From Opitutia bacterium (GTDB taxonomy: Bacteria > Verrucomicrobiota > Verrucomicrobiia > Opitutales > Opitutaceae): a DNA stretch of 64,000 bases. The stretch is from NCBI GenBank assembly GCA_016217545.1, contig JACRHT010000012.1, positions 124,001 to 188,000 on the forward strand, in the 5' to 3' direction. Below are positions 1 to 64,000 of the stretch, one piece after another. Position 1 is the stretch's first letter. Each line of letters opens with the position of its first letter. The translations under genes were made by a program, and so were the position numbers. Below the pieces are notes generated by a model. It saw only the letters and a program-made list of their open reading frames with translations, ran no database searches and was not told where the DNA came from.

Positions 1-773
1 GCGACAATGCTGCCGATGGGATACGCGAAGGTCATCTTGTTGCCCTGCTTGTTGATCATCATGTCGAGCATGACGCCGGCGGAGGGCGCGCGGAGCTGGA
101 TGAGCACGGCGCTGACGTCGCTCGCCGTGCGCGGATCGTGGCCGGCCATCGTCTGCACGCCGCTGAGCGGAATCCAGATCACACGGTCAACCGGCGTGCC
201 GGTCGGCGCGAGCAGGCCGGTGATCGTGTAAACTTCCTCGTGCTTCGCCGCCGCGTCGAATGAGAGGCCGTGATACGGCTGAAACGTGTCGCCGATTTTC
301 ACGCCGAGCTTCCGCGCAGCGAGCGCACCGACGACGGCTTCGCGTTTGCCGTTTTCGAACAGCCGGCCGCCGGGCAGCACGGCGTATTTCTTGCCCGGAG
401 CGAACTCGACGTCGAAGAACTGGGGCGTCGTGCCCACGATGCGCCAGCCGTAATAATTGTCGCCGACGGCGAGCGGGATGGCAGTCTTGATCGCGGGGTG
501 GCGGCGCACGGCCTCGACGTCCGACGCGGGGAGATTTCCCGGCGACGCCTCGAGGTGGAAGATGGCGTTGAGCACGAGCTGGAGTTTCGAGCCGCGCGCA
601 CCGAGCACGGCGTCGTAGCCCGAATTCGTGTTGGCGAACGTCGCCTGCGACTGCGTCTTCACGACCCACACCGTCAGCAAAAGACCCGCCGCGAGCGCGA
701 TGCTGCCTGCAGTCACGAGCGTCGAGAGCGCGTGCTGCCGGAGCGAGCGGTAGATGAGGTTCCAGATCATCAT
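1..773 (-). CDS. ABC transporter permease, FtsX/MacB type (3' part missing)
   Basis: Translating the minus strand from the ATG at 773 gives an open frame running off the left edge of the window, about 257 codons. It begins MMIWNLIYRSLRQHALSTLV and has one transmembrane segment at about residues 17-37. A periplasmic MacB-type core region follows (from about residue 50), with no further membrane segment before the window ends. This order, an N-terminal helix followed by a large extracytoplasmic domain, is typical of FtsX/MacB/LolC permeases, whose other three helices would lie beyond the edge. The ATPase gene directly upstream on the same strand (904-1614) is the obvious partner. The pair probably exports a lipid-like, peptide or lipoprotein substrate, which cannot be told from the sequence. 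A second ATG follows immediately (770), so the start is uncertain by one codon. Confidence 0.8.
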   Translation of the reverse strand, partial: MMIWNLIYRSLRQHALSTLVTAGSIALAAGLLLTVWVVKTQSQATFANTNSGYDAVLGARGSKLQLVLNAIFHLEASPGNLPASDVEAVRRHPAIKTAIPLAVGDNYYGWRIVGTTPQFFDVEFAPGKKYAVLPGGRLFENGKREAVVGALAARKLGVKIGDTFQPYHGLSFDAAAKHEEVYTITGLLAPTGTPVDRVIWIPLSGVQTMAGHDPRTASDVSAVLIQLRAPSAGVMLDMMINKQGNKMTFAYPIGSIV

Positions 774-808
774 CCGATTTTGGATTTCGGATTTTGGATT
801 TTGGATTG
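774..808. repeat. Short A/T-rich direct repeats
   Basis: Between the permease start and the hairpin at 825 lies a run of near-identical units of the form GGATTTTGGATT, far richer in A and T than the surroundings. It is low-complexity intergenic repeat sequence with no coding potential that I can support. Confidence 0.5.
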
Positions 809-824
809 AGCGACCGCTGCGGGC

Positions 825-895
825 GGTAGGGCGGGACCGCTGGGCCCGCCGTTGCGCGAACGTCTTTGCGGCGCGCCCAGCGGTCGCGCCCTACC
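825..895. repeat. REP-like inverted repeat, family 1
   Basis: The arm at 825-850 (starting GGTAGGGCGGGACCGCTGGG) is nearly complementary to the arm at 871-895 (ending CCAGCGGTCGCGCCCTACC), with about 20 nt between them. The same structure recurs at 34813-34886, and a single arm at 38678-38703. It lies between an ABC ATPase gene and its permease, so if the two are co-transcribed it would form a large hairpin within the mRNA. Confidence 0.8.
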
Positions 896-903
896 CTCGC
901 GAT

Positions 904-1614
904 TCACGTCGCACCTCCTGTGTTAGCCGGCGCGGCGCGGTTCAACGCGCGGAAATCCTCCACGTCGGGGAACTGCGCGAGCACCGCCTCGTCGTGGCTG
1001 ACGAGGAGCAGCGCGGCGCCGTTCTCGCGGCAGACTTCGCGGATCAGCGCCAGCGCCTCGCGGCTGTTGCGGGCATCGAGGTTGCCGGTCGGCTCGTCGG
1101 CGAGGACGAGTTTCGGGTGATTCGCCAGCGCGCGGGCCACCGCGACGCGCTGCTGCTGGCCAGTCGAGAGCTGCCGCGGGAAATGATGCAGCCGTTCGCC
1201 GAGTCCGACGCGCCGCAGCAACGCTTCGGCGCGCGCCCGGTCGACACCGCGGCCGAATGCCATGCCGAGCTCCACGTTTTCGAGCACGGAGTGGCCTTGG
1301 AGCAAATTGAACGTCTGGAAAATGTAGCCGATCGTCTCCGCGCGCAATCGGTCGCGGCCCGCTTCGCCCAGCGTCGCCAAGTCGTGGCCGTCGAGCGCGA
1401 GGTGGCCCGAATCGGGCGCGAGAATGCCCGCGATCAGGTTGAGAAAGGTGGTCTTGCCCGTGCCGCTTTCGCCGCGCAGCGCGCGTTGTTCGCCGGCTTC
1501 GAGCGCGAACTCCCGCACGTCCACCACCATGACTTTACCGCTTGCGTCGCCGGACCGGGTCGCGCCGCCGCGCGGATAGCTTTTCACGAGATCGCGGATG
1601 GCGAGGAGCGGCAT
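904..1614 (-). CDS. ABC transporter ATP-binding protein (LolD/MacB type)
   Basis: A 236-residue nucleotide-binding domain that hydrolyses ATP to drive the neighbouring FtsX-type permease. All landmarks are intact: Walker A GESGTGKT at 48-55, Q-loop after IGYIFQ near 100, signature LSTGQQ at 149-154, Walker B with LVLADEP at 169-175 followed by TGNLD, and an H-loop SHD near 205. TGNLD and a signature with Q in place of the usual G-G are typical of the LolD/MacB/FtsE subfamily. The ATG at 1614 gives the usual family length. The permease begins 130 bp downstream on the same strand, separated by a REP-like hairpin. Substrate is unknown. Confidence 0.93.
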   Translation of the reverse strand: MPLLAIRDLVKSYPRGGATRSGDASGKVMVVDVREFALEAGEQRALRGESGTGKTTFLNLIAGILAPDSGHLALDGHDLATLGEAGRDRLRAETIGYIFQTFNLLQGHSVLENVELGMAFGRGVDRARAEALLRRVGLGERLHHFPRQLSTGQQQRVAVARALANHPKLVLADEPTGNLDARNSREALALIREVCRENGAALLLVSHDEAVLAQFPDVEDFRALNRAAPANTGGAT

Positions 1615-1751
1615 GTTGCGGATTAACCCTTGGAAAAACGAAAATTAAACCGGCTAACAGGTCAATGGTTCCCCCGCGTTGACGGAGTTTGCTCTGGCTT
1701 GCGTCATATCGCTTTGGCAACGTCCGGCCACTTCAACCCCACCCCATCGCT

Positions 1752-4190
<2,439 letters not shown>

Positions 4191-4210
4191 GTAACTCCAC
4201 TCCGTAGGCA

Positions 4211-4224
4211 GCGAGCTAGCTCGC
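4211..4224. repeat. Perfect 14-bp palindrome after hppA
   Basis: GCGAGCTAGCTCGC is a perfect palindrome in the 3' untranslated region of the pyrophosphatase gene, 14 nt before the terminator stem. It resembles a short intergenic repeat; no function can be assigned. Confidence 0.5.
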
Positions 4225-4237
4225 GCCCCACATTTCC

Positions 4238-4269
4238 AAAAGGCCGCGGCGCTTTCGCCGCGGCCTTTT
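4238..4269. terminator. Rho-independent terminator, bidirectional form
   Basis: A 10-bp G/C stem (GGCCGCGGCG and CGCCGCGGCC) with a 4-nt loop is flanked by AAAA on the left and TTTT on the right, so it can terminate in both directions. It sits between hppA (+) and the restriction endonuclease gene (-), which converge here. Confidence 0.9.
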
Positions 4270-4282
4270 GTTTGGAGCGCGC

Positions 4283-5545
4283 CTACATCGAGGACGTGAG
4301 GTTCGCGTGCTCGCGCCAGAGCCAATCGAGCCAGCTCGCCACCGTCTTCGAGCGCCGTCGCGCCGTCGACCTCGTGGCGTAGCCACCTCTCTCGATCAAC
4401 TCGGTGATTTCGTCCTCCCAAAGTGGACGACTATCGAGCTTCGCACGAATCGCCTCACGGAAGACCGGCGTCGCGGCCACCGCGCGAAACAGCAACTCAA
4501 ACCTCTCCCAGCGCGAGGCGTGAACAAACCGCGCGCCCTCGGGCAGGAGGTCGAGCGCGCGATCGATGTAGCCAAGCCAGCGCGCCGCCGCCGAATAGTA
4601 GATACCCTGACGCTCATCGAAGCTCATTACCGCCGCGATATCCGCCGCCCGCGTCGCTTCGTGCGCGAACAATTCCACGGCGGTGATCACGGTCCCGAGC
4701 GTATCCGCCTGCGGAAACGGGATGTCGCCGGGGAGCCGCGCCACGGGCTTGGCCTCCAGATACAAATCGGCCATCGACCGCACCTGCGATGGTTCGTCCA
4801 GCGTGAACCAGCCATGCTCGCACAGTCGCACCGAGTGGTAGTCATCCGCTTCATCAAACGCGTAGCGGAAGAGGCCGAAGGTCTTATTCACGTAGCTCAG
4901 GAAGACGGGCACGACCTCCTTCTTCGTGATGTCGCGCCACAGCCGCCACGGGTAGTAAAGCTGGCGCACGAGAAAGTCGGCCGGTTCGCCGAGCTTTGCC
5001 TCGAGCAGCCAAATCTTACCGCCCTCGAAACCGGCATCGACCTCGATCTGCGCGCGATCGATCTCGAGCCGGTGGACGCGATCCTTGCCGTGAAACCGAA
5101 ACGCGAACGCCGGTGTGCCGCTGCGCCCACGGATCGTCAGCGCAAGTTCGGGATCCCCGGTGAATTTCTGCAGCATCTGCGATATGGCCGCCACGTCGAT
5201 GGCCGCGGATTCCTTCGTTAGCTCCTCTTTCCACGGCAGCGTGGTGTAAGACTGCAGCCTCGCGGGCGAGTGGTAGTGCGCCGGCCCGGCGGGCGGGATG
5301 GAGCAGTATCCGTCGCCGCGCACGAGCGTGTAGCCATGCCGGCTGGTCGGCAGGATCGTGACGTCGGCCTTCTTGAGAACGTCGGGCCGCGCATCGCGAC
5401 TGTCCCACTTGCTCATGTTCCGCGGCTCCTTCCCCGTGAGCGCCTTGATCTGGTGTGCAGCGAGCTCAAAGCGCCCATCCGCATCGAGGTGCGCGAGGAT
5501 GTGAAGTTCGGCGAAGAGTTTTTTCCAGGCTTCGTTGTTGGTCAC
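4283..5545 (-). CDS. Probable type II restriction endonuclease, PD-(D/E)XK type
   Basis: A 420-residue protein that I do not recognise by name. Its centre carries a plausible PD-(D/E)XK nuclease signature: D170, then eleven residues to E182-A-K184 (IEVDAGF ... WLLEAKLG). No signal peptide or membrane helix is visible. The start codon is GTG at 5545, overlapping the stop of the upstream adenine methylase by 4 nt (GTGA). That implies translational coupling, and such coupling with a Dam-family methylase is the main support for calling it the cognate endonuclease. Nuclease activity is inferred from motif and context. It could also be another defence effector guarded by the methylase. Confidence 0.72.
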   Translation of the reverse strand: MTNNEAWKKLFAELHILAHLDADGRFELAAHQIKALTGKEPRNMSKWDSRDARPDVLKKADVTILPTSRHGYTLVRGDGYCSIPPAGPAHYHSPARLQSYTTLPWKEELTKESAAIDVAAISQMLQKFTGDPELALTIRGRSGTPAFAFRFHGKDRVHRLEIDRAQIEVDAGFEGGKIWLLEAKLGEPADFLVRQLYYPWRLWRDITKKEVVPVFLSYVNKTFGLFRYAFDEADDYHSVRLCEHGWFTLDEPSQVRSMADLYLEAKPVARLPGDIPFPQADTLGTVITAVELFAHEATRAADIAAVMSFDERQGIYYSAAARWLGYIDRALDLLPEGARFVHASRWERFELLFRAVAATPVFREAIRAKLDSRPLWEDEITELIERGGYATRSTARRRSKTVASWLDWLWREHANLTSSM

Positions 5546-6579
5546 CGCGGCCTCCCTTCATGAACCACCACCACCTCGTTCACCTTGCCGCGCCCGGCGC
5601 CGTTGCTGTTCACGGCGCGGGCCGCGCGGACCATCTCGATCCGAAACCGTCCATAGAGACGGTGCACGTCGGGATGGTCCGCATTGGACAGCACCAAATG
5701 CGCACCGCGCTCGGCCGCCGCGATGAACAACTCCGCCAGCTTCTCCTGCTCCCGCGGACCGAATCCGCTCTCGGTGTAGGAGGTGAAATTGGCCGTGGCA
5801 GACACCGGCACATACGGCGGATCGATATAGGCGAAGTCGCCCGCGCCCAGACTCGCCATCGGACCGGTGAAGTCCTGTTTTTCGATGCGCACTCCCTGTA
5901 GCGCCAAGTGCGTATCCCACAGGTTCTCGCGCCAATACATCGGCGGCTTGGGATACTTGCCCCAGGGAGCATTGAACTGCCCCGACTGATTCACCCGCCA
6001 CAATCCGTTGAAGCAGGTGCGCAGAAGGAAAATGAACTCCGCCGCGCACCCCACTGGATCACTGCCGTCGGCCATCCTCGCGCGATGCGCCGTCCGCACT
6101 TCATAGAAGTAGCGTTCCGGGTCCCGCGCGTATGCTTCGCCGTGTCGATCCAGCAGGAGCATGAGCTCCTCCGGATGATCGCGCACAACGCGATAGGTGT
6201 TAACCAGGACGCCGTTGAGATCGGACAGCGTAGCCGACATGCGCGGATGCCGTTTTTTCAGGTGGAAGAAAACCGCTCCGCCCCCGACGAACGGCTCGAT
6301 ATAACGCTCGAACCGCGCCGGGAAAAACCGCTCGAACTGCTCGACTAATCTCCGTTTCCCGCCGACCCATTTGACGAATGGCTCCGCCAGCGCGAATTCC
6401 TGCGGAGCAGGGCGTTCGGGCCGGAGAAGATAATCGCCGGAGTTTTCCCGCAACGCGGGCGAGGTCGGCGCCTCTTTCGTGAAAGCAGGACGACGGAAGC
6501 CAAGCTGGCCCTTCTTCGCTTCGTTTGTCCCACGGTGATGTCTATTTCTTGTTACACGTGCACCTTTGGTTTTGGTCAC
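5542..6579 (-). CDS. DNA adenine-N6 methyltransferase, Dam/D12 class
   Basis: Transfers methyl from S-adenosylmethionine to N6 of adenine. Motifs are clear and in D12-class order: FVKWVGGKRR at 68-77 (motif X), YIEPFVGGG at 93-101 (motif I, SAM binding) and the catalytic DPPY at 253-256. The stretch CFNGLWRVNQSGQFNAPWG (189-207) is close to the Dam/DpnM family, which usually methylates GATC; the target here is therefore a guess. About 65 residues precede motif X, longer than usual, and the apparent start at 6579 is GTG, so the true start may lie further in. The gene reads into the endonuclease gene with a 4-nt overlap. A second nuclease-like gene diverges from its 5' end. Confidence 0.9.
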   Translation of the reverse strand: MTKTKGARVTRNRHHRGTNEAKKGQLGFRRPAFTKEAPTSPALRENSGDYLLRPERPAPQEFALAEPFVKWVGGKRRLVEQFERFFPARFERYIEPFVGGGAVFFHLKKRHPRMSATLSDLNGVLVNTYRVVRDHPEELMLLLDRHGEAYARDPERYFYEVRTAHRARMADGSDPVGCAAEFIFLLRTCFNGLWRVNQSGQFNAPWGKYPKPPMYWRENLWDTHLALQGVRIEKQDFTGPMASLGAGDFAYIDPPYVPVSATANFTSYTESGFGPREQEKLAELFIAAAERGAHLVLSNADHPDVHRLYGRFRIEMVRAARAVNSNGAGRGKVNEVVVVHEGRPR

Positions 6580-6691
6580 GTGCTGATCGGATCGATCCGG
6601 AAAATTTGGAGATCAAGGCCCAAGTGCACACCAACGCAGTGTTGCGGGCGTGCGTGAATATTGATCTCGTCGGACTCGGTTCCCTTGGGCC

Positions 6692-7711
6692 ATGGCAACC
6701 AGTCAGCATGACATCGTTATTCGCACCCTGCAGCGTCTGGGCGACGTCGCCAGCCTGGCGGAACTCTACCGTGCCGTGCCGCAGGCCGGCTGGGCGACGC
6801 GCACGCCAGACGCCACCATCCGACGCATCGTGCAGACGGAACCGCGCATATACCGAATCAAGCCCGGTCTCTATGCTCTCGTCGCCAAACGTCGCGAGCT
6901 GGACGCCAAAGCCCTTGTCATGACCCGCCGCCGACCGCCATCGCCCTCGAGCGAGCCCACCGGCGCTCCCTACATCGCGACGCGCACTCAAGCTCACCTG
7001 GTCATGTTGACCCTCGAACGTCTCGGCGGCATCGCCAGTCTCGCCCAACTCTACCGCGAGGTGCCGACGCGCGATTGGAAAACGAAGACGCCCACGGCCA
7101 CCATCCGCCGAATCGTCCAGCTCACCCCGGGCATCTACAAGCTCCGACCCGGCCTCTACGGCTTGGCGAGCCGGCGCTCCGAATTCGAGGCGCAAGGCAT
7201 CATTGCCGAGACAGCGCGAAACCAGAACTCGCCCGAGCTGCTACAGTTCAACCACTCCTACTACCAGGGTGTGCTGCTGCGCCTCGGCAACTGGAGGGGC
7301 TACGAATGCTGGTCCCCCAATCAAGACCGCAACAAGCCGTTCCAAAACACCGCGCTCGGCGCCGTGCGCACGCTGCAGGAGCTGCCTCGATTCTCGCATC
7401 AGGAACTTGTTCGCAAGAGTTCCACGGTCGACGTGATTTGGTTCAACCAGCGCCTGATGCCGCAGACGTTCTTCGAAGTGGAACATTCCACCGACATCTA
7501 CAACTCCCTGCGCAAATTCGCGGAATTCCAGGATTTCAGCTGCGAAATGGTCGTGGTTGCAGACACGAAACGCCGCGCCGAATTCGAGCGAAAGAAGCAG
7601 GATACCGCCTTTCGGGACGTGCGGGAACGAGTCGCGTTCCTCTCGTATCGGAAACTCATCACCAGCTACGAGCAGGCCAGCCAAGTATCCGATGGTGAGT
7701 TTCAGATCTGA
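6692..7711 (+). CDS. Duplicated winged-helix protein with nuclease-like domain
   Basis: A 339-residue protein without a clear family name. Two similar N-terminal units, about residues 7-60 and 107-165, share the pattern LxRLGxxASLAxLYRxVPxxxW and ATIRRIVQ, then Y-(K/R)-(I/L)-(K/R)-PGLYxL; they look like HARE-HTH-type winged helices. A linker rich in P and S separates them. The C-terminal part has D247 and, fourteen residues on, E262-V-E264-H-S-T, which fits a PD-(D/E)XK core with ExE as in BamHI. It is divergent from the methylase/endonuclease pair with a 112-bp shared, comparatively A/T-rich promoter region. It may be a second restriction nuclease or a site-specific regulator of the island; activity is inferred. 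Confidence 0.6.
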   Translation: MATSQHDIVIRTLQRLGDVASLAELYRAVPQAGWATRTPDATIRRIVQTEPRIYRIKPGLYALVAKRRELDAKALVMTRRRPPSPSSEPTGAPYIATRTQAHLVMLTLERLGGIASLAQLYREVPTRDWKTKTPTATIRRIVQLTPGIYKLRPGLYGLASRRSEFEAQGIIAETARNQNSPELLQFNHSYYQGVLLRLGNWRGYECWSPNQDRNKPFQNTALGAVRTLQELPRFSHQELVRKSSTVDVIWFNQRLMPQTFFEVEHSTDIYNSLRKFAEFQDFSCEMVVVADTKRRAEFERKKQDTAFRDVRERVAFLSYRKLITSYEQASQVSDGEFQI

Positions 7712-7743
7712 CACGCGGCCCCGAATCGAACAAGATTGGGGTC

Positions 7744-8406
7744 ATGCGCCTTCATCTGCTTGGAATAATCCTCCTCGGCACCCTCCTCGGAATCGCTCAG
7801 GCGACTGCCGCCGCTCCACTCCGCGTCGCCTGCCTCGGCGACAGCATCACCGAGGGCGCGGGGACGCAGGATCTCGCCCGCGAATCCTATCCGGCGCAGC
7901 TCGCCGGCTTGCTCGGCTCCGGCTACGAGGTGCGCAACTTCGGTTGCGGCGGCGCCACGCTGCTCGACATCGGCGACAAGCCCTACCGGTCGCTGCCGCA
8001 TTTCGCCAAAGCCTGCGCGTTCCAGCCTGAGATCATCGTCATCGGCCTCGGCACGAACGACACCAAGCCGCAGAATTGGCAATACCGCGACCGCTTCGTC
8101 GCCAACTACATCTCGCTCATCCGCCAGCTCCGCGAGTTGCCGTCGCATCCGCGCATCCTCATCTGCCGCCCCATGCCCGCCTGGCCACCGAGCGGTTGGG
8201 CCATCTCGCCGGAAATCCTCGAGCGCGACCTGCCCGCGTTGATCGCGGAGATTGCCGCCGCGGAGAAAGTCCCCGTCATCGACCTCTTCACCCCGATGCG
8301 CGACCAGCACGCCCTCACGCCCGACCACGTCCACCCCAACGCCCAAGGCGCCGCCATTCTCGCGCAAACCGTCGCCGCAGCGATTCGCGGAACCGAGAAA
8401 CCTTAG
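7744..8406 (+). CDS. Secreted SGNH/GDSL hydrolase
   Basis: A 220-residue esterase of the SGNH fold, probably acting on O-acyl groups of a carbohydrate or lipid in the periplasm. Residues 1-22 form a signal peptide ending ATAAA. Block I is GDSITEGAG (catalytic Ser), block III is GLGTNDT (oxyanion Asn) and block V is DHVHPN (Asp and His). The length is typical of small single-domain SGNH esterases. It starts 32 bp after the winged-helix gene and may be read through from it, but its role has no evident link to restriction. Substrate unknown. Confidence 0.85.
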   Translation: MRLHLLGIILLGTLLGIAQATAAAPLRVACLGDSITEGAGTQDLARESYPAQLAGLLGSGYEVRNFGCGGATLLDIGDKPYRSLPHFAKACAFQPEIIVIGLGTNDTKPQNWQYRDRFVANYISLIRQLRELPSHPRILICRPMPAWPPSGWAISPEILERDLPALIAEIAAAEKVPVIDLFTPMRDQHALTPDHVHPNAQGAAILAQTVAAAIRGTEKP

Positions 8407-8565
8407 ACGCCGCGCGGGCCGCGCCTTACTTCCTGCGTTCGGAGCCCGACCCATCCGGCCCCTCCCCCGGAGACGAGGGCTTCTTTTAGAAAATATCCCT
8501 TCTCTTTAGTCATTTCGGCGCCCCGCCGTGTCTCAGGGGCATGGCGGATTCATCCCTTTCGGAAA

Positions 8566-9102
8566 ATGCCCCCTGAAACCACCGCAGAAGGCCGCTGGTT
8601 TGCTGAAAACCTGCTCGTGCACGAACCGCAGCTGCGCGCGTGGTTGCAGAGCCGCTTCGGCTCAAACGTGCCGGTGAACGACGTCATTCAGGAGGCCTAT
8701 CTGCGGGTGTTGCGGGCCCGCCAAACCGACGCGGTCAACGCGCCCAAGGCCTTCCTCTTCGCCACCGCGCGCAATCTCGCGCTCAACGCCGCGCGCAGCG
8801 CGAAGGTGCGCGGCGAACACGTCTCCGATCCGCTCGATGAAACCGAGTTGCTGGACGAAAGCGCCAACGTGCGCGAAACCGTCGCCCACTACGAGGAACT
8901 GGAAATCCTGACCAAGGCGATCCAGTCGCTGCCGGATCGCTGCCGGCAAATTTTCACCCTGCGCAAAGTCTACGGCCTCTCCCAGGCCGACATCGCGCGA
9001 AAGCTCGACCTCTCCCCGCGCACCGTGAACGCCCAACTCGCCATCGGACTCAACAAATGCGCGGACTTCGTGGGCAAGTTCTGCGAGAAAGGATCGGCAT
9101 GA
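8566..9102 (+). CDS. ECF RNA polymerase sigma factor, FecI type
   Basis: A 178-residue extracytoplasmic-function sigma factor. Region 2 contains NDVIQEAYLRVLRARQ and PKAFLFATARNLALNAAR; region 4 contains LPDRCRQIFTLRKVYGLSQADIA followed by a helix-turn-helix ending in RTVNAQL. It directs polymerase to a few promoters, most likely that of the TonB receptor gene downstream. Its stop codon overlaps the start of the FecR-type anti-sigma gene (ATGA), a standard translationally coupled pair. Activity is expected to be controlled by FecR and the signalling domain of the receptor, as in the Fec system of E. coli. Confidence 0.93.
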   Translation: MPPETTAEGRWFAENLLVHEPQLRAWLQSRFGSNVPVNDVIQEAYLRVLRARQTDAVNAPKAFLFATARNLALNAARSAKVRGEHVSDPLDETELLDESANVRETVAHYEELEILTKAIQSLPDRCRQIFTLRKVYGLSQADIARKLDLSPRTVNAQLAIGLNKCADFVGKFCEKGSA

Positions 9103-10160
9103 ACCCGGCCGAATCGGACCCCGCCGCCGCGCGTCGCCAACGCATTCGCGAAGAGGCCGCGGAGTGGATCATGAAGCGTGACGCCGGCTTCACCGCAGCG
9201 GAGCAGGACGCCTTCTTCGAATGGCTGGCGGCCTCCCCGCAACACGCGGAGGCCTACACCACCCTACAAGCTGTCTTCAAACGCATGGACGTGATGGTCG
9301 AGTGGCGGCCGCTGCATGCGATCGAGCCGAATCCCGATCTGCTCGCCGCGCCGCCGGCGCGGCCCCATAGCCGCCGCATGCTCGCGTGGCTTGGCGGCAT
9401 GGCCGCGGTGCTCGCGCTCGGATTCGCCCTCTGGCCCGCCCGCCCGCCCGATTCCTCGCCCGTCCCCGTGCGCCTCGCCGCCGGCGAAGCCGCGTTCTCC
9501 TCCGAGCGTCACGCGCTGGAGGACGGCTCCGTCGTCGTGCTCAACCGCGGCGCGCAAGTCGCCGTGCGTTTCGAGCCCAAGCGCCGCGTGCTCGATCTCA
9601 TCTCCGGCGAAGCTTACTTCCAAGTCGCCGAGGACAAGGCGCGGCCGTTCGTCGTGCGCGTCGGCGGCGTCGCCGTCACAGCGGTTGGCACGGAGTTCAA
9701 CATCTCTCTCGCCTCGGATCGCCTCGAAGTGCTCGTCACCAAAGGCCGCGTGCGCGTCGACCCGCCGCCCGCGGCCAGCCCCGCACCGAGCGCGGCTCCG
9801 GCACCGGCGCTGCTCGAGCGGACGCTCGACGCGGGACAGGGCGTCGTCGTCCCCACCACCGCGCCGGCCACGTCGTGGGCCGTCGAAACCTACACCCCGC
9901 AGGTCGTGGAACAAAAGCTCGCCTGGAAAAACGATCTCGTCGATTTCCGGGCCGCGCCGCTGTCCGACGTCATCCTCGAGTTCAACCGCCGCAATCACAC
10001 GCAACTGGTCATCGGCGACGAGGCGCTCGGCGACGAGCCGATCACCGGCAAAATTCGCCTCGGAAACCTCGATAGTTTTCTCGCGATGCTCGACGTGACG
10101 CACCACATCCAGGCCGAGCGCCATGGCACTTCGAAAATCGTGCTGCGTCGCGCGCCGTGA
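9099..10160 (+). CDS. FecR-type anti-sigma factor/transmembrane sensor
   Basis: A 353-residue inner-membrane regulator. An N-terminal cytoplasmic region with EEAAEWIMKRDAGFTAAEQDAFFEWLA matches the sigma-binding DUF4880-like segment. One membrane helix lies at about residues 90-110 (MLAWLGGMAAVLALGFALW). A periplasmic FecR domain follows (around GEAYFQVAEDKARPFVVRVG), then a C-terminal DUF4974/STN-like segment (NDLVDFRAAPLSDVILEFN). The ATG at 9099 overlaps the sigma factor stop; an upstream in-frame start at 9057 would overlap it far more and is less likely. A proline- and alanine-rich linker lies near residues 222-240. It should relay a signal from the outer-membrane receptor to the sigma factor. 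Confidence 0.92.
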   Translation: MNPAESDPAAARRQRIREEAAEWIMKRDAGFTAAEQDAFFEWLAASPQHAEAYTTLQAVFKRMDVMVEWRPLHAIEPNPDLLAAPPARPHSRRMLAWLGGMAAVLALGFALWPARPPDSSPVPVRLAAGEAAFSSERHALEDGSVVVLNRGAQVAVRFEPKRRVLDLISGEAYFQVAEDKARPFVVRVGGVAVTAVGTEFNISLASDRLEVLVTKGRVRVDPPPAASPAPSAAPAPALLERTLDAGQGVVVPTTAPATSWAVETYTPQVVEQKLAWKNDLVDFRAAPLSDVILEFNRRNHTQLVIGDEALGDEPITGKIRLGNLDSFLAMLDVTHHIQAERHGTSKIVLRRAP

Positions 10161-10366
10161 ACTCCGTCCACGCTCCCGTCACTCGATGACCACGAACGCA
10201 CGGGAGGCGCGAACGACAGCGCACCGCAACCGCGTGCCCCACCGTCCCTGTTCTCTCGAATCCACCGTTCTTCCACTGTCATTTAGTCATTCATGATCTT
10301 CCAGGTGTCTTGGAGGGCGAACCCCCGCCTTCGTGCGCCTGACTCCGTTATCTTCCCCGTCAGTTG

Positions 10367-13114
10367 ATGCTGTTCCGGCGTCTCGCGCGCTCTCTTTGGC
10401 TGCCGCTCCTCGTGCTGCTGCACGTGGTGAGCGCGAGCTTTGCCGCCGCAACGCCGACAATCGATTTTTCCATCCCCGCGGGCCCGGCGCACGAGCGGCT
10501 GAAACTCGCCGCGCAGCAAGGCAACGTCGAGGTGTTGATCTCCACCGATGTGCCGGAGTCGGCGACGACCCGCGCGGTGCAAGGGCGTCTGACGCCCCAG
10601 GAGGCTTTGGCGCAGATGCTCGCGGACACCCCGTTCGCGGCCGTCCCGGTTAGCGGCGGCCAAGCGTTCGGCATCCTCCGCAAATCGCCGCGCCCCGCCC
10701 CGCGAAGCGACGGCGGCACCAATCAATCCGGCTCCTCTACCCAACCCCTTTCTTCGATGGAAACCTCAGCCGCGACCCCGCGGAAAACCTGGCTCTCGGC
10801 TGCGCTCGGCGCGGTCGCCTCATTTGCCTTCGCCGCTCCGCCTCCGCTCTCCGCGCAGGAAAAAGCCGCCGAAACCGTCGTGACGCTCAACCCGTTCGAG
10901 GTGCGCGCCGCCGGCGAAACCAATCTGTGGACCGTCAACCAATCCTCCGGCGGCACCCGCGTCGCGGTGCCGATCAAGGAACTGCCCTTCTCGCTCGATG
11001 TGCTGACGACGCGTTTCATGGACGACTTCATCGTCAGTGATCTCGGCGAGGTGCTCTCGCAGGTCGGCAACGTCTCCGGCCTGGAGTCCTACACCGGCGC
11101 CGGCTCCGGCAACTCCATCCGCGGCTTCTCCCAATACTACCAGCTCCGCAACGGCTTTTATCGCAACGGCGTCATCGACAAGACGCTCGTCTCCCGCGTC
11201 GAGGTCATCAAAGGCCCCTACGCCGCCATCTACGGCCGCGGCGAGCCCGGCGGCGTGATCAACTACATCTCGAAGCGCCCGGTCTTCGGCCAGAACTCCG
11301 GCAAGGCGCTCATCGAGGTCGGCGAGAACCGCACCAGCCGCGTCCAGCTCGAGCACAACCTCGCCCTCGGTCGCCGCACCGCGCTCCTGCTCGCCGGCTC
11401 CTACGCCGAGCGCGATTTCGACCAGATGTTCACCTTCGAGCGCACACGCAACTTCGGCGCCGTGCTGCGCACGCTCCTCACCGATCGCACCGAGCTGCTC
11501 CTCGAACACGAGCACATGTTCCGCCGCAACAACCGCGGCCGCCCCGTCATCGACGTCCGCATCGACGGCCTCGATCCCACCGACGGCACGCGCAACAAAT
11601 ACACCGGCGCGTTCGCCTACGACTTCATGGCCAAATACGGCTGGGTGAACACCCTCGGCCCCACGACCTACAGCGACCGCCAGCTCGACACCGTCAACCT
11701 CACGCTCATCCACCAGTTCTCCAGCGACGTGAGCCTTCGCGTCGCCTACAACGACTCGCGGACCACGCAGGACTACGACTACACGGCCTTCGGTGGCTCC
11801 ACGATTCTCGTCAACCCGACCACCCGCGAGTTCACGCGTTGGAACACCGTCGCCTCGCCCTTCTGGCGCCAGCTGCCATCCGACGTGAAAAACCTCCAAG
11901 CCGACCTCACGGTGAACTTCGAGACCGGCCCCGTGAAGCACTCCACGCTGTTCACCTTCGACTACTCGAACCAGATCGACGGCCGCATCTCCGAACGCGC
12001 CGCCCGCGGCGTCGCCACCGATGTCCACACCGTCACCTACACCGGCGCCGTGCCCAACTACACCAACGACACCGGCTCGCTCCACGGCCCGCGCACCAGC
12101 CCGATCCCGGCGTTCAACACCTCCATCAGCCGCTGGGCCACGCCGCAGTATTACACCTGGCTCCAGGAAAACCGCAGCCTCGACTACGACATCTCCGGCG
12201 TGTTCCTGATGCACCGCGCGCGCTTCCTCAACGACAAGATCCTCGCCATGGCCGGCGGTCGCTACGACACCGCCAAGACCGTCATCACCGATCGCCTCAG
12301 CCCCGACAAAACCACCGTCACCGGCCGCACGCAGTCCAAGGTCGACGATTTCACCTACAACGTCGGCCTGAACTACTACGCCACGCCCAAGACCGTCCTC
12401 TACGGCTCGCACTCCACCTCGTTCAACCCGAAGGGTGACGTCTACTCGCACACCGGCGAACCGATGCCCAACGAACGCGGCGACGGCTGGGAGGTCGGCT
12501 TCCGCACGCAACTGCTCCAGGAGCGATTCGACGTCGGCGCGAGCTACTTCCACATCGAGCGCCAGAACGTCCGCATCGCGAATCCCGACTTCGACAGCGC
12601 CGTCGACAATCCCGCGCAGAAACCGCAATTCATCGCCGGCGGTCTCGACCGCTCGAAGGGCTACGAAGTCTACGCCAACGGCAAAGTCACCGACGCGCTC
12701 TCGCTCCGCGTCTCGCTCGGCACCGTCGACGCCAAACACGTCAAGAGCCTCGACGCGTGGAAGGAAGGCCTGCACCTCGTCCGCACGCCCGAGTGGAACT
12801 ACGCCGTCGGCGCCAACTACCGCGTGCGCACCGGTCCGCTGAAAGGCCTCAGCCTGAACGCCGCCTATCGGGCCCAGAGCAGCTATCGCCTCATGGACCA
12901 AACGCCGTCCGCGACCGACCTGCGCACCAACCTGCGCGCGGAGGAAGGTGGCATTCTCGACCTCGCCGCCGGCTACAACTGGAAAACCGGCACCCGCCTG
13001 AAGCACACGATCCGCTTCGCCGTGAAAAACGCCCTCGACGACATCTTCATCGAAGGCAGCGGCTACTTCACCCTCGGCCGCCAGTTCACCAGTTCCTACA
13101 CGCTCGAATACTGA
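10367..13114 (+). CDS. TonB-dependent receptor with STN domain and two signal-like segments
   Basis: A 915-residue outer-membrane receptor, siderophore type, next to its sigma/FecR pair. Order: a signal peptide (1-27), an STN signalling domain (about 30-110, with FSIPAGPAHERLKLAAQQ and TPQEALAQML), then a polar linker and a second signal-peptide-like stretch (TWLSAALGAVASFAF...PPLSAQ, about 142-165). A TonB box/plug region (VIKGPYAAIYGRGEPGGVIN) and the beta barrel follow. The duplicate signal is odd; an ATG at 10757 directly precedes it in frame. The gene may encode one fused protein or carry an internal start that makes a receptor without STN. The substrate is probably a ferric siderophore, by similarity to the FhuE/FecA class. 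Confidence 0.9.
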   Translation: MLFRRLARSLWLPLLVLLHVVSASFAAATPTIDFSIPAGPAHERLKLAAQQGNVEVLISTDVPESATTRAVQGRLTPQEALAQMLADTPFAAVPVSGGQAFGILRKSPRPAPRSDGGTNQSGSSTQPLSSMETSAATPRKTWLSAALGAVASFAFAAPPPLSAQEKAAETVVTLNPFEVRAAGETNLWTVNQSSGGTRVAVPIKELPFSLDVLTTRFMDDFIVSDLGEVLSQVGNVSGLESYTGAGSGNSIRGFSQYYQLRNGFYRNGVIDKTLVSRVEVIKGPYAAIYGRGEPGGVINYISKRPVFGQNSGKALIEVGENRTSRVQLEHNLALGRRTALLLAGSYAERDFDQMFTFERTRNFGAVLRTLLTDRTELLLEHEHMFRRNNRGRPVIDVRIDGLDPTDGTRNKYTGAFAYDFMAKYGWVNTLGPTTYSDRQLDTVNLTLIHQFSSDVSLRVAYNDSRTTQDYDYTAFGGSTILVNPTTREFTRWNTVASPFWRQLPSDVKNLQADLTVNFETGPVKHSTLFTFDYSNQIDGRISERAARGVATDVHTVTYTGAVPNYTNDTGSLHGPRTSPIPAFNTSISRWATPQYYTWLQENRSLDYDISGVFLMHRARFLNDKILAMAGGRYDTAKTVITDRLSPDKTTVTGRTQSKVDDFTYNVGLNYYATPKTVLYGSHSTSFNPKGDVYSHTGEPMPNERGDGWEVGFRTQLLQERFDVGASYFHIERQNVRIANPDFDSAVDNPAQKPQFIAGGLDRSKGYEVYANGKVTDALSLRVSLGTVDAKHVKSLDAWKEGLHLVRTPEWNYAVGANYRVRTGPLKGLSLNAAYRAQSSYRLMDQTPSATDLRTNLRAEEGGILDLAAGYNWKTGTRLKHTIRFAVKNALDDIFIEGSGYFTLGRQFTSSYTLEY

Positions 13115-13200
13115 GCCGCCCGCTTGCCTACTGGTAGGGCGTGCAACGCGAAGCGTCAGCCAGCCAGCGTCCTCGGTGAGCCGCGGCTCGGCCAAGGTGG

Positions 13201-13222
13201 TCGCCGCTGTCTCCAGCGGCGA
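13201..13222. repeat. Hairpin repeat, TCGCCGCTG/CAGCGGCGA family
   Basis: A perfect 9-bp stem with a TCTC loop. The same stem with flanking GTGG on the left and CAA on the right recurs at 61374-61394. It follows the TonB receptor gene and could act as a transcription end or a dispersed repeat. Confidence 0.75.
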
Positions 13223-13295
13223 CAAGGCGCACGCACCGCTCGTCAACCACCGCCGCGCTTCCGCGACTCCAGACCCGACCGTCGACCCTCTTCGC

Positions 13296-14432
13296 ATGAA
13301 CCACCCGCTCCTCCACCTTCTGTTCCTGTGCTTCGTCGCAGTCGCAACTCTTCGCGGCACCGAGTCCCGCGAATCTCCCGACGCCACCGAATCCAAAGCG
13401 CCCGCCGAGCCACCCGGCTTGGTCTGGCACCGCGCCACCGACTGGGGCGTCGAAGGCCGCGCGCTGCCCGAGGCGAAACGTCTCCGCTGGTTCGACCGCC
13501 TGCCCGCCGACGCGCAAGGCCGCGTCACCGAGAAAGTCTGGACGCTCAGCCGCGACAGCGCGGGCATGCTCGTGCGCTTCCGCACTGACGCGACGACACT
13601 GTGGGTCGACTACACGTTGCTGCGCGGTCCCAACGCCGGCGCCAACCAGACCGCGATCGGTGCCAGCGGCGGCGACCTCTATGCCCGCGACGACTCCGGT
13701 CGCTGGCGCTGGGTCGGCGTCACGCGGCCCAGCTCGCAACACGTCCGCCAGGAACTCGTCAGCGGCCTCGCGCCCGGCTCGCGCGAATACGCGCTCTACT
13801 TGCCGCTCCGCAACGGCGTGGAAGAACTCACCATCGGCGTCCCACCCGAAGCGAAGTTCGAAGGCCTGCCGCCGCGCACGGCCAAGCCCGTCGTTTTCTA
13901 CGGCACCTCCATCACGCACGGCGCCAGCGCTTCGCGGCCGGGCATGACGCACGTCGCGATCCTCGGCCGGCGCCTCGACCGCCCGGTGATGAACTTCGGC
14001 TTCTCCGGCAACGGCCACATGGACGCCGCCGTCGGCGAGGTCCTCACGCAGATCGACGCGGCGATCTACGTCATCGACTGCCTGCCGAACATGAACCCGG
14101 CCTCCGTCCGCGAGAAATGTCCGCCGCTCGTCCGCCAGCTCCGCGCCGCGCGCCCGGACACGCCCATCGTGCTCGTCGAGGATCGCCGCAAACCCAACGT
14201 CTGGCTCCTGCCCGCGCGCGACCGTTTCCACTCCGACAACCACGCCGCGCTGCGCGAGTGCTTCGTCGCGCTCCAACGCGAAGGCATTGCCGGTCTCCAC
14301 TATCTGCCCGGCGATGCGCTGCTCGGCGACGACAGCGAAGCCACCACCGACGGCTCGCATCCGAGCGATCTCGGTTTCGTTCGCCAGGCCGACGTTTTCG
14401 AACCGGTCCTGCGAAAAATTCTCGGCCCGTAG
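13296..14432 (+). CDS. Secreted two-domain SGNH hydrolase
   Basis: A 378-residue exported esterase. A signal peptide (about 1-21) is followed by a beta-rich N-terminal domain (about 40-190) and an SGNH domain starting at VVFYGTSITHGASASRPG, where the usual GDS is GTS. The C-terminal block DGSHPSDLGF carries Asp and His. The N-terminal jelly-roll plus SGNH layout is found in carbohydrate esterases that remove acetyl groups from glycans. The ATG at 13296 was chosen because it directly precedes the signal peptide; the longer frame would run through the repeat at 13201. The next gene, 62 bp on, encodes a carbohydrate-binding protein, so the two may act together on an exported polysaccharide. Confidence 0.85.
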   Translation: MNHPLLHLLFLCFVAVATLRGTESRESPDATESKAPAEPPGLVWHRATDWGVEGRALPEAKRLRWFDRLPADAQGRVTEKVWTLSRDSAGMLVRFRTDATTLWVDYTLLRGPNAGANQTAIGASGGDLYARDDSGRWRWVGVTRPSSQHVRQELVSGLAPGSREYALYLPLRNGVEELTIGVPPEAKFEGLPPRTAKPVVFYGTSITHGASASRPGMTHVAILGRRLDRPVMNFGFSGNGHMDAAVGEVLTQIDAAIYVIDCLPNMNPASVREKCPPLVRQLRAARPDTPIVLVEDRRKPNVWLLPARDRFHSDNHAALRECFVALQREGIAGLHYLPGDALLGDDSEATTDGSHPSDLGFVRQADVFEPVLRKILGP

Positions 14433-14494
14433 TCCGCGCCCCCGGTCTGGCGGCGACCGTTCCCCGCCGTCTCCAACCCCAAACCCCGATCCCC

Positions 14495-16546
14495 ATGAAC
14501 CTCCGCGTTCTGTTCCGTTCGCTCCTCGCCGCCGGCTCGCTGGGCGGCAGCGCCCTCCACGGCGCCACTGGCAATCCGTGGTTCGACGACTTCGTCGCCT
14601 ACGACAACGCCAAGGGCTCCGCCTACACCGCGCGCACCGACGCCGCCTACCTCGCGTGGCAGGAAAGCTACATGCTGCGCAGCTATCTCAACCTCTACGA
14701 AGTGTCGCAGGACACCGCGTGGCTGACCAAGTTCACCAACCACGTCGACACGGTGCTCACCGCCGCGGTCGACCACGACGGTGACGGCTACCGCGACTGG
14801 ACCACCGCGCGCTATTCGCCGAACCTCGCGCTCAACCCCGGCTTCGAGACCGCCGACGCCGGCGACCCGACGCTGCCGGCCAACTGGACCCGCAGCGGCT
14901 CGACCGCCACGACCGCGTTTCGCACGAACGCCTCCGGCGCTTACGTGCCGGGCAACGCCTGCTCGGGCCTCACCTGGGGCGCGGAGCTGATCACCGCCGG
15001 CGCCACCCTGCAGCGGCTCTACCACGACATCCCGACCTACCTGCCCAATCACCGTTACGAACTCGCCTTCTCGGCCAAGAACGGCGGCAGCGTCGCCGCG
15101 CGCGCGTTCGTCTACGATCGCACCACGAGCACCGTGCTCGGCAGCGCCTTTGCCAACTCCACCAGCTGGAAAAGTTACGCCGTCGAGTTCGTCATGCCCG
15201 CCGCCGGCCACGACGTCGAAATCTGGCTGAGCCACGCCACCACCACGACGAGCGGCGACACGGTGTTTTTCGACAACATGCGCGTCTCACCGTTCTTCGC
15301 CTATCACGTCGTCGACGGCATGATCGGCACGCCGATCGCCGCGTTCGTCCGTCTTGTGAATCAAAACGCGACCGCGCTCGCCTCGTTTCAAACCCAGGCG
15401 AACGGCTATCGCACCTTCCTCGAAAACCACGTGATCGCGAAGTGGGAGGATCCCGCCGGCTTCTACGGCAACACCTGGGTGAACGTCTCCGCCACCGAGG
15501 GCTATTACCAGGAACCGACCGGCTACGACACTTTCTCGTCCAACACGTCGTTCAGTCCCCTGCCACACAACCAATCCTTCGCGCTGCTCGGCGTGCAGAG
15601 CATCCTCCACGACGTGAACGGCAACACGGCTTACCGCCAAAAGGCCGACCAGTGCGCGACGTTCTTCGCCAACCTGCTCACGATGCAGGGCAGCGCCTAC
15701 CTGTGGCGCTACGGCACGCACACCGGCGCGAAAATCGAGGACGCATCCCACGCCAACGTCGATTTGGAGTTCATCACTTCGCTCCACCGCGGCGGCCACG
15801 TCTTCACCGGCGCGGACCTGACGAAATTCACCGCCACGCTCACCGGCTATGTGTGGAACGGCTCCACCACCGCGCCGTTGCTGCACAACCTCGTCAACGG
15901 CACCCAAGGCTCCTATTGCACGGACTACGATTTCTCCCGCGAGATGTGGGGCTGGGTGCCGCTCGCGCAGTTCGACCCGATGGCGTGGTATATCGGCGCC
16001 GCGCAATACGCCGCCACCGCGCCCTCCGACCCGAGCGAGGCCGCCACGCTCTCCGAACTCATCAAGTGGGACCCCGTCAAGCTGACCAACCAGGGCTTCG
16101 AACTCGCCTCCGCCACCGACCCGACGCTGCCCGCCCGCTGGAGTCGCGTGCTCTCCACTCTCACGACGGCCTACCGCGACGGCGCGAACGCCCGCCGCGG
16201 TGCCTATGGCCTGACGCTCGTCGCGAACGGCACGCAGTGGCAGAAACTGAAGCAGCCCTGGACCGACTACGTGGCTGGCGCGACGTATGTCGTGACGCTC
16301 GACGCCAAGGTCGACAGCTCCGGCGCCGACGGGCGCGTCTGGATCGTGAACGAAACCGCCGGCACCACCATCGCCAGCTACAACATCACGAGCACGACCT
16401 GGACGACGCATTCCTTCAACTTCACCGCCCCCGCCAACGGCACGGACGTTGTCTCCATTCTCCTCGGCCACCGCGACTACACCGTCACCGGCGGCCAGGC
16501 GCACTACGACAACGTGTCGATCAAGCGCTCGGGCGATGCTTGGTAG
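14495..16546 (+). CDS. Secreted protein with two CBM-like domains and a helical enzyme-like core
   Basis: A 683-residue exported protein; signal peptide at about 1-24. The region at 25-105 (WFDDFVAYDNAKG, YMLRSYLNLYEVS) and the region at about 270-520 look like the helical repeats of an (alpha/alpha)6 toroid, as in many polysaccharide lyases and glycosidases. Two units that begin LNPGFETADAGDPTLPANW and LTNQGFELASATDPTLPARW resemble CBM4/9-type beta-sandwich domains, at about 107-265 and 535-683. The first appears to be inserted into the helical core. The ATG at 14495 precedes a clean signal peptide. No catalytic residues can be assigned, so calling it a carbohydrate-active enzyme is inference. 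Confidence 0.7.
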   Translation: MNLRVLFRSLLAAGSLGGSALHGATGNPWFDDFVAYDNAKGSAYTARTDAAYLAWQESYMLRSYLNLYEVSQDTAWLTKFTNHVDTVLTAAVDHDGDGYRDWTTARYSPNLALNPGFETADAGDPTLPANWTRSGSTATTAFRTNASGAYVPGNACSGLTWGAELITAGATLQRLYHDIPTYLPNHRYELAFSAKNGGSVAARAFVYDRTTSTVLGSAFANSTSWKSYAVEFVMPAAGHDVEIWLSHATTTTSGDTVFFDNMRVSPFFAYHVVDGMIGTPIAAFVRLVNQNATALASFQTQANGYRTFLENHVIAKWEDPAGFYGNTWVNVSATEGYYQEPTGYDTFSSNTSFSPLPHNQSFALLGVQSILHDVNGNTAYRQKADQCATFFANLLTMQGSAYLWRYGTHTGAKIEDASHANVDLEFITSLHRGGHVFTGADLTKFTATLTGYVWNGSTTAPLLHNLVNGTQGSYCTDYDFSREMWGWVPLAQFDPMAWYIGAAQYAATAPSDPSEAATLSELIKWDPVKLTNQGFELASATDPTLPARWSRVLSTLTTAYRDGANARRGAYGLTLVANGTQWQKLKQPWTDYVAGATYVVTLDAKVDSSGADGRVWIVNETAGTTIASYNITSTTWTTHSFNFTAPANGTDVVSILLGHRDYTVTGGQAHYDNVSIKRSGDAW

Positions 16547-16585
16547 CAAAACGGGCGAGCCCTTGGGGGCTCGACCGGTAGGCGA

Positions 16586-16613
16586 GGGTGCTCCGGCTGG
16601 GGCCGGGGCACCC
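16586..16613. terminator. G/C hairpin between convergent genes
   Basis: GGGTGC pairs with GCACCC around an inner CCGGC/GCCGG stem. There is no T-run beyond CTTT, so termination is plausible but not certain. The 198 bp between the CBM protein (+) and the epimerase (-) hold further short G/C hairpins and no gene. Confidence 0.5.
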
Positions 16614-16744
16614 TTTCGGCCCGCCCGCCACGACCCATTTCACGCGCCTCCGTCAACGGCGCGTGCTGCCGTCGCCCGCCCGCCGGCGAACGGAGTCCGG
16701 CGCAGCCTCTCCCTTTCGGCGAGAGGCGCGCTCCAACTAGGCTC

Positions 16745-17923
16745 TCAGGTCTTCGCCCGCGCGTGCCACGCCGCGAGCACTGCGGCTTCCTTGTCGGCCT
16801 TGAGACCGGCCTTCGGTTTCGCGCGCCGGTCGTCGGGCAGCGACTTCCAGAACGCGAGCGTGTCCGCAGCCGTCACCGCGAGCGGACGGAAGGTCAGGCC
16901 GGCGGCCACGGACTTCTGCCAGCTCATGCGATGGAAGCCGACCGTCTCGCCCTGACCCGGCACCCAGACGGTAAGCTCGCCCCACGCCTGCACTTTCTGC
17001 TGCTCGATAAAATCAGCCGTCACGTGCGTGAAACGCGCGTTGCCGCCCACCGCCGCGCGCACGCCGTGCAGCATCGCGCCGGTCGAGAGCTCGTAGTCGG
17101 GACCGTTGCCGTTGAAGGCGCCGAACGCGCGCTGCTCCACCAGCCGCACCATCCACTCGGCGAGGTCGCGGGCGTCGATCAGCTGCACCGGGTCGTCCGC
17201 CGGGGGCGCGAGCACTTCCCCGCCCTGCGCGATGCGCACCGGCCAGTAGGTGAAGCGGTCGGTGTCGTCGCCGGGTCCGACGATCAACGTCGGTCGCACG
17301 ATCGTCGTGATGCCCGGGAACCATTTTTCCGCCTCGGCTTCGCAACCGGCCTTCATCGGGCCGTAGAGGTTCATGTTCGCGAGCAGCGTGGCCCGCGTCT
17401 CCTTCATGAGGTCGGGACCGGTGTATTTCGCGAGCGGCGCGGTCTCGTCCATGCCGGCCTTCGCGGTGTCGGCGTAGGCGGAAAGCGACGAGACATAGAC
17501 GTATTGCTTCACCTTCCCCTGTAAAACACGGCCAGCGTCGCGCACCCAATACGGCACGCTCGTCGGGTTGTCGATGCACGCATCCCACTCGCGGCCCTCG
17601 AGCGACTTCAGGTCGCCGGTCTCGCGATCGCCGGTCAGTTCCTCGACCTCCGCCGGCCATTCCTTCGGGCGGCGGCCGCGATTGAAGAGCGTGAGCTTGT
17701 GCCCGCGCGCGAGCGCGTAGCGCACCTGATGCGGCCCGATGAAACCCGTGCCGCCGAGGATGAGGATGTTCAACGGCTTCGCCGCGCGCTCGATGCCGCT
17801 GAGCGGATCGATGTGCACCGGCTTCGGTTTCGGCGCGGGCGCGGCGGTCTGCGCGGTGGCGCGGTTGAGGAGCGTGGCGGCGCCGGCGAGCGCGCCGAGT
17901 TTGAGCATGTCGCGACGATTCAT
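16745..17923 (-). CDS. NAD-dependent epimerase/dehydratase with Tat signal
   Basis: A 392-residue short-chain dehydrogenase-like protein that is probably exported folded. The N-terminus MNRRDMLKLGALAGAATLL is a twin-arginine signal (RRDMLK, then a hydrophobic stretch ending RATAQ). The NAD-binding glycine motif GGTGFIG follows near residue 56, and the YxxxK pair of extended SDR enzymes appears in LYGPMKAGCE. Exported members of this family are frequent in Verrucomicrobia and Planctomycetes. The native substrate is unknown, though a nucleotide sugar or sugar is usual for the fold. It is a single gene, divergent from the DUF885 gene. Confidence 0.85.
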   Translation of the reverse strand: MNRRDMLKLGALAGAATLLNRATAQTAAPAPKPKPVHIDPLSGIERAAKPLNILILGGTGFIGPHQVRYALARGHKLTLFNRGRRPKEWPAEVEELTGDRETGDLKSLEGREWDACIDNPTSVPYWVRDAGRVLQGKVKQYVYVSSLSAYADTAKAGMDETAPLAKYTGPDLMKETRATLLANMNLYGPMKAGCEAEAEKWFPGITTIVRPTLIVGPGDDTDRFTYWPVRIAQGGEVLAPPADDPVQLIDARDLAEWMVRLVEQRAFGAFNGNGPDYELSTGAMLHGVRAAVGGNARFTHVTADFIEQQKVQAWGELTVWVPGQGETVGFHRMSWQKSVAAGLTFRPLAVTAADTLAFWKSLPDDRRAKPKAGLKADKEAAVLAAWHARAKT

Positions 17924-18087
17924 GGGGGTAGTGACGCCACTGTGCGCAACCCGCCGCTCACGCCAACGCGAATCCGGCGAGGAGTCTTCAACCTCCGACG
18001 AACGCTGCGCGGCGCGCGACGGCGCGACCGTCGTCGCAGCCCGCTCGACTTCGCCGGCCGGCGCAACAAGCTCCGCGACTTCACGCC

Positions 18088-19851
18088 ATGAAACTACCCC
18101 GTCTGCTCGCCACGCTCGCGCTGAGCGTCTCTTCGCTGTGCGCCTTCGCCCTCGCCGCCAACGCCGACTTCGACCGCTGGGCCGAGTCGTTCGCCACCGA
18201 CTGGGTGCGCGCCAACCCCACTTTCTCCACGATCCAGCAATATCTCCCCGCCGCCGAACAGGACACGCTCGACCGCCAGCTCACGCCGAACACGAAGGAA
18301 TACCGCGCCGGCCGCGTCGCCGCCGCCAAGGCCGCGCTGGCCGAACTGGCGAAATTCGATCGCGCCACGCTCAGCGCCGACCAGCGCACGTCGGCCGCTA
18401 CGATCGAATGGTCGCTGCGCGGCATCGTGGAGAGCGAGCCGTTCGCCGACTACAACTTCGTCTTCAACCAATTCGGCGGCCTGCACGTGAACACGGTCAA
18501 CTTCCTCACGCAGGCCCACCCGATCCGCAACCAGCGCGACGTTGAAAACTACCTCGCGCGCCTCGCGCTCGTCGCCGGCCGCATCGACGAGGGCGTCGCA
18601 CAGGCGAAGGACGCCGCCGCGCGCGGCCTGCTCATGCCGGACTTCATCACGAAGTCCACGCTCGGGCAGTTCGAGCGCTTCCTCGCCGGCACGCCGCGCG
18701 AAAACCGTTTCGTCGCCTCGCTCGACGAACGCGCCGCGAACTTGAAGGACGTAACCGCCGAGGAGCGCGCGCAATTCGTCGCCGCCGCCGAGAAAATCAC
18801 CGCGGAGCAAATCATCCCGGCGTTCCGCCGCGCCCAAGCTCTGCTGCAAGAACAGTTGCCACATACCACGAGCGACGCCGGCCTCTGGCGCCTGCCGGGC
18901 GGCGACAAAGCCTACGCGAACGCCCTGAAGCGCTTCACGACCACCGACCTGACCGCCGAGCAAATCCACCAGCTCGGCCTGCGCGAGGTCGCGCGCATCG
19001 AAAAGGAGATGGACGGCTACTTCCGCCAGCTCGGCTACAACGACGGCTCGATCAAGGAGCGCATGGAAAAACTGGAGCACGACCGCCAGCCGACGGAGGC
19101 CGACCCGCGCCCGATGATGCTCGCGAAATTCGAGTCGATCCTCCGCGACGCCGAACAGCGCGCAAAGCTCGTCTTCGACCTCACACCGAAGGCCCCCGTC
19201 GTCGTGAAACGCGAGCCGCCGTTCACCGAAAAAACCGCCGCCGCCCACTACACCGGCCCCGCGAAGGACGGCTCGCGCCCCGGCATCTTCTGGGCGCCGC
19301 TGCCCGGCCCGACCTTCGAAATCGCGACCATGCGCACGCTCGTCTACCACGAGGGCGTCCCCGGCCACCATTTCCAGATCGCGCTCCAGCGCGAGACCGA
19401 GGGCCTGCCGCGCTACCGCCGCGACGGCGTATTCAGCGGCGGGTCCGCCTACGCCGAGGGCTGGGCGCTCTACGCCGAGCAACTCGCCGCAGAAAACAAC
19501 TGGTATGAAGGCGACGTTGTCGGCCGCCTTGGCCAGCTCGACGACGAGCTGTTCCGCGCGCGCCGCCTCGTCGTCGACACCGGCCTCCACGCCTTCAAGT
19601 GGACGCGCCAGCAGGCGATCGACTACGGCATCAAGGCCTCCGAGGTGGAGCGCTACGTGATGAATCCCGGCCAAGCCTGCGCCTACAAGATCGGCATGCT
19701 GAAAATCCTCGAGCTGCGCGGCCAGGCGCAGCAGGCGCTCGGGCCGAAGTTCGAGATCAAGAAGTTCCACAACCTCGTCCTCCAAACTGGCAACGTCCCG
19801 CTCGCCGTGCTCGAACAGGTCGTGAACGAGTGGGTCGCCGCGCAGAAGTAA
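18088..19851 (+). CDS. DUF885 family protein, putative zinc peptidase
   Basis: A 587-residue exported protein with a signal peptide at 1-24 (ending LAANA). The family signature VYHEGVPGHHFQIALQRE, near residue 420, has the HExxxHH arrangement expected to bind zinc. A second conserved block, SAYAEGWALYAEQLA, follows about 30 residues later, with a glutamate suited to be the third ligand. This layout is shared with gluzincin-like peptidases, although activity has seldom been shown for DUF885 members. The gene stands alone; it converges on the dehydrogenase gene at 20088, with a palindrome pair between them. Confidence 0.88.
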   Translation: MKLPRLLATLALSVSSLCAFALAANADFDRWAESFATDWVRANPTFSTIQQYLPAAEQDTLDRQLTPNTKEYRAGRVAAAKAALAELAKFDRATLSADQRTSAATIEWSLRGIVESEPFADYNFVFNQFGGLHVNTVNFLTQAHPIRNQRDVENYLARLALVAGRIDEGVAQAKDAAARGLLMPDFITKSTLGQFERFLAGTPRENRFVASLDERAANLKDVTAEERAQFVAAAEKITAEQIIPAFRRAQALLQEQLPHTTSDAGLWRLPGGDKAYANALKRFTTTDLTAEQIHQLGLREVARIEKEMDGYFRQLGYNDGSIKERMEKLEHDRQPTEADPRPMMLAKFESILRDAEQRAKLVFDLTPKAPVVVKREPPFTEKTAAAHYTGPAKDGSRPGIFWAPLPGPTFEIATMRTLVYHEGVPGHHFQIALQRETEGLPRYRRDGVFSGGSAYAEGWALYAEQLAAENNWYEGDVVGRLGQLDDELFRARRLVVDTGLHAFKWTRQQAIDYGIKASEVERYVMNPGQACAYKIGMLKILELRGQAQQALGPKFEIKKFHNLVLQTGNVPLAVLEQVVNEWVAAQK

Positions 19852-19950
19852 GCGACGCGACTCGGATTGCCTTCGTGCACGCTCAACCACGCGCGCCGTA
19901 GTGTCAGTCGTCACGCCGGTTCCGAGCCGGCCCAGCCGTGGGCCGGCCCG

Positions 19951-20034
19951 GTACCCCAATAGGTTACCCGGTCCCTCGGACGCACGACCGAGTCGGGAGA
20001 GCACGCCGGCGCCCTCGGTAACCTATTAGGTTAC
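19951..20034. repeat. Paired palindrome element, intergenic copy (pair A)
   Basis: Two copies of the GTAACCTATTAGGTTAC element lie 67 nt apart (start to start) between convergent genes. The copy at 20018-20034 is a perfect match. The copy at 19951-19967, GTACCCCAATAGGTTAC, has three changes in its left arm and centre. The 50 nt between them contain an inner CTCGG...CCGAG stem. On the minus strand the perfect copy has AATAGG and the other CTATTGGGG, the same AAT-then-TATT order seen in pair C. Unlike the pairs at 61658 and 62647, the offset is not a multiple of three and the copies are not coding. The sequence to either side, 19852-19950 and 20035-20087, shows no gene. Confidence 0.9.
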
Positions 20035-20087
20035 TCTGGGTCGGCGACGGTTCGCGGGCGTGGCTGGCCGGCGGGAAGCGGTTACCT

Positions 20088-20972
20088 TCACGCGTGGCGG
20101 CCCTTGAACGTCAGCTCGGCCACGCCGCTCTTGTCGAGGCCGCCGAGGCCGCGCGCGACCATCCGGTCGAACTGCGCCTTCGTCGCCGCGGCGAGCGGCA
20201 GCTCGAGGCCGACATCGCGCCCGAGTTGCCAAGCGATGGTCGAATCCTTGGCGGCGTGCGCGGCGGAGAAATAGCAATCGTGCGCGCGGTTCTGCATGTC
20301 CTCGCCGTCGGTCTTGAGCACCTGCGAATTCGCGCCGGTCTGCGCGAACACCTCGCGCAACATGTCGAGATCAAGCCCGAGCGCCTGACCGAGGCCTAGA
20401 CCTTCGGCGAGCGCGGCAGTGTGGATGTTCATGACCATGTTCACGAGCGCCTTCACCTGTGCGGCCTGTCCGGCGGCGCCGATGTAGCGCAGCGCGGAGC
20501 TGAGATTTTTCAAAATCGGTTCCACGCGCTCGAACACCGCGCGGTCGCCGCCGCACATGAGGTAAAGCGTGCCGTTGCGCGCCTGCGGGATCGACGAAGC
20601 CATGCAGCCTTCGAGCGACGAAGCGCCCGCCGCTTTCGCGCGGCGCTCCACTTCCACGTGCACGCCGGGCGTCAGCGTGGCGCAGTTGACGAAGACCTTG
20701 CCGCGCGCGCCCATGAGCAGCGAATCGCCGCTCTCCGCAAACACCGCGAGCTGCGCCGCATCGTCGGTCACGACGGTGAAGATCACGTCCGCCGCCGCGG
20801 TCACGTCGGCCAGCCGCGCGGCGGACATCGCACCGATCTCGGCGGCGAGCGCGGCGGAGGTCGGCGCGTGGGCGTCGTAGACCACGGTGACGGCGTAGCC
20901 GCAATCCTTGAGGCGGCGCGCCATGTTGCCGCCCATGCGGCCGACTCCGACGAAAGCGATGCGTTCAGACAT
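20088..20972 (-). CDS. 3-hydroxyisobutyrate dehydrogenase-family oxidoreductase
   Basis: A 294-residue cytosolic beta-hydroxyacid dehydrogenase. The NAD(P)-binding motif GVGRMGGNMA is at 8-17. A substrate-binding block with SLEGCMASSIPQARNGTLYLM corresponds to the usual DAPVSGG region, in altered form. The catalytic lysine lies in QVKALVNMVMN (near residue 170). The family reduces or oxidises small 3-hydroxyacids such as 3-hydroxyisobutyrate or tartronate semialdehyde; which one cannot be told, and the altered substrate loop argues against a confident name. The ATG at 20972 gives normal family length. It is divergent from the dehydrogenase gene at 21101. Confidence 0.87.
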   Translation of the reverse strand: MSERIAFVGVGRMGGNMARRLKDCGYAVTVVYDAHAPTSAALAAEIGAMSAARLADVTAAADVIFTVVTDDAAQLAVFAESGDSLLMGARGKVFVNCATLTPGVHVEVERRAKAAGASSLEGCMASSIPQARNGTLYLMCGGDRAVFERVEPILKNLSSALRYIGAAGQAAQVKALVNMVMNIHTAALAEGLGLGQALGLDLDMLREVFAQTGANSQVLKTDGEDMQNRAHDCYFSAAHAAKDSTIAWQLGRDVGLELPLAAATKAQFDRMVARGLGGLDKSGVAELTFKGRHA

Positions 20973-21100
20973 GTTTGCGTGGTGGGTTGGGCGGTGAACA
21001 TCCCCATCCCGCGACAAAGTGCCAGCCCGTTGTGCGCGACCGGACCGCCTCCCGCGATTTCGCTTTGCGGAAACGCGCCGCTCGCGCACGGTTCCGCGCC

Positions 21101-22534
21101 ATGCCCCGCTCCACGCCGCCTGGCTACGCTCTCATTGTCCTTTCGCTCGCCTGCACGCTGGCCGCGTCAGCGCAAACCGACGCCGTCCGGCGCGACATCG
21201 GCAAGTTCTACGCGCAAAATTGCGCGGCCTGCCACGGCCGCAACCTGCAGGGCGGGCTGGCGCCCTCGCTCCTCGACGACCAGTGGCTGCACGGCGACCG
21301 CGACGAGGACATCGCCCGGGTCATCCGCGACGGCGTGAACGACGCGATGGACGGCTACCGCGACGAGTTGAGCGAGGCCGACATTCGCGCGATGGTCATC
21401 TTCATCCGCGAGAAACGCGCGGGGTTTTCCTCCTCCGAGTCGCGTCCCGCCCGGCCGCAACCGACGGAGCCGATTGCGAGCGAGCGGCACCGATTCAAGC
21501 TCGAGACGGTCGCCGACCGGCTCTCCACGCCGTGGGGCATGGCGTTCCTGCCGGATGGGCGCCTGCTCTTCACGGAGAAATCGGGCCAGCTCCGCGTGAT
21601 CGAGCGCGGCGTGCTGCGCCCCGAGCCGATTCGCGGCACGCCGGCCGTGCGCGACGCCGGCCAGGGCGGCTTGCTCGAGGTGGCCGTGCACCCGCGCTAC
21701 GCGGAGAACGGCTGGATCTACCTCGCCTACTCCGACCCCGCGACGCGCAACGGCGAGCCCGTGAGCCTCACCACCCTCGTGCGCGGCAAGCTCCGCGACG
21801 GCGCGTGGGTCGAGCAGCAGACAATCTGGCGCGCGCCGCTCGAATTCTACCGGCCCGGCGGCGGCGTGCACTTCGGCTGCCGCATCGTCTTCGATCGCGA
21901 CGGCTACCTGTTCTTCTCGCACGGCGAGCGCGGCCGGCAGGAAAACGCGCAGGATCTCAAGTTGCCCAACGGAAAGATCCACCGCCTTCACGACGACGGC
22001 CGCATCCCGGAGGACAATCCGTTCGCGAAGCAGCCCGGCGCGTTCGCCTCGATCTGGACCTACGGCAACCGCAACCCGCAGGGCCTCGCGCTCGACCCGC
22101 GCGACGGTTCGCTCTGGGAAACCGAGCACGGCCCGCGCGGCGGCGACGAGCTGAACCTCATCCGGCGCGGCGCGAACTACGGCTGGCCCGTCATCACCTA
22201 CGGCATGAACTACAACGGCACGCCGATCACGGCGACCACCGCGAAGGACGGCATGGAGCAGCCGGTCACGCACTGGACGCCGTCGATCGCGGTGTGCGGC
22301 ATCGATTTCTACACCGGCGACAAGTTTCCCGGCTGGAAGCACAACCTGCTCGTCACCGCCCTCGCGCAACAGGAGTTGCGCCGCGTCGTGATCGACGGCG
22401 GCAAGGTCACGCACCAGGAAATCCTCCTCAAGGATTTCGGCCGCGTGCGCGACGTGCAGACCGGCCCCGACGGCACCATCTACGTCGCGCTCAACCAGCC
22501 CGACCGCATCGTGCGGCTGGTGCCGACTCAGTGA
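21101..22534 (+). CDS. Cytochrome c / PQQ-dependent sugar dehydrogenase fusion
   Basis: A 477-residue periplasmic protein. After a signal peptide (to about residue 25) comes a c-type cytochrome domain with the haem motif CAACH and a candidate distal Met further on. A six-bladed propeller of the soluble aldose sugar dehydrogenase (Asd/YliI) type follows: STPWGMAFLPDGRLLFTEK, PRGGDELNLIRRGANYGWP and HWTPSIAVCGIDFY. The haem domain probably accepts electrons from PQQ and passes them to the respiratory chain, so the enzyme carries its own acceptor. The start at 21101 was chosen for the signal peptide. PQQ use is inferred from the family. Confidence 0.9.
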   Translation: MPRSTPPGYALIVLSLACTLAASAQTDAVRRDIGKFYAQNCAACHGRNLQGGLAPSLLDDQWLHGDRDEDIARVIRDGVNDAMDGYRDELSEADIRAMVIFIREKRAGFSSSESRPARPQPTEPIASERHRFKLETVADRLSTPWGMAFLPDGRLLFTEKSGQLRVIERGVLRPEPIRGTPAVRDAGQGGLLEVAVHPRYAENGWIYLAYSDPATRNGEPVSLTTLVRGKLRDGAWVEQQTIWRAPLEFYRPGGGVHFGCRIVFDRDGYLFFSHGERGRQENAQDLKLPNGKIHRLHDDGRIPEDNPFAKQPGAFASIWTYGNRNPQGLALDPRDGSLWETEHGPRGGDELNLIRRGANYGWPVITYGMNYNGTPITATTAKDGMEQPVTHWTPSIAVCGIDFYTGDKFPGWKHNLLVTALAQQELRRVVIDGGKVTHQEILLKDFGRVRDVQTGPDGTIYVALNQPDRIVRLVPTQ

Positions 22535-22654
22535 GGAGCCTCCGCCGCGGGCGAAACGCGCGCGAGTTCGGGCAACCTTCGCCCCGTCTTTAGCTTTGCG
22601 GCGGCGCGCGTGCGCGTCTTGCGTCGAGGCGGTCGCCCCAGCCCCGCTCCGCGC

Positions 22655-24835
22655 ATGATCTTCCTGCTCCGCCTTCTGCTTCGCCTCGTTTTCCGTTTCC
22701 GCGTGGAAGGCGCCGAGGCGTTGCGCGGCCCGGGCCCCATGCTCCTTTGCCCGAACCACACCTCGTGGCTCGACTGGGCGTTCGTGCTCGTGTGCCTCGA
22801 CGACGACTGGAAGTTCGTCGCGTCGTCCACCACCGCACAGGCCACGTGGATCCATCGCAAGATGATGATCAACTCGCGGACGTTCCCAGTGGACAACACC
22901 TCGTCGTTCGCCGTCCGCGGCATGGCCGAACACCTCGAAAAGGGCGGCAAGCTCGTGCTCTTTCCGGAGGGCCGCATCTCGAGCACGACGGCCCTCATGC
23001 GCGTCTACGATGGCACCGCGTTCCTCGTGCACCGCAGCGGCGCGAAGGTCATCACCTGCTACCTGCGCAACGCCGTCCGCGTGAAATGGGTCCGCCACAA
23101 GGGCTGGACGCAATGGTTCCCGCGCGTGTCGGTGCATTTCAGCGCGCCGCTCACCGCGCCCGACACGTCGACGCTGGCGCACAACGTCGCCCGCCAGAAG
23201 ATCACGCAATGGCTGCGCGACCAGATCATGCTGCAGCAATTCGACGCCGAGATGCGCTGCGGCCCGGCCACGCTGCCCGCCATGATCGCCGCGACCGCCC
23301 GCGCGCTGCCGCACAAGATCGCGCTGGAGGACATCTCGTTCACGGAGTTCACCTATTCGCGCCTCATGGTCGCGACCGACGTGCTCCAGCGCACGCTCGG
23401 CCGCCATCTCTCGTCCGCGCGCGGCGAGCGCATCGGCGTGATGCTGCCCACGGTCAACGGCGCGGTGACGACCGTCCTCGCGCTCTGGTCGCTGGGGAAG
23501 ACGCCGGCGTTCCTCAACTACTCGACCGGCCCCGCCGTGATGCTCGCGTGCGCGCAACTCGCCGGGCTGAAGCAGGTGCTCACTTCACGCGCGTTCCTTG
23601 AGAAGGCGAAGATCAACCTCCAGCCGCTGCAGGACGCCGGCCTGGAATTCATCTACCTTGAGGATGTCCGCGCCGAGGTGACCGGGCCCGTGAAACTCGC
23701 CGCGGCGGCGCGCAACTTCCTCTCGTTCGCCCACGCGCTCACGCATGCCCCGGTCGACGCGACCGACACGGCGGCGGTGATCTTCACCAGCGGCTCCGAA
23801 GGCGTGCCGAAGGGGGTCGAACTCTCGCATCGCGGCATGCTCGCGAATCTCCGGCAGATTTTCGCCGCCGCCGACCTGCGCGACGACGACCGGTTCTTCA
23901 ACGCGCTGCCGTTCTTCCACAGCTTCGGCCTCGTCGGCGGCATCGTCGCGCCACTCGTGCGCGGCTGCTACGTGTTCAATTATCCGTCGCCGCTGCACTA
24001 CCGCATCGTGCCGACCGTCGTCTACGAGAAGAACTGCACGATTCTCCTCGGCACGAACACGTTTCTCAATGGCTACGCGCGCAAGGCGCATCCCTACGAC
24101 CTCCAGACGGTGCGCTACCTCGTCGCCGGCGCGGAAAAGGTGCAGACCGCGACCTTCGAGACCTACGCGCGCAAGTTCGGCGTGCGGATCCACGAAGGCT
24201 ACGGCGCCACCGAGTGCGGCCCGGTCGTGTGCATCAACACGAAGATGGACCCGCGCACTGAGACCGCCGGCCGTTTGCTGCCGGGCGTCGAATATCGGAT
24301 CGAACCCGTCGTCGGCGTGCCCGAGGGCGGCCAGCTGTTCGTGCGCACGCCCGCGATGATGAAGGGTTACCTCAATGCCGACGCGAACGCGAAGTTCCAG
24401 GTGCTCGGCGGCTGGTATGATACGGGCGACATCGCGAAGATCGACGCCGACGGCTACGTCACCGTGCTCGGCCGCCTCAAACGCTTCGCCAAGGTCAGCG
24501 GCGAAATGATTTCGCTCACGGCCGTGGAGGACGCGCTCGCCGGGGCATTCGCCGCGCAATTCGGCGCACGCTGCACGATCGCGATCGTCGCCGTGCCCGA
24601 CGCCGAGAAGGGCGAGAAGCTCGTCGCGCTGGCCAACGAGCCGCGCCTGCAACTCGCCGACGTCCGCGCCGCCGTGCGCGCGAAGGGCCTGAGCAATCTC
24701 TGCGCGCCACGCGAACTGCGCTTCGTGCACGCGATCCCCAAGCTTGGCTCCGGCAAGACGGACCATCGCGAACTGCTGCGGCTCCTGCAGGCTGGCGAGA
24801 CCACGCCCGCACAGGCGGCCCCGGCGGCCGGCTGA
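22655..24835 (+). CDS. Acyltransferase / AMP-dependent acyl ligase fusion (Aas-like)
   Basis: A protein of about 726 residues with two domains. The N-terminal one is a PlsC-type acyltransferase with NHTSWLD at 34-40 (HxxxxD) and LFPEGRIS near 110. The second is an AMP-forming ligase with FTSGSEGVPKGVELSHRG, YGATECGP and GWYDTGDIAKID. The order matches E. coli Aas, which acylates lysophospholipids with fatty acids activated on acyl-carrier protein. The membrane-facing helix LLRLLLRLVFRF at the start fits. No MFS-type lysophospholipid flippase is fused, unlike some homologues. The ATG at 22655 is preferred over the GTG at 22610. It recycles lysophosphatidylethanolamine or incorporates exogenous fatty acids; which of the two is inference. 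Confidence 0.88.
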   Translation: MIFLLRLLLRLVFRFRVEGAEALRGPGPMLLCPNHTSWLDWAFVLVCLDDDWKFVASSTTAQATWIHRKMMINSRTFPVDNTSSFAVRGMAEHLEKGGKLVLFPEGRISSTTALMRVYDGTAFLVHRSGAKVITCYLRNAVRVKWVRHKGWTQWFPRVSVHFSAPLTAPDTSTLAHNVARQKITQWLRDQIMLQQFDAEMRCGPATLPAMIAATARALPHKIALEDISFTEFTYSRLMVATDVLQRTLGRHLSSARGERIGVMLPTVNGAVTTVLALWSLGKTPAFLNYSTGPAVMLACAQLAGLKQVLTSRAFLEKAKINLQPLQDAGLEFIYLEDVRAEVTGPVKLAAAARNFLSFAHALTHAPVDATDTAAVIFTSGSEGVPKGVELSHRGMLANLRQIFAAADLRDDDRFFNALPFFHSFGLVGGIVAPLVRGCYVFNYPSPLHYRIVPTVVYEKNCTILLGTNTFLNGYARKAHPYDLQTVRYLVAGAEKVQTATFETYARKFGVRIHEGYGATECGPVVCINTKMDPRTETAGRLLPGVEYRIEPVVGVPEGGQLFVRTPAMMKGYLNADANAKFQVLGGWYDTGDIAKIDADGYVTVLGRLKRFAKVSGEMISLTAVEDALAGAFAAQFGARCTIAIVAVPDAEKGEKLVALANEPRLQLADVRAAVRAKGLSNLCAPRELRFVHAIPKLGSGKTDHRELLRLLQAGETTPAQAAPAAG

Positions 24836-24937
24836 CGCGAGTCGAACGCCCGGCTCCACTTGCGCCGCCACAGTCCGGCCCGAAATATTCGCCGAACAGC
24901 CACTGGTGCCACGGCACCATTCGGGTAATCTCACCGC

Positions 24938-25759
24938 ATGTCCGATGCCTTCAACCTCGACGCCTACTGCGCCCGCATCGGCTACACCGGTTCGCGCGAA
25001 CCGACTCTCGCGACGCTGCACGCGCTGGCGTTTCACCACGCGACCGCGATCCCGTTCGAAAACCTCGACGTGCTGCTCGGTCGCCCGATCGTCCTCACGC
25101 CCGCCGCGCTCGTGGCCAAGCTCGTGCACGCGCGACGCGGCGGCTATTGCTTCGAGCAAAACGGCCTGCTGCTACTCGCGTTGCGCGCGCTCGGCTATCG
25201 GGTGACGCCGCTCGGCGGCCGGGCCCGCTGGCAATTGCCGCGCGATTTCGTGCCGCCGCGCACGCACCTCATTCTCCGCGTGCATCTCGCCGGCGGCGAC
25301 TGGATCGCCGATTGCGGCCTCGGTTCAGCCTCGCTCACCGGCGCCATTCCGCTGACGTTCGACGAGCCGCACGGGACGCCGCACGAAGCCCGGCGCCTCG
25401 TGCGCGAGGAGGATGGCCGGATTTTCCACCAGACGCGCCTGGAGGACGGATGGGCGGACGTCTGCGAGTTTTCCCTCGCCGAGATACACCCGATCGACTG
25501 CGAGGTGGCCAATTGGTGGACGAGCACCAACCCGACCTCGAAATTCAAACAGGACCTGATGGTCGCGCTCGCGCAGACCGATGGCACGCGGAAGGCGATC
25601 CGCACCGGCGTCTTCACGCATCGGCGCGGCGCGGAGATCCTGCACCAGCGCACAATCGAGTCCGCCGCCGACCTGCTCGCGCTGCTTGCGGAACACTTCG
25701 GCCTCCCTTTCCCGCCAGACACGCGCTTCGGTCCGCCCGATGCGCCGTGGGCACGCTAG
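24938..25759 (+). CDS. nat: Arylamine N-acetyltransferase
   Basis: A 273-residue cytosolic enzyme transferring acetyl from acetyl-CoA to arylamines, hydrazines or an unknown native amine. The Cys-His-Asp triad is visible: Cys71 in RRGGYCFEQN, His110 in PRTHLILRV, and Asp125 in DWIADCGLG. The N-terminal AIPFENLDVL motif is also typical. Length and start are standard. The stop codon overlaps the stop of a small minus-strand frame. Confidence 0.93.
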   Translation: MSDAFNLDAYCARIGYTGSREPTLATLHALAFHHATAIPFENLDVLLGRPIVLTPAALVAKLVHARRGGYCFEQNGLLLLALRALGYRVTPLGGRARWQLPRDFVPPRTHLILRVHLAGGDWIADCGLGSASLTGAIPLTFDEPHGTPHEARRLVREEDGRIFHQTRLEDGWADVCEFSLAEIHPIDCEVANWWTSTNPTSKFKQDLMVALAQTDGTRKAIRTGVFTHRRGAEILHQRTIESAADLLALLAEHFGLPFPPDTRFGPPDAPWAR

Positions 25760-25902
25760 TCGCGCTGCACGCTCACCGTGAAAGTCCCGCCATCCGGGTG
25801 TCTGGTCACCACGACCAAGATTGCGCCCGCATCGATGCAGCGCTGCACAAAGGCGCCAACTTCGGACTGTGGGATGTTTTCGTGCCGCTCCATGAGAATC
25901 AT
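25756..25902 (-). CDS. Small hypothetical protein, 48 residues
   Basis: A 49-codon frame from the ATG at 25902, not obviously a shadow of another gene. It reads MILMERHENIPQSEVGAFVQ at the start and ends GTFTVSVQRD, with a short valine-rich segment (AILVVV) in the middle. Codon use resembles its neighbours. It follows the DUF5069 gene on the same strand. No function can be suggested; a second in-frame ATG lies three codons in. Confidence 0.5.
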   Translation of the reverse strand: MILMERHENIPQSEVGAFVQRCIDAGAILVVVTRHPDGGTFTVSVQRD

Positions 25903-26018
25903 CTAATCCGCAAATCTACCCGCCGACCGCGTCAGCCGCAGGAGGGAAAACCGCCTAACTTTAGGTGCTCCGCGAGACGGGCCGGCCGCACTCGCCCGCA
26001 CCGGCGCCCGGTTCGGAT

Positions 26019-26516
26019 TCAGGCCACGGGCGGCGGCGGCTCGCGGCCTTCGCTGAGTTCGATGAGGTCGAAGGAGGTGCTGGCCGCCACGTGCGCCAGA
26101 CCGGCTTCCCGTTTCAGAGTCTCCAGGTAGGCGGTGACACGATCGTTCCACCCGAGCTTTCTCGCGTGCTCGTTCCAGACCATCGCCTGAGTGCGATTGG
26201 GCCGTAACCCGCGCGCAAAGATCCACTCGGCAATTTCGGTGTCGTCGCCGCCTTGCCGCACCCGCGCCTCGATCTCGGCGAAGGGAACACCGAGAAATCC
26301 GCAGATCTGTCCGTCGAGTCCGACCGGCAACCCGTAGTGGCTGTGATAGTCCGCTGGGAGGTCGCCGGCGTGCATGAGCCGGATCTTGTCGAGCATCCGA
26401 CCGAGGTAATGCAGGCCGCCGACGACCGAATCGTAGGGCTGCGCAAACTGTAGACGTGGGGCATATCGATGAAACGACGGCCCGCTCTCGTTCGATGCGC
26501 GAATTTCAGCGGACAT
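26019..26516 (-). CDS. DUF5069 family protein
   Basis: A 165-residue cytosolic protein of the DUF5069 family, recognised by YDSVVGGLHYLGRMLDKIR, the segment DYHSHYGLPVGLDGQICGFL and the later IAEWIFARG. The family is common in Verrucomicrobia and has no known role. The ATG at 26516 is preferred over the TTG at 26528. The C-terminus is proline-rich. The small frame at 25756 may share its transcript. The intervening 116 bp contain nothing I can identify. Confidence 0.82.
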   Translation of the reverse strand: MSAEIRASNESGPSFHRYAPRLQFAQPYDSVVGGLHYLGRMLDKIRLMHAGDLPADYHSHYGLPVGLDGQICGFLGVPFAEIEARVRQGGDDTEIAEWIFARGLRPNRTQAMVWNEHARKLGWNDRVTAYLETLKREAGLAHVAASTSFDLIELSEGREPPPPVA

Positions 26517-26586
26517 CGACGGCCCCAATGCGCGGCTTTGAATTTATCAAATCACGCTCCCGCCGCGCTCTCGCTATACTGCGGGC

Positions 26587-27123
26587 ATGAACCCTCGCAA
26601 ACTCCTCACCCTTCTCCTCGCACCCGCGCTGGCGCTCGTCGCCCACGCTTCCAACGCCCCGACCGGCAAGGTCGGCGTCTACGACTCGCGCGTCGTCGCC
26701 TACGCGCACTTTCTGCAACCCGCCCAGCAGGCGGCGATCAAAAGCATGATCACTGAAGGCCGCGCGGCCAAAGCCGCGGGCGACACGGCGCGCTTCACTG
26801 AGCTGGAAAAGAAGGTCGTCGCCGGCCAGCGGAAGATGCACCTCCAAGTCTTCAGCACCGCTCCGATCCCGGAAACGTTGGCGGCGATGCAGGACCGCGT
26901 CGCTGAAGTCCAGCGCGAGGCGGGCGTCGATCGCCTCGTGTCGAAGTGGGACGAAGAGGCGTTGCGCGGCGTCGCTGCGGCGGATCGCGTCGACGTCACC
27001 GACTTGCTGGTGCGCGGCTGCGAGCTCAACGAGAAGCAGCGCCAAACCATGAAGGAGATCGCGGCCAAGGAGCCGCTGCCGCTGGCCAAGGCGCGTGAAA
27101 TGGGCGCCTCCGGAAAACTGTAA
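26587..27123 (+). CDS. Exported hypothetical protein, Skp/OmpH-like start
   Basis: A 178-residue protein with a clear signal peptide (1-21, ending AHA). After cleavage comes KVGVYDSRVVAYAHF, which resembles the first strand of Skp-like periplasmic chaperones, then charged helical sequence with a possible coiled coil. No cysteines pair obviously and no membrane helix follows. I do not recognise the family with certainty. It ends at the shared terminator at 27170 and converges on the TonB receptor gene. Confidence 0.65.
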   Translation: MNPRKLLTLLLAPALALVAHASNAPTGKVGVYDSRVVAYAHFLQPAQQAAIKSMITEGRAAKAAGDTARFTELEKKVVAGQRKMHLQVFSTAPIPETLAAMQDRVAEVQREAGVDRLVSKWDEEALRGVAAADRVDVTDLLVRGCELNEKQRQTMKEIAAKEPLPLAKAREMGASGKL

Positions 27124-27169
27124 CCGACACCCGTCCGCCTCCCGCCTGTCACGCGGAGCGGACAGAAAC

Positions 27170-27199
27170 AAAAAGGCGCGGACCTCGGTCCGCGCCTTT
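27170..27199. terminator. Bidirectional rho-independent terminator
   Basis: A perfect 10-bp stem (GGCGCGGACC and GGTCCGCGCC) with a 2-nt centre is preceded by five A and followed by three T. It serves the exported protein gene (+) and the TonB receptor gene (-), which converge. Confidence 0.88.
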
Positions 27200-27226
27200 G
27201 CGTTTTCGAATGGGTTCGTCCCGAGC

Positions 27227-29914
27227 TTAGAAGCGGAACGCGACCTTGCCGTAGTAGGTCACGCCGTTGAAGCCGAAGGGCGAGATGCTGCTGTAGGGGA
27301 AGATGCCGACGTTGTCGGAGCCGCTGAACGGGGCGCCGTTGTAGATCTTCGAGCGGATGTTCTGGTCGGGATAGATGTCGAACAGGTTGTTCGCGCCGAC
27401 CGAAACGGTGATGTTCTTCGTGACCTTGTAGCTGACATCGAGGTCGGTGAGCCACTTGGCGCCGAAGGTCTGGATGACCTGCTGGTTGGTCGTCGTGCCG
27501 CCGACGGTGCCGGGGACCGCCGGGCGGAACTCGACGTTGTAACCGGGCGTGAGGGCGTCGATCTGTGCCTGCGTCGCGCTCGTGAAGGCCACGCTCGAGA
27601 CCTTGCCGAAGCGGGCCTCGCGGAGCTGCACGGACCATTTCTCGTAGTCCCAGAGGACGGAGAAGTTGAAGGCGTCGCGCGGTTGGCCGCGCTCGAGGCG
27701 GATCGTTTCCGTGAGGTCGAACAGCGGCGTGGTCGTGATCGCGGCGAGCGTCGAGTTGGCCTGTTTGATCTTCGTGGCCTTGGTCTTGTTGTTGTTGTAG
27801 GCGCCGGTGAAGGTGAACTTGCCGAGGTCGGACGTCTTCCAGGTGTAGCGACCGCTGACGTCGAAGCCGGTGGTGCGGGTGTCGACCGCATTGGTGAAGT
27901 AGCGGCCGCCGCCGATGCCGGTGATGCCCTGCGTGGCGAGGAGGTTGATCACGGGCGTGCCGGTGAAGTTCGAGGAGAGAACGATGCGGTCCTTGATCTC
28001 GATCCGGTAGCTGTCGACGGTGAAGGAGAGATTCTCGTTCGGATTCCACGTGCCGCCGAAGGAGTAGCTGGTGGACTTCTCGGGCGTGAGCGCGGTGGCG
28101 CCGAGGGCCTTGGCCGCCGGGGCGCTGACCGGGAAGGTCAGGATGTCGAACGGCACGCCGCCGATGAAGTTGGTGGCGGTGGAGCTGAACCACTCCTGCG
28201 CGAGGTGCGGGGCGCGGAAGCCGGAGGCGACGGAGCCGCGGAGGGCGAAGCCGTGCGGGAGCTTCACGCGAGTGGCGAGCTTGGCCGTGGTGTTGGAGCC
28301 GAAGTCGCTGTAGTCCTCAAAGCGGGCGGCGGCGGAGACGAGCCACAGCTCGTTCACGTCCTGCTCGAGATCGAGGTAAACCGCCTTGGAGTCGCGCGTG
28401 TGCGTGCCGGCGTCGGACGGCTTGAAGCCGGGGAACACCTGCGCGCCGACGGCGGCGAGGCCGCCGTTGTTGGGGCCGCCGATGATGGTGGAGCCGCCAT
28501 TGCGGTAGGAGTCGGGATCGCCGGCCGCGATGGAGTAATCTTCCTGGCGGAATTCGAGGCCGCCGGCGATCTTGAGCGGCGTGGGCAGGCCGAGGTTGGC
28601 TTGCGAGGTCACGTCGAGGTTGTTCGTCCACTGCTTGAACTTCAGCTGGCCGTCGTAGAAGGATTTCGGGCTGCTGTTGCCGAGGGTGACGTTGGCGGAC
28701 TCGGCGGTGATGTAGTCGAGGGTGTTGTAGCCGTAGACCGAGCTGAGATCCCAATCGAAGGCGCCGGCCTTGCCTTGCGCGCCGCCCGCCCAGGAGGCGT
28801 CGATCACTTCGGTCTGGATGTAGGGCAGGAAGCCGTCGGGATAAATCGCGCGGATCGTGCGGTCGTCGCCCGCGCGGCGGAAGAATCCGGCGCCGTTCGC
28901 GTGGCGGTTGCTGAAGCCGCCGAAGAAGTAGAGCTCGAGGCCGTCGCGGAGCGGATACTCGCCGTTGAACCACGCGCCGTTTTCCTTGACCATCGGGTCG
29001 CCGAAGCGGTGGTTGAAGCGGTTCACGGTCTGCTCGCGCGGATCGAGGGTGCCGTTCGAGGCAGAGAGGCCGGTGCCGGAGCCGTAGTTGCCCGAGATGG
29101 TCGAGGTGCCGCCGTTGCCGAAATACTGCTGGCGCGTGTCGGCCTCGATGCGGTTGGTCGGATCCTTGTCGCGCGACCAGGCGGTGAGGAAGAGCGAGCC
29201 GGCGTCACCGAGCTTCGTGCCGGCGTAGGCGCTGATCTTGAAATCGTCGCCGTCGCCGACGCCCGTCTGCGCGAAGGAGACGTCGCCGCCCCAACCGGTG
29301 TCGTGGCGGAGGATGACGTTGATGACGCCCGCGATGGCATCGGAGCCGTATTGGGCCGAGGCGCCGTCGCGCAGCACTTCGATGCGGCCGATCGCGGCGG
29401 CGGGCAGCGCGTTGAAGTCGGTCGAAACCGAGCCGCGTCCGATCGAGCCGTTGAGGTTCACCAGCGAGCTGGTGTGGCGGCGCTTGCCGTTGACGAGCAG
29501 GAGCACCTGGTCGGGCGCGAGGCCGCGCAACGTGGCGGGGCGGACGTGGTCCGTGCCGTCCGTCAGCGACGGACGCGGGAAGTTGAACGACGGCACCTGC
29601 GCCTGGATCATCTGCGCGGGCTCGGTGTAGCCGCCGCGCGAAAGTTCGGTGCCGCTGATGACATCGATCGGCACGGGCGACTCGGTCACGGTGCGGTTGT
29701 TGAAGCGCGAGCCGGTCGCGACGAACGCATCGAGTTTCACGACGCTGTCCTTGGCGACACCGACGCGGTCGGAGTTGTCGGCCGGAGTGGCCGGGGTGGT
29801 CTGGGCAAAGGCGGCCGAAGCGAGGCCGCCGAGGAGAGCAACGGCGCCGAAAACGCGCAGTTGGCGGATGCCAGCGCTCACGCTGGACCCGCGGAGGGTC
29901 AGTTCTTGGTTCAT
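27227..29914 (-). CDS. TonB-dependent receptor
   Basis: A protein of about 895 residues in the outer membrane. A signal peptide ending AAFAQ (about residue 38) is followed by the TonB-box-like segment VVKLDAFVATGSR and a plug domain with the motif IGRIEVLRDGASAQYGSDAIAGVINVIL. A 22-stranded barrel ends in YYGKVAFRF, with the C-terminal Phe used for barrel assembly. The plug type is widespread in Verrucomicrobia and Proteobacteria receptors for sugars, siderophores or aromatic compounds; the ligand is not evident. No SusD-type partner is adjacent. The ATG at 29914 was taken rather than the TTG five codons upstream. The 215 bp to the divergent ggt gene should hold both promoters. Confidence 0.92.
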   Translation of the reverse strand: MNQELTLRGSSVSAGIRQLRVFGAVALLGGLASAAFAQTTPATPADNSDRVGVAKDSVVKLDAFVATGSRFNNRTVTESPVPIDVISGTELSRGGYTEPAQMIQAQVPSFNFPRPSLTDGTDHVRPATLRGLAPDQVLLLVNGKRRHTSSLVNLNGSIGRGSVSTDFNALPAAAIGRIEVLRDGASAQYGSDAIAGVINVILRHDTGWGGDVSFAQTGVGDGDDFKISAYAGTKLGDAGSLFLTAWSRDKDPTNRIEADTRQQYFGNGGTSTISGNYGSGTGLSASNGTLDPREQTVNRFNHRFGDPMVKENGAWFNGEYPLRDGLELYFFGGFSNRHANGAGFFRRAGDDRTIRAIYPDGFLPYIQTEVIDASWAGGAQGKAGAFDWDLSSVYGYNTLDYITAESANVTLGNSSPKSFYDGQLKFKQWTNNLDVTSQANLGLPTPLKIAGGLEFRQEDYSIAAGDPDSYRNGGSTIIGGPNNGGLAAVGAQVFPGFKPSDAGTHTRDSKAVYLDLEQDVNELWLVSAAARFEDYSDFGSNTTAKLATRVKLPHGFALRGSVASGFRAPHLAQEWFSSTATNFIGGVPFDILTFPVSAPAAKALGATALTPEKSTSYSFGGTWNPNENLSFTVDSYRIEIKDRIVLSSNFTGTPVINLLATQGITGIGGGRYFTNAVDTRTTGFDVSGRYTWKTSDLGKFTFTGAYNNNKTKATKIKQANSTLAAITTTPLFDLTETIRLERGQPRDAFNFSVLWDYEKWSVQLREARFGKVSSVAFTSATQAQIDALTPGYNVEFRPAVPGTVGGTTTNQQVIQTFGAKWLTDLDVSYKVTKNITVSVGANNLFDIYPDQNIRSKIYNGAPFSGSDNVGIFPYSSISPFGFNGVTYYGKVAFRF

Positions 29915-30129
29915 AGGTTGGCTAGGCAAATTCGTCGGAAAAGAACGGGGCAGAGGACCGACGTTGTGTGTGTTGTTCGCGGCGGAACCTACTCATGGCC
30001 CGACATTGCTCAAGCACTACCTCAGCCAAGCGAGGCGGATATGACCCGCAGATTTCCTCGCTCCCGGCGAATGCCTCCGACCCGCAAGTTGCGTCTTGAG
30101 ACCGCCCCGCGGCTGGCAAATCGTGCGCC

Positions 30130-31905
<1,776 letters not shown>

Positions 31906-31912
31906 CCGCCGA

Positions 31913-31938
31913 GTAGCGCAGGCGTCCCCGCCTGCCTC
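31913..31938. repeat. REP-like hairpin, family 3
   Basis: A stem GCAGGCG/CGCCTGC with a 3-nt loop within GTAGCGCAGGCGTCCCCGCC, directly after the ggt stop codon. A related, more degenerate form lies at 34749-34804. Confidence 0.65.
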
Positions 31939-31955
31939 GGATCGACTGAACAAAG

Positions 31956-32267
31956 ATGAAGTTCCCTCAGCGAGCCCTGCACGACTACTTGGTGCGAACC
32001 ACGCCCAAGGAGGGCGTCATCAAGAAGTATGCCCACGCCGTCACGCTCGCCGCCTGCGGGCTGATCATTCCGAGCGTCTGCGCGATCTTTATCCGGCGAC
32101 AGGGCCTTCAGGAGAACGAGCCAGAGTGGGTGTGGGGCGCGGAGACGCTCTGGAAGGCCCACTTGGGGATCGTCCTCGCCGCCGGTCTGCTCTGGGTATT
32201 CGAGCGACCGAAGCGAACAGCGTATCTCCCAGTCGATCCCATCGAGGACGTTGAGGAAGAATCGTAG
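31956..32267 (+). CDS. Small membrane protein with two helices
   Basis: A 103-residue protein with two hydrophobic segments at about 28-46 (AVTLAACGLIIPSVCAIFI) and 69-83 (GIVLAAGLLWVFE). The N-terminus is basic and the C-terminus acidic (DPIEDVEEES). No family is recognised. It stands 50 bp after ggt on the same strand, with a REP hairpin in between. Confidence 0.6.
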   Translation: MKFPQRALHDYLVRTTPKEGVIKKYAHAVTLAACGLIIPSVCAIFIRRQGLQENEPEWVWGAETLWKAHLGIVLAAGLLWVFERPKRTAYLPVDPIEDVEEES

Positions 32268-32383
32268 AAAGGTTCCTCGGCCGCTTCACCGGGCTGTCCT
32301 GTAGCGGGGAGCGCTAGCGACCCGTTTCCCTTATCGACCGCGCGCACTGCCAAGAAAGTTGCTATTGACATCTTTCAACTATT

Positions 32384-32400
32384 GGTTGCCAGTGGCAACC
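32384..32400. promoter_or_regulatory. Candidate operator, perfect 17-bp palindrome
   Basis: GGTTGCCAGTGGCAACC is a perfect palindrome around a central G, extended by a T/A pair on each side (32383-32401). It ends three bases before the ATG of the DUF6428 gene and lies 13 bp after a consensus-like -35 hexamer TTGACA at 32365. No good -10 hexamer is visible at normal spacing. Its position suits repression by a small dimeric regulator such as the MarR protein encoded at 33108; that pairing is inference. It has no match to the other palindromes in the window. Confidence 0.7.
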
Positions 32401-32403
32401 ACC

Positions 32404-32937
32404 ATGGAAACCTCCTCCTTCCTCTCCTCCCTCCGCTCCCACGCCGCGCTCCCGGTCGTGTTTCGCACCGGCTCGGCCGCGATCTCGTCGCACTATCACC
32501 TGACCGAAGTGAAGCGCGTCGCCTACGAGACGATGGACTGCGGCGCGCAAACCCACCGCTGGTCCGAAACCCAATTCGAACTCTGGGCGCCGCCGCTCGC
32601 CGCCGCCCTCCCCGGCCGCGACCACATGCCCGCCGGCAAGTTCCTCGCGATCATCGACCGCGTCGAAAAAGAGCTCCCGCTCGACGGCGACACGCCCGCC
32701 CGCATCTTCGTGGCGCTCGGCGACGCCCCCGCCGCCCTCTACGACATCGCCTCCGTGCACGCCGACGACGGACGCCTCCACGTCGAACTCACCGCCGACC
32801 GCGCCCGCTGCAAAGCCGCCGAGCGCCGCGCCGCCGTCCTGACCGGAGGCTGTTGCGGCAGCGATCGCGGCACGGACAGCGCCTGTTGCACCCCGGAATC
32901 GTCCGCCGACCAACCCGCCGCCGCCTGCTGCGCCTGA
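32404..32937 (+). CDS. DUF6428-like protein with cysteine-rich tail
   Basis: A 177-residue cytosolic protein. The body (about 1-140) contains GSAAISSHYHLTEVKRVAYE, the segment DCGAQTHRWSETQFELW and KFLAIIDRVEKELPL, which I associate with DUF6428. The last 30 residues carry three vicinal CC pairs (GGCCG, ACCT and the terminal AACCA), suited to binding a soft metal or metalloid such as arsenite or copper. The in-frame TTG start at 32359 would read through the palindrome, so the ATG at 32404 is preferred. Downstream are a MarR regulator with an N-terminal CC and a trans-sulfuration enzyme. Function unknown; a thiol or metalloid role is inferred. Confidence 0.7.
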   Translation: METSSFLSSLRSHAALPVVFRTGSAAISSHYHLTEVKRVAYETMDCGAQTHRWSETQFELWAPPLAAALPGRDHMPAGKFLAIIDRVEKELPLDGDTPARIFVALGDAPAALYDIASVHADDGRLHVELTADRARCKAAERRAAVLTGGCCGSDRGTDSACCTPESSADQPAAACCA

Positions 32938-32948
32938 CCGCGCACGAT

Positions 32949-33020
32949 GTAGGAGCCTGCTTGCAGGCGACACGAAGCCGATTCGCGACTGAACGTTCGT
33001 GTCGCCTGTAGACAGGCTCC
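32949..33020. repeat. REP-like inverted repeat, family 2
   Basis: The left arm, from GTAGGAGCCTGCTTGCAGGC, pairs imperfectly with a right arm ending GACAGGCTCC; a second inner pairing ACACGAA/TTCGTGT extends the stem. The same family occurs at 36350-36425. Confidence 0.8.
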
Positions 33021-33065
33021 CGCAACTCCCGGCGAGTTCCGCCCACGCGCCCACTCGCCCCCACG

Positions 33066-33091
33066 CCGCGCTCGCCAAACCGCGAGCGCGG
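33066..33091. promoter_or_regulatory. Perfect hairpin before the MarR gene
   Basis: CCGCGCTCGC and GCGAGCGCGG form a perfect 10-bp stem with a 6-nt loop, ending 16 nt before the MarR start codon. It lacks a T-run, so a role in the leader or as an operator is more likely than termination. Function is inferred from position only. Confidence 0.45.
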
Positions 33092-33107
33092 CTCCACCTT
33101 CGCCTTC

Positions 33108-33596
33108 ATGCCGCGCGTGGCCGCCCAGTCCGCCCAGAATGCCGACGCCCTTCTCCGGGAGGTCGTGCACCTCTTCCATCAGGCGCAGCGCTCGATGACC
33201 GAGTGCTGCTCCGACGCGACCGCCAAGGAATGCCAGGCTCTCCTCCTCGTCGGCAGCGCCGAATCTCCGCTCACGGTGCAGGAATTCGCCGACCGGATGA
33301 GCCTCGAGAAAACCTGGGCCAGCCGCCTCGTCGCGCGCCTGGAAAAACGCGGCCTCGTCACGCGCGTCGACCACCCCGATGACGGCCGCAGCTGGCTGAT
33401 CGAACTCACCGCGAAAGGCCGCAAGGAGCACAGCGCCCTCGAAAACTCCCTGAACCAGCACGCCGTGAACCTGCTCGGCTGCGTTCCTGCTTCGGAGCGC
33501 GCCAACGTCGAACGCGCGCTCGTCCACCTCCGCGACGCCCTCGCCCGTTGCCTGGTCGAGTGCGCACCGGGCACCTCGAAGAAATCCTCATGTTGA
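33108..33596 (+). CDS. MarR-family regulator with cysteine cluster
   Basis: A 162-residue winged-helix repressor. The recognition region is SPLTVQEFADRMSLEKTWASRLVARLEKRGLV followed by the wing DHPDDGRSWLIELT. Helices on either side form the dimer interface. It has Cys33-Cys34 and Cys42 in helix 1 (TECCSDATAKEC) and a C-terminal Cys, so it could sense oxidants, thiols or metalloids in the manner of cysteine-based MarR proteins (inferred). Its last codons overlap the start of the trans-sulfuration gene by 7 nt. The palindrome at 32384 is the most obvious binding site nearby. Confidence 0.86.
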   Translation: MPRVAAQSAQNADALLREVVHLFHQAQRSMTECCSDATAKECQALLLVGSAESPLTVQEFADRMSLEKTWASRLVARLEKRGLVTRVDHPDDGRSWLIELTAKGRKEHSALENSLNQHAVNLLGCVPASERANVERALVHLRDALARCLVECAPGTSKKSSC

Positions 33597-34726
33597 ACTC
33601 CGCTCATCCCGAAACCCGCGCCGTCCACGCCGGCCGCGCGCCGGATCCCGCCACCGGAGCCGTCACGCCCAACCTCGTCTTCAGCTCCACGTTCGCGCGC
33701 GACGACCAAGGCCAGCTCCTCGGCAGCCACATCTACTCGCGCACCTCGAACCCAAACCGCACCGCCGTCGAAACCGCCCTCGCCACCCTCGAAGGCGGCG
33801 CGCACAGCCTCGCGTTCGCGTCCGGCCAGGCCGCCTCCGCGGCAATCTTCGCCGCCCTCGCTCCGGGCGACCGCGTGCTGCTGCCGGACGATCTCTACCA
33901 CGGCACGCGCTACCTCGCGACAAACGAGTTCGGCCGCTGGGGCCTCGTCGCGGAATTCATCGACACCAGCGACCTCGCCGCCGTCGCCGCCGCGCTGCAA
34001 AAAGCTGCGCGCCTTGTCTGGCTCGAGACGCCGTCGAATCCGCGCCTGAAAATCTCCGACGTCGCCGCGGTGGCAAAACTCGCCCGCGCTGCCGGCGCCC
34101 TCGTCGTCGCCGACAACACGTGGGCCACGCCCGTGCTCACGCAGCCGCTCGCGCTCGGCGCGCACGTCGTGCTGCACTCGACCACGAAATACCTCGGCGG
34201 CCACAGTGACCTGCTCGGTGGCGCGCTCGTCCTCGGTGCGGACGTGCCGTCGGAATTTCTCGCCCGCCTGCGCTCGTGGCAAAATCTCGGCGGCGCCGTC
34301 CCCCCGCCGTTCGACTGCTGGCTGCTGTTGCGCAGCCTGAGCACGTTGCCGCTGCGCGTGCGCGCGCAATCGACCACCGCCGCGACCCTCGCCGCGTGGC
34401 TCGCCGGCCACCCGAAGGTCGAGCGCGTCTACTATCCTGGCCTCGCCTCGCACCCGCACCACCTCGTCGCCGCGCAACAGATGAGCGCGTTCGGCGGCAT
34501 GCTGTCGTTCGAAGTGCGCGGCGGCCACGACGCCGCCAAAGCCGTCGCGTGCCGCGTGAAGCTGATCACGCAAGCCACGTCGCTCGGCGGCGTGGAAAGC
34601 CTGATCGAGCACCGCCGTCCGGTCGAAGGCCCCGCGTCGGTCACACCGCCGGGACTGCTGCGCTTCTCCGTCGGCCTCGAACACATCGACGACCTGCGCG
34701 CCGATCTCGAGCAGGCGCTGGGCTGA
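33590..34726 (+). CDS. PLP-dependent trans-sulfuration enzyme (MetB/MetC type)
   Basis: A 378-residue cytosolic enzyme of the Cys/Met-metabolism family, either cystathionine gamma-synthase or a cystathionine/methionine lyase. Motifs: SRTSNPNRTAVE, FASGQAASAAIFA, LPDDLYHGTRYL, VVADNTWATPVL and the PLP lysine in STTKYLGGHSD. The C-terminal segment TSLGGVESLIEHR is typical. The ATG at 33590 lies inside the end of the MarR gene, so translation is coupled. Which side of the pathway it serves cannot be read. Placement with a cysteine-bearing regulator suggests response to sulfur or metalloid stress. Confidence 0.9.
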   Translation: MLNSAHPETRAVHAGRAPDPATGAVTPNLVFSSTFARDDQGQLLGSHIYSRTSNPNRTAVETALATLEGGAHSLAFASGQAASAAIFAALAPGDRVLLPDDLYHGTRYLATNEFGRWGLVAEFIDTSDLAAVAAALQKAARLVWLETPSNPRLKISDVAAVAKLARAAGALVVADNTWATPVLTQPLALGAHVVLHSTTKYLGGHSDLLGGALVLGADVPSEFLARLRSWQNLGGAVPPPFDCWLLLRSLSTLPLRVRAQSTTAATLAAWLAGHPKVERVYYPGLASHPHHLVAAQQMSAFGGMLSFEVRGGHDAAKAVACRVKLITQATSLGGVESLIEHRRPVEGPASVTPPGLLRFSVGLEHIDDLRADLEQALG

Positions 34727-34748
34727 AACAGGAATTCCGCGATCATCG

Positions 34749-34804
34749 CGCAGGCAGGCGGCTCGCGTCTACGTCCTGCGACGGATACGTAGCGCCCGCC
34801 TGCT
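34749..34804. repeat. Degenerate REP-like hairpin, family 3
   Basis: CAGGCAGGCGG at the left pairs with CCGCCTGCTGG at the right, with ACGTAGCGC close to the right arm as in the copy at 31913. It is noncoding. Confidence 0.5.
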
Positions 34805-34812
34805 GGTATTGA

Positions 34813-34886
34813 GGTAGGGCGGGACCGCTGGGCCTGCCGCGAGGCTCTCAACACGTTCCCGGCGCGCCCAGCGGTCGCGCCCTACC
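34813..34886. repeat. REP-like inverted repeat, family 1
   Basis: Second full copy of the 825-895 structure: the left arm starts GGTAGGGCGGGACCGCTGGG and the right arm ends CCAGCGGTCGCGCCCTACC. Central sequences differ between copies while arms are conserved, as expected for a mobile or selected hairpin. Confidence 0.82.
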
Positions 34887-34963
34887 GCACGCTCCGTTGC
34901 TCTTGGGTAGAGCGTCTTTCCCTCAACGCGCTCGAAACAGGTTGAGGTCGATCCGTTCCACCT

Positions 34964-36319
34964 TCACGCGAACGCCACTTCGAACGGCGCACCGGTTTTC
35001 GCGCGGACTTCGTCGAGCGTCACGCCGGGGTGCAGCTCGATCAGGCGGAGGCCGCCGCCGGACGGTTTCACTTCGAACACGCAGAGGTCGGTGATGATCA
35101 GGCTGACGACGCCTTTGCCCGTGATCGGAAGTGTGCACTGTTTCAAAATCTTCGGGCTGCCGTCTTTCGCACAGTGCTCCATCACGGCGACGACGCGGCG
35201 CACGCCGGCGACGAGGTCCATCGCGCCGCCGGGGCCTTTGACCATTTTGCCCGGGACCATCCAGTTCGCGATGTCGCCGTTGTCGGCGACTTCGAGCGCG
35301 CCGAGGATCGAGAGATCGATGTGGCCGCCGCGAATCATCGCGAAGGAGTCGGCGCTGGAGAAAAACGCCGAGCCGGGGATCGTCGATATCGTCTGTTTGC
35401 CGGCGTTGATCAGGTCGGGATCGACCTTGTCCTCGGGCGGGAACGGGCCGATGCCGAGCAGGCCGTTTTCCGACTGAAGCGTGACGTTCATGCCTTGGGG
35501 AATGAAGTTCGCCACGAGCGTCGGGATGCCGATGCCGAGGTTCACGTAGTAGCCGTCGCGCAACTCCTTCGCGGCGCGGCGCGCCATGAGTTCGCGGATG
35601 GGCGTTTCCTTTTTCGATGCGGCGGCGCCCTGCACGGTGCGGAACTCGATGCGCTTCTCGTAGCGCGGGCCCTGAATGATGCGATCCACGTAGATGCCGG
35701 GCGTGTGGATTTGGTCGGGCTCGAGTTCGCCGACCTCGACGAGTTCCTCGACTTCGGCGACGCAAACGGCGGCGCAGGTGGCGATCATCGGGTTGAAGTT
35801 CCGCGCGGTTTTCCGAAACACGAGGTTGCCGGACTTGTCGCCCTTCCACGCCTTCACGAGCGCGACGTCGGCGCGGATGCCGCGCTCGAGGACGTATTCC
35901 TTGCCGTCGAAGGTTTTCGTTTCCTTGCCCTCGGCGAGCTTCGTGCCGAACGCGGTGCGCGTGTAGAAACCGGGAATGCCCGCGCCGCCCGCGCGCAGGC
36001 GCTCGGCGAGCGTGCCCTGCGGGATGAGTTCGAGCTCGAGCTCGCCGGCGAGCACTTGTCGCTCGAACTCCTTGTTCTCGCCGACGTAGGAAGCCATGAC
36101 CTTGCGGATCTGGCGCGTCTTGAGCAGCAAGCCCATGCCGAAGTCGTCCACGCCGGCGTTGTTGCCGACGATGGTGATGCCCTTCACGGCGCTGTCGCGC
36201 AGCGCGAGGATGAGATTTTCCGGGATGCCGCAGAGGCCGAAGCCGCCGGCGGCGAGCGTCATGTCATCGTGGAGAAGGCCGGCGAGTGCGGCCGCGGCAG
36301 AGGCGTGGACTTTGCTCAT
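34964..36319 (-). CDS. Fused A+B 3-oxoacid CoA-transferase (SCOT)
   Basis: A 451-residue enzyme that moves CoA from succinyl-CoA to acetoacetate or a similar 3-oxoacid. The N-terminal half is subunit A ([27 protein letters not shown]), the C-terminal half is subunit B ([16 protein letters not shown]), and the catalytic Glu284 lies in [10 protein letters not shown]. In most bacteria the halves are separate genes (scoA and scoB); here they are one chain, as in mitochondria, joined by a short linker around 232-242. Thiolase lies downstream in pathway terms and on the same strand, so acetoacetate from tyrosine breakdown can be taken to acetyl-CoA. Confidence 0.93.
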
Positions 36320-36349
36320 GTGCGTGGGGGAGCGACAGTGGGTTGGGTT

Positions 36350-36425
36350 GTAGGAGCCTGCTTGCAGGCGATCAGGAGCGACGAAGCGCGCAACGCGCCT
36401 GGGTCGCCTGCAAGCAGGCTCCTAC
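36350..36425. repeat. REP-like inverted repeat, family 2
   Basis: Nearly perfect 22-bp arms: GTAGGAGCCTGCTTGCAGGC plus GA at 36350-36371, and the complement at 36404-36425, with about 32 nt between. The right arm contains the stop codon of the acetyltransferase gene (36422-36424), so the repeat reaches into coding sequence. Confidence 0.88.
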
Positions 36426-36904
36426 AGCGGTGAGGGTGAAAGTGGACCAAGCGTCTTGCGCATCAGGATTTCGTCGTGGCCGGCGACAACGTAGTCGCGC
36501 AAGCGGCCGACGACTTCGTAGCCGGCGCGACGGTAGAGGCGCTGCGCACCACGGTTGAACGCCGAGACGCAGAGCAGGACGTTGCGGTGTTTTTGGAAAA
36601 TGAGGGCCTCCGCCCAAGCGAGCGCCGCACGGCCGATGCCGCGCCCGCGCATTTCGGGCGCGACGCCGATGGTCTGGACGTAGCCGCCGAGCGGGCCGTT
36701 GAGATCGAGCACGAGAAACCCGGCGCGCTCGCCGCCCGAGCGAACGACGAAGCACTGCTTGCGGCGATTGCGCAGGAGCTTCAACGCGTCGGCTGGTCCG
36801 CGTCCGAGCGTGAGCCAGGGCTCGGAGCAAGCCATGACGCCGGCGGCCCAAGCGCGGTCGGGCGCGCGCATCGGACGAACGGAGAATTGGCGAGTGACGC
36901 TCAT
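36422..36904 (-). CDS. GNAT-family N-acetyltransferase
   Basis: A 160-residue protein with the acetyl-CoA-binding motif A as QTIGVAPEMRGRGIGRAAL, followed by LCVSAFNRGAQRLYRRAGYE, which is the usual motif B. The resemblance is to RimI-like or small-molecule acetyltransferases; the acceptor is unknown. The ATG at 36904 was chosen because the longer frame would enter the repeat at 36923. The stop codon is supplied by a REP arm, so the last few residues (LSPSPL) may be a result of repeat insertion. Confidence 0.85.
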   Translation of the reverse strand: MSVTRQFSVRPMRAPDRAWAAGVMACSEPWLTLGRGPADALKLLRNRRKQCFVVRSGGERAGFLVLDLNGPLGGYVQTIGVAPEMRGRGIGRAALAWAEALIFQKHRNVLLCVSAFNRGAQRLYRRAGYEVVGRLRDYVVAGHDEILMRKTLGPLSPSPL

Positions 36905-36922
36905 GCCGTGAGTGGGCGTGCT

Positions 36923-36998
36923 ATTTTTGACCACGGATTTCACGGATGCCACGGATGGAAAACCATCCGTGCAATCCGTGTGATCCGTGGTGAATTTT
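36923..36998. repeat. CACGGAT-type palindromic repeat
   Basis: Several CACGGAT units on the left mirror ATCCGTG units on the right around GGAAAACC, forming a long hairpin. It is A/T-richer than the surroundings and noncoding. I have seen similar sequence in unrelated genomes with intergenic repeats, but cannot name a class. Confidence 0.75.
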
Positions 36999-37012
36999 CA
37001 GGAGCATCGATG

Positions 37013-37327
37013 CTAGTCGGATTTGGAAGCGGCGGTGCGTAGTTTCAGCAGCAGGTTGGTGATGAACTCGTCCTGCACGGCTTTGTAACCTGCATCCTTC
37101 AACCGAATATCTGCATCGTCCAAGTAGTGCTCCAATTCATGAGGCAGCCTGTCGTAGAGGCTGCGGAACCGAGAATACGTTATCTCGCGGAAGGCCGCAG
37201 CTCGACGATACCACTCGTCCAGCGAAACGGAGTCGTTCACTGGAAATGAGACGAGTCGCTCGAGTTCGGATGTGTAGTCTCGAACCAGTGGCGCTTCAGC
37301 GGCGTCAAATTGCAGTTCTGGTTTCAA
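37013..37327 (-). CDS. Hypothetical protein, 104 residues
   Basis: A charged, helical protein without a signal or membrane helix. The start is TTG at 37327, one base after the stop of the thiolase gene, so it may be translated by reinitiation. It contains LVSFPVNDSVSLDEWYRRAA and HYLDDADIRLKDAGYKAVQ; I recognise no family. Codon use has more A/T in third positions than the thiolase, which hints at a different history. Confidence 0.55.
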   Translation of the reverse strand: MKPELQFDAAEAPLVRDYTSELERLVSFPVNDSVSLDEWYRRAAAFREITYSRFRSLYDRLPHELEHYLDDADIRLKDAGYKAVQDEFITNLLLKLRTAASKSD

Positions 37328-37328
37328 T

Positions 37329-38507
37329 TCACACCAGCTCCACGCACGCGGCCAGTCCTTCGCCGCCGCCGATGCAGATGGCGGCGACGCCGCGTTTGAG
37401 GCCGCGCTCTTTCAGCGCCGCGATGAGCGTCACGAGGATGCGCGCGCCGCTGGCGCCGATCGGATGGCCGAGCGAAATCGCACCGCCGCGGACGTTGAGC
37501 TTTTCACTCGGCACGCCGAGTTCCTGCGCGAAGGCCATCGGCACGACCGCGAAGGCTTCGTTCACTTCCCAGAGGTCCACGTCGCTGACTTTCCAACCGG
37601 CGGCGGCGAGCGCGCTCTGCGTCGCCTGCACGGGCGCGGTGGTGAACCACACGGGATCCTGCGCGTGGCCGCCGAAGGCGACGAGACGCGCGATGGGTTT
37701 CAGGTTTTTCGCGGCGGCGTGCTCGGCGGTCGTGACAACGAGCGCGGCGGCGCCGTCGTTAATGGTGGAGGCGTTGGCGGCGGTGACGGTGCCGGCCTTG
37801 TCGAAGACGGGGCGCAGCGTCGGGATTTTTTCGTAGCGGACCTTCGCCGGGCCCTCGTCGTGCTCGACCTTGGTGACGTTGCCCTTGGCGTCGGCGATCT
37901 CGACGGGCGTGATCTCGGCGGCGAAGCGGCTGTCCTTCTGTGCGGCATTGGCGCGCTTGAAACTCTCGATGGCGAACGCGTCCTGCTGCTCGCGCGTGAA
38001 GCTGTATTTCGCCGCGCACTTCTCGGCGCAGTTGCCCATGTGGACGTTGTTGTAGGGATCCCAGAGGCCGTCGGAGATCATCGAGTCGACCAGCTGGCCG
38101 TGGCCCATGCGGTAGCCGTCGCGCGCCTTCGGGAGGAGATACGGCGCCTGACTCATGTTCTCCATGCCGCCGGCGACAAAGAGCGTGCCCATGCCGGCGC
38201 GGAGCGAGTGCGAGGCCTGCATGACGGCCTGCAAGCCGGAGCCGCAGACCTTGTGAATCGTGACGGCGCGCGCGGATTGCGGGAGGCCGGCGTGGATGGC
38301 GGCCTGGCGCGCGGGCGCCTGGCCTTGGCCGGCTTGAAGGACGTTGCCCATCAGGACGTCGGTGACGTCGGCGGGCGCGACGCCGGCCTGCGCGAGCGCG
38401 CCCTTGATGGCGGCGGCGCCGAGCTTGGCGGCGGGGACGGACGCGAGTGCGCCTTGGAACGAGCCGAGCGGCGTGCGCGTGGCGGAGAGAATGACAATGT
38501 CGGTCAT
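37329..38507 (-). CDS. Acetyl-CoA acetyltransferase (thiolase)
   Basis: A 392-residue biosynthetic or degradative thiolase II. The acyl-accepting Cys88 lies in HKVCGSGLQAVM, the second block is RGGAISLGHPIGASGAR, and the third is CIGGGEGLA with its active-site Cys. It converts acetoacetyl-CoA plus CoA into two acetyl-CoA. The ATG at 38507 gives standard length. Together with the CoA-transferase at 34964 it finishes the acetoacetate branch of tyrosine degradation; a role in polyhydroxyalkanoate or sterol-like synthesis is less likely in this setting. Confidence 0.95.
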   Translation of the reverse strand: MTDIVILSATRTPLGSFQGALASVPAAKLGAAAIKGALAQAGVAPADVTDVLMGNVLQAGQGQAPARQAAIHAGLPQSARAVTIHKVCGSGLQAVMQASHSLRAGMGTLFVAGGMENMSQAPYLLPKARDGYRMGHGQLVDSMISDGLWDPYNNVHMGNCAEKCAAKYSFTREQQDAFAIESFKRANAAQKDSRFAAEITPVEIADAKGNVTKVEHDEGPAKVRYEKIPTLRPVFDKAGTVTAANASTINDGAAALVVTTAEHAAAKNLKPIARLVAFGGHAQDPVWFTTAPVQATQSALAAAGWKVSDVDLWEVNEAFAVVPMAFAQELGVPSEKLNVRGGAISLGHPIGASGARILVTLIAALKERGLKRGVAAICIGGGEGLAACVELV

Positions 38508-38545
38508 GGCGGGAACGGGAGTGGGGTTTGGAACTCCGACGATGA

Positions 38546-38625
38546 ATCGTTCTCCTTCTCTTACTTGTTCTCGCTCTCTCAGCAAAGGAGAACGCGAACA
38601 AGGAACGAGAATGAGAACGAGAAAG
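38546..38625. repeat. TTCTC/GAGAA inverted repeat
   Basis: A pyrimidine-rich arm containing CTCTTACTTGTTCTCGCTCTC mirrors a purine-rich arm with GAACAAGGAACGAGAATGAG. A relative is at 42059-42152. It sits upstream of the thiolase start. Confidence 0.7.
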
Positions 38626-38677
38626 ACGCGCCACGTGCGGTCTTATGGCCCGCGGGCGCAACCGAAACGACATCCCC

Positions 38678-38703
38678 GGCGGGCCCAGCGGTCCCGCCCT
38701 ACC
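38678..38703. repeat. Single arm of REP family 1
   Basis: A sequence ending CCCAGCGGTCCCGCCCTACC matches the arms of the family 1 hairpins but has no obvious partner arm nearby, so it looks like a broken copy. It directly abuts the stop of the flavin reductase gene. Confidence 0.6.
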
Positions 38704-38706
38704 TTT

Positions 38707-39339
38707 TTAGCTGCGCAGCGCGGAGCCGCCGGCGGGACGCGCGACGGTGAACAGTTCGCCGGTGCGCATGTAGTAGTCGCCGGAAAGGCGCGCGATCAGG
38801 TCGAGCTTCGTCGGGTCGATGGTCTTGCCGTCGGCGGCCAGCACCGCATCGGCGACGTGCATCGCGACGATGCGGCCGAAGACCACGTTGCCCGCACCGA
38901 CGCCGCTGCCGATCGTAACCACGCGGTCGAGCACGCACTCGATGGCGATGGGCGACTCGGCCACACGCGGCGCGCGGACCTTCGACGAGGCAGTCGGCGT
39001 GACCTTCGCGTGCGCGAACTCGCTCTCGCCGTAGGGCAACGGTGCGGCGGTGGCGTTCATCGGCTCGGCCAGCCAGTAGGGCACGAGGTTCACGACGAAC
39101 TCGGGCACGGCCTCGATGTTGCGCAGGGTGTCTTTCTTGCCGCCGTCGCGATTGTTCGTGGGCACGAACATGAGCGTGGGCGGGTTGGAGCAGATCGCCT
39201 GGAAAAACGAGAACGGCGCGAGGTTCGGCTTGCCGTCGGGCGAGATGGTCGAGACCCACGCGATCGGGCGCGGGATGATGGCCTGGGTCATCCAGGCGTA
39301 GCCGTCGCGCGGGGCGAGTTTTTCAAAATCCAAAATCAT
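38707..39339 (-). CDS. Flavin reductase-like FMN-binding protein
   Basis: A 210-residue protein of the DIM6/NTAB flavin reductase fold: AIIPRPIAWVSTISPDGKPN followed by LAPFSFFQAICSNPPTLMF, and later VVFGRIVAMHV. It should bind FMN and reduce it, or use it on an aromatic intermediate. Relatives lie beside hmgA in several tyrosine-degradation clusters, and here the gene follows hmgA on the same strand with 195 bp between. The ATG at 39339 was chosen; the longer frame runs through hairpin repeats. The exact role in the pathway is not known to me. Confidence 0.85.
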   Translation of the reverse strand: MILDFEKLAPRDGYAWMTQAIIPRPIAWVSTISPDGKPNLAPFSFFQAICSNPPTLMFVPTNNRDGGKKDTLRNIEAVPEFVVNLVPYWLAEPMNATAAPLPYGESEFAHAKVTPTASSKVRAPRVAESPIAIECVLDRVVTIGSGVGAGNVVFGRIVAMHVADAVLAADGKTIDPTKLDLIARLSGDYYMRTGELFTVARPAGGSALRS

Positions 39340-39433
39340 GCGGACGAGGAAAAGTGTTTCGCCGCCGAAGGCAAAGTCGGTGTGTGTGCGCGTTGTGCTT
39401 TTCCCTATGCACAAGCGAGCCAAGCCGAGGCAG

Positions 39434-39504
39434 GGGCCGTTGCCCCAACGGCCCTTCGGGCGCAGATCGGCACCGAAGCCGAGGGCGCTTGGGGGCAAGC
39501 GCCC
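39434..39504. repeat. Two G/C hairpins between hmgA and the flavin reductase gene
   Basis: GGGCCGTT/AACGGCCC (39434-39454) and GGGCGCTTG/CAAGCGCCC (39483-39504) are perfect stems. They may partly terminate the hmgA transcript or belong to a dispersed repeat. No open frame of note is present. Confidence 0.55.
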
Positions 39505-39534
39505 CTAGCCGCTCCCCTCGGGGCGTGCAGCAGC

Positions 39535-40722
39535 TCAACCGAGCCAGCTGAGCGGATATTTCGGGTCGTCCATCGCGAGCGCCTGTTCGGTCAGCTCGAG
39601 CGGGAACGCGGTGTCGAACATCACGGCGAGTTCCTCGGTGCGGTCGGCCTCGAAGCTCTTCAAGGTCGTGCCCGGATGCGGGCCGTGCGGGATGCCCTGC
39701 GGGTGCAGCGTGAACGAGCCGGGCTCCACGCCCTTGCGCGAGCCGAACTGGCCGCGGACGTAGAAGAGCACCTCGTCGGCCTCGGTGTTGTCGTGCGCCC
39801 ACGGCACTTTGATCGCCTCGGGATGATGGTCGAGCCAGCGCGGCGCGAAGGTGCAGATGACGTAGCCCTTGATCTCGAAGGTCTGGTGAATCGGCGGCGG
39901 GAGATGGACGGTGCCGGTGATGGGCTCAAAATCGTTCGCGTTGAACGTGAATGGATACAGCGCGCCGTCCCAACCCACGACGTCGAAGGGATGCGACGCC
40001 ATGATGTTACGGGTGAAACGCGCGCCGCGGTCCTTCACGAGGATCGCGTAGTCGCCGTCCTTGTCCTCGGCGATGATTTCGGTCGGGCCATGGATGTCGC
40101 GCTCGCTGTAAGGCGCGCCGAGGCGCATCTGGCCTTCGGGGTGGCGGTAACGCTCCGGCACGCGCACCGGGTGCGTCGACTCAAGGATGAGGTAGTCCTC
40201 CTTCGTCACGTCGTCGGGCACGAGGCGGTAGATCGTGCCGCGCGGGATGACGATGTAGTCGTCCTGCTTGTAGCGGAGCTTGCCGAAGTTCGATTCGAGC
40301 CAGCCGCCGCCGGAGAACACGAAGATCACGTCATCGTTGGAGCCGTTGCGGTAGAATTCGTAGCCTTCCTCCATCACTTTCGCGGGACGGCAGCGCGAGC
40401 AGGTGATGTCGGCGTTGAACATCAGCGGCACGCGGCCGGTGTAGGGATCGCCGGCGCGCGGCATCGCGGCGGACTTGAGGTGGTGGTGACGCAGCGGGAG
40501 GTGCGCGGCGACCTTGGTGGGTTGCTCGCGGAAGAGCTCGACCTTTTTCACCATGGTCGGCGGACGCAGGTGGTAGACGATCGAGTAGGCGCGATCGAAG
40601 CCCTCCGTCGTGATGATGTGCTCGTAGTGCAGGCCCTCGCCCTTGTAGCTCGTGGCGACGTCGCGCGGGAACTTGATGTGGTGCTTGCGGGGCATCGCCC
40701 CGAGGGTGCGGTAGAAGGGCAT
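39535..40722 (-). CDS. hmgA: Homogentisate 1,2-dioxygenase
   Basis: A 395-residue iron enzyme that opens the ring of homogentisate to maleylacetoacetate. Characteristic segments: HLPLRHHHLKSA, SGGGWLESNFGKLRYKQDDYIVIPRG, MASHPFDVVGWDG, EADEVLFYVRGQFGSR and HPQGIPHGPHPG, with the His and Glu side chains expected to hold Fe(II). The length is somewhat shorter than classical HmgA (about 430-440), and the sequence belongs to a divergent bacterial branch. It lies 110 bp downstream of hppD on the same strand, which supplies its substrate. Confidence 0.92.
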   Translation of the reverse strand: MPFYRTLGAMPRKHHIKFPRDVATSYKGEGLHYEHIITTEGFDRAYSIVYHLRPPTMVKKVELFREQPTKVAAHLPLRHHHLKSAAMPRAGDPYTGRVPLMFNADITCSRCRPAKVMEEGYEFYRNGSNDDVIFVFSGGGWLESNFGKLRYKQDDYIVIPRGTIYRLVPDDVTKEDYLILESTHPVRVPERYRHPEGQMRLGAPYSERDIHGPTEIIAEDKDGDYAILVKDRGARFTRNIMASHPFDVVGWDGALYPFTFNANDFEPITGTVHLPPPIHQTFEIKGYVICTFAPRWLDHHPEAIKVPWAHDNTEADEVLFYVRGQFGSRKGVEPGSFTLHPQGIPHGPHPGTTLKSFEADRTEELAVMFDTAFPLELTEQALAMDDPKYPLSWLG

Positions 40723-40734
40723 GGGGGTGGGAAG

Positions 40735-40834
40735 AAGTAGCGAGTAGCGAGTAGTGAGTAGCGAGTAGAAGGGTGGCGGAGGCGGGTGCGAGATTCGGTC
40801 GATCTACTCGCTACCCGCTACTCACTACTAGCTC
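40735..40834. repeat. GCGAGTAGTGAGTA tandem and inverted repeat
   Basis: A block of GAGTAGCGAGTAGTGAGTAG on the left is mirrored by CTACTCGCTACCCGCTACTC on the right, with about 45 nt between. It fills the space between hmgA and hppD and may form a large hairpin in a shared transcript. Confidence 0.75.
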
Positions 40835-41948
40835 ACAGCGTTCCGCGCCTCATCTGTTCGCGCTCGATGGCTTCGAAGAGCGCGCGGAAGTTGCCTTCGC
40901 CGAAGCCCATCGAGGTGCCTTTGCGCTGGATGACTTCGAAGAACAGCGTCGGGCGCGCGAACACGCACTTGGTGAAAAGCTGCAGCAGGTAACCGGTCTC
41001 GTTGTCGCGATCGACGAGGATGCTGAGCGGACGGAGCGTCTCCTTGTCCTCGTCGATCTTGCCGACGCGCTCCTCGAACTTGTCGTCGTAATAGCTATCC
41101 GGCACGTCGAGGAACTCCTGCCCCATCTTCCGCATCTCGTCGATCGTCGTAATGATGTTCGGCGTGAGCAGCGCGATGTGCTGCACGCCGGGACCGTTGT
41201 ATTGGTCGAGGAATTCCTGGATCTGCGAGTTGGCGGACGACGGCTCGTTGATCGGCATCTTAATCCAGCCGTCGGTCGAGCTGACAACCTTGGACATCAG
41301 CGCGGAGCGACCGGTGTTGATGTCGAAGTGCATGAACAGATCGAGGCCGAACACCTGCTCGTAGAACGTCACCCACTCGTCCATGCGCTCCACATTGGCG
41401 ACGATGTGGTCGATCATCGCGAAGTTGATGTCGCGATCGTCGATGCCGCCGGCGACGTTTTGAAAACCCGGCAGAAACTCGCCCGGCTGCTTCCGCTCGA
41501 TGAAGCTGTGGATCGTGTCGCCGTAGGCCGCGATCGCCGCGCCCGCGACGAAGTCGTCGCTGAAGTATTCCTTAACGGGATTCGCCCCGCGCCGCTGCGC
41601 CTCGGTGAAAGCGTGCTGCGCGTCCTTCACGCGGAACGCCACGTCGCGCACGCCGCAGCCATGCTTCTCGAGGTGCACACGCACCGCGTCGGCCTCGACG
41701 CCCGTGCCCTGCGGCTCGGTGACGAGGAAATTCACGCGGCCCTGGCCGACGAGATGCGCGCGGCGGCCGCGCAGGCCGGTGGAATTGTCGCCGTAGGCGC
41801 GTGGCACCATGCCGTATTTCGTGACGAAGAAGTCGCGCCACTGGTCCGCGTTATCGACCCAGAATTCGATGTGATCGAATTGTTTCAGGCCGAGCGGATT
41901 TGCGGCGGTTTTGCGCTCAACGGGTTTATCGAAGAAAGTTCTACTCAT
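40833..41948 (-). CDS. hppD: 4-hydroxyphenylpyruvate dioxygenase
   Basis: A 371-residue VOC-fold iron enzyme converting 4-hydroxyphenylpyruvate to homogentisate. The first His of the metal triad lies in AMIDHIVANVE, the second in GVQHIALLTPNI and the Glu in LFFEVIQRKG near the C-terminus. The N-terminal VOC half begins with LKQFDHIEFWVDNADQW. The ATG at 41948 gives normal length; the upstream extension is repeat-derived. With hmgA it forms the core of the tyrosine-degradation block, divergent from a LuxR-type regulator. Confidence 0.94.
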   Translation of the reverse strand: MSRTFFDKPVERKTAANPLGLKQFDHIEFWVDNADQWRDFFVTKYGMVPRAYGDNSTGLRGRRAHLVGQGRVNFLVTEPQGTGVEADAVRVHLEKHGCGVRDVAFRVKDAQHAFTEAQRRGANPVKEYFSDDFVAGAAIAAYGDTIHSFIERKQPGEFLPGFQNVAGGIDDRDINFAMIDHIVANVERMDEWVTFYEQVFGLDLFMHFDINTGRSALMSKVVSSTDGWIKMPINEPSSANSQIQEFLDQYNGPGVQHIALLTPNIITTIDEMRKMGQEFLDVPDSYYDDKFEERVGKIDEDKETLRPLSILVDRDNETGYLLQLFTKCVFARPTLFFEVIQRKGTSMGFGEGNFRALFEAIEREQMRRGTL

Positions 41949-42058
41949 GGTCGGTGGAGGACGGGACCGGCGTGGAAGGCGTGGGGGTAGGCGCAGACCA
42001 TAGCCGCGAAGTGTTTTTCGGTCCATAGCCCGAACGGAGTAATCGCCCTTGCGCCCCC

Positions 42059-42152
42059 TCGTTCTCGTTCTCCTACTCGTTCTCGTTCTCTCGCTCGTTT
42101 GCTCCGCTCCGCGCGCCGCAGCGCGATCCCGGAGAATGAGAACGAGTAGGAG
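42059..42152. repeat. TTCTC/GAGAA inverted repeat
   Basis: CGTTCTCCTACTCGTTCTCG on the left is mirrored by GAGAATGAGAACGAGTAGGA on the right with about 45 nt between. Related to the repeat at 38546. It occupies the 278-bp space between hppD and the LuxR gene. Further pyrimidine-rich repeats continue to 42226, and no gene is visible there. Confidence 0.75.
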
Positions 42153-42226
42153 AACGATGAACGATCTCAGCCCTCCGCCCTCCGCTTTCTGTCCTCGGTT
42201 CTCTGTCTTCCGTCCTCCGTCCTCCG

Positions 42227-42817
42227 ATGTCCTCCCTCGCCCCTGCCCTGCTCGACCACGTGCTCACGATGCTCGAAGACGTGCCCGTCGGCCTGCTCCT
42301 GCTCGACGCGCAGTGCCAGCCGCTCTGGTTTAACGAGGAAGCCGCCCGCGCTTGCGCCGTCTGGAATCACGGCGAGCGCCACGCCGCCGCGCTGCGCGCC
42401 CGCTCGGCCTTCAAGGTGCCGCCCGTCCTCGCCGAAGCCTGCGTGGAACTGCGCGACGATCCGACCGCCGAACCGGTGAAGGTCGTCTCCGATAACGCCC
42501 GCGGCCTCCACGCGCGGATCAAGCTCCAGCAGGCGCGCGCCGTCGACGCCGGCCACGCCTTCCACATCCAGCTCGACTACCGCCGCCCGCGCGGCGACCG
42601 GCATCGTCCGCTCTCGCCGGGCGCCGTCGCGTTGCTCGCGCGCCTCTCCGAGCGTGAGCGCGAGGTCGCCATGCGCGTGCGCGAGGGCCTGCGCACCGCC
42701 GAGATCGCCGCCGAGCTGCGCCGCAGCCCGCTCACGATCAAGACGCAGCTCGCCGCCATCTTCACCAAACTCGGCGTGCGCGGCCGCACCCGCGTCGCCG
42801 CGCTGCTGAATCGCTGA
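42227..42817 (+). CDS. LuxR-type transcriptional regulator with PAS-like sensor
   Basis: A 196-residue regulator. The N-terminal 110 residues look PAS-like (VPVGLLLLDAQCQPLWFNEEAARACAV is a typical first part). The C-terminal 65 form a LuxR/GerE helix-turn-helix: LSEREREVAMRVREG, then TAEIAAELRRSPLTIKTQLAAIFTKLGVRGRTRVAALL. It lacks a receiver domain. It is divergent from hppD, so control of the aromatic-degradation genes is a fair guess, with the ligand unknown. Confidence 0.83.
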   Translation: MSSLAPALLDHVLTMLEDVPVGLLLLDAQCQPLWFNEEAARACAVWNHGERHAAALRARSAFKVPPVLAEACVELRDDPTAEPVKVVSDNARGLHARIKLQQARAVDAGHAFHIQLDYRRPRGDRHRPLSPGAVALLARLSEREREVAMRVREGLRTAEIAAELRRSPLTIKTQLAAIFTKLGVRGRTRVAALLNR

Positions 42818-42823
42818 GCCGCG

Positions 42824-42955
42824 CTACTCTCCGCCGTCGTCGATCGCGACGAGCAGGGCGAGAGCGGCCAAGACGACCAACGCGATCACACTGCGGCCTC
42901 CCTTGAGCGCCCGTCCGCCGACCGCGTCTCCGCCCGTCCCACGCACGCGGCGCAT
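42824..42955 (-). CDS. Possible small membrane protein, 43 residues
   Basis: A 44-codon frame from the ATG at 42955: a basic, glycine-rich first half (MRRVRGTGGDAVGGRALKGG) is followed by one hydrophobic helix VIALVVLAALALLVAI and an acidic end. That topology is credible for a real single-pass protein. It converges on the LuxR gene with 6 bp between the stops. No family is known to me, and no strong ribosome-binding site is present. The rest of 42956-43071 shows no gene. Confidence 0.4.
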   Translation of the reverse strand: MRRVRGTGGDAVGGRALKGGRSVIALVVLAALALLVAIDDGGE

Positions 42956-43071
42956 CGAACGACAGACGGAGTGAAACTGCCAGGGCGGCTCATTGGACGG
43001 CGCAGGCGCGCCGCTTCAAGAGACGATTCGGAACGCGCCCACCCGCCATCAGCGCGAAGATTTTTCCGCAG

Positions 43072-45438
43072 TCAAAAATCCCACTGCACGCCCGCGCTGG
43101 GCAAAAGCGGCAGGGATTTCTGCGGCGTGCGCGTGATGCGGAACGTCGTGCCGGCGCCCTCGATGCGAGCGTCGTAGCGGAAGACGTTGCCGGCGCTGTA
43201 GACGTTGAAGAGGTCGATGAACGCGCGCACCGTCGCGCTCGGACCGCGCCAGATGCGCGTGACGCGCAGATCGAGGCGGTGGTAGCCGGGCAACCGCGCG
43301 CCGAGCGGCGCGAGCAGGCGCGGCGTGAAAAGCGTGCCGCCGTTGTTGAGCGACGCGGTGTCGTAGATGAAATCCGTCGTCGGCCAGCCGGAGCGGTATT
43401 GCCACGCGGCGGAGAAATCCCAGCGCGCGTTCGGCGACCACGTGCCGTCCAGCGTGAGGGTGTGGCGCTGGTCGCGCGCGACCGGCCGCCAGCGCCCGCC
43501 CAGCTCCTCCTCGGCGCGCGTCCAAGCGTAGCTGGCCGACCAGCGCAGACGCGGCCCGGTGCCGCGCAGGCTCGCTTCTGCGCCTTGCGCACGGCCGGCG
43601 GTGGGCGCTAGGCGCACGCGATCGTATTCCAGTTCACCGGCGAGGCGAAGCGGGTTGACGAGATTCTCCCAATGCGCGAGCGGATCGGCCACGCGGCGTT
43701 GGAAAATCTCCGCGCGCGCCACGAGACCGGGCCGCAGCACGCGATCGAGGCCGAGCACGACGTGCGTCGCGCGTTCGCCAGTCTGGAACGTCGTCTCGCC
43801 ATCGCGCACCGGCAGGTCGTGCAAGCCCTGCGCCTGCCGGTAGACGCCCCACGCCGCGCGCAGCGTGGTGGCGCCGTAGTGCGCGGCGAGGTTGACGCGC
43901 GGGCTGAGCCCGCCGCCGCCGGTCCAGCTCTGGCGGTCCTGGCGCAATCCCGTCTCGGCCACCACGTGTTCGCCGAGACGTTGGCGCCACGCGGCGTAGA
44001 TTCCGAACGAGCGCCCGTCGGCGTCGCGCGCCAGATCGCGCGTGGCGCGGTCGACGACGGCCACGCCGTTCACGGCGCGGAGCGAATCAACGGTGCTGTC
44101 GTAGCGATAGGTGGCGCTGCTGCGCGCCGCCTCAAAGCCGGCCCGGAACAACGTTCCGGCGCCGGACTCGATGGTCCAGTCCTGCCGCAATGTGAATTGG
44201 TCGAGTCGGCGTTGGTCGTCGAGGTTGTGCAGGAGATTCGAACCCGAGGCGCCGGAAGTCGGCCGCGTGGAGCGGTTCCAAGCCAGGGCCGCGACGCCCA
44301 ACGCGGTGTCGGCCGACACGCCGGCGCCGAACCGCGCCTGCCAACGCAGCCACGCGTAGTCGTCGCGATAGTGGCTCGCGAGCATCGTGGAGTCGTTCGG
44401 ATTGAGGTAGCGGAGGCGATCGCGGGAACTCAACACGCTCACGGCGAGCGTGTGGTTGGCGTCGAGGTCGTATTCGACCTTGGCGAACGCATCGTGGTAG
44501 CGTGGCGTCAGCTCCTCGGCATTGGCGATCTCGAGCGAGACGTCGGGATAGCCGAGCCGCACGCTGGCGAGCCACGCCCCGCGTCCGTCGGCGAAGGTGC
44601 CGCGGCTCGTGCCGCGCGCGCCCATGAGACTCAAACCGAGCGCCGTGCGCGGACGGGACGCGACGGGCCGGTCGGTTTCCAACAGCATCACGCCGGCGAG
44701 GCGGTCGCCGTATTCGGAGGTGAAGCCGCCGGTGATCAGATCGAGGCGCGAGACCGTTTCGAGATCGATGACGGAAAGCGCGCCGCCGAGATCCTTGAGG
44801 TGGAAGGGCTCGATGAGCGTGTTGCCATCGAGGCGCGTGAGGATCTTGTCGTTCGCCGCGCCGCGCACCCAGAACTTGGCGGAGAAATCCGAGCCGGAGA
44901 GCCCGGGCACGCGCGCGATGGCGCGAAACACGTCCTCGCCGAGCTGCGGCAGCCGCGCGATCTCGTCGTGGGTGAACGTCGCGGCGCGCGGCGCGAGGTC
45001 CTCGGAGATGCCGAAGCGGCTCGGCGTCACGACGTAGTCCGCCAGCTTCACCGGCTCCGGATCGATGACCTCCCGCGCGGCCGCCACACCTGCGAGGCGC
45101 GTGGCGCGCGCGACCGTCGGCGCGGGCGCGGTGCGATCGGCCACGATGTAAAATTTCCCCTCGGACGACACACGCGCCGCGTAACCCGTGCCCACCAGCA
45201 GCCGCACGAGCGCGTCGGCGGGCTCGAATTCGCCGTGGAGCACGGGCGAGCGCGCATGTTTCAAATCCGAATACACGAACAGCAACTCGATGCTGGTCTG
45301 CCGCGACAGCGCGATGAGTGCGTGCGCGGTGGACTGCGCGGGGATGTCGAGCCGCACGGGCGTGCCGCGCGCGGCGAGGACCAGCGCGGCGGTGGCGACG
45401 AGACTCGCGGACCAGCGAGCGAGAGAGCGGCGGCTCAT
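43072..45438 (-). CDS. TonB-dependent receptor with STN domain
   Basis: A 788-residue outer-membrane receptor that ends a sigma/FecR operon. Signal peptide at about 1-25, STN domain at about 27-100 (LDIPAQSTAHALIALSRQTSIELLFVY), a short linker, then a plug with FWVRGAANDKILTRLDGNTLIEPFHL and GGFTSEYGDRLAGVMLLE. The barrel ends in AGVQWDF. The plug lacks the usual VIKGP motif, marking it as a different receptor class from the one at 10367. The ATG overlaps the FecR stop (ATGA). The signalling domain should report ligand binding to FecR. Ligand unknown. Confidence 0.9.
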   Translation of the reverse strand: MSRRSLARWSASLVATAALVLAARGTPVRLDIPAQSTAHALIALSRQTSIELLFVYSDLKHARSPVLHGEFEPADALVRLLVGTGYAARVSSEGKFYIVADRTAPAPTVARATRLAGVAAAREVIDPEPVKLADYVVTPSRFGISEDLAPRAATFTHDEIARLPQLGEDVFRAIARVPGLSGSDFSAKFWVRGAANDKILTRLDGNTLIEPFHLKDLGGALSVIDLETVSRLDLITGGFTSEYGDRLAGVMLLETDRPVASRPRTALGLSLMGARGTSRGTFADGRGAWLASVRLGYPDVSLEIANAEELTPRYHDAFAKVEYDLDANHTLAVSVLSSRDRLRYLNPNDSTMLASHYRDDYAWLRWQARFGAGVSADTALGVAALAWNRSTRPTSGASGSNLLHNLDDQRRLDQFTLRQDWTIESGAGTLFRAGFEAARSSATYRYDSTVDSLRAVNGVAVVDRATRDLARDADGRSFGIYAAWRQRLGEHVVAETGLRQDRQSWTGGGGLSPRVNLAAHYGATTLRAAWGVYRQAQGLHDLPVRDGETTFQTGERATHVVLGLDRVLRPGLVARAEIFQRRVADPLAHWENLVNPLRLAGELEYDRVRLAPTAGRAQGAEASLRGTGPRLRWSASYAWTRAEEELGGRWRPVARDQRHTLTLDGTWSPNARWDFSAAWQYRSGWPTTDFIYDTASLNNGGTLFTPRLLAPLGARLPGYHRLDLRVTRIWRGPSATVRAFIDLFNVYSAGNVFRYDARIEGAGTTFRITRTPQKSLPLLPSAGVQWDF

Positions 45439-46427
45439 TGGCGAGGCACGGGAGCCGCGATGCGGACGACGTCACCATCGCGCGCGACGCGGAGCGGGTG
45501 TCCGTCGAGATTTTCCAGGCGTTTCAGAAACCCCTCGAGGTCCGCGATCGGATACGCGCCACCGAGTTCGATCTCGGCGACGGCGTCGGCGACCTCGATC
45601 TTCACGCCGTGGTAGTGCGCGACGCGCGCGGCGGCCTCGCGCAGGTGCGTGCCGCTGAAGATGACGCGGCCCTGCAACCACGCGACGGCGTCCTGCAACT
45701 GCTCGAGCGGGAGCTTGCGCAGATCGGGCACGCCGGCGCGCAGCACGAGCTGGTCGCCGGGCGCGAGCTTGCGCGACGCGCCGCCCGGGCCGGAGACGAG
45801 CACGGAGCCTTCGAGCACGGTGACTTCCACGGTGTCGGCGGCTTCGAGGCGGACGTTGAACTTCGTGCCCGTGACACGCACCTCGCCGGCCGTGGTCTCG
45901 ACGACGAACGGCCGCGCGGCGTCCTTGGCCACGGCGAAGAACGCTTCGCCCTCGGCAAGCCGCACGCGTCGCTCGTCGGCAGTGAAGGCGGCAGTGAGCG
46001 TCGTGCGGGCGTTGAGGTCGACTTGGGAGCCGTCGGCGAGCGCGTGCGCGGCGTGCTGTCCGGCGGCGGTGGCGAGTGGCGACGGCGCGATTGCGGAAGG
46101 GTGCGGGGAGAAAAACACGAACGCGAGGGCGAGCGCGGCGGCGACGAGCGCGCCGCCCGTCAGCCACGCGCGGCGAGGCGCGGCGAGCGGTGCGGCCGGC
46201 AGCTCGACACGGCCGAGCGCGGCGAGTTGGGGAAGCACGCGCTCCGCGTCGCGCGAGAGGCGCACATAGTCGGTGAGCGCGGCGCGGTGCCGCGAATCGG
46301 CGGAGAGCCAGGCGGCGAGTTCGCGGCGCTCGTCCGCGGTGAGCGCGCGACCGGCGAGGCGGCCGGCCCAGAGCGCGGCTTGCTCGTCCAACGCGGCGAA
46401 GGGATCGGCGTGGTCCGGCGGGTTCAT
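45435..46427 (-). CDS. FecR-type anti-sigma factor
   Basis: A 330-residue inner-membrane regulator: an N-terminal sigma-binding region (QAALWAGRLAGRALTADERRELAAWLSAD), one helix at about 87-107 (AWLTGGALVAAALALAFVFF), a FecR domain (RLAEGEAFFAVAKDAARPFVVETTAGEVRVTGT is its core), and a C-terminal STN-like DUF4974 region (VIFSGTHLREAAARVAHYHG). It overlaps the sigma gene and the receptor gene by 4 nt at each end, a fully coupled three-gene unit. Confidence 0.92.
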   Translation of the reverse strand: MNPPDHADPFAALDEQAALWAGRLAGRALTADERRELAAWLSADSRHRAALTDYVRLSRDAERVLPQLAALGRVELPAAPLAAPRRAWLTGGALVAAALALAFVFFSPHPSAIAPSPLATAAGQHAAHALADGSQVDLNARTTLTAAFTADERRVRLAEGEAFFAVAKDAARPFVVETTAGEVRVTGTKFNVRLEAADTVEVTVLEGSVLVSGPGGASRKLAPGDQLVLRAGVPDLRKLPLEQLQDAVAWLQGRVIFSGTHLREAAARVAHYHGVKIEVADAVAEIELGGAYPIADLEGFLKRLENLDGHPLRVARDGDVVRIAAPVPRQ

Positions 46428-46957
46428 GGGCGGGTGTCCTCCTCGGCGGCGAGCGCGGCGCGGACGAGGCGCAGCGCGCGGGCGTGCTGTTTTTCCACCG
46501 TGCTCACGGCGATGCCGAGGCGAGCGGCAATCTGCGCGTGGGTGAGGTGTTCGACGGTGTTGAGAGTGAAAACCGCGCGGCAGCCGGGCGGGAGCGCGGC
46601 CACGGCGCGCTCGAAGCGCTCGAATTCGAGGCGCGCGGCCACGGCGTCGCGCACGTCGGGCGCGGCGGCGGCGTGCGCATCGAGTTGCACCGGCTCGACG
46701 CCGTCGATGGGCGCGAGGTTGCGGCGGCGGATGTGGTCGATGACGAGCCGGCGCGCGGTGACAAAGAGGAAGGCTTTCGGGCGGCGCACGGTGTTGCCGC
46801 GCATCGCCGGGTAGAGGCGCACGAAGGAGTCCTGCGCCACGTCCTCCGCGCGAGCGGCGTCGCCGCCGAGCAGGCGCGTGAGGTAGCGCCGCAGCGGCGC
46901 CACCGTGGCGCGGTAGAAACCCGCGAAGTCCTTCGGGTCGTCGGGCGAATCCGGCAT
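46424..46957 (-). CDS. ECF RNA polymerase sigma factor
   Basis: A sigma factor of about 177 residues. Region 2: RAEDVAQDSFVRLYPAM and PKAFLFVTARRLVIDHIRRR. Region 4: LPPGCRAVFTLNTVEHLTHAQIAARLGIAVSTVEKQHARAL. The start is uncertain; ATG codons at 46957 and 46975 are both possible, and an open frame runs further upstream without homology. The stop overlaps the FecR start. Confidence 0.9.
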   Translation of the reverse strand: MPDSPDDPKDFAGFYRATVAPLRRYLTRLLGGDAARAEDVAQDSFVRLYPAMRGNTVRRPKAFLFVTARRLVIDHIRRRNLAPIDGVEPVQLDAHAAAAPDVRDAVAARLEFERFERAVAALPPGCRAVFTLNTVEHLTHAQIAARLGIAVSTVEKQHARALRLVRAALAAEEDTRP

Positions 46958-47070
46958 GGCGAGAGCGGGAAACATGCGGGCGGGCGGCGGAACGGGCGAG
47001 GAAAACCGCGACGGCGCGGCGCCGGAAGCGGCGCGCGCCGGGGAAGCGGGAAGCGTGTTCGGACGGGGAC

Positions 47071-47727
47071 TCAAAAGACGAAGCGCAGCGTCCACGCGTA
47101 GCGTTGGTAGTCGCCGCCGCCGGCGACGGCGGCGTGCGTGAGCGAGAGGCCCGCGCTCCAGTGCCGGGCGAAACGCCAGTCAAGGCCGAGGCCGTAGCGC
47201 CACTCGCGTTCGTCGAAGTCCGAGACGCGGGCGTGGTCCACGCGCGGTGTGAGCACGAGCGAGGCGCTCACGGGCACCTCCAAACCGGCGCCGAACTGGA
47301 TCGCCGTGCCGGTTTCCTTCACGCGAAACACCTTTTGCGTCGCACGGCCGAGGCCGAGGTCGACGAAAGGTTGCGCCACGCTCCAATGCCCGCCGTGAAC
47401 GACGCCGCGAAAGAGAGTTTCCTCGCGCTTCACGAGCGGAAGGATGGCCGGACCGTGCACGCTGACGCGCTGGTGATTGATCCCGACATCGAGCCACGAG
47501 GAAAGCGCGGCGAACGCCTCGAGCGAGACTCCCTGCGCCGTGGAATCGAGCGGCGCGGCGTCTTGAAGCCGATACCAGTCAATGGCGATTCCGACGCGGG
47601 ATTGGCCGAGCAGGCCGCGCGTGGGCGCGTCGGCAACGGGCGCGCCGTCGGCGGCAAAAGCGCGGAGCGCGAGGAGAATGCCGGCGAAACCGGCGAGACA
47701 AAGGAAACGAAGGGAGCGGATGGGCAT
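47071..47727 (-). CDS. Outer membrane beta-barrel protein
   Basis: A 218-residue exported protein. Signal peptide at 1-25 (ending AFA); alternating hydrophobic strands follow, and the C-terminus YAWTLRFVF ends in Phe as barrel proteins do. It is small (about 8-10 strands) and lies upstream of the sigma gene on the same strand with 113 bp between, so it probably belongs to the operon. The role is unknown. Confidence 0.72.
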   Translation of the reverse strand: MPIRSLRFLCLAGFAGILLALRAFAADGAPVADAPTRGLLGQSRVGIAIDWYRLQDAAPLDSTAQGVSLEAFAALSSWLDVGINHQRVSVHGPAILPLVKREETLFRGVVHGGHWSVAQPFVDLGLGRATQKVFRVKETGTAIQFGAGLEVPVSASLVLTPRVDHARVSDFDEREWRYGLGLDWRFARHWSAGLSLTHAAVAGGGDYQRYAWTLRFVF

Positions 47728-47903
47728 GGCGATGGTGGTTGCGCGACCGTCGGGCAGAGCGTCCGGCCAGTAGCGTCACTGGACGGGACGAACGGGACCG
47801 GCGCACCCGCCATCCGCCGTGAAATTTTTCCGCCGGCCCGGCGCAGACAGCCTCCCGCCAGCCCGGCATTGCATCCCGCACCGATTCTGCCTTTCTCCCG
47901 CGC

Positions 47904-48839
47904 ATGAGTTCCGCCGCGTCCTCCCCGCCGCACTCGAAAACCTTCGGCCAGTGGCTCCGCCATGAGTTCCTCCGCGAACTGCGGCGTGGCGCCGTGCTCC
48001 TCGTGGTCGGCCTCGCCGTCGTGTTCGCCGCCGACAAGTTTTCGGCCGACTTCGGCCCGGCGTGGAGCCGTCTCAACTACCGGCTCACCAACGTCGCCCT
48101 CGAGCAACACCCCGCCGCGCTGCGCGAAGCCTTCGCCGACCGGCTGTCGCAGACCCAATACGGCTGGAACATCTTTTCCTGGGCTGAGCCTTTCAACGTC
48201 ACCGCCGCCCGCGCACGCCTGCGCGCGGAATTCCCCGACTTCGCCGGCCTCGACGCGCAAGGACGCGCGGTGCCGATGCGCGGCTCCTCGCGTCACCAGA
48301 GCGACGCCGCCCAACAGCAGGCGCGCGCCGACGCCTACCGCGAACGCTACACGGCCATCGAGTCGCACCGCTTCGGCCGCCTCTATCCGGAAGACTCGCC
48401 GTTCGAAATGCCAGGCGCGACCGTGCGGCTCGGCCGCCTCGTCACGAAAATCCTCGGTGCGCCCGACGCCGCGATCCATCTTTTCCGCCGCACCCACGAA
48501 GCCGGGAACGTCAGTTTCCTGCTCTTCTGCCTCACGTTCGCCGTCGCCGCCGCGGCGCTGTGGACCTCGCCTCGCCCCGCCCGGCATTGGCTGAAGCTCC
48601 TGCTCTGCCCGTTCCTCGCCAGCACGCTCGCATGGGGCGTGATCCTGTTCATGTCGATCGGCGCCGCGCTCTTCGGCAGCTTCACTCCGAACACCTCCGC
48701 GCTCGCCGTTTTCGCCGGCATCCCGCTCCTCTACTTCGCCGCGAAGATCCCGCTCCGCCTGCTCGAGCAACTCCAGCTCAAGCCCAAGCCGTGGGACGGC
48801 GTGGAACGCCGCCGCGGCCCCCGCGCGCCCGTCGCCTGA
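47904..48839 (+). CDS. Hypothetical membrane protein
   Basis: A 311-residue protein with a helix at about 29-47 (GAVLLVVGLAVVFAADKF), a large soluble loop of about 150 residues and three helices near the C-terminus (FLLFCLTFAVAAAALW, LLLCPFLASTLAWGVILFM, LAVFAGIPLLYFAAKI). The tail is basic (VERRRGPRAPVA). I do not recognise the family. It is divergent from the outer membrane protein gene and followed by a long repeat. Confidence 0.65.
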   Translation: MSSAASSPPHSKTFGQWLRHEFLRELRRGAVLLVVGLAVVFAADKFSADFGPAWSRLNYRLTNVALEQHPAALREAFADRLSQTQYGWNIFSWAEPFNVTAARARLRAEFPDFAGLDAQGRAVPMRGSSRHQSDAAQQQARADAYRERYTAIESHRFGRLYPEDSPFEMPGATVRLGRLVTKILGAPDAAIHLFRRTHEAGNVSFLLFCLTFAVAAAALWTSPRPARHWLKLLLCPFLASTLAWGVILFMSIGAALFGSFTPNTSALAVFAGIPLLYFAAKIPLRLLEQLQLKPKPWDGVERRRGPRAPVA

Positions 48840-48840
48840 G

Positions 48841-48990
48841 ATTCGGAGGACTGAATACGGAGGACTGAGAACCGAGGACCGGGAACGCTCGCGGCGGCGC
48901 GCACGTTCCCCGTCGGCTCGCCGCTCTCAGTCGCCAATCTTCGATCCTCCGTCTTCCGTCCTCGGTCCTCAGTCCTCAGTCTTCCGGCGC
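48841..48990. repeat. GGAGGACTGA-type long inverted repeat
   Basis: GGAGGACTGAATACGGAGGA and GAACCGAGGACCGGG on the left are mirrored by CCTCCGTCTTCCGTCCTCGG and AGTCCTCAGTC on the right. Similar CCTCCGTCCTCCG runs occur at 42165-42235. It separates the membrane protein gene from phhA. Confidence 0.7.
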
Positions 48991-49070
48991 ACTTTCCTCC
49001 TTTCGGACTACCGCTTTCCGGTGGTCTCAAAAGCGATAGTGAGTAACTGGTGTGGCAACCAAACCACCCC

Positions 49071-49883
49071 ATGACCCCCACGCCTTCCACGACCGATCAC
49101 CCCGAAACCCCGACGCAGGACGGCAGCGATCCGCGCTGCATCCCGCACAAACTCGTCAAGCCACTCCCCATCGGCGCCGAGTGCAAATACCCGAACTACT
49201 CCACCGAGGAACAGGACGTCTGGCGCACCCTCTACGCGCGCATGGAGACGCTGCTCCCGGGCCGCGCCGCCGACGAATACCTAACCGGGCTCCGCGCGCT
49301 CGACCTCGAGCACGACCGCATCCCCGCCCTCGCCGACGTCTCGCGCAAACTCGAGAAAATCACCGGCTGGCGCATCGCGCGCACGCCGGGCCTGCTCGAC
49401 GCCCACGACTTCTTCACTTACCTCGCCAACCGCGTTTTCCCTTCCACCGACTACATCCGCGCGCGGAGCGAGCTCGACTACACGCCCGCACCCGACTGTT
49501 TCCACGACATCTTCGGCCACACGCCGATGATCGTGCATCCGCGCTTCGCGGACTTTTATCAAAAAATCGGCCAAGCCGCGCTGAACTGCAAAGACGCCGC
49601 CACCGAGGAAGGCCTCACGCGCATCTACTGGTTCACGGTCGAGTTCGGCCTGATCAAAAACCCGTCCGGCCTGCGCATCTACGGCAACGGCATCATCTCC
49701 TCGTCGGGCGAGACACAACACTGCCTCACCGACAAGGTGACGAAAATCCCCTACACGCCCGAGCGCCTCGCGCAACAGGCCTACGACATCTGGCATTTCC
49801 AGAATCCGCTCTTCGTCATCGATTCGTTCGACCAGCTCGAAAACGAATTCGTCCGCTGGTCGAAGGAGCGCGGCCTGCTCTGA
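49071..49883 (+). CDS. phhA: Phenylalanine 4-monooxygenase
   Basis: A 270-residue pterin- and iron-dependent hydroxylase converting phenylalanine to tyrosine. The Fe ligands are H145 and H150 in CFHDIFGHTPM and E191 in WFTVEFGL. Length and order match bacterial single-domain PhhA; no ACT domain is present. An in-frame GTG at 49050 is possible, but the ATG at 49071 is more typical. It supplies tyrosine for HppD/HmgA encoded at 39535-41948. No pterin carbinolamine dehydratase (phhB) is nearby. Confidence 0.94.
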   Translation: MTPTPSTTDHPETPTQDGSDPRCIPHKLVKPLPIGAECKYPNYSTEEQDVWRTLYARMETLLPGRAADEYLTGLRALDLEHDRIPALADVSRKLEKITGWRIARTPGLLDAHDFFTYLANRVFPSTDYIRARSELDYTPAPDCFHDIFGHTPMIVHPRFADFYQKIGQAALNCKDAATEEGLTRIYWFTVEFGLIKNPSGLRIYGNGIISSSGETQHCLTDKVTKIPYTPERLAQQAYDIWHFQNPLFVIDSFDQLENEFVRWSKERGLL

Positions 49884-49954
49884 CGCCGCGCCGGCGCGCC
49901 GGCGAATGTTCCTATTAAGCAACTTTCGCCCGCGACCCGCGCGGGCACCCACCG

Positions 49955-51439
49955 TCACGCCGGCGGATAATCGCGCCATAGATCCAGCAGCACGCCGTTC
50001 GTCCAGCCGAAGCCGTGCTGCGACACGTATTCGCCGCCCGACGGCGGGCGCTCGGGCTCGACCACGTCGTATTTTTCCAGCAGCAGCCCCGTGCGGCGGA
50101 AGGTCGCGACGTTCACGTCGATCCAGCGGCGCGCGATCTCGGCGGCGAGCGCCGTGTGACCGTGCTGCTCGAGCCCGCGGACCGCGAGCCACTGCAGCGG
50201 CGCCCAGCCGTTGGGCGAGTCCCATTGCTCGCCCGTGCGACGCAACGTCGTGACGAGCCCGCCGGCGCGGAGAAAATCCGTCCGCAAACGACGCGCCACC
50301 GCCTCCGCCTGACCGAGCGTCGCGAGTCCGCAGAACAGCGGCAGCACGCCGGCGAGCGAGAGACAGGTGCCGGGCCGGCCGGTGTCCAGATCGTGATCGC
50401 AAAAAAACTCCGCCTCGGCCGACCAGCAGTGCCGCACGATCGCTTGATGCCGCGCGCGCGCCGCAGCCTCGAGACGGCGATGCCCGTCCCAGTCGCCCGC
50501 CGCCGCGTGGGCGCGCGCGAGTGTGGTTTCCAATTTCCACAGGAAGCAGTTCAGATCGACCGGCACGATCCGCGTCGTGCGGATCGTCTCGAGCCCGCCG
50601 CCCTCGGCCAGCCAGCGGCTGCTGAAGTCCCAGCCGCTCTCCGCCGCCGACCGGAGATCCCGGAACAACTCCTCGCGCGGCCGGTTCGCCCGCGCCGCCA
50701 GCGCTTCGTCGCGACGGAACGCCTCCGGACGCGGCAGCTCGAGCTGGTCCCAGTAGCGATTGAGCACCGCGCCGCCGGGCAGCTCGACCACGTGGCGCGT
50801 CGGCGCCGCGCGATCCATCCAATAGTCGTGTTCCGCCGCCAGCGCCGCGCGATACGGCACGAGCGCGGACGGCGGCTGACCCGCCGTCACGAGTTCCACC
50901 ATCATCGCCAGCAACGGCGGCTGCGAGCGGCTGAGGTAATAGCTGCGGTTGCCGTTCGGGACGTGGCCGTGGCGCGCGATGAGGTGGACGAAGTTCGCCA
51001 CCATGTGCCGGATCAACGCCCGGCCCGGCGCGCTCTCGCGCAGCCCCAGCATCGTGAAGTAGCTGTCCCAATAATAGATTTCGCGAAAACGTCCGCCCGG
51101 CACCACGTAGGGCTCGGGCAACGGCAGCAGCGTCGAGCCGCGCTCGGCCACATCGCCTTCACGACGCAACACGGTCCAGAGCTGGCGGATCGCGTCGCGG
51201 ATGTCGCCGGGCGCGGCCGCGGCCGCGATGGCGGCCGTTTCCGGCGGCAGGCGAAAATTTTCGCCGATGAACCGCCGGAGGCGTTCCACCTCGGACCCGC
51301 CGGTTGCGCGCGCGGCATAGGCGTCCGCGATCTCGCGCCACGGCCGCAGCGGCACGCTGTCGACGAACACCTTGTCGTCGTCGAAGACCGCGCCGAGCTG
51401 CACGTCGCGGAAGAGCGGATCTAGTTCGAAAATCTCCAT
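49955..51439 (-). CDS. Alpha,alpha-trehalase, GH37
   Basis: A 494-residue glycosidase that splits trehalose into two glucose. Both family signatures are present: PGGRFREIYYWDSY at 114-127 and QWDSPNGWAPLQW near 398. No signal peptide is seen, so it is a cytoplasmic (TreF-like) enzyme. It is the last gene of the operon led by the TonB receptor at 54767, only 4 bp after the MFS gene. Transported disaccharide would therefore be cleaved inside the cell. Confidence 0.93.
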   Translation of the reverse strand: MEIFELDPLFRDVQLGAVFDDDKVFVDSVPLRPWREIADAYAARATGGSEVERLRRFIGENFRLPPETAAIAAAAAPGDIRDAIRQLWTVLRREGDVAERGSTLLPLPEPYVVPGGRFREIYYWDSYFTMLGLRESAPGRALIRHMVANFVHLIARHGHVPNGNRSYYLSRSQPPLLAMMVELVTAGQPPSALVPYRAALAAEHDYWMDRAAPTRHVVELPGGAVLNRYWDQLELPRPEAFRRDEALAARANRPREELFRDLRSAAESGWDFSSRWLAEGGGLETIRTTRIVPVDLNCFLWKLETTLARAHAAAGDWDGHRRLEAAARARHQAIVRHCWSAEAEFFCDHDLDTGRPGTCLSLAGVLPLFCGLATLGQAEAVARRLRTDFLRAGGLVTTLRRTGEQWDSPNGWAPLQWLAVRGLEQHGHTALAAEIARRWIDVNVATFRRTGLLLEKYDVVEPERPPSGGEYVSQHGFGWTNGVLLDLWRDYPPA

Positions 51440-51443
51440 GGCC

Positions 51444-52667
51444 TCACGCCGCTTTCGCGCGCCGCATCCAGCCGATCACTCCGAGGCACACCGCCATCAA
51501 ACCGAGCGGCACGAGCGACAGATAGAACGCCGTCTGGCCGCCGTAGGATTGAAACACGCGCCCCGTCACCAGCGAACCGCTCGTGCCGCCGAGCGCCGAA
51601 GCGATGACGATCACGCCCGCCATCGCCGCGTGGCGCGCGGGCGGGAGCGAGCTGAGCACGAGCGAATTCAGCGTCGGATAAATCGGCGCGAGGAACACGC
51701 CAATGAGCGGGAAGACGAACGCCGCCAGCGGCGCCGTGCGCCAGCCGTCGATCGGACCGTGCGTCGCACCGGCCAGCGGCAGCGCGACGAGCACGAGCGC
51801 CGCCGCGCCAGCGAGGCATACGGCGAGCACCCAACCCCACGGCACGCGCGACAAAAGCCAGCCAGCGGCAAAGCGCCCGAGCGCCGTCGAACCGGCGAGG
51901 ATGCCCGCCATCTGCACGCTCAGCACCGCCGGCAGATGCAGCACCGTGTGGTTGAAAGTCGGCAACCAGCTCATGATCGCCTGCTCGGTGAGCACGTAGA
52001 TGAAAACGCTGAGCGCGAACACGAGCACCAGTGGCGAGAGCGCGAGGGCGAACATGTCGCGCAGGCCGCCGCCCGCCGCCGCGCCGGCGTGGGCGCGCGA
52101 CTCGTCCACCGGCACGGTCCAGAGCAGCGCCGCCGCCGCGAAAGCGACCGCCGCGAGCACGAAGTAAACACGGAACCACGCCGTCGAGGCCGGCACCGCG
52201 TCGTCCACGAACGCGCCGAAGAGGAAATACGCCGCGAGCACGCCGAGCATGAAGCACGACTCGAGGAAACTCATCAGGCTCGCGTGCTCCTTCGCGTCGT
52301 CGGTCACGAGGCCGAGCGTGGCGAAGACCGATACCTTCATCACGCCGAAGCACACGCCGGTGGCCACGAACAGCAGCTTGGTCGCCCAGAAGCTGGCGAG
52401 AAACGGCATCGCGACGCACATCGCGCCGATGGCGACGAGCGCGGCGAGCATCGCGCGCTTGTAGCCGATGCGCAGCAGCCACGCCGCGACGAAGAACGAG
52501 GTCGCGGCGATGCTCAGGTCCTTGCACGCCTCGAGCACGCTCGCGCTCGACGGACTGACGCCGAAGTTGCGCTGCACCTGGAAAATCACCGTGCCCACGC
52601 TGTTCAGGAGGCTGGCGAAGAGAAAATAGTTGAGGAACAGCGAGAGCTTGAGGCGGAAATGCTTCAT
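51444..52667 (-). CDS. MFS transporter, probably sugar
   Basis: A 407-residue inner-membrane protein with about 12 helices, starting MKHFRLKLSLFLNYFLFASL. Its helix pattern and GTSGSLVTGRVFQ segment fit the major facilitator superfamily, near the fucose/glucose type. The long shadow frame beyond the ATG at 52667 is discarded. The ATG overlaps the stop of the glycosidase gene (ATGA). Trehalase follows at once, so trehalose or a derivative is the likely cargo. Confidence 0.87.
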   Translation of the reverse strand: MKHFRLKLSLFLNYFLFASLLNSVGTVIFQVQRNFGVSPSSASVLEACKDLSIAATSFFVAAWLLRIGYKRAMLAALVAIGAMCVAMPFLASFWATKLLFVATGVCFGVMKVSVFATLGLVTDDAKEHASLMSFLESCFMLGVLAAYFLFGAFVDDAVPASTAWFRVYFVLAAVAFAAAALLWTVPVDESRAHAGAAAGGGLRDMFALALSPLVLVFALSVFIYVLTEQAIMSWLPTFNHTVLHLPAVLSVQMAGILAGSTALGRFAAGWLLSRVPWGWVLAVCLAGAAALVLVALPLAGATHGPIDGWRTAPLAAFVFPLIGVFLAPIYPTLNSLVLSSLPPARHAAMAGVIVIASALGGTSGSLVTGRVFQSYGGQTAFYLSLVPLGLMAVCLGVIGWMRRAKAA

Positions 52668-54763
52668 GGGGTCGGAGCGGCGTCGGTCGAGGGGCGAACA
52701 GCGAGGTAAACGGTGCTCCAGAGTTGCGCGGCGTTGGATTCGTCGGCGTGCGAATGAGCGAGTCCGTAGGGCACGAACGCCGCGCGGCCGTCGCGCGGCT
52801 CCCAACTCCACAACTCGCCCGTGCTGCGCGCCTGCATCGCCGTGATGGCGCGCCAGAGTCGCGTCTCGGCGGCGAGCAGCGCGCGGCGCGTGGCGTCGGG
52901 CAAATCGCCGCGCGCCAGCTGCCGGCGCAGGCCGGCGGCGAGCAACGCCTGCTGCCACGACCACACGACGGTGCCGTGGTAGGCGTCGCGCGTGAATTTC
53001 GCGCGCAGCGGCGCGGCGGCCCACACGGGATTCGCGACCACGACGCCGACGTCCGTCAACAAGCCGGCGGGAAACGGACGCAGCAGCAGCTCGGCGGTTT
53101 GTGCGACCTGCGCGGGCGCGGGTTCGCCGAAGAGCCACGCGAATCCCTCGTCGCTGTGCATCACCGGCACGGCCGCGCCGGCGGCGTCGAGCGCGAGCGC
53201 GTGGTATTCCACCGGCGCGGAGACGCTCGCGAGCGCGGCCGTCGTGTCGAGTCCCTGCACGGCGGCGTAGTCGGCCACGGCGGCGCGGGCCGCGTCGCGC
53301 GGGACGACGCAGCGGAAGAGTTTCTCGGCGCTGCGCCATGCAGCGGCGGAGGCGGCGGCTTGCGCGGCGGGTGCGGCGGCTTCGCCGAGCCAGCCGCTGC
53401 GGTAGAAACGCTCGGCGGCGTGGAGCGCGGCGGGCACGAGCGCGGCATTGATGTCGTAGGCGTAGCGGCCGCCGCCGAGACCGTCGTCGGAATCGCGCCA
53501 GTTGCCGACGGGGATGCCGGGCTTGAGCGCGACGAGATGGGTTGCACGCGGATCGGCCGCGAAGGGCGCGGCGGCGCTCAGCACGGCATCGAGATTGCGG
53601 CGGAGCAACGCGGCGTAGGTCACGCCAGCGGGCGAGCGGCGCGCGAGAAAATCCGGCGCGCGTCGAACGCCGTCGGGCGTGTCGAGCAGGTAGGCGGCGA
53701 GCGTGGGTGCGAGGAGGAAGTCGCCATCGACCATCTTGTAGTCGAGCTCGGGCGCGCGGGTGTCGGCCGGCGGCGCAGCGAGCGTGCGGTTGTGGAGCGC
53801 GGCGTATTCGCCGATGCCCTCCTCGTGCGCGACTTCGCCGGACGGGCCGAGCCGGTCGAGCACGGAGGCGAAGGCCGATTCGACGACTTCGGGCTGGAGC
53901 ACGGGCAGCAGCAGGCGCGTGGTGAGGAGCGTGTCGCGCCCGAAATAGGTGAGGAAGCGCCACGAGCCCGCGGCGAATTTTTCGCGGAAGGCGAGGAATT
54001 CGAACACGTCCTGATCGCGCGGGCGCGGCGCGACGCCGGGACGGAAAAGTTCTTCGCGGCGGAACGGCGTGAGCGGCGGCTCGTCGGTGAGCGCGGTGAG
54101 GCGCAGGTCGATGCGGCCGTCCGGGCCGGCTTCGAGCACGACGCCGTCATCGGTCACCGTGACGCGCGTGCCGGACTCGCCGGCGAGGGTGAGTTGCTGA
54201 TGCGTGCGACCGTCGATGCTCGCGCGCTGATAACGCAATTCGGCGCCGGGCGCGCGTTGCGCGACGAGTTCGGCGGGAATCTCGCGTGCGCCGCGCCAGA
54301 TGAATTCGCGGAGCGAGCGGATGTTCGCCAGCAGGACGTGACGAACGACGAGGCGCGGGGCATCGCTGCGCAGGTGAGCGATGACGCCGCGGAGTCCGTC
54401 GGCCGGTTGCGTCGGCTCGAGTTCCGTGCCGGGCGTGAGCGTGAGCGACGCCGCAGCGGAGCCGGCGTCGAACCAGAGACCGGCTCCGGTGTTGCCGGCG
54501 GGAAAAGCGACGATCACGCGCGGCGCGGGGCCGGGCGTGAGCACGAGGTGCGCAGCGACCGGGCCGGCGCGCAGGAAATGATTTTGCGTGAGCCCGTCCG
54601 CCACGGCGAAGCGCAGCGGAGGAGCCACGGAGACCGGCGCAGCACCTGAAAGCGCAGCGCCGGCCAGTAGGAACGTCGCCGCGGCCACGCCGCGCCGCCC
54701 GAGGAGTCGACCCCCTAAGATCGACGGCTCGAAGGAACGGCGGGGCGCGCGGCGGGACGTCAT
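52664..54763 (-). CDS. Exported (alpha/alpha)6 glycosidase-like protein
   Basis: A 699-residue protein with a signal peptide (about 20-42, after a basic extension). The N-terminal third looks like a beta-sandwich; the rest is a helical toroid with SWRFLTYFGRDTLLTTRLLL, KMVDGDFLLAPTLAAYLL, NWRDSDDGLGGGRYAYDINA and WSWQQALLAAGLRRQL. FGRDT and the acidic residues recall debranching-type enzymes and GH63/GH15-like folds. A catalytic pair cannot be fixed. It overlaps the MFS gene and sits 3 bp after the receptor gene; it may trim glycoside chains in the periplasm before uptake. Confidence 0.75.
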   Translation of the reverse strand: MTSRRAPRRSFEPSILGGRLLGRRGVAAATFLLAGAALSGAAPVSVAPPLRFAVADGLTQNHFLRAGPVAAHLVLTPGPAPRVIVAFPAGNTGAGLWFDAGSAAASLTLTPGTELEPTQPADGLRGVIAHLRSDAPRLVVRHVLLANIRSLREFIWRGAREIPAELVAQRAPGAELRYQRASIDGRTHQQLTLAGESGTRVTVTDDGVVLEAGPDGRIDLRLTALTDEPPLTPFRREELFRPGVAPRPRDQDVFEFLAFREKFAAGSWRFLTYFGRDTLLTTRLLLPVLQPEVVESAFASVLDRLGPSGEVAHEEGIGEYAALHNRTLAAPPADTRAPELDYKMVDGDFLLAPTLAAYLLDTPDGVRRAPDFLARRSPAGVTYAALLRRNLDAVLSAAAPFAADPRATHLVALKPGIPVGNWRDSDDGLGGGRYAYDINAALVPAALHAAERFYRSGWLGEAAAPAAQAAASAAAWRSAEKLFRCVVPRDAARAAVADYAAVQGLDTTAALASVSAPVEYHALALDAAGAAVPVMHSDEGFAWLFGEPAPAQVAQTAELLLRPFPAGLLTDVGVVVANPVWAAAPLRAKFTRDAYHGTVVWSWQQALLAAGLRRQLARGDLPDATRRALLAAETRLWRAITAMQARSTGELWSWEPRDGRAAFVPYGLAHSHADESNAAQLWSTVYLAVRPSTDAAPTP

Positions 54764-54766
54764 GGA

Positions 54767-57376
54767 TCAGAAGCGGTAGGTGATCGAGGAGACGATCGAC
54801 CGCGGGAGGATCGGGCGGGCGTTGAAGTAGGCGCCTTGGCCCGAGCCGGAAGCCTGACGCGGATCGCCCTCGGTGAGGCCGGCGCTGTCGAGCAGGTTGG
54901 AAACCTGAAGGCGGAACGTGAAGTCGCGCTTGAAGGCGAGGCTGAAGCCCGCGTTCACCTCGGTGAAGGCGCTGAGCGGAATCGCGTTCGGGTTGGCTTC
55001 CTGATTGGTCGGGCGGCGGCCGGTGTAGGTGAGCGAGAGGTCGAACGCCGGGCGGCCGAGGCTCGTCTCGGGCAGCGTGTAGGTGCCGCTGATGGAGCCG
55101 TAGACCTTCGGCGTGCGCGTGGGCGTGAGGCCGTCGAGCGACGTGAGCGTGCCGCCGATGTTGACGAGGCCGGGCGTGACGATTTTCGGGCGCTGGACGG
55201 TGCCGCGCACGTCGATGGAGAGCGCGCGGATGGGATTCCAGGTCACGTCGAGTTCGACGCCGGGGCTGTCGAGGCCGATGGTGAACTGCGTGGGCACGGC
55301 GACGCCGTTCACGAGTTGGAAGCCGCCGGAGAGGACGTCGCGCTGGCGGGCGTAGAAGAGCGTGAGGAACGCGGCGATGTGATCGCCGCCGTATTTGTAG
55401 CCGGCTTCGAATTGCTTGACCGTCTCGATCTTCGCGGGCGTGACGTCGCCGTTGGCGGTGCCGCCGCCGTCCATGATGATGGCGTCGGAATTCGAGAAGC
55501 GCGGCGCGGCGGAGTAGCGCGCGAAGAAGGCCTGGCGCTTGTTGAGCACGTAGTTCGCGCCGAGCGTGTAGGCGGCCTTGTTCTCCTTGGCGTGCGTGTT
55601 GAGGTAGTTGCCGCTGCCGAAGGTGGCGTTCATCAGCGCGGGCGCGGGATTCGCGCCGGTCTGCGTATAGGAATTGAGATCGTATTTGCGGAAGGTCTCG
55701 TAGTTGCCGTCGTAAGTGCGGTTGGCGAAGCGGACGCCGGCGTCGAGGACGAGGCCGCCGATCTTGTGCGTGAAGTCGACGTAGGGCGTGACCTCGTCGA
55801 TCTGCGCGGTGCCGTGGCGGTAGTAGCTGCCGATCTGCGTGACGCCGTTGTAGGTGTATTGGCCGAGGACGGCGCCGGTGGTGGCGTTGACGTAGGCGAG
55901 ATCGAGGCGGTGGTATTCGGGGCTGATATCGATGAGCATCGTCTCCCACTGCCAGAGCTTGGTCTCCTCGGTGGTTTTGGCGTAGAGGCCGGCGAGCACG
56001 GTGGTGTTGCCGTCGTTGAAGGTGCCGACGAGGCGGACGTCGTCCTGGAAGTCGGTGAACTTCGCGTCGGAGCGCCAGTGGTTCACGAGGTTGCCGAGGC
56101 CGTTGCCGTTGAGCGTGGCAGCGGCCGCGGCGTTGGCCGCGACGACGGCGCCGCCCTGGCCGGGCGCGGTGAGACGGAAGCGGTAGTTGCCGTCGCCGCC
56201 GAGCGCGGCGGCCCACGTGGAGGCCGGGACGTTGCCGCCGGTCGCGAGATTGTTGGCGATGGTCTGGAGCGGCGTGGCGGTGCTGAAGGGATTCGAGTTC
56301 CAGGATTTCTGGACGGTGGCGTAGCGGTTGCGGTTCTCGAGGGTGAGGTTCTCGTTCAGCTTCACCTGCAGTTCGCTGCCGATGTATTTCAGGTCGACTT
56401 GAATGCCGTCCGCGAGGTCGTGGTCGATGGGACCGACGGGCGAGCCGGGGAACACGAAGTGGCGCAAATCGGGCGACGCGGTGGCGCCGGTATGCAGGTC
56501 GGGGCCGCCGGGAATCGTCTGCGGATCGGACGTGCTGCCGGTGAGCGGGATCGGGAGCAGAAACGCCGTGCGGTCGTCGAGCGCCTTGCCCGTGACCTTG
56601 AAGTAGCCGGCGTCGTTCTTGAACTTGTGATTGAGCGCCATCGTGAGCTGGCCGCCCTTGTTGGCCTTGTAGCCGGGCGAACGCTGGCCGTCGTCGGCGC
56701 GATAGAAACCGCCGATGGCGTAGGTGGTCTGCGGCGAGATCGGGCCGGCGACCCACGCGTCGTTGCGGATCAGGCCGAAGTCGCCGAACTCGACCTTGTA
56801 TTCGCCGGCGAGCGTCTGCGTGCCTTCGCGACCGAGGAAGTTGATCGCGCCGAGCGGGGCGTTGGTCGTGAACACGCCGGAGCTGCCGCCGCGCAAGCCC
56901 TCGACAGTGGCGATCCACGTGGCGACACGCGTGTAGTTGTCGGCGGTGGAGAACGAGGTGTCCTCCTCGGAGACGACGGGCAGACCGTCCTCGAGCATCA
57001 CGGAATAGCGGAAGCCGTTGCCGGCGCCGACGCCGCGGACCGCGAGGACGTTATTTGCCTCGCCGCCGCTCGATTCGAAGTAGAAACCGGGGATCGCCTT
57101 CATCAACTCGGCGACGCTGCGCGGAGCCATGGCGTCGATCTTCGAGCGGTCGACGGTCGAGATGGCGAGCGGGCTGTCGAGGCGCGACTGCGGTTTGATC
57201 GAGCCGGTGACGACAAAGGCATCGAGCTGAAAGACGGACTCGCTAGCCGGCGGCTGCGGCGCGGGCGCGGTCGTCTGGGCGAGCAACAGTGCGGGGGCAC
57301 TGGCGAAGAACATCGCGAGACCGAGGAGCGAACGGGACGCGTCTCGGCGCACGACTGAACAGGTGGAGCAGTTCAT
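54767..57376 (-). CDS. TonB-dependent receptor of the trehalase operon
   Basis: An 869-residue outer-membrane receptor. Signal peptide to about residue 34 (ending LLAQ), TonB-box-like VFQLDAFVVTGSI, plug with VEGLRGGSSGVFTTNAPLGAINF, then a barrel ending in SIVSSITYRF. There is no SusD-like partner, as is usual in this phylum compared with Bacteroidetes. It heads the receptor-glycosidase-MFS-trehalase series, so import of a trehalose-containing or alpha-glucan oligosaccharide is inferred. An AraC regulator lies 175 bp upstream on the same strand. Confidence 0.92.
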   Translation of the reverse strand: MNCSTCSVVRRDASRSLLGLAMFFASAPALLLAQTTAPAPQPPASESVFQLDAFVVTGSIKPQSRLDSPLAISTVDRSKIDAMAPRSVAELMKAIPGFYFESSGGEANNVLAVRGVGAGNGFRYSVMLEDGLPVVSEEDTSFSTADNYTRVATWIATVEGLRGGSSGVFTTNAPLGAINFLGREGTQTLAGEYKVEFGDFGLIRNDAWVAGPISPQTTYAIGGFYRADDGQRSPGYKANKGGQLTMALNHKFKNDAGYFKVTGKALDDRTAFLLPIPLTGSTSDPQTIPGGPDLHTGATASPDLRHFVFPGSPVGPIDHDLADGIQVDLKYIGSELQVKLNENLTLENRNRYATVQKSWNSNPFSTATPLQTIANNLATGGNVPASTWAAALGGDGNYRFRLTAPGQGGAVVAANAAAAATLNGNGLGNLVNHWRSDAKFTDFQDDVRLVGTFNDGNTTVLAGLYAKTTEETKLWQWETMLIDISPEYHRLDLAYVNATTGAVLGQYTYNGVTQIGSYYRHGTAQIDEVTPYVDFTHKIGGLVLDAGVRFANRTYDGNYETFRKYDLNSYTQTGANPAPALMNATFGSGNYLNTHAKENKAAYTLGANYVLNKRQAFFARYSAAPRFSNSDAIIMDGGGTANGDVTPAKIETVKQFEAGYKYGGDHIAAFLTLFYARQRDVLSGGFQLVNGVAVPTQFTIGLDSPGVELDVTWNPIRALSIDVRGTVQRPKIVTPGLVNIGGTLTSLDGLTPTRTPKVYGSISGTYTLPETSLGRPAFDLSLTYTGRRPTNQEANPNAIPLSAFTEVNAGFSLAFKRDFTFRLQVSNLLDSAGLTEGDPRQASGSGQGAYFNARPILPRSIVSSITYRF

Positions 57377-57551
57377 GATGCAGGGTTGGTGGGGTTTGCT
57401 GTTGGCCGGCGTCGCGCGCGAAAGTGGATTCGTCCGCGCGCGCCGCGGCAGTGCATCACGAAAGAGAGCGGCGCGGCGTTGCCCACCACCGAGCCTAGGA
57501 GATTCCGGAAAACGCTAGGAGAATTCAAAGCGGGCGCGACGCGGCGGCGTT

Positions 57552-58559
57552 TCATTGCGCAGCGGAGCTCGGCACGCGATCGCACCACGACTCCACGACC
57601 TCGTGCACGGTGTGCATCTCATTGCGCGGCGCGCGCGCGGGCTGGCGCAGCGTTTCCTCCAATTGCCGCGCGTCGACGCGATACTGCTGCGGCGAGCGGC
57701 CCGTGGCCTGCCGGAAGACGCGCGCAAAATAGTTCGCGTCGGCGAACCCGCAGCTCGCCGCGATGGTCTTCACGCTGAGCCGCGTGCGGCTCAGCGCGTC
57801 GATCGCGTTCTGGATGCGCAGGCGATTGATGCGTTCGACGATGCGCTCGTTCGTCGCGCGGTGGAAAATCTTGGAGAGATGGTTCGACGAGCACCCGACC
57901 TCGCGCGCGAGCGACTCCACGCTGAGGGTGTCGACCTGGATGTTGTGCTGGATCAGCCATTCGCACAGCGCGACCGGATCGGTGGACGCGGGCCGGTGCG
58001 AGGCGGGAGTGGCGACGAGCGTGCGCAACAGCGAGAACTCGGCGAGCAGGAGGCCCTTGATCGCGAGCGCGTTCACCACGGGATTGCTGTCGTGGAATTC
58101 GCAGATGCGGTCGAGATACGTGATCAGATCCTGAAACAGATCCGTGGTGAAGAAGTGCACGTCGTCCGCGCGCGGCACGCCGGGGGCAACCTCGTGCGCG
58201 ACGTGCACGTCGACGGTGTTGTTGTAGTAGGAAACCACGACGTTTTCGAACGGCTCGCCGTCGGCCCGCACCGTTTCTCCGTGAGGCATGCCCTTCGGCA
58301 CGATGCAGACTTCGCCCGCGCGCAGCGTCACGCGTTGCTCGGGAAACTCGAACTCCGTCACGCCCGCGAGCTGGATGAACAGCTCCGGCTTGAAGTGGTA
58401 GGGCATCCGCCCGTGCTGCTCGTAGAGGCGGCGCTGGCGCGGGATGTGGTAACGCAGCTGGTTGCGCTCGAGCGCGTCGATCTGCCGGCCGAAGACTTGG
58501 GCGAACAGGTCGTTCGAGGTGTGGCCGCCGCCTTTGAGACTGGCTGCGAACGAAATCAT
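57552..58559 (-). CDS. AraC-family transcriptional regulator
   Basis: A 335-residue regulator with a cupin-type sensor domain (about 40-180; RVTLRAGEVCIVPKGMPHGE) and a C-terminal pair of helix-turn-helices (SVESLAREVGCSSNHLSKIFH and VKTIAASCGFADANYFARVF, then the ATGRSPQQYR signature). It probably senses a sugar and activates the operon that follows. An extension of about 25 residues after the DNA-binding domain is unusual. Confidence 0.9.
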   Translation of the reverse strand: MISFAASLKGGGHTSNDLFAQVFGRQIDALERNQLRYHIPRQRRLYEQHGRMPYHFKPELFIQLAGVTEFEFPEQRVTLRAGEVCIVPKGMPHGETVRADGEPFENVVVSYYNNTVDVHVAHEVAPGVPRADDVHFFTTDLFQDLITYLDRICEFHDSNPVVNALAIKGLLLAEFSLLRTLVATPASHRPASTDPVALCEWLIQHNIQVDTLSVESLAREVGCSSNHLSKIFHRATNERIVERINRLRIQNAIDALSRTRLSVKTIAASCGFADANYFARVFRQATGRSPQQYRVDARQLEETLRQPARAPRNEMHTVHEVVESWCDRVPSSAAQ

Positions 58560-58755
58560 GATGGGCCTTGCGGGGGGTGAGCGGGGCCGTCGGTCGCGAA
58601 AGGTCCCGGGCCGGCAGGGACTTCGCGTCGAACAGGAAACGTGGGGTTAGAAAAATCTATCTGCCACCGATCTTGCGATTTTCACAGGGGAGTCGACCGC
58701 AATACGGGAGAGAAACCGGTCCAGAACAGGAAAAATCTACGCGATACGCCGGGCT

Positions 58756-58769
58756 TTGACTTTCCTCAA
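58756..58769. promoter_or_regulatory. FNR/DNR-like box before the ywiC-like gene
   Basis: TTGACTTTCCTCAA fits TTGAC-N5-TCAA, one change from the TTGAT-N4-ATCAA consensus of the FNR/CRP superfamily. It is centred about 42 bp before the ATG at 58805, so a class II promoter would start transcription almost at the start codon. A matching site precedes nirK. Confidence 0.6.
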
Positions 58770-58804
58770 GGACGGGTGCGCGCTCTTCGGGCACACTCAC
58801 CGCC

Positions 58805-59629
58805 ATGCGCAACGTCGCTCCCGGCTCGGCCTCGCCAACCTCCTTCCGCTCCCTCGTGCTGCCGCGCGAGCACGGCAGTTGGTCGCTCGCGCTCGAGCCG
58901 GTCGCGCTCGGCCTGCTCGTCGCGCCGTCGCGCGGCGGCGCGTGGCTCGCCCTGGCGGTGATCGCGGGATTCTTCACGCGGCGTCCGCTGAAGCTCGCCG
59001 TCACGTTGCCGCGCTCCGATCCGCGCCGCCGCGCCACGTTCGGCTGGATGCTCCTCTTCGCCACCACCGCGCTCGCCGGACTCCTGCTCAGCACCGCGCC
59101 GAGTTTGTGGCGTAATACGCCACATCCAACCTGGACCGCGCTCTGGCCGCTGCTGCTCGCGACGCCACTCGGAGCGGCGTTCCTCTGGTTCGATTTGCGC
59201 GGTGAAATGCGCGAGGCGGAAGCGGAGATCGCCGGCAGCGCCGCGTTCGCGCTCGTGCCCGCGGCTTTCGCCACACTCGCCGGATGGAGCGCGGCACCCG
59301 CGCTGTCGCTCGCTGGCCTCATGCTCGCGCGGAGCGTGCCCACCGTGCTCACCGTGCGCACGTATCTGCGTCTCGCGAAGGGCAAACCCGCGACCGCTCT
59401 GCCCGCGCTCGCGTGCGCCGGTGGCGCGCTGATCGTCGTCGTGGCGCTGGCCACGCGAGACCTCGTCCCCGGCACCGCGGTCGTGCTTGCGCTGCTGCTC
59501 GCGGCGCGCACCGCGTGGCTGCTCTCGCCGCGCGCGCCGACATGGAGTGCGCGGCGCGCGGGCATCACCGAAGCGATTCTGGGTGCCGTCTTCGTCGCCG
59601 CACTCGCGCTCGGCTACGGCGCACGCTGA
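58805..59629 (+). CDS. YwiC-like membrane protein
   Basis: A 274-residue protein with 7-8 hydrophobic helices. It opens with the YwiC signature LVLPREHGSWSLALEPVALGLL; later TRRPLKLAV and FLWFDLRGE also match. The family is found near nitrate or nitrite respiration genes but has no proven activity. It shares an FNR-like site type with nirK, which follows 114 bp later on the same strand. Confidence 0.85.
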   Translation: MRNVAPGSASPTSFRSLVLPREHGSWSLALEPVALGLLVAPSRGGAWLALAVIAGFFTRRPLKLAVTLPRSDPRRRATFGWMLLFATTALAGLLLSTAPSLWRNTPHPTWTALWPLLLATPLGAAFLWFDLRGEMREAEAEIAGSAAFALVPAAFATLAGWSAAPALSLAGLMLARSVPTVLTVRTYLRLAKGKPATALPALACAGGALIVVVALATRDLVPGTAVVLALLLAARTAWLLSPRAPTWSARRAGITEAILGAVFVAALALGYGAR

Positions 59630-59669
59630 CCACCGCACGCCGCGCGCGTCCGGAATTTTTCGCGGTCGC

Positions 59670-59683
59670 TTGACCCGCATCAA
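59670..59683. promoter_or_regulatory. FNR/DNR-like box before nirK
   Basis: TTGACCCGCATCAA differs at one position from TTGAT-N4-ATCAA. It is centred 66 bp before the ATG at 59743, leaving a leader of about 25 nt if it acts at -41.5. This favours the 59743 start over the ATG at 59707. Confidence 0.72.
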
Positions 59684-59742
59684 GGCGCGATCGCGCGCCC
59701 GGCGTTATGCTCTCGGGAGTAAATCCCGGACAAACTCACGCC

Positions 59743-61326
59743 ATGAACCGCAAACCCCTCGATTTCCCGCGCTCCTCGATCGGCTATACTGCCGCCTCCA
59801 CGATGAAAAACCCACGCATCACCGTCCTCGCGACGGCCGGCCTCGCCTTGGCCGCCGCGCTCTGCACCGCCTCGCTCGCCCACGCCAACGAAGGCCCCAC
59901 CGACGCCAAGGGCCCCGTCATCCTCCCGTCCGAAGTGCAGGCCATGCCGGTCGAGCAGGCGATTCTCACCGCGCCGCCGCACGTGCCGCCGGCCATCACG
60001 CGCAAATACGCGGCGCGCGTCGTCGTGCAGCTCGAGGTGCGCGAAGTCGTCGGCCGTCTCGCCGACGGCGTCGAATACACTTTCTGGACCTACGGCGGCA
60101 GCGTCCCCGGCTCGTTCATCCGCATCCGCGAAGGCGACGTCGTGGAATTCCACCTGAACAACCACCCGTCGTCGAAGCTCCCGCACAACATCGATCTCCA
60201 CGCCGTCACCGGCCCGGGCGGCGGCGCGGCATCAACGTTCACCGCGCCGGGTCACAGTTCGCAGTTCACCTTCAAGGCTCTCAACCCGGGCCTCTACGTC
60301 TATCACTGCGCCACCGCGCCCGTCCCGATGCACATCGGCAACGGCATGTATGGCCTCATCCTCGTCGAGCCGAAGGACGGCCTGCCGCCTGTCGACAAGG
60401 AATACTACGTGATGCAAGGCGAGTTCTACACCACCGGCAAATACGGCGAGGAAGGTCTGCAATCCTTCGACATGCAGAAGGCCATCGACGAACGCCCGCC
60501 CTACGTCGTGTTCAACGGCGCCGTCGGCTCGCTCACGGGCGACAAGGCCATCACCGCCAACGTCGGCGAGCACGTCCGCATCTACTTCGGCGTCGGCGGC
60601 CCGAACGTCACGTCATCCTTCCACATCATCGGCGAAATCTTCGACAAGGTTTATCCGGAAGCCGGCCTCAGCCTGCCCAACGCCAACGTCCAGACCACGC
60701 TCGTCCCCTCCGGCGGCGCGTGCGCCGTGGAGTTCAAGGTCGATGTCCCCGGCACGTTCGTCCTCGTCGACCACTCGCTCACGCGCGCATTCAACAAGGG
60801 CGCGCTCGGCATGCTCAAGGTCACCGGCCCCGAGGACCGCGTCACTTACTCCGGCAAGGAAATCGACGCCGTCTACTTCGGCGCCGCCGTCGATTCCGAT
60901 GCCTCAAAGCGCGCCGCCGATCTAAAAGCCAAGATCGCCGCCGAGATCGCGAACAATCCCGCCATCGCCGGCTTCACCAAGGAAGCGCAGATCGAAAAAG
61001 GAAAACAGGTTTACATGGGTCTCTGCTTCGCCTGCCACCAGCCCGACGGCAAGGGCATGCCCGCGGTCTTCCCGCCGCTCGCCCAGTCCGACTACATGCT
61101 CGCCGACCGCGACCGCGCCGTCCGCGTCGTGCTGAAGGGCCTCACCGGTCCCGTCACCGTCAACGGCCAGTCGATCAACAGCGCCATGCCGCCGCAGGAA
61201 GCCGCGCTCACCGACGCGCAGGTCGCGGACGTCCTCACCTACGTCTTCAACTCGTGGGGCAACAAGGGCGACGCCTTCAAAGCCGACCACGTGAAAGCCA
61301 TCCGCAACGAGGCCCGCAGCAACTAA
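59743..61326 (+). CDS. nirK: Copper nitrite reductase fused to cytochrome c
   Basis: A protein of about 527 residues that reduces nitrite to nitric oxide in the periplasm. Two cupredoxin domains carry the ligands: H148, D151 and H153 in [12 protein letters not shown]188-C189 in [12 protein letters not shown] with H197 and M202; and later His in [10 protein letters not shown] and VLVDHSL. A C-terminal class I cytochrome c domain has [11 protein letters not shown] and a distal Met near the end, so electrons can pass inside one chain. The signal peptide hydrophobic core is at about 27-47; an ATG at 59803 is a further possible start. It precedes the FGE-domain and Sco1-like genes. Confidence 0.95.
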
Positions 61327-61368
61327 GCGCGCGGCAACTGAGCGCGCGGCAACTGAGCGCGCGGCCAG
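61312..61368. repeat. 15-bp tandem repeat at the end of nirK
   Basis: Two exact units of GCGCGCGGCAACTGA (61327-61341 and 61342-61356) are preceded by a diverged unit that contains the nirK stop codon (61312-61326) and followed by a partial one. It looks like local amplification of the last coding bases of nirK. Confidence 0.8.
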
Positions 61369-61369
61369 G

Positions 61370-62548
61370 GTGGTCGCCGCTGTCCCAGCGGCGACAAACT
61401 CCCGCTGCCACCTCGATCCGCGCCGTCCGAAAAATCTTCCCGCCTTGTCCACGACTCCCGTCACCGTCCGCCGCACTCTTCCTGCCCCGGCCCGCACCGG
61501 CGCAGGCGCGGCGTGTTGCGGCCCGGACACGGCGGCTAATTTGTCCCCGGTTAGCGTCAGGGTATCAGTAAACTGCACTCCGTCCGCGGCGCCTCGTGCG
61601 CTGCTCGCACTCCACGCGAGCGCCGCGGCCGGATCTTCCCCGAAGTCCGTCCTGACCAAGTGTAACCTATTAGGTTACACTTCCCCCACACTCCCCTCTC
61701 TCGGGCAGCGAGTTTGTAACCTATTAGGTTACACTTGGCGCTCGCTCGCTGCGGCGGCACTCGCCGTTCCGCTCTCGACCGCGCTCGGCGCTGCCTCGCC
61801 AAGCGATCCGAGGACTAGCTCCCTCAACCCGGCCGCGGCGTCCACAGCCGTCGTCATCCCCGCCGGCAGCTATGTTCCGCTCCAGCGTTCCGTGAAGGAC
61901 CTCGCGAGCGTGCCCGTCGCCGCGTTCCGCTTGGACGTCACGCCGGTCACCAACGCCGAGTTTCTCGCCTTCGTCCGCGCCAACCCCAAGTGGCAACGCT
62001 CGCGCGTCAGCCCGCTCTTCGCCGACGCCTCGTATCTCGAAACGTGGGCCGGCGACCTCGAGCCCGGCCCGCGCGCACCCGCCAACGCGCCGGTCGTGCG
62101 CGTCTCGTGGTTCGCCGCGCGCGCTTACGCTGCGTGGGCCGGCAAGCGCCTGCCCACCACCGCCGAGTGGGAGCTCGCCGCCAGCGCCGGCTACACGCGC
62201 GCCGACGGCAAGAACGACGAGCAGCTCAACCGCGACCTCTACGCCTGGCTCGCGCGCCCCGTGCCGGCCGTGCTCCCCGACGCCGCGACCGCGCGCCCGA
62301 ATTTCCACGGCGTGCGCGGTCTGCACGGCCTCGTCTGGGAATGGGTCAGCGATTTCAACACCGCGATGGTCACCGGCGAGTCGCGCGCCGACTCCGGCCT
62401 CGAACGCGACCTCTTCTGCGGTGCCGGTTCGGTCGGCGCCAAGGACACGACCGACTACGCCGCGTTCATGCGGCAAGCGCTCCGCTCCTCTCTCCGCGCC
62501 AACAACACCACGTCCTCCCTCGGCTTCCGCTGCGCGCAGGACCTCTGA
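61370..62548 (+). CDS. FGE-sulfatase (SUMF1-like) domain protein, start uncertain
   Basis: The SUMF1-like domain occupies the C-terminal 230 residues: IPAGSYVPLQR, DVTPVTNAEFLAFVRANP, APVVRVSWFAARAYAAWAGKRLPTTAEWELA, LHGLVWEWVSDF and SSLGFRCAQDL. Members in nirK clusters are exported and of unknown role; the Cys pair of true formylglycine-generating enzymes is not evident. A signal-type hydrophobic core (RSLAAAALAVPLSTALGAA) precedes the domain, and pair B of the palindrome lies just before it. The listed left end is only the first GTG-type codon of the open frame and lies inside a hairpin; no ATG exists, and TTG codons at 61445 and 61541 are alternatives. The true start is unresolved. Confidence 0.72.
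   Translation: MVAAVPAATNSRCHLDPRRPKNLPALSTTPVTVRRTLPAPARTGAGAACCGPDTAANLSPVSVRVSVNCTPSAAPRALLALHASAAAGSSPKSVLTKCNLLGYTSPTLPSLGQRVCNLLGYTWRSLAAAALAVPLSTALGAASPSDPRTSSLNPAAASTAVVIPAGSYVPLQRSVKDLASVPVAAFRLDVTPVTNAEFLAFVRANPKWQRSRVSPLFADASYLETWAGDLEPGPRAPANAPVVRVSWFAARAYAAWAGKRLPTTAEWELAASAGYTRADGKNDEQLNRDLYAWLARPVPAVLPDAATARPNFHGVRGLHGLVWEWVSDFNTAMVTGESRADSGLERDLFCGAGSVGAKDTTDYAAFMRQALRSSLRANNTTSSLGFRCAQDL
61374..61394. repeat. Hairpin repeat, TCGCCGCTG/CAGCGGCGA family
   Basis: Second copy of the stem seen at 13201, with a 3-nt loop (TCC). Position after nirK suits a weak terminator or processing site. Confidence 0.75.
61658..61733. repeat. Paired palindrome element inside coding sequence (pair B)
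   Basis: Two exact GTAACCTATTAGGTTAC copies at 61662-61678 and 61716-61732, 54 nt apart start to start. The first lies in a perfect 25-bp palindrome (61658-61682), the second in a 19-bp one. In the frame of the FGE-domain protein each reads C-N-L-L-G-Y-T; 18 codons separate them, so the frame is kept. They lie directly before the hydrophobic core of the export signal. The minus strand over this region is also open and reads C-N-L-I-G-Y twice. Confidence 0.93.
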
Positions 62549-62596
62549 ACGATCTTTCTCTTTCTTCTTTCTCCCAATCTTTCTCCGCGCCACGCC

Positions 62597-63385
62597 ATGA
62601 ACACCACGTCCTTCCCCACCCCAACGTCTTCCCGCCCCCCCGCACCGAGTAACCCAATAGGTTACTCATCCCGCTCGCTCTCACTCTGGGGCGGTAACCT
62701 ATTAGGTTACTCCGTCCGTTTGGCCGCGGTCGGGGTTGCGCTTTCCGCCGCGGTCGCGGTTAGCGCCGGCTCTTGCTGCAAGCCCGAGCCGAAACCGGAA
62801 CCCAAGGACGCGTGCTGCGCCGCGGCCGAAAAGCCCGCCTCCGCGAAGAAGGCCGATTGCTGCAAGCCCGCGGAAGCCGCCGACACCACCGCTGCACCCT
62901 TCACGCGCACCTCGCTCTACCAAGCCGACGGCTCCTTCACCGACGATTCGGGGAAATCCTTCCGCCTCGCCTCCCTGCGCGGTCGTCCCGTCGTGGTGAA
63001 CCTGTTCTTCGCCACCTGCGGCTACGCCTGCCCGCTCGCCGTCACCGACCTGCTCGCCGTGCAAGCGCGCCTCTCGCCCACGCAGCGCAAGGACACCGTG
63101 TTCGTCCTCGTGTCGTTCGATCTCCAGCGCGACACCGTCGAGGCGCTCGCGCAATACCGCGCCGCGCGCCAGCTCGACGACAACTGGATCCTCCTCCGCG
63201 GCGACGACGCGTCCGTCCGCGAACTCGCCGCTCTCCTCGGCGTGAAATACAAGCAGGAAGCCGACGGCTCCTTCGCCCACTCGAACCTCTTCACGATCCT
63301 CAACCGCGAAGGCGAAGTCGTCCACCAGCGCATCGGCCTGCAAAGCGGCATCGACGGCGCCGTCGCCGCGCTCACCGCCCTCTAA
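62597..63385 (+). CDS. Sco1/SenC-like copper chaperone with cysteine-rich linker
   Basis: A 262-residue exported thioredoxin-fold protein. After about 40 N-terminal residues that include pair C of the palindrome, there is a hydrophobic core (LAAVGVALSAAVAVSAGS) and then a linker with three CC pairs (SCCKPEPK, DACCAAAE, ADCCKPAEA) that could bind copper or anchor a lipid. The Sco domain has C141-G-Y-A-C145 in FFATCGYACPLA and the distal His228 in GSFAHSN. It may deliver copper to NirK or cytochrome oxidase. A TTG at 62720 after the palindromes is an alternative start but would leave a signal with no basic residues. Confidence 0.88.
   Translation: MNTTSFPTPTSSRPPAPSNPIGYSSRSLSLWGGNLLGYSVRLAAVGVALSAAVAVSAGSCCKPEPKPEPKDACCAAAEKPASAKKADCCKPAEAADTTAAPFTRTSLYQADGSFTDDSGKSFRLASLRGRPVVVNLFFATCGYACPLAVTDLLAVQARLSPTQRKDTVFVLVSFDLQRDTVEALAQYRAARQLDDNWILLRGDDASVRELAALLGVKYKQEADGSFAHSNLFTILNREGEVVHQRIGLQSGIDGAVAALTAL
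62647..62712. repeat. Paired palindrome element inside coding sequence (pair C)
   Basis: Copies at 62649-62665 (GTAACCCAATAGGTTAC, two changes) and 62694-62710 (exact), 45 nt apart. In the frame of the Sco1-like protein they read S-N-P-I-G-Y-S and G-N-L-L-G-Y-S, separated by SRSLSLWG. They lie between the ATG at 62597 and the hydrophobic core of the signal sequence, as pair B does in the upstream gene. Confidence 0.93.
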
Positions 63386-63406
63386 AACCACCTTCGCGCC
63401 GCGGCG

Positions 63407-64000
63407 CTACCACAGGCGCACACGTGCGTCCGGGGCGAGGTAGAGCCAATCGCCGGGACGGACGTCGAAGGCGTCATACCACGCATCGAGATTGCGCGCC
63501 GTCGCGGCGCGAAACGCTTCCGGCGCATGGTTGTCGGTCTGCACTTGTCGGCGCAGACCCGCTTCGTCGGTCTTCGCCCGCCACGCGCGAGCGAAGGCGA
63601 TGAAGAACTCGCGATTCTGCGCCCGCGTGTATTCCGCGTCGGCGGCGCGTGCGCCGAGTGCGTGCCGGTGCGCCACGAAGGCGAGTTCCAAGCCCGCGAG
63701 GTCGGCGAAATTTTCCACCAGCGTCCGCTGTCCGTCGAGCGGCAGATCCGCGGCCCGGCATGCGGCGAACTGCGCGATGAGGGGCTGCGTGGCGGCGGCG
63801 TAAGCGGCGCGATCCGCGTCGGTCCACCAGTTACGCAGTGCGCCTCCCGCGTCGTAGTCTGCGCCGAGCGTGTCCACGAAGTGGCACATTTCGTGGGCAA
63901 AGATCGCGCCGATCGACCCATAGAGCGCCGCGCGCGAAGCCGCCGGGTCGAACTTGGGCGGCTGCAGCAGCGCGGCCGCGAAGTTGTAGGAGTTGAGCAG
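63407..64000 (-). CDS. M13-family zinc metallopeptidase, C-terminal part
   Basis: About 198 codons, open at the right edge; the start lies outside the window. It contains the zinc motif HEMCHFVDTLGADYDAGGAL, where HExxH is followed by the D-x-x-G-x-D-like segment of neprilysin/PepO enzymes, and NSYNFAAALLQPPKFDPAA just before it. The third ligand Glu lies in LVENFADLAGLELAF. The C-terminus ends DARVRLW in place of the usual CxVW, so the conserved Cys is replaced. The enzyme is presumably exported and cleaves peptides. Confidence 0.9.
   Translation of the reverse strand: MLNSYNFAAALLQPPKFDPAASRAALYGSIGAIFAHEMCHFVDTLGADYDAGGALRNWWTDADRAAYAAATQPLIAQFAACRAADLPLDGQRTLVENFADLAGLELAFVAHRHALGARAADAEYTRAQNREFFIAFARAWRAKTDEAGLRRQVQTDNHAPEAFRAATARNLDAWYDAFDVRPGDWLYLAPDARVRLW

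Follow-up and report, generated by a model that had tools for sequence, protein, structure and literature searches.

Short palindromes in two adjacent genes of a denitrification cluster from an Opitutaceae genome belong, by their sequence, to large genome-wide families whose members also stand in frame in other genes, and beside copies of them lies what is new here, a gene for a helix-turn-helix-like protein of ~118 aa. The dyads are probably recognition sites of these proteins and form with them a REP/REPIN-like population to which no Y1 transposase is linked. A small DNA-binding protein of its own seems to go with each family, its putative reading residues changing with the letters of the repeat.

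Palindromes in the window and across genomes

In the window (the whole 64,000-nt stretch of DNA analyzed), a gene with multicopper-oxidase and cytochrome c domains (59707-61326, forward strand; NirK-like by our reading) lies upstream of the two host genes. Gene 1 (61370-62548, forward strand, putative start) encodes a Sulfatase-modifying-factor (FGE) domain protein and has pair 1 before or in its N-terminus; gene 2 (62597-63385, forward strand) encodes an SCO1/SenC protein, with pair 2 read in frame after the start codon and ahead of the hydrophobic core. The left member of pair 1 (61662-61678) reads GTAACC-TATTA-GGTTAC with an outer stem AAGT/ACTT, and the right member is at 61716-61732; pair 2 occupies 62649-62665 and 62694-62710. 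The first-pass annotation had described one 17-mer occurring as a pair in each of two neighboring genes, and its spacings of 54 and 45 nt hold; three copies are exactly GTAACCTATTAGGTTAC, while the left copy of pair 2, GTAACCCAATAGGTTAC, has 2 mismatches to it. That inventory also missed a third, intergenic pair (19951-20034) between two convergent genes, its members starting 67 nt apart at 19951 and 20018, the left copy degenerate (GTACCCCAATAGGTTAC) and the right exact. In the sibling genome G007 the intergenic region at the syntenic place is different, and this pair was not found there. Searching 100 dinucleotide-preserving shuffles of the window for the 17-mer with up to 3 mismatches gave 0 matches.

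The pairs read CNLLGY/CNLLGY (pair 1) and SNPIGY/GNLLGY (pair 2). Because the sequence and translation of gene 1 have no in-frame ATG, GTG or TTG between the GTG at 61370 and the domain, its start and the translation of pair 1 are insecure. The start of gene 2 (ATG 62597) seems firmer, since its palindrome-free orthologues, in six species, open directly with a short signal sequence.

The palindromes can be assigned by sequence to one family of REP/REPIN-like repeats of Opitutaceae; for this GTAACC family, the two genes of the denitrification cluster are just two of its insertion sites. With W at its center the 17-mer had 38 exact copies in its own genome and 57 with at most 2 mismatches, against 0 for the reversed pattern. 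There and in the Opitutaceae loci copies are single or paired and mostly outside genes. The loci examined yielded 265 non-redundant palindromes, of which the stems covary (AAC/GTT in 177, CAC/GTG in 32, AGT/ACT in 32). They include 98 pairs in the REPIN layout, with differing spacers and spacing modes of 45, 54 and 66 nt in the genus studied, and 76 singles beyond the paired ones. Complementary stem extension beyond the 17-mer was found in pair members (z 6.6-9.3 for outer positions 1 and 2, 94 pairs) and in singles (z 4.9-9.5 for outer positions 1 to 4, n = 76); since the two members of a pair are also complementary to each other above shuffles, this test does not separate hairpin, dyad and long-stem readings.

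Complementary stems extended beyond the 17-mer would also be expected of RNA hairpins in the message (terminators or mRNA stability elements), the protein association then being secondary. We consider this extremely unlikely: the commonest stem switch, A-T to C-G at base 3, bypasses G-U (although G-U does figure among the other mismatches), copies occur in coding sequence, the residue-base association described below suits a double-stranded dyad, and Rfam gave no match in the window at gathering scores.

A linked gene for a helix-turn-helix-like protein

The gene for the ~118-aa protein adjoins palindrome copies. A dyad lay within 160 nt of it at 79 of 90 loci, a set that is not a random sample but combines 30 returned loci with 60 picked by hand, genomes with known palindromes being preferred. 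In the six species first seen, the gene sits between palindromes and was found because of them; leaving these out, the count was 73 of 84. Dyads flanked the gene on both sides at 60 of the 90 loci, and the 6-bp half-site matched across the gene in 59 of those 60, although at one locus of the window's own genome (L305) the two sides carry different palindrome types. No dyad of the expected form was nearby at the remaining 11 loci. Control rates were 71 of 2000 for random window placements and 40 of 180 for windows at locus edges; the higher rate at the edges means either that copies cluster near the protein genes or that the host genomes are dense in copies. We gave these repeats the name HTH-linked palindrome family.

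Gene and palindrome also co-occur across the 252 Opitutaceae genomes, of which 122 had no match to the gene. It was present in 64 of the 66 palindrome-rich genomes (P = 1.7e-20), where rich means at least 5 hits (at least 10 in counts of the second pattern), thresholds of our own choosing applied to hand-tallied counts. The gene was also present in 66 genomes with few hits of the first pattern, part of which were rich in the second (GTMACG). A prediction made for the latter type held: all nine genomes in which GTMACG flanks the gene carry that type, at 3 to 99 sites if the copies next to the gene are counted. All 34 genomes with at least 10 GTMACG sites have the gene; no match to it came from eight genomes in which the pattern occurs 3 to 6 times. 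The protein was absent from the plasmids and phages searched, and of 38 pattern hits in viral contigs none was confirmed.

The candidate assignment of the protein to the helix-turn-helix class draws on weak profile matches and a medium-confidence model. Best E values were 0.0033 (Pfam), 0.11 (NCBIfam) and 0.0021 (PHROGs), all matches falling below curated cut-offs where such exist; the best Pfam score of an XRE/lambda-repressor-like profile was 17.6 bits against a cut-off of 30. A structure predicted from four sequences (pLDDT 70, pTM 0.49) places helices at residues 51-64, 69-77, 81-89 and 97-111, and Foldseek listed several XRE-type proteins among its weak hits (best E 1.6). The single sequence match among solved structures, LpoP (E 0.15), was taken as chance.

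Over 75 loci (the 79 loci with half-sites reduced at 90% identity, conflicting half-site positions being set to N), residue 81 tracks half-site base 1, residue 85 base 3, residue 86 bases 4-5 and residue 93 base 6. Arg or Lys at 81 accompanied G1 in 68 of 68 cases and Pro81 a non-G base in 7 of 7; Arg93 was present with 50 of 51 C6 sites and with 0 of 19 others. Under groupings chosen after the data had been seen, His/Asp85 occurred with 27 of 33 C3 vs. 5 of 38 A3 sites, and Asp/Glu/Asn/Gln86 with 61 of 64 A4C5 vs. 2 of 11 other sites; His85 alone was associated with base 3 at P = 1.6e-5. For base 3, residue 85 does not rank first, and with several bases the high-ranking columns include some that lie outside the helix. 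Shared ancestry inflates these associations: supported branches offered just 1, 3 and 1 phylogenetically independent pairs at positions 1, 3 and 5, where the sign tests on tree contrasts all fell short of significance, the tree test being underpowered. The DNA-level role that the first-pass annotation had set beside an RNA-level one gains support from the linked helix-turn-helix-like protein and from the association of its residues with the bases of the dyad.

In the system we propose, the protein gene typically adjoins, and often sits between, copies of its own palindrome, and palindrome-rich genomes hold tens of dispersed copies from one or several families, as singles or as pairs at preferred distances. 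The protein would bind the dyads as a dimer and, as the frequent presence of a palindrome immediately before its start codon suggests, may repress its own gene. The spread of copies would depend on the protein, although it has no catalytic domain to explain copying. Copies in genes would persist as tolerated linkers, the palindrome being open in one frame.

Shared sites, empty sites and reading frame

Orthologues lacking the element, whose comparison had been proposed at the outset, do exist: the RlmD-like gene has a clean empty site in four genomes (G003, G004, G009 and G011), and gene 2 is without this palindrome in six species. Comparing filled with empty sites revealed no evident target-site duplication by eye, a mark of MITEs, the borders of the inserts being blurred. 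Among the matches listed, many sites are common to several species and some to several genera. Occupants turn over at some of these, where stem, spacer and family can differ between species: site E in G001 holds an occupant of ATGCCG type, and site D in G008 and G010 holds non-palindromic inserts resembling decayed copies. Between species that share a site, stems change symmetrically and in a lineage-specific way.

Such sharing across species and genera, symmetric stem changes within lineages, and a gene neighborhood conserved in G000, G007, G006 and G002 would fit a host network, in which the palindromes are sites of a nucleoid-organizing or regulatory helix-turn-helix protein, kept by selection as their letters shift with the protein, and are not selfish. 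We regard this as unlikely given the copies inside enzymes, the clean empty sites, the different families that one site can hold, the decayed-looking inserts at site D, and the many genomes without a match to the gene.

The proposal of in-frame palindromic insertions like those of Rickettsia was borne out. Twenty-two elements were open in the host frame, at 11 sites that we grouped from listed flank matches, so that these are not 22 independent cases. Spacing was divisible by 3 in 15 of 15 pairs inside ORFs vs. 34 of 65 elsewhere. These counts follow the reclassing to outside genes of three of the 25 ORF-placed elements that were not open (L050, L231 and L244), which moved one pair. Coding frames differed on the two sides of 10 of the 140 elements, six of them between opposite-strand genes; the four same-strand elements included no clear frame-breaking insert, L030 being ambiguous.

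Two further claims fared less well. The reading N-(L/P)-(L/I)-G-Y does recur in every copy of the two genes, but we rejected it as evidence of a frame preference: on either strand, TAA or TAG interrupts both alternative frames of the 17-mer, so the N-x-x-G-Y frame is forced. A preference for signal peptides found no support, and an element specific to them was rejected, on the distribution of genome-wide copies: 115 of 140 elements were not placed inside an ORF, by a home-made gene caller that is weak at N-termini (covering N-terminal copies only in part) and leaves the window's own two pairs outside their genes, and the in-ORF hosts looked at were enzymes (an epimerase-like protein, an RNA methyltransferase, a copper-ATPase-like protein and a helicase-like protein).

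Comparison with known systems

The literature listings searched contained no paper with the letters of the 17-mer. Judged by titles or abstract openings, the papers listed on palindromic repeats in Verrucomicrobia or Opitutaceae did not treat this system, the one on intragenic palindromes dealing with Akkermansia, nor, judged by title, did those listed on helix-turn-helix-linked palindromes. We are evenly divided on whether this is an undescribed class of REP-like selfish repeat, distinguished by a tiny helix-turn-helix partner, a residue-base code, many Opitutaceae families, in-frame copies and chromosomal sites at which one family has taken the place of another. If so, short palindromes would have a second, Y1-independent route for colonizing bacterial genomes and donating protein linkers, and dozens of natural protein/half-site pairs would be at hand for reading and testing a recognition code. 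The apparent succession of families at fixed sites would make the spread of REP-like repeats directly testable.

The two-unit layout, for which, in combination with a signal-peptide preference, the first-pass annotation knew no precedent, resembles that of REPINs, already described as two palindromic ends around a spacer (PMC3116915). REP/REPIN systems with RAYTs in Pseudomonas and E. coli share with ours palindromes as singlets and as inverted doublets at fixed distance, a length-constrained but variable spacer, and several families per genome, each beside its own protein gene (PMC3116915, PMC3733652). This common architecture, together with Y1 matches in 12 of 13 genus genomes and the reported abundance of GTAG REPs in Opitutus terrae, which also has the highest number of intragenic ones (PMC3733652), would suit REP/REPIN elements of the ordinary kind, mobilized by RAYT (Y1) transposases. 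We rejected that origin, which we hold to be very unlikely, for lack of a tag and of palindromes near Y1 genes. None of 30 Y1 loci (18 from palindrome-bearing genomes; the window's own genome, with 10 Y1 matches, contributed 3) had a GTAACC or GTCACC palindrome, the only types sought, in flanks of up to ~1.5 kb; a GTAG/GTRG or CGTC tag, which in REPs stands unpaired at one foot of the stem, lay within 14 nt of 51 of the 265 palindromes vs. 71 of 265 control windows (GTRG, 28 vs. 27); and the Y1-bearing G003, G004 and G005 (8, 8 and 14 matches) are without exact copies. Unlike REP/REPINs with RAYTs, the repeats linked to the helix-turn-helix-like protein have that small protein as partner, no GTAG/CGTC tag, and near-perfect 17-nt dyads. 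The GTAG REPs of Opitutus terrae, likewise from Opitutaceae, with many intragenic copies and dimers, are set apart by their description as having tagged stems (PMC3733652).

Two further systems invite comparison. Rickettsia palindromic elements are a sequence family of ~100-150 nt, whereas the dyads here are smaller (17 nt), with a hypervariable spacer, mainly intergenic positions and a linked protein gene. XRE-type regulators (phage repressors, HigA, YdaS, C proteins) are autoregulated, and share with our system a small helix-turn-helix-like protein, to which the weak profile and fold matches point, and a dyad upstream of its gene. Unlike such regulators, ours comes with tens of dispersed copies, some in genes, and with dyads on both sides of most of the protein genes. 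The likeness to the Rickettsia elements lies in the reading of palindromic inserts in frame in unrelated genes, as reported for those elements (PMC10969869) and as found here at the 11 sites.

Palindrome pairs of the window and their genome-wide family

The first-pass annotation had described paired palindromes in the export signals of two adjacent genes and read them as an in-frame element preferring signal peptides. The pairs (61662/61716 and 62649/62694) are real, with copy-to-copy spacings of 54 and 45 nt, but one of the four copies is inexact: the 17-mer GTAACCTATTAGGTTAC occurs exactly at 61662, 61716 and 62694, and the copy at 62649 reads GTAACCCAATAGGTTAC. The 17-mer was not found in 100 shuffles of the window, which holds an additional pair at 19951/20018, between two convergent genes; this pair is missing in the sibling genome G007. 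The N-x-x-G-Y frame likewise holds, but it is forced: on either strand the 17-mer has a stop (TAA or TAG) in two of its three frames, so that any copy within an open frame must read this way. In place of a signal-peptide element we find a large genome-wide palindrome system linked to a helix-turn-helix-like protein, and the two annotated pairs are two of its insertion sites.

In the window's own genome (G000), the search for the 17-mer that the annotation advised returned 38 copies that were exact, with W as the central base, and 57 when up to two mismatches were allowed; the reversed-pattern control gave none. Exact copies occurred in 8 of the 57 genomes of a search of relatives (own genome counted). 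A scan for pairs matched 41 stretches, all named Opitutus, Candidatus Didemnitutus, Rariglobus, Opitutaceae, Opitutia or Verrucomicrobia; strain IMCC26134, represented by its complete genome, is among them.

After removal of redundancy the collected loci contained 265 palindromes and 98 pairs; spacings of 54 (25 pairs) and 66 (21) were the most frequent, followed by 45 and 67 (8 each). Stems vary on both arms (AAC/GTT in 177 palindromes, CAC/GTG in 32, AGT/ACT in 32, others in 24), and the loop CTAATAG/CTATTAG is conserved in 241 of the 265. Flanking bases beyond the 17-mer were complementary above shuffled pairing within each palindrome, and at the first two outside positions also between members of one pair. 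Spacer letters are weakly conserved, at 0.35 bits mean information for 24 pairs of 54 nt and 0.27 for 21 pairs of 66 nt (shuffles, 0.09), and many spacers carry a TTTCACTC-like core. Hybrid palindromes with one arm from each family (AAC/GTG in six, CAC/GTT in two of the 265), several of them in the own genome, may indicate exchange at the dyad centre.

In-frame copies and turnover at shared sites

A home-made gene caller, applied to 140 elements from six genomes, gave the same frame on both sides for 25; 22 of these were open throughout, forming 11 sites when grouped by flank matches, and the other three lay outside genes on inspection. Spacing was divisible by 3 for all 15 in-ORF pairs and for 34 of 65 other pairs (P = 0.0003), the non-genic pairs exceeding one third because of the 54 and 66 types. 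Frames differed on the two sides of ten elements, six of them between opposite-strand genes; among the other four no clear frame-breaking insert was seen, locus L030 being ambiguous. A 66-nt pair at L030 1500-1583 (own genome) and L248 1549-1632 (G007) can be read in frame directly after an ATG overlapping the preceding gene's stop, and is perhaps a further N-terminal insertion.

The annotation had seen a real phenomenon, but one that extends beyond signal peptides. Host genes, named by ORF inspection rather than profile search, include ones that are epimerase/3-beta-HSD-like, RlmD-like RNA methyltransferase, copper-ATPase-like, methyltransferase-like and helicase-like. In the RlmD-like gene the site is cleanly empty in four relatives (G003, G004, G009 and G011) and holds palindromes in five genomes (G000, G001, G002, G006 and G007); the non-palindromic inserts of G008 and G010 look like decayed copies.

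The SCO1/SenC gene of the window (62597..63385, + strand) has a plausible ATG at 62597. Comparison of orthologues, also proposed by the annotation, found this palindrome absent in six species of the genus. The GTAACC pair is shared by the sibling G007, G006 has a GTAGTC pair at the same place, likewise in frame, and G069, of another genus, has a single GTAGTC copy there (locus L132). In G005, a genome without exact GTAACC copies, the same N-terminal region (L112) holds TGTAGGAGCCTGCTTGCAGGC, in frame, which looks like a GTAG-tagged REP; the region may be tolerant of palindromic inserts from different classes. From 61370 up to its domain, the FGE-domain gene (61370..62548, + strand) lacks a start codon of the usual kind, so the in-frame reading of its palindromes is putative. 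Within 61370-61760, a possible GTG start of G007 corresponds to GTA in the own genome; this may reflect an unusual protein start or damage to the gene.

Some shared sites differ in their occupants. Three syntenic sites (the first elements of L018, L024 and L179) hold a 66- or 67-nt pair in the own genome and a 54-nt pair in G007, with flanks matched at 84-99% identity (the right side of L018 over 92 nt only). The single hairpin in the ATPase-like gene varies in its stem between genomes, with complementarity mostly kept: the stem is GTAACC in both G000 and G007, of GTCAT type in G004 and TTCATGCCGTAATACGGCATGAA in G001, and no clear palindrome is seen in G008 and others. The G001 stem is of the type flanking another G001 protein gene (L342). 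At site L023/L190 the hairpin is identical throughout, i.e. without turnover.

A probable partner gene and its flanking dyads

Between palindrome copies in six species, themselves picked up through their palindromes, lies an ORF of 117-126 codons, whose stop codon in G006 and G001 is the TAA of GTAACC. Profile searches gave weak helix-turn-helix matches only (YdaS, HTH_3, HigA, repressors). The C-terminal helices of an AlphaFold model from four sequences (pLDDT 70, pTM 0.49) are consistent with a helix-turn-helix domain, and Foldseek listed XRE-type proteins among its matches, every E >1. By a profile built from the six sequences, 130 of 252 Opitutaceae genomes have the partner gene; 113 of the 252 have the pattern GTNNNCTAATAGNNNAC, and the gene was present in 64 of the 66 genomes with at least five pattern matches (P = 1.7e–20, counts by hand; exceptions G030 and G245).

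We surveyed the flanks of 90 partner-gene loci, 30 from search and 60 hand-picked. A dyad lay within 160 nt of the gene in 79 (72 upstream, 67 downstream, 60 on both sides), against backgrounds of 71 of 2000 for random placements in the window and 40 of 180 for stretches of 160 nt taken at the edges of these loci. The 6-bp half-site matched between the two sides in 59 of the 60 loci flanked on both, across a variety of types: GTAACC, GTCACC, GTAACCA, GTCACCA, TTAACCA, GTCACG, GTAACG, TTCACG, GTCACT, GTAACT, GTCAAC, GTCATC, GTAGTT, ATGCCG and others. In the own genome's partner gene (L305, G000:C12:255501-255848) a GTCACC dyad lies upstream and GTAACC dyads downstream, and the protein's helix reads HNF, as in the GTCACC-flanked protein of G001 (L343).

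We predicted that a genome whose partner gene is flanked by GTCACG/GTAACG would carry sites of that type, and this held in 9 of 9 genomes (G121, 99 sites; G059, 41; G114, 28; G143, 21; G074, 18; G149, 12; G193, 11; G009, 4; G010, 3), counts that include copies beside the gene, leaving G009 and G010 of little weight. At least one such site occurred in 88 of 252 genomes; the partner gene was present in all 34 with at least 10 sites and absent from eight with 3 to 6, and the reversed control pattern gave none in 252. The 8.4-Mb genome G121 has 99 copies of GTMACGTAWTACGTKAC and five partner-protein matches; its loci L366 and L391 have partner genes flanked by GTAACG and GTCACG types.

Associations between protein residues and half-site bases were counted in 75 loci (<90% identity). 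Residue 81 was R or K in all 68 loci with G at base 1, and P in all seven without. Of the 51 loci that have C at base 6, all but one (L385) carry R at residue 93, a total of 50, and none of the 19 with other bases does. At residue 85, H or D occurred in 27 of 33 loci where base 3 is C and in 5 of 38 where it is A, and residue 86 was D, E, N or Q in 61 of 64 loci with A4C5 and 2 of 11 others. A distance-matched scan of 118 columns put 81, 86 and 93 top for bases 1, 5 and 6, column 95 first and 86 second for base 4, and residue 85 only eighth for base 3; plain mutual information ranked 81 and 93 first for bases 1 and 6, and other columns for 3, 4 and 5. Closest disjoint pairs differing at base 3, most of them distant, agreed with residue 85 in 22 cases, opposed it in none and were neutral in 11. 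On a tree built without the residue columns under test, base changes numbered 4, 7 and 7 at positions 1, 3 and 5, with only 1, 3 and 1 independent pairs on supported branches, showing the same direction or no average difference; no sign test on these pairs was able to reach 0.05. The associations are thus strong, though with so few independent pairs not yet free of ancestry.

Mechanism and known systems

Sequence comparison shows that the repeats form a family with inserts, that copies inside genes lie open in the host frame, that the occupant changes at some of the sites shared between genomes, and that a protein gene is linked to the family, its putative recognition residues tracking the dyad. 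The protein is probably paired with the dyad. A protein dimer would bind the double-stranded dyad, for which an Arg or Lys contacting the outer G is fitting helix-turn-helix chemistry; it would repress its own gene and be required for the palindrome family to persist or spread. A selfish, REP-like reading is probable, and preferred over a host network.

REP/REPIN repeats differ from the present families, in which we found no GTAG-type tag and, in a sample of 30 Y1 transposase loci (L079-L108), no GTAACC palindrome linked to a Y1 gene. Matches to Y1 transposases occur in 12 of 13 genomes of the genus, with 10 in the own genome and 14 in G005. In a search at title level, with subscription journals mostly outside its scope, none of the papers dealt with REP-like repeats attached to a small helix-turn-helix protein. 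The Rickettsia palindromic elements (PMC10969869) are a precedent for in-frame inserts, a feature that the present families share.
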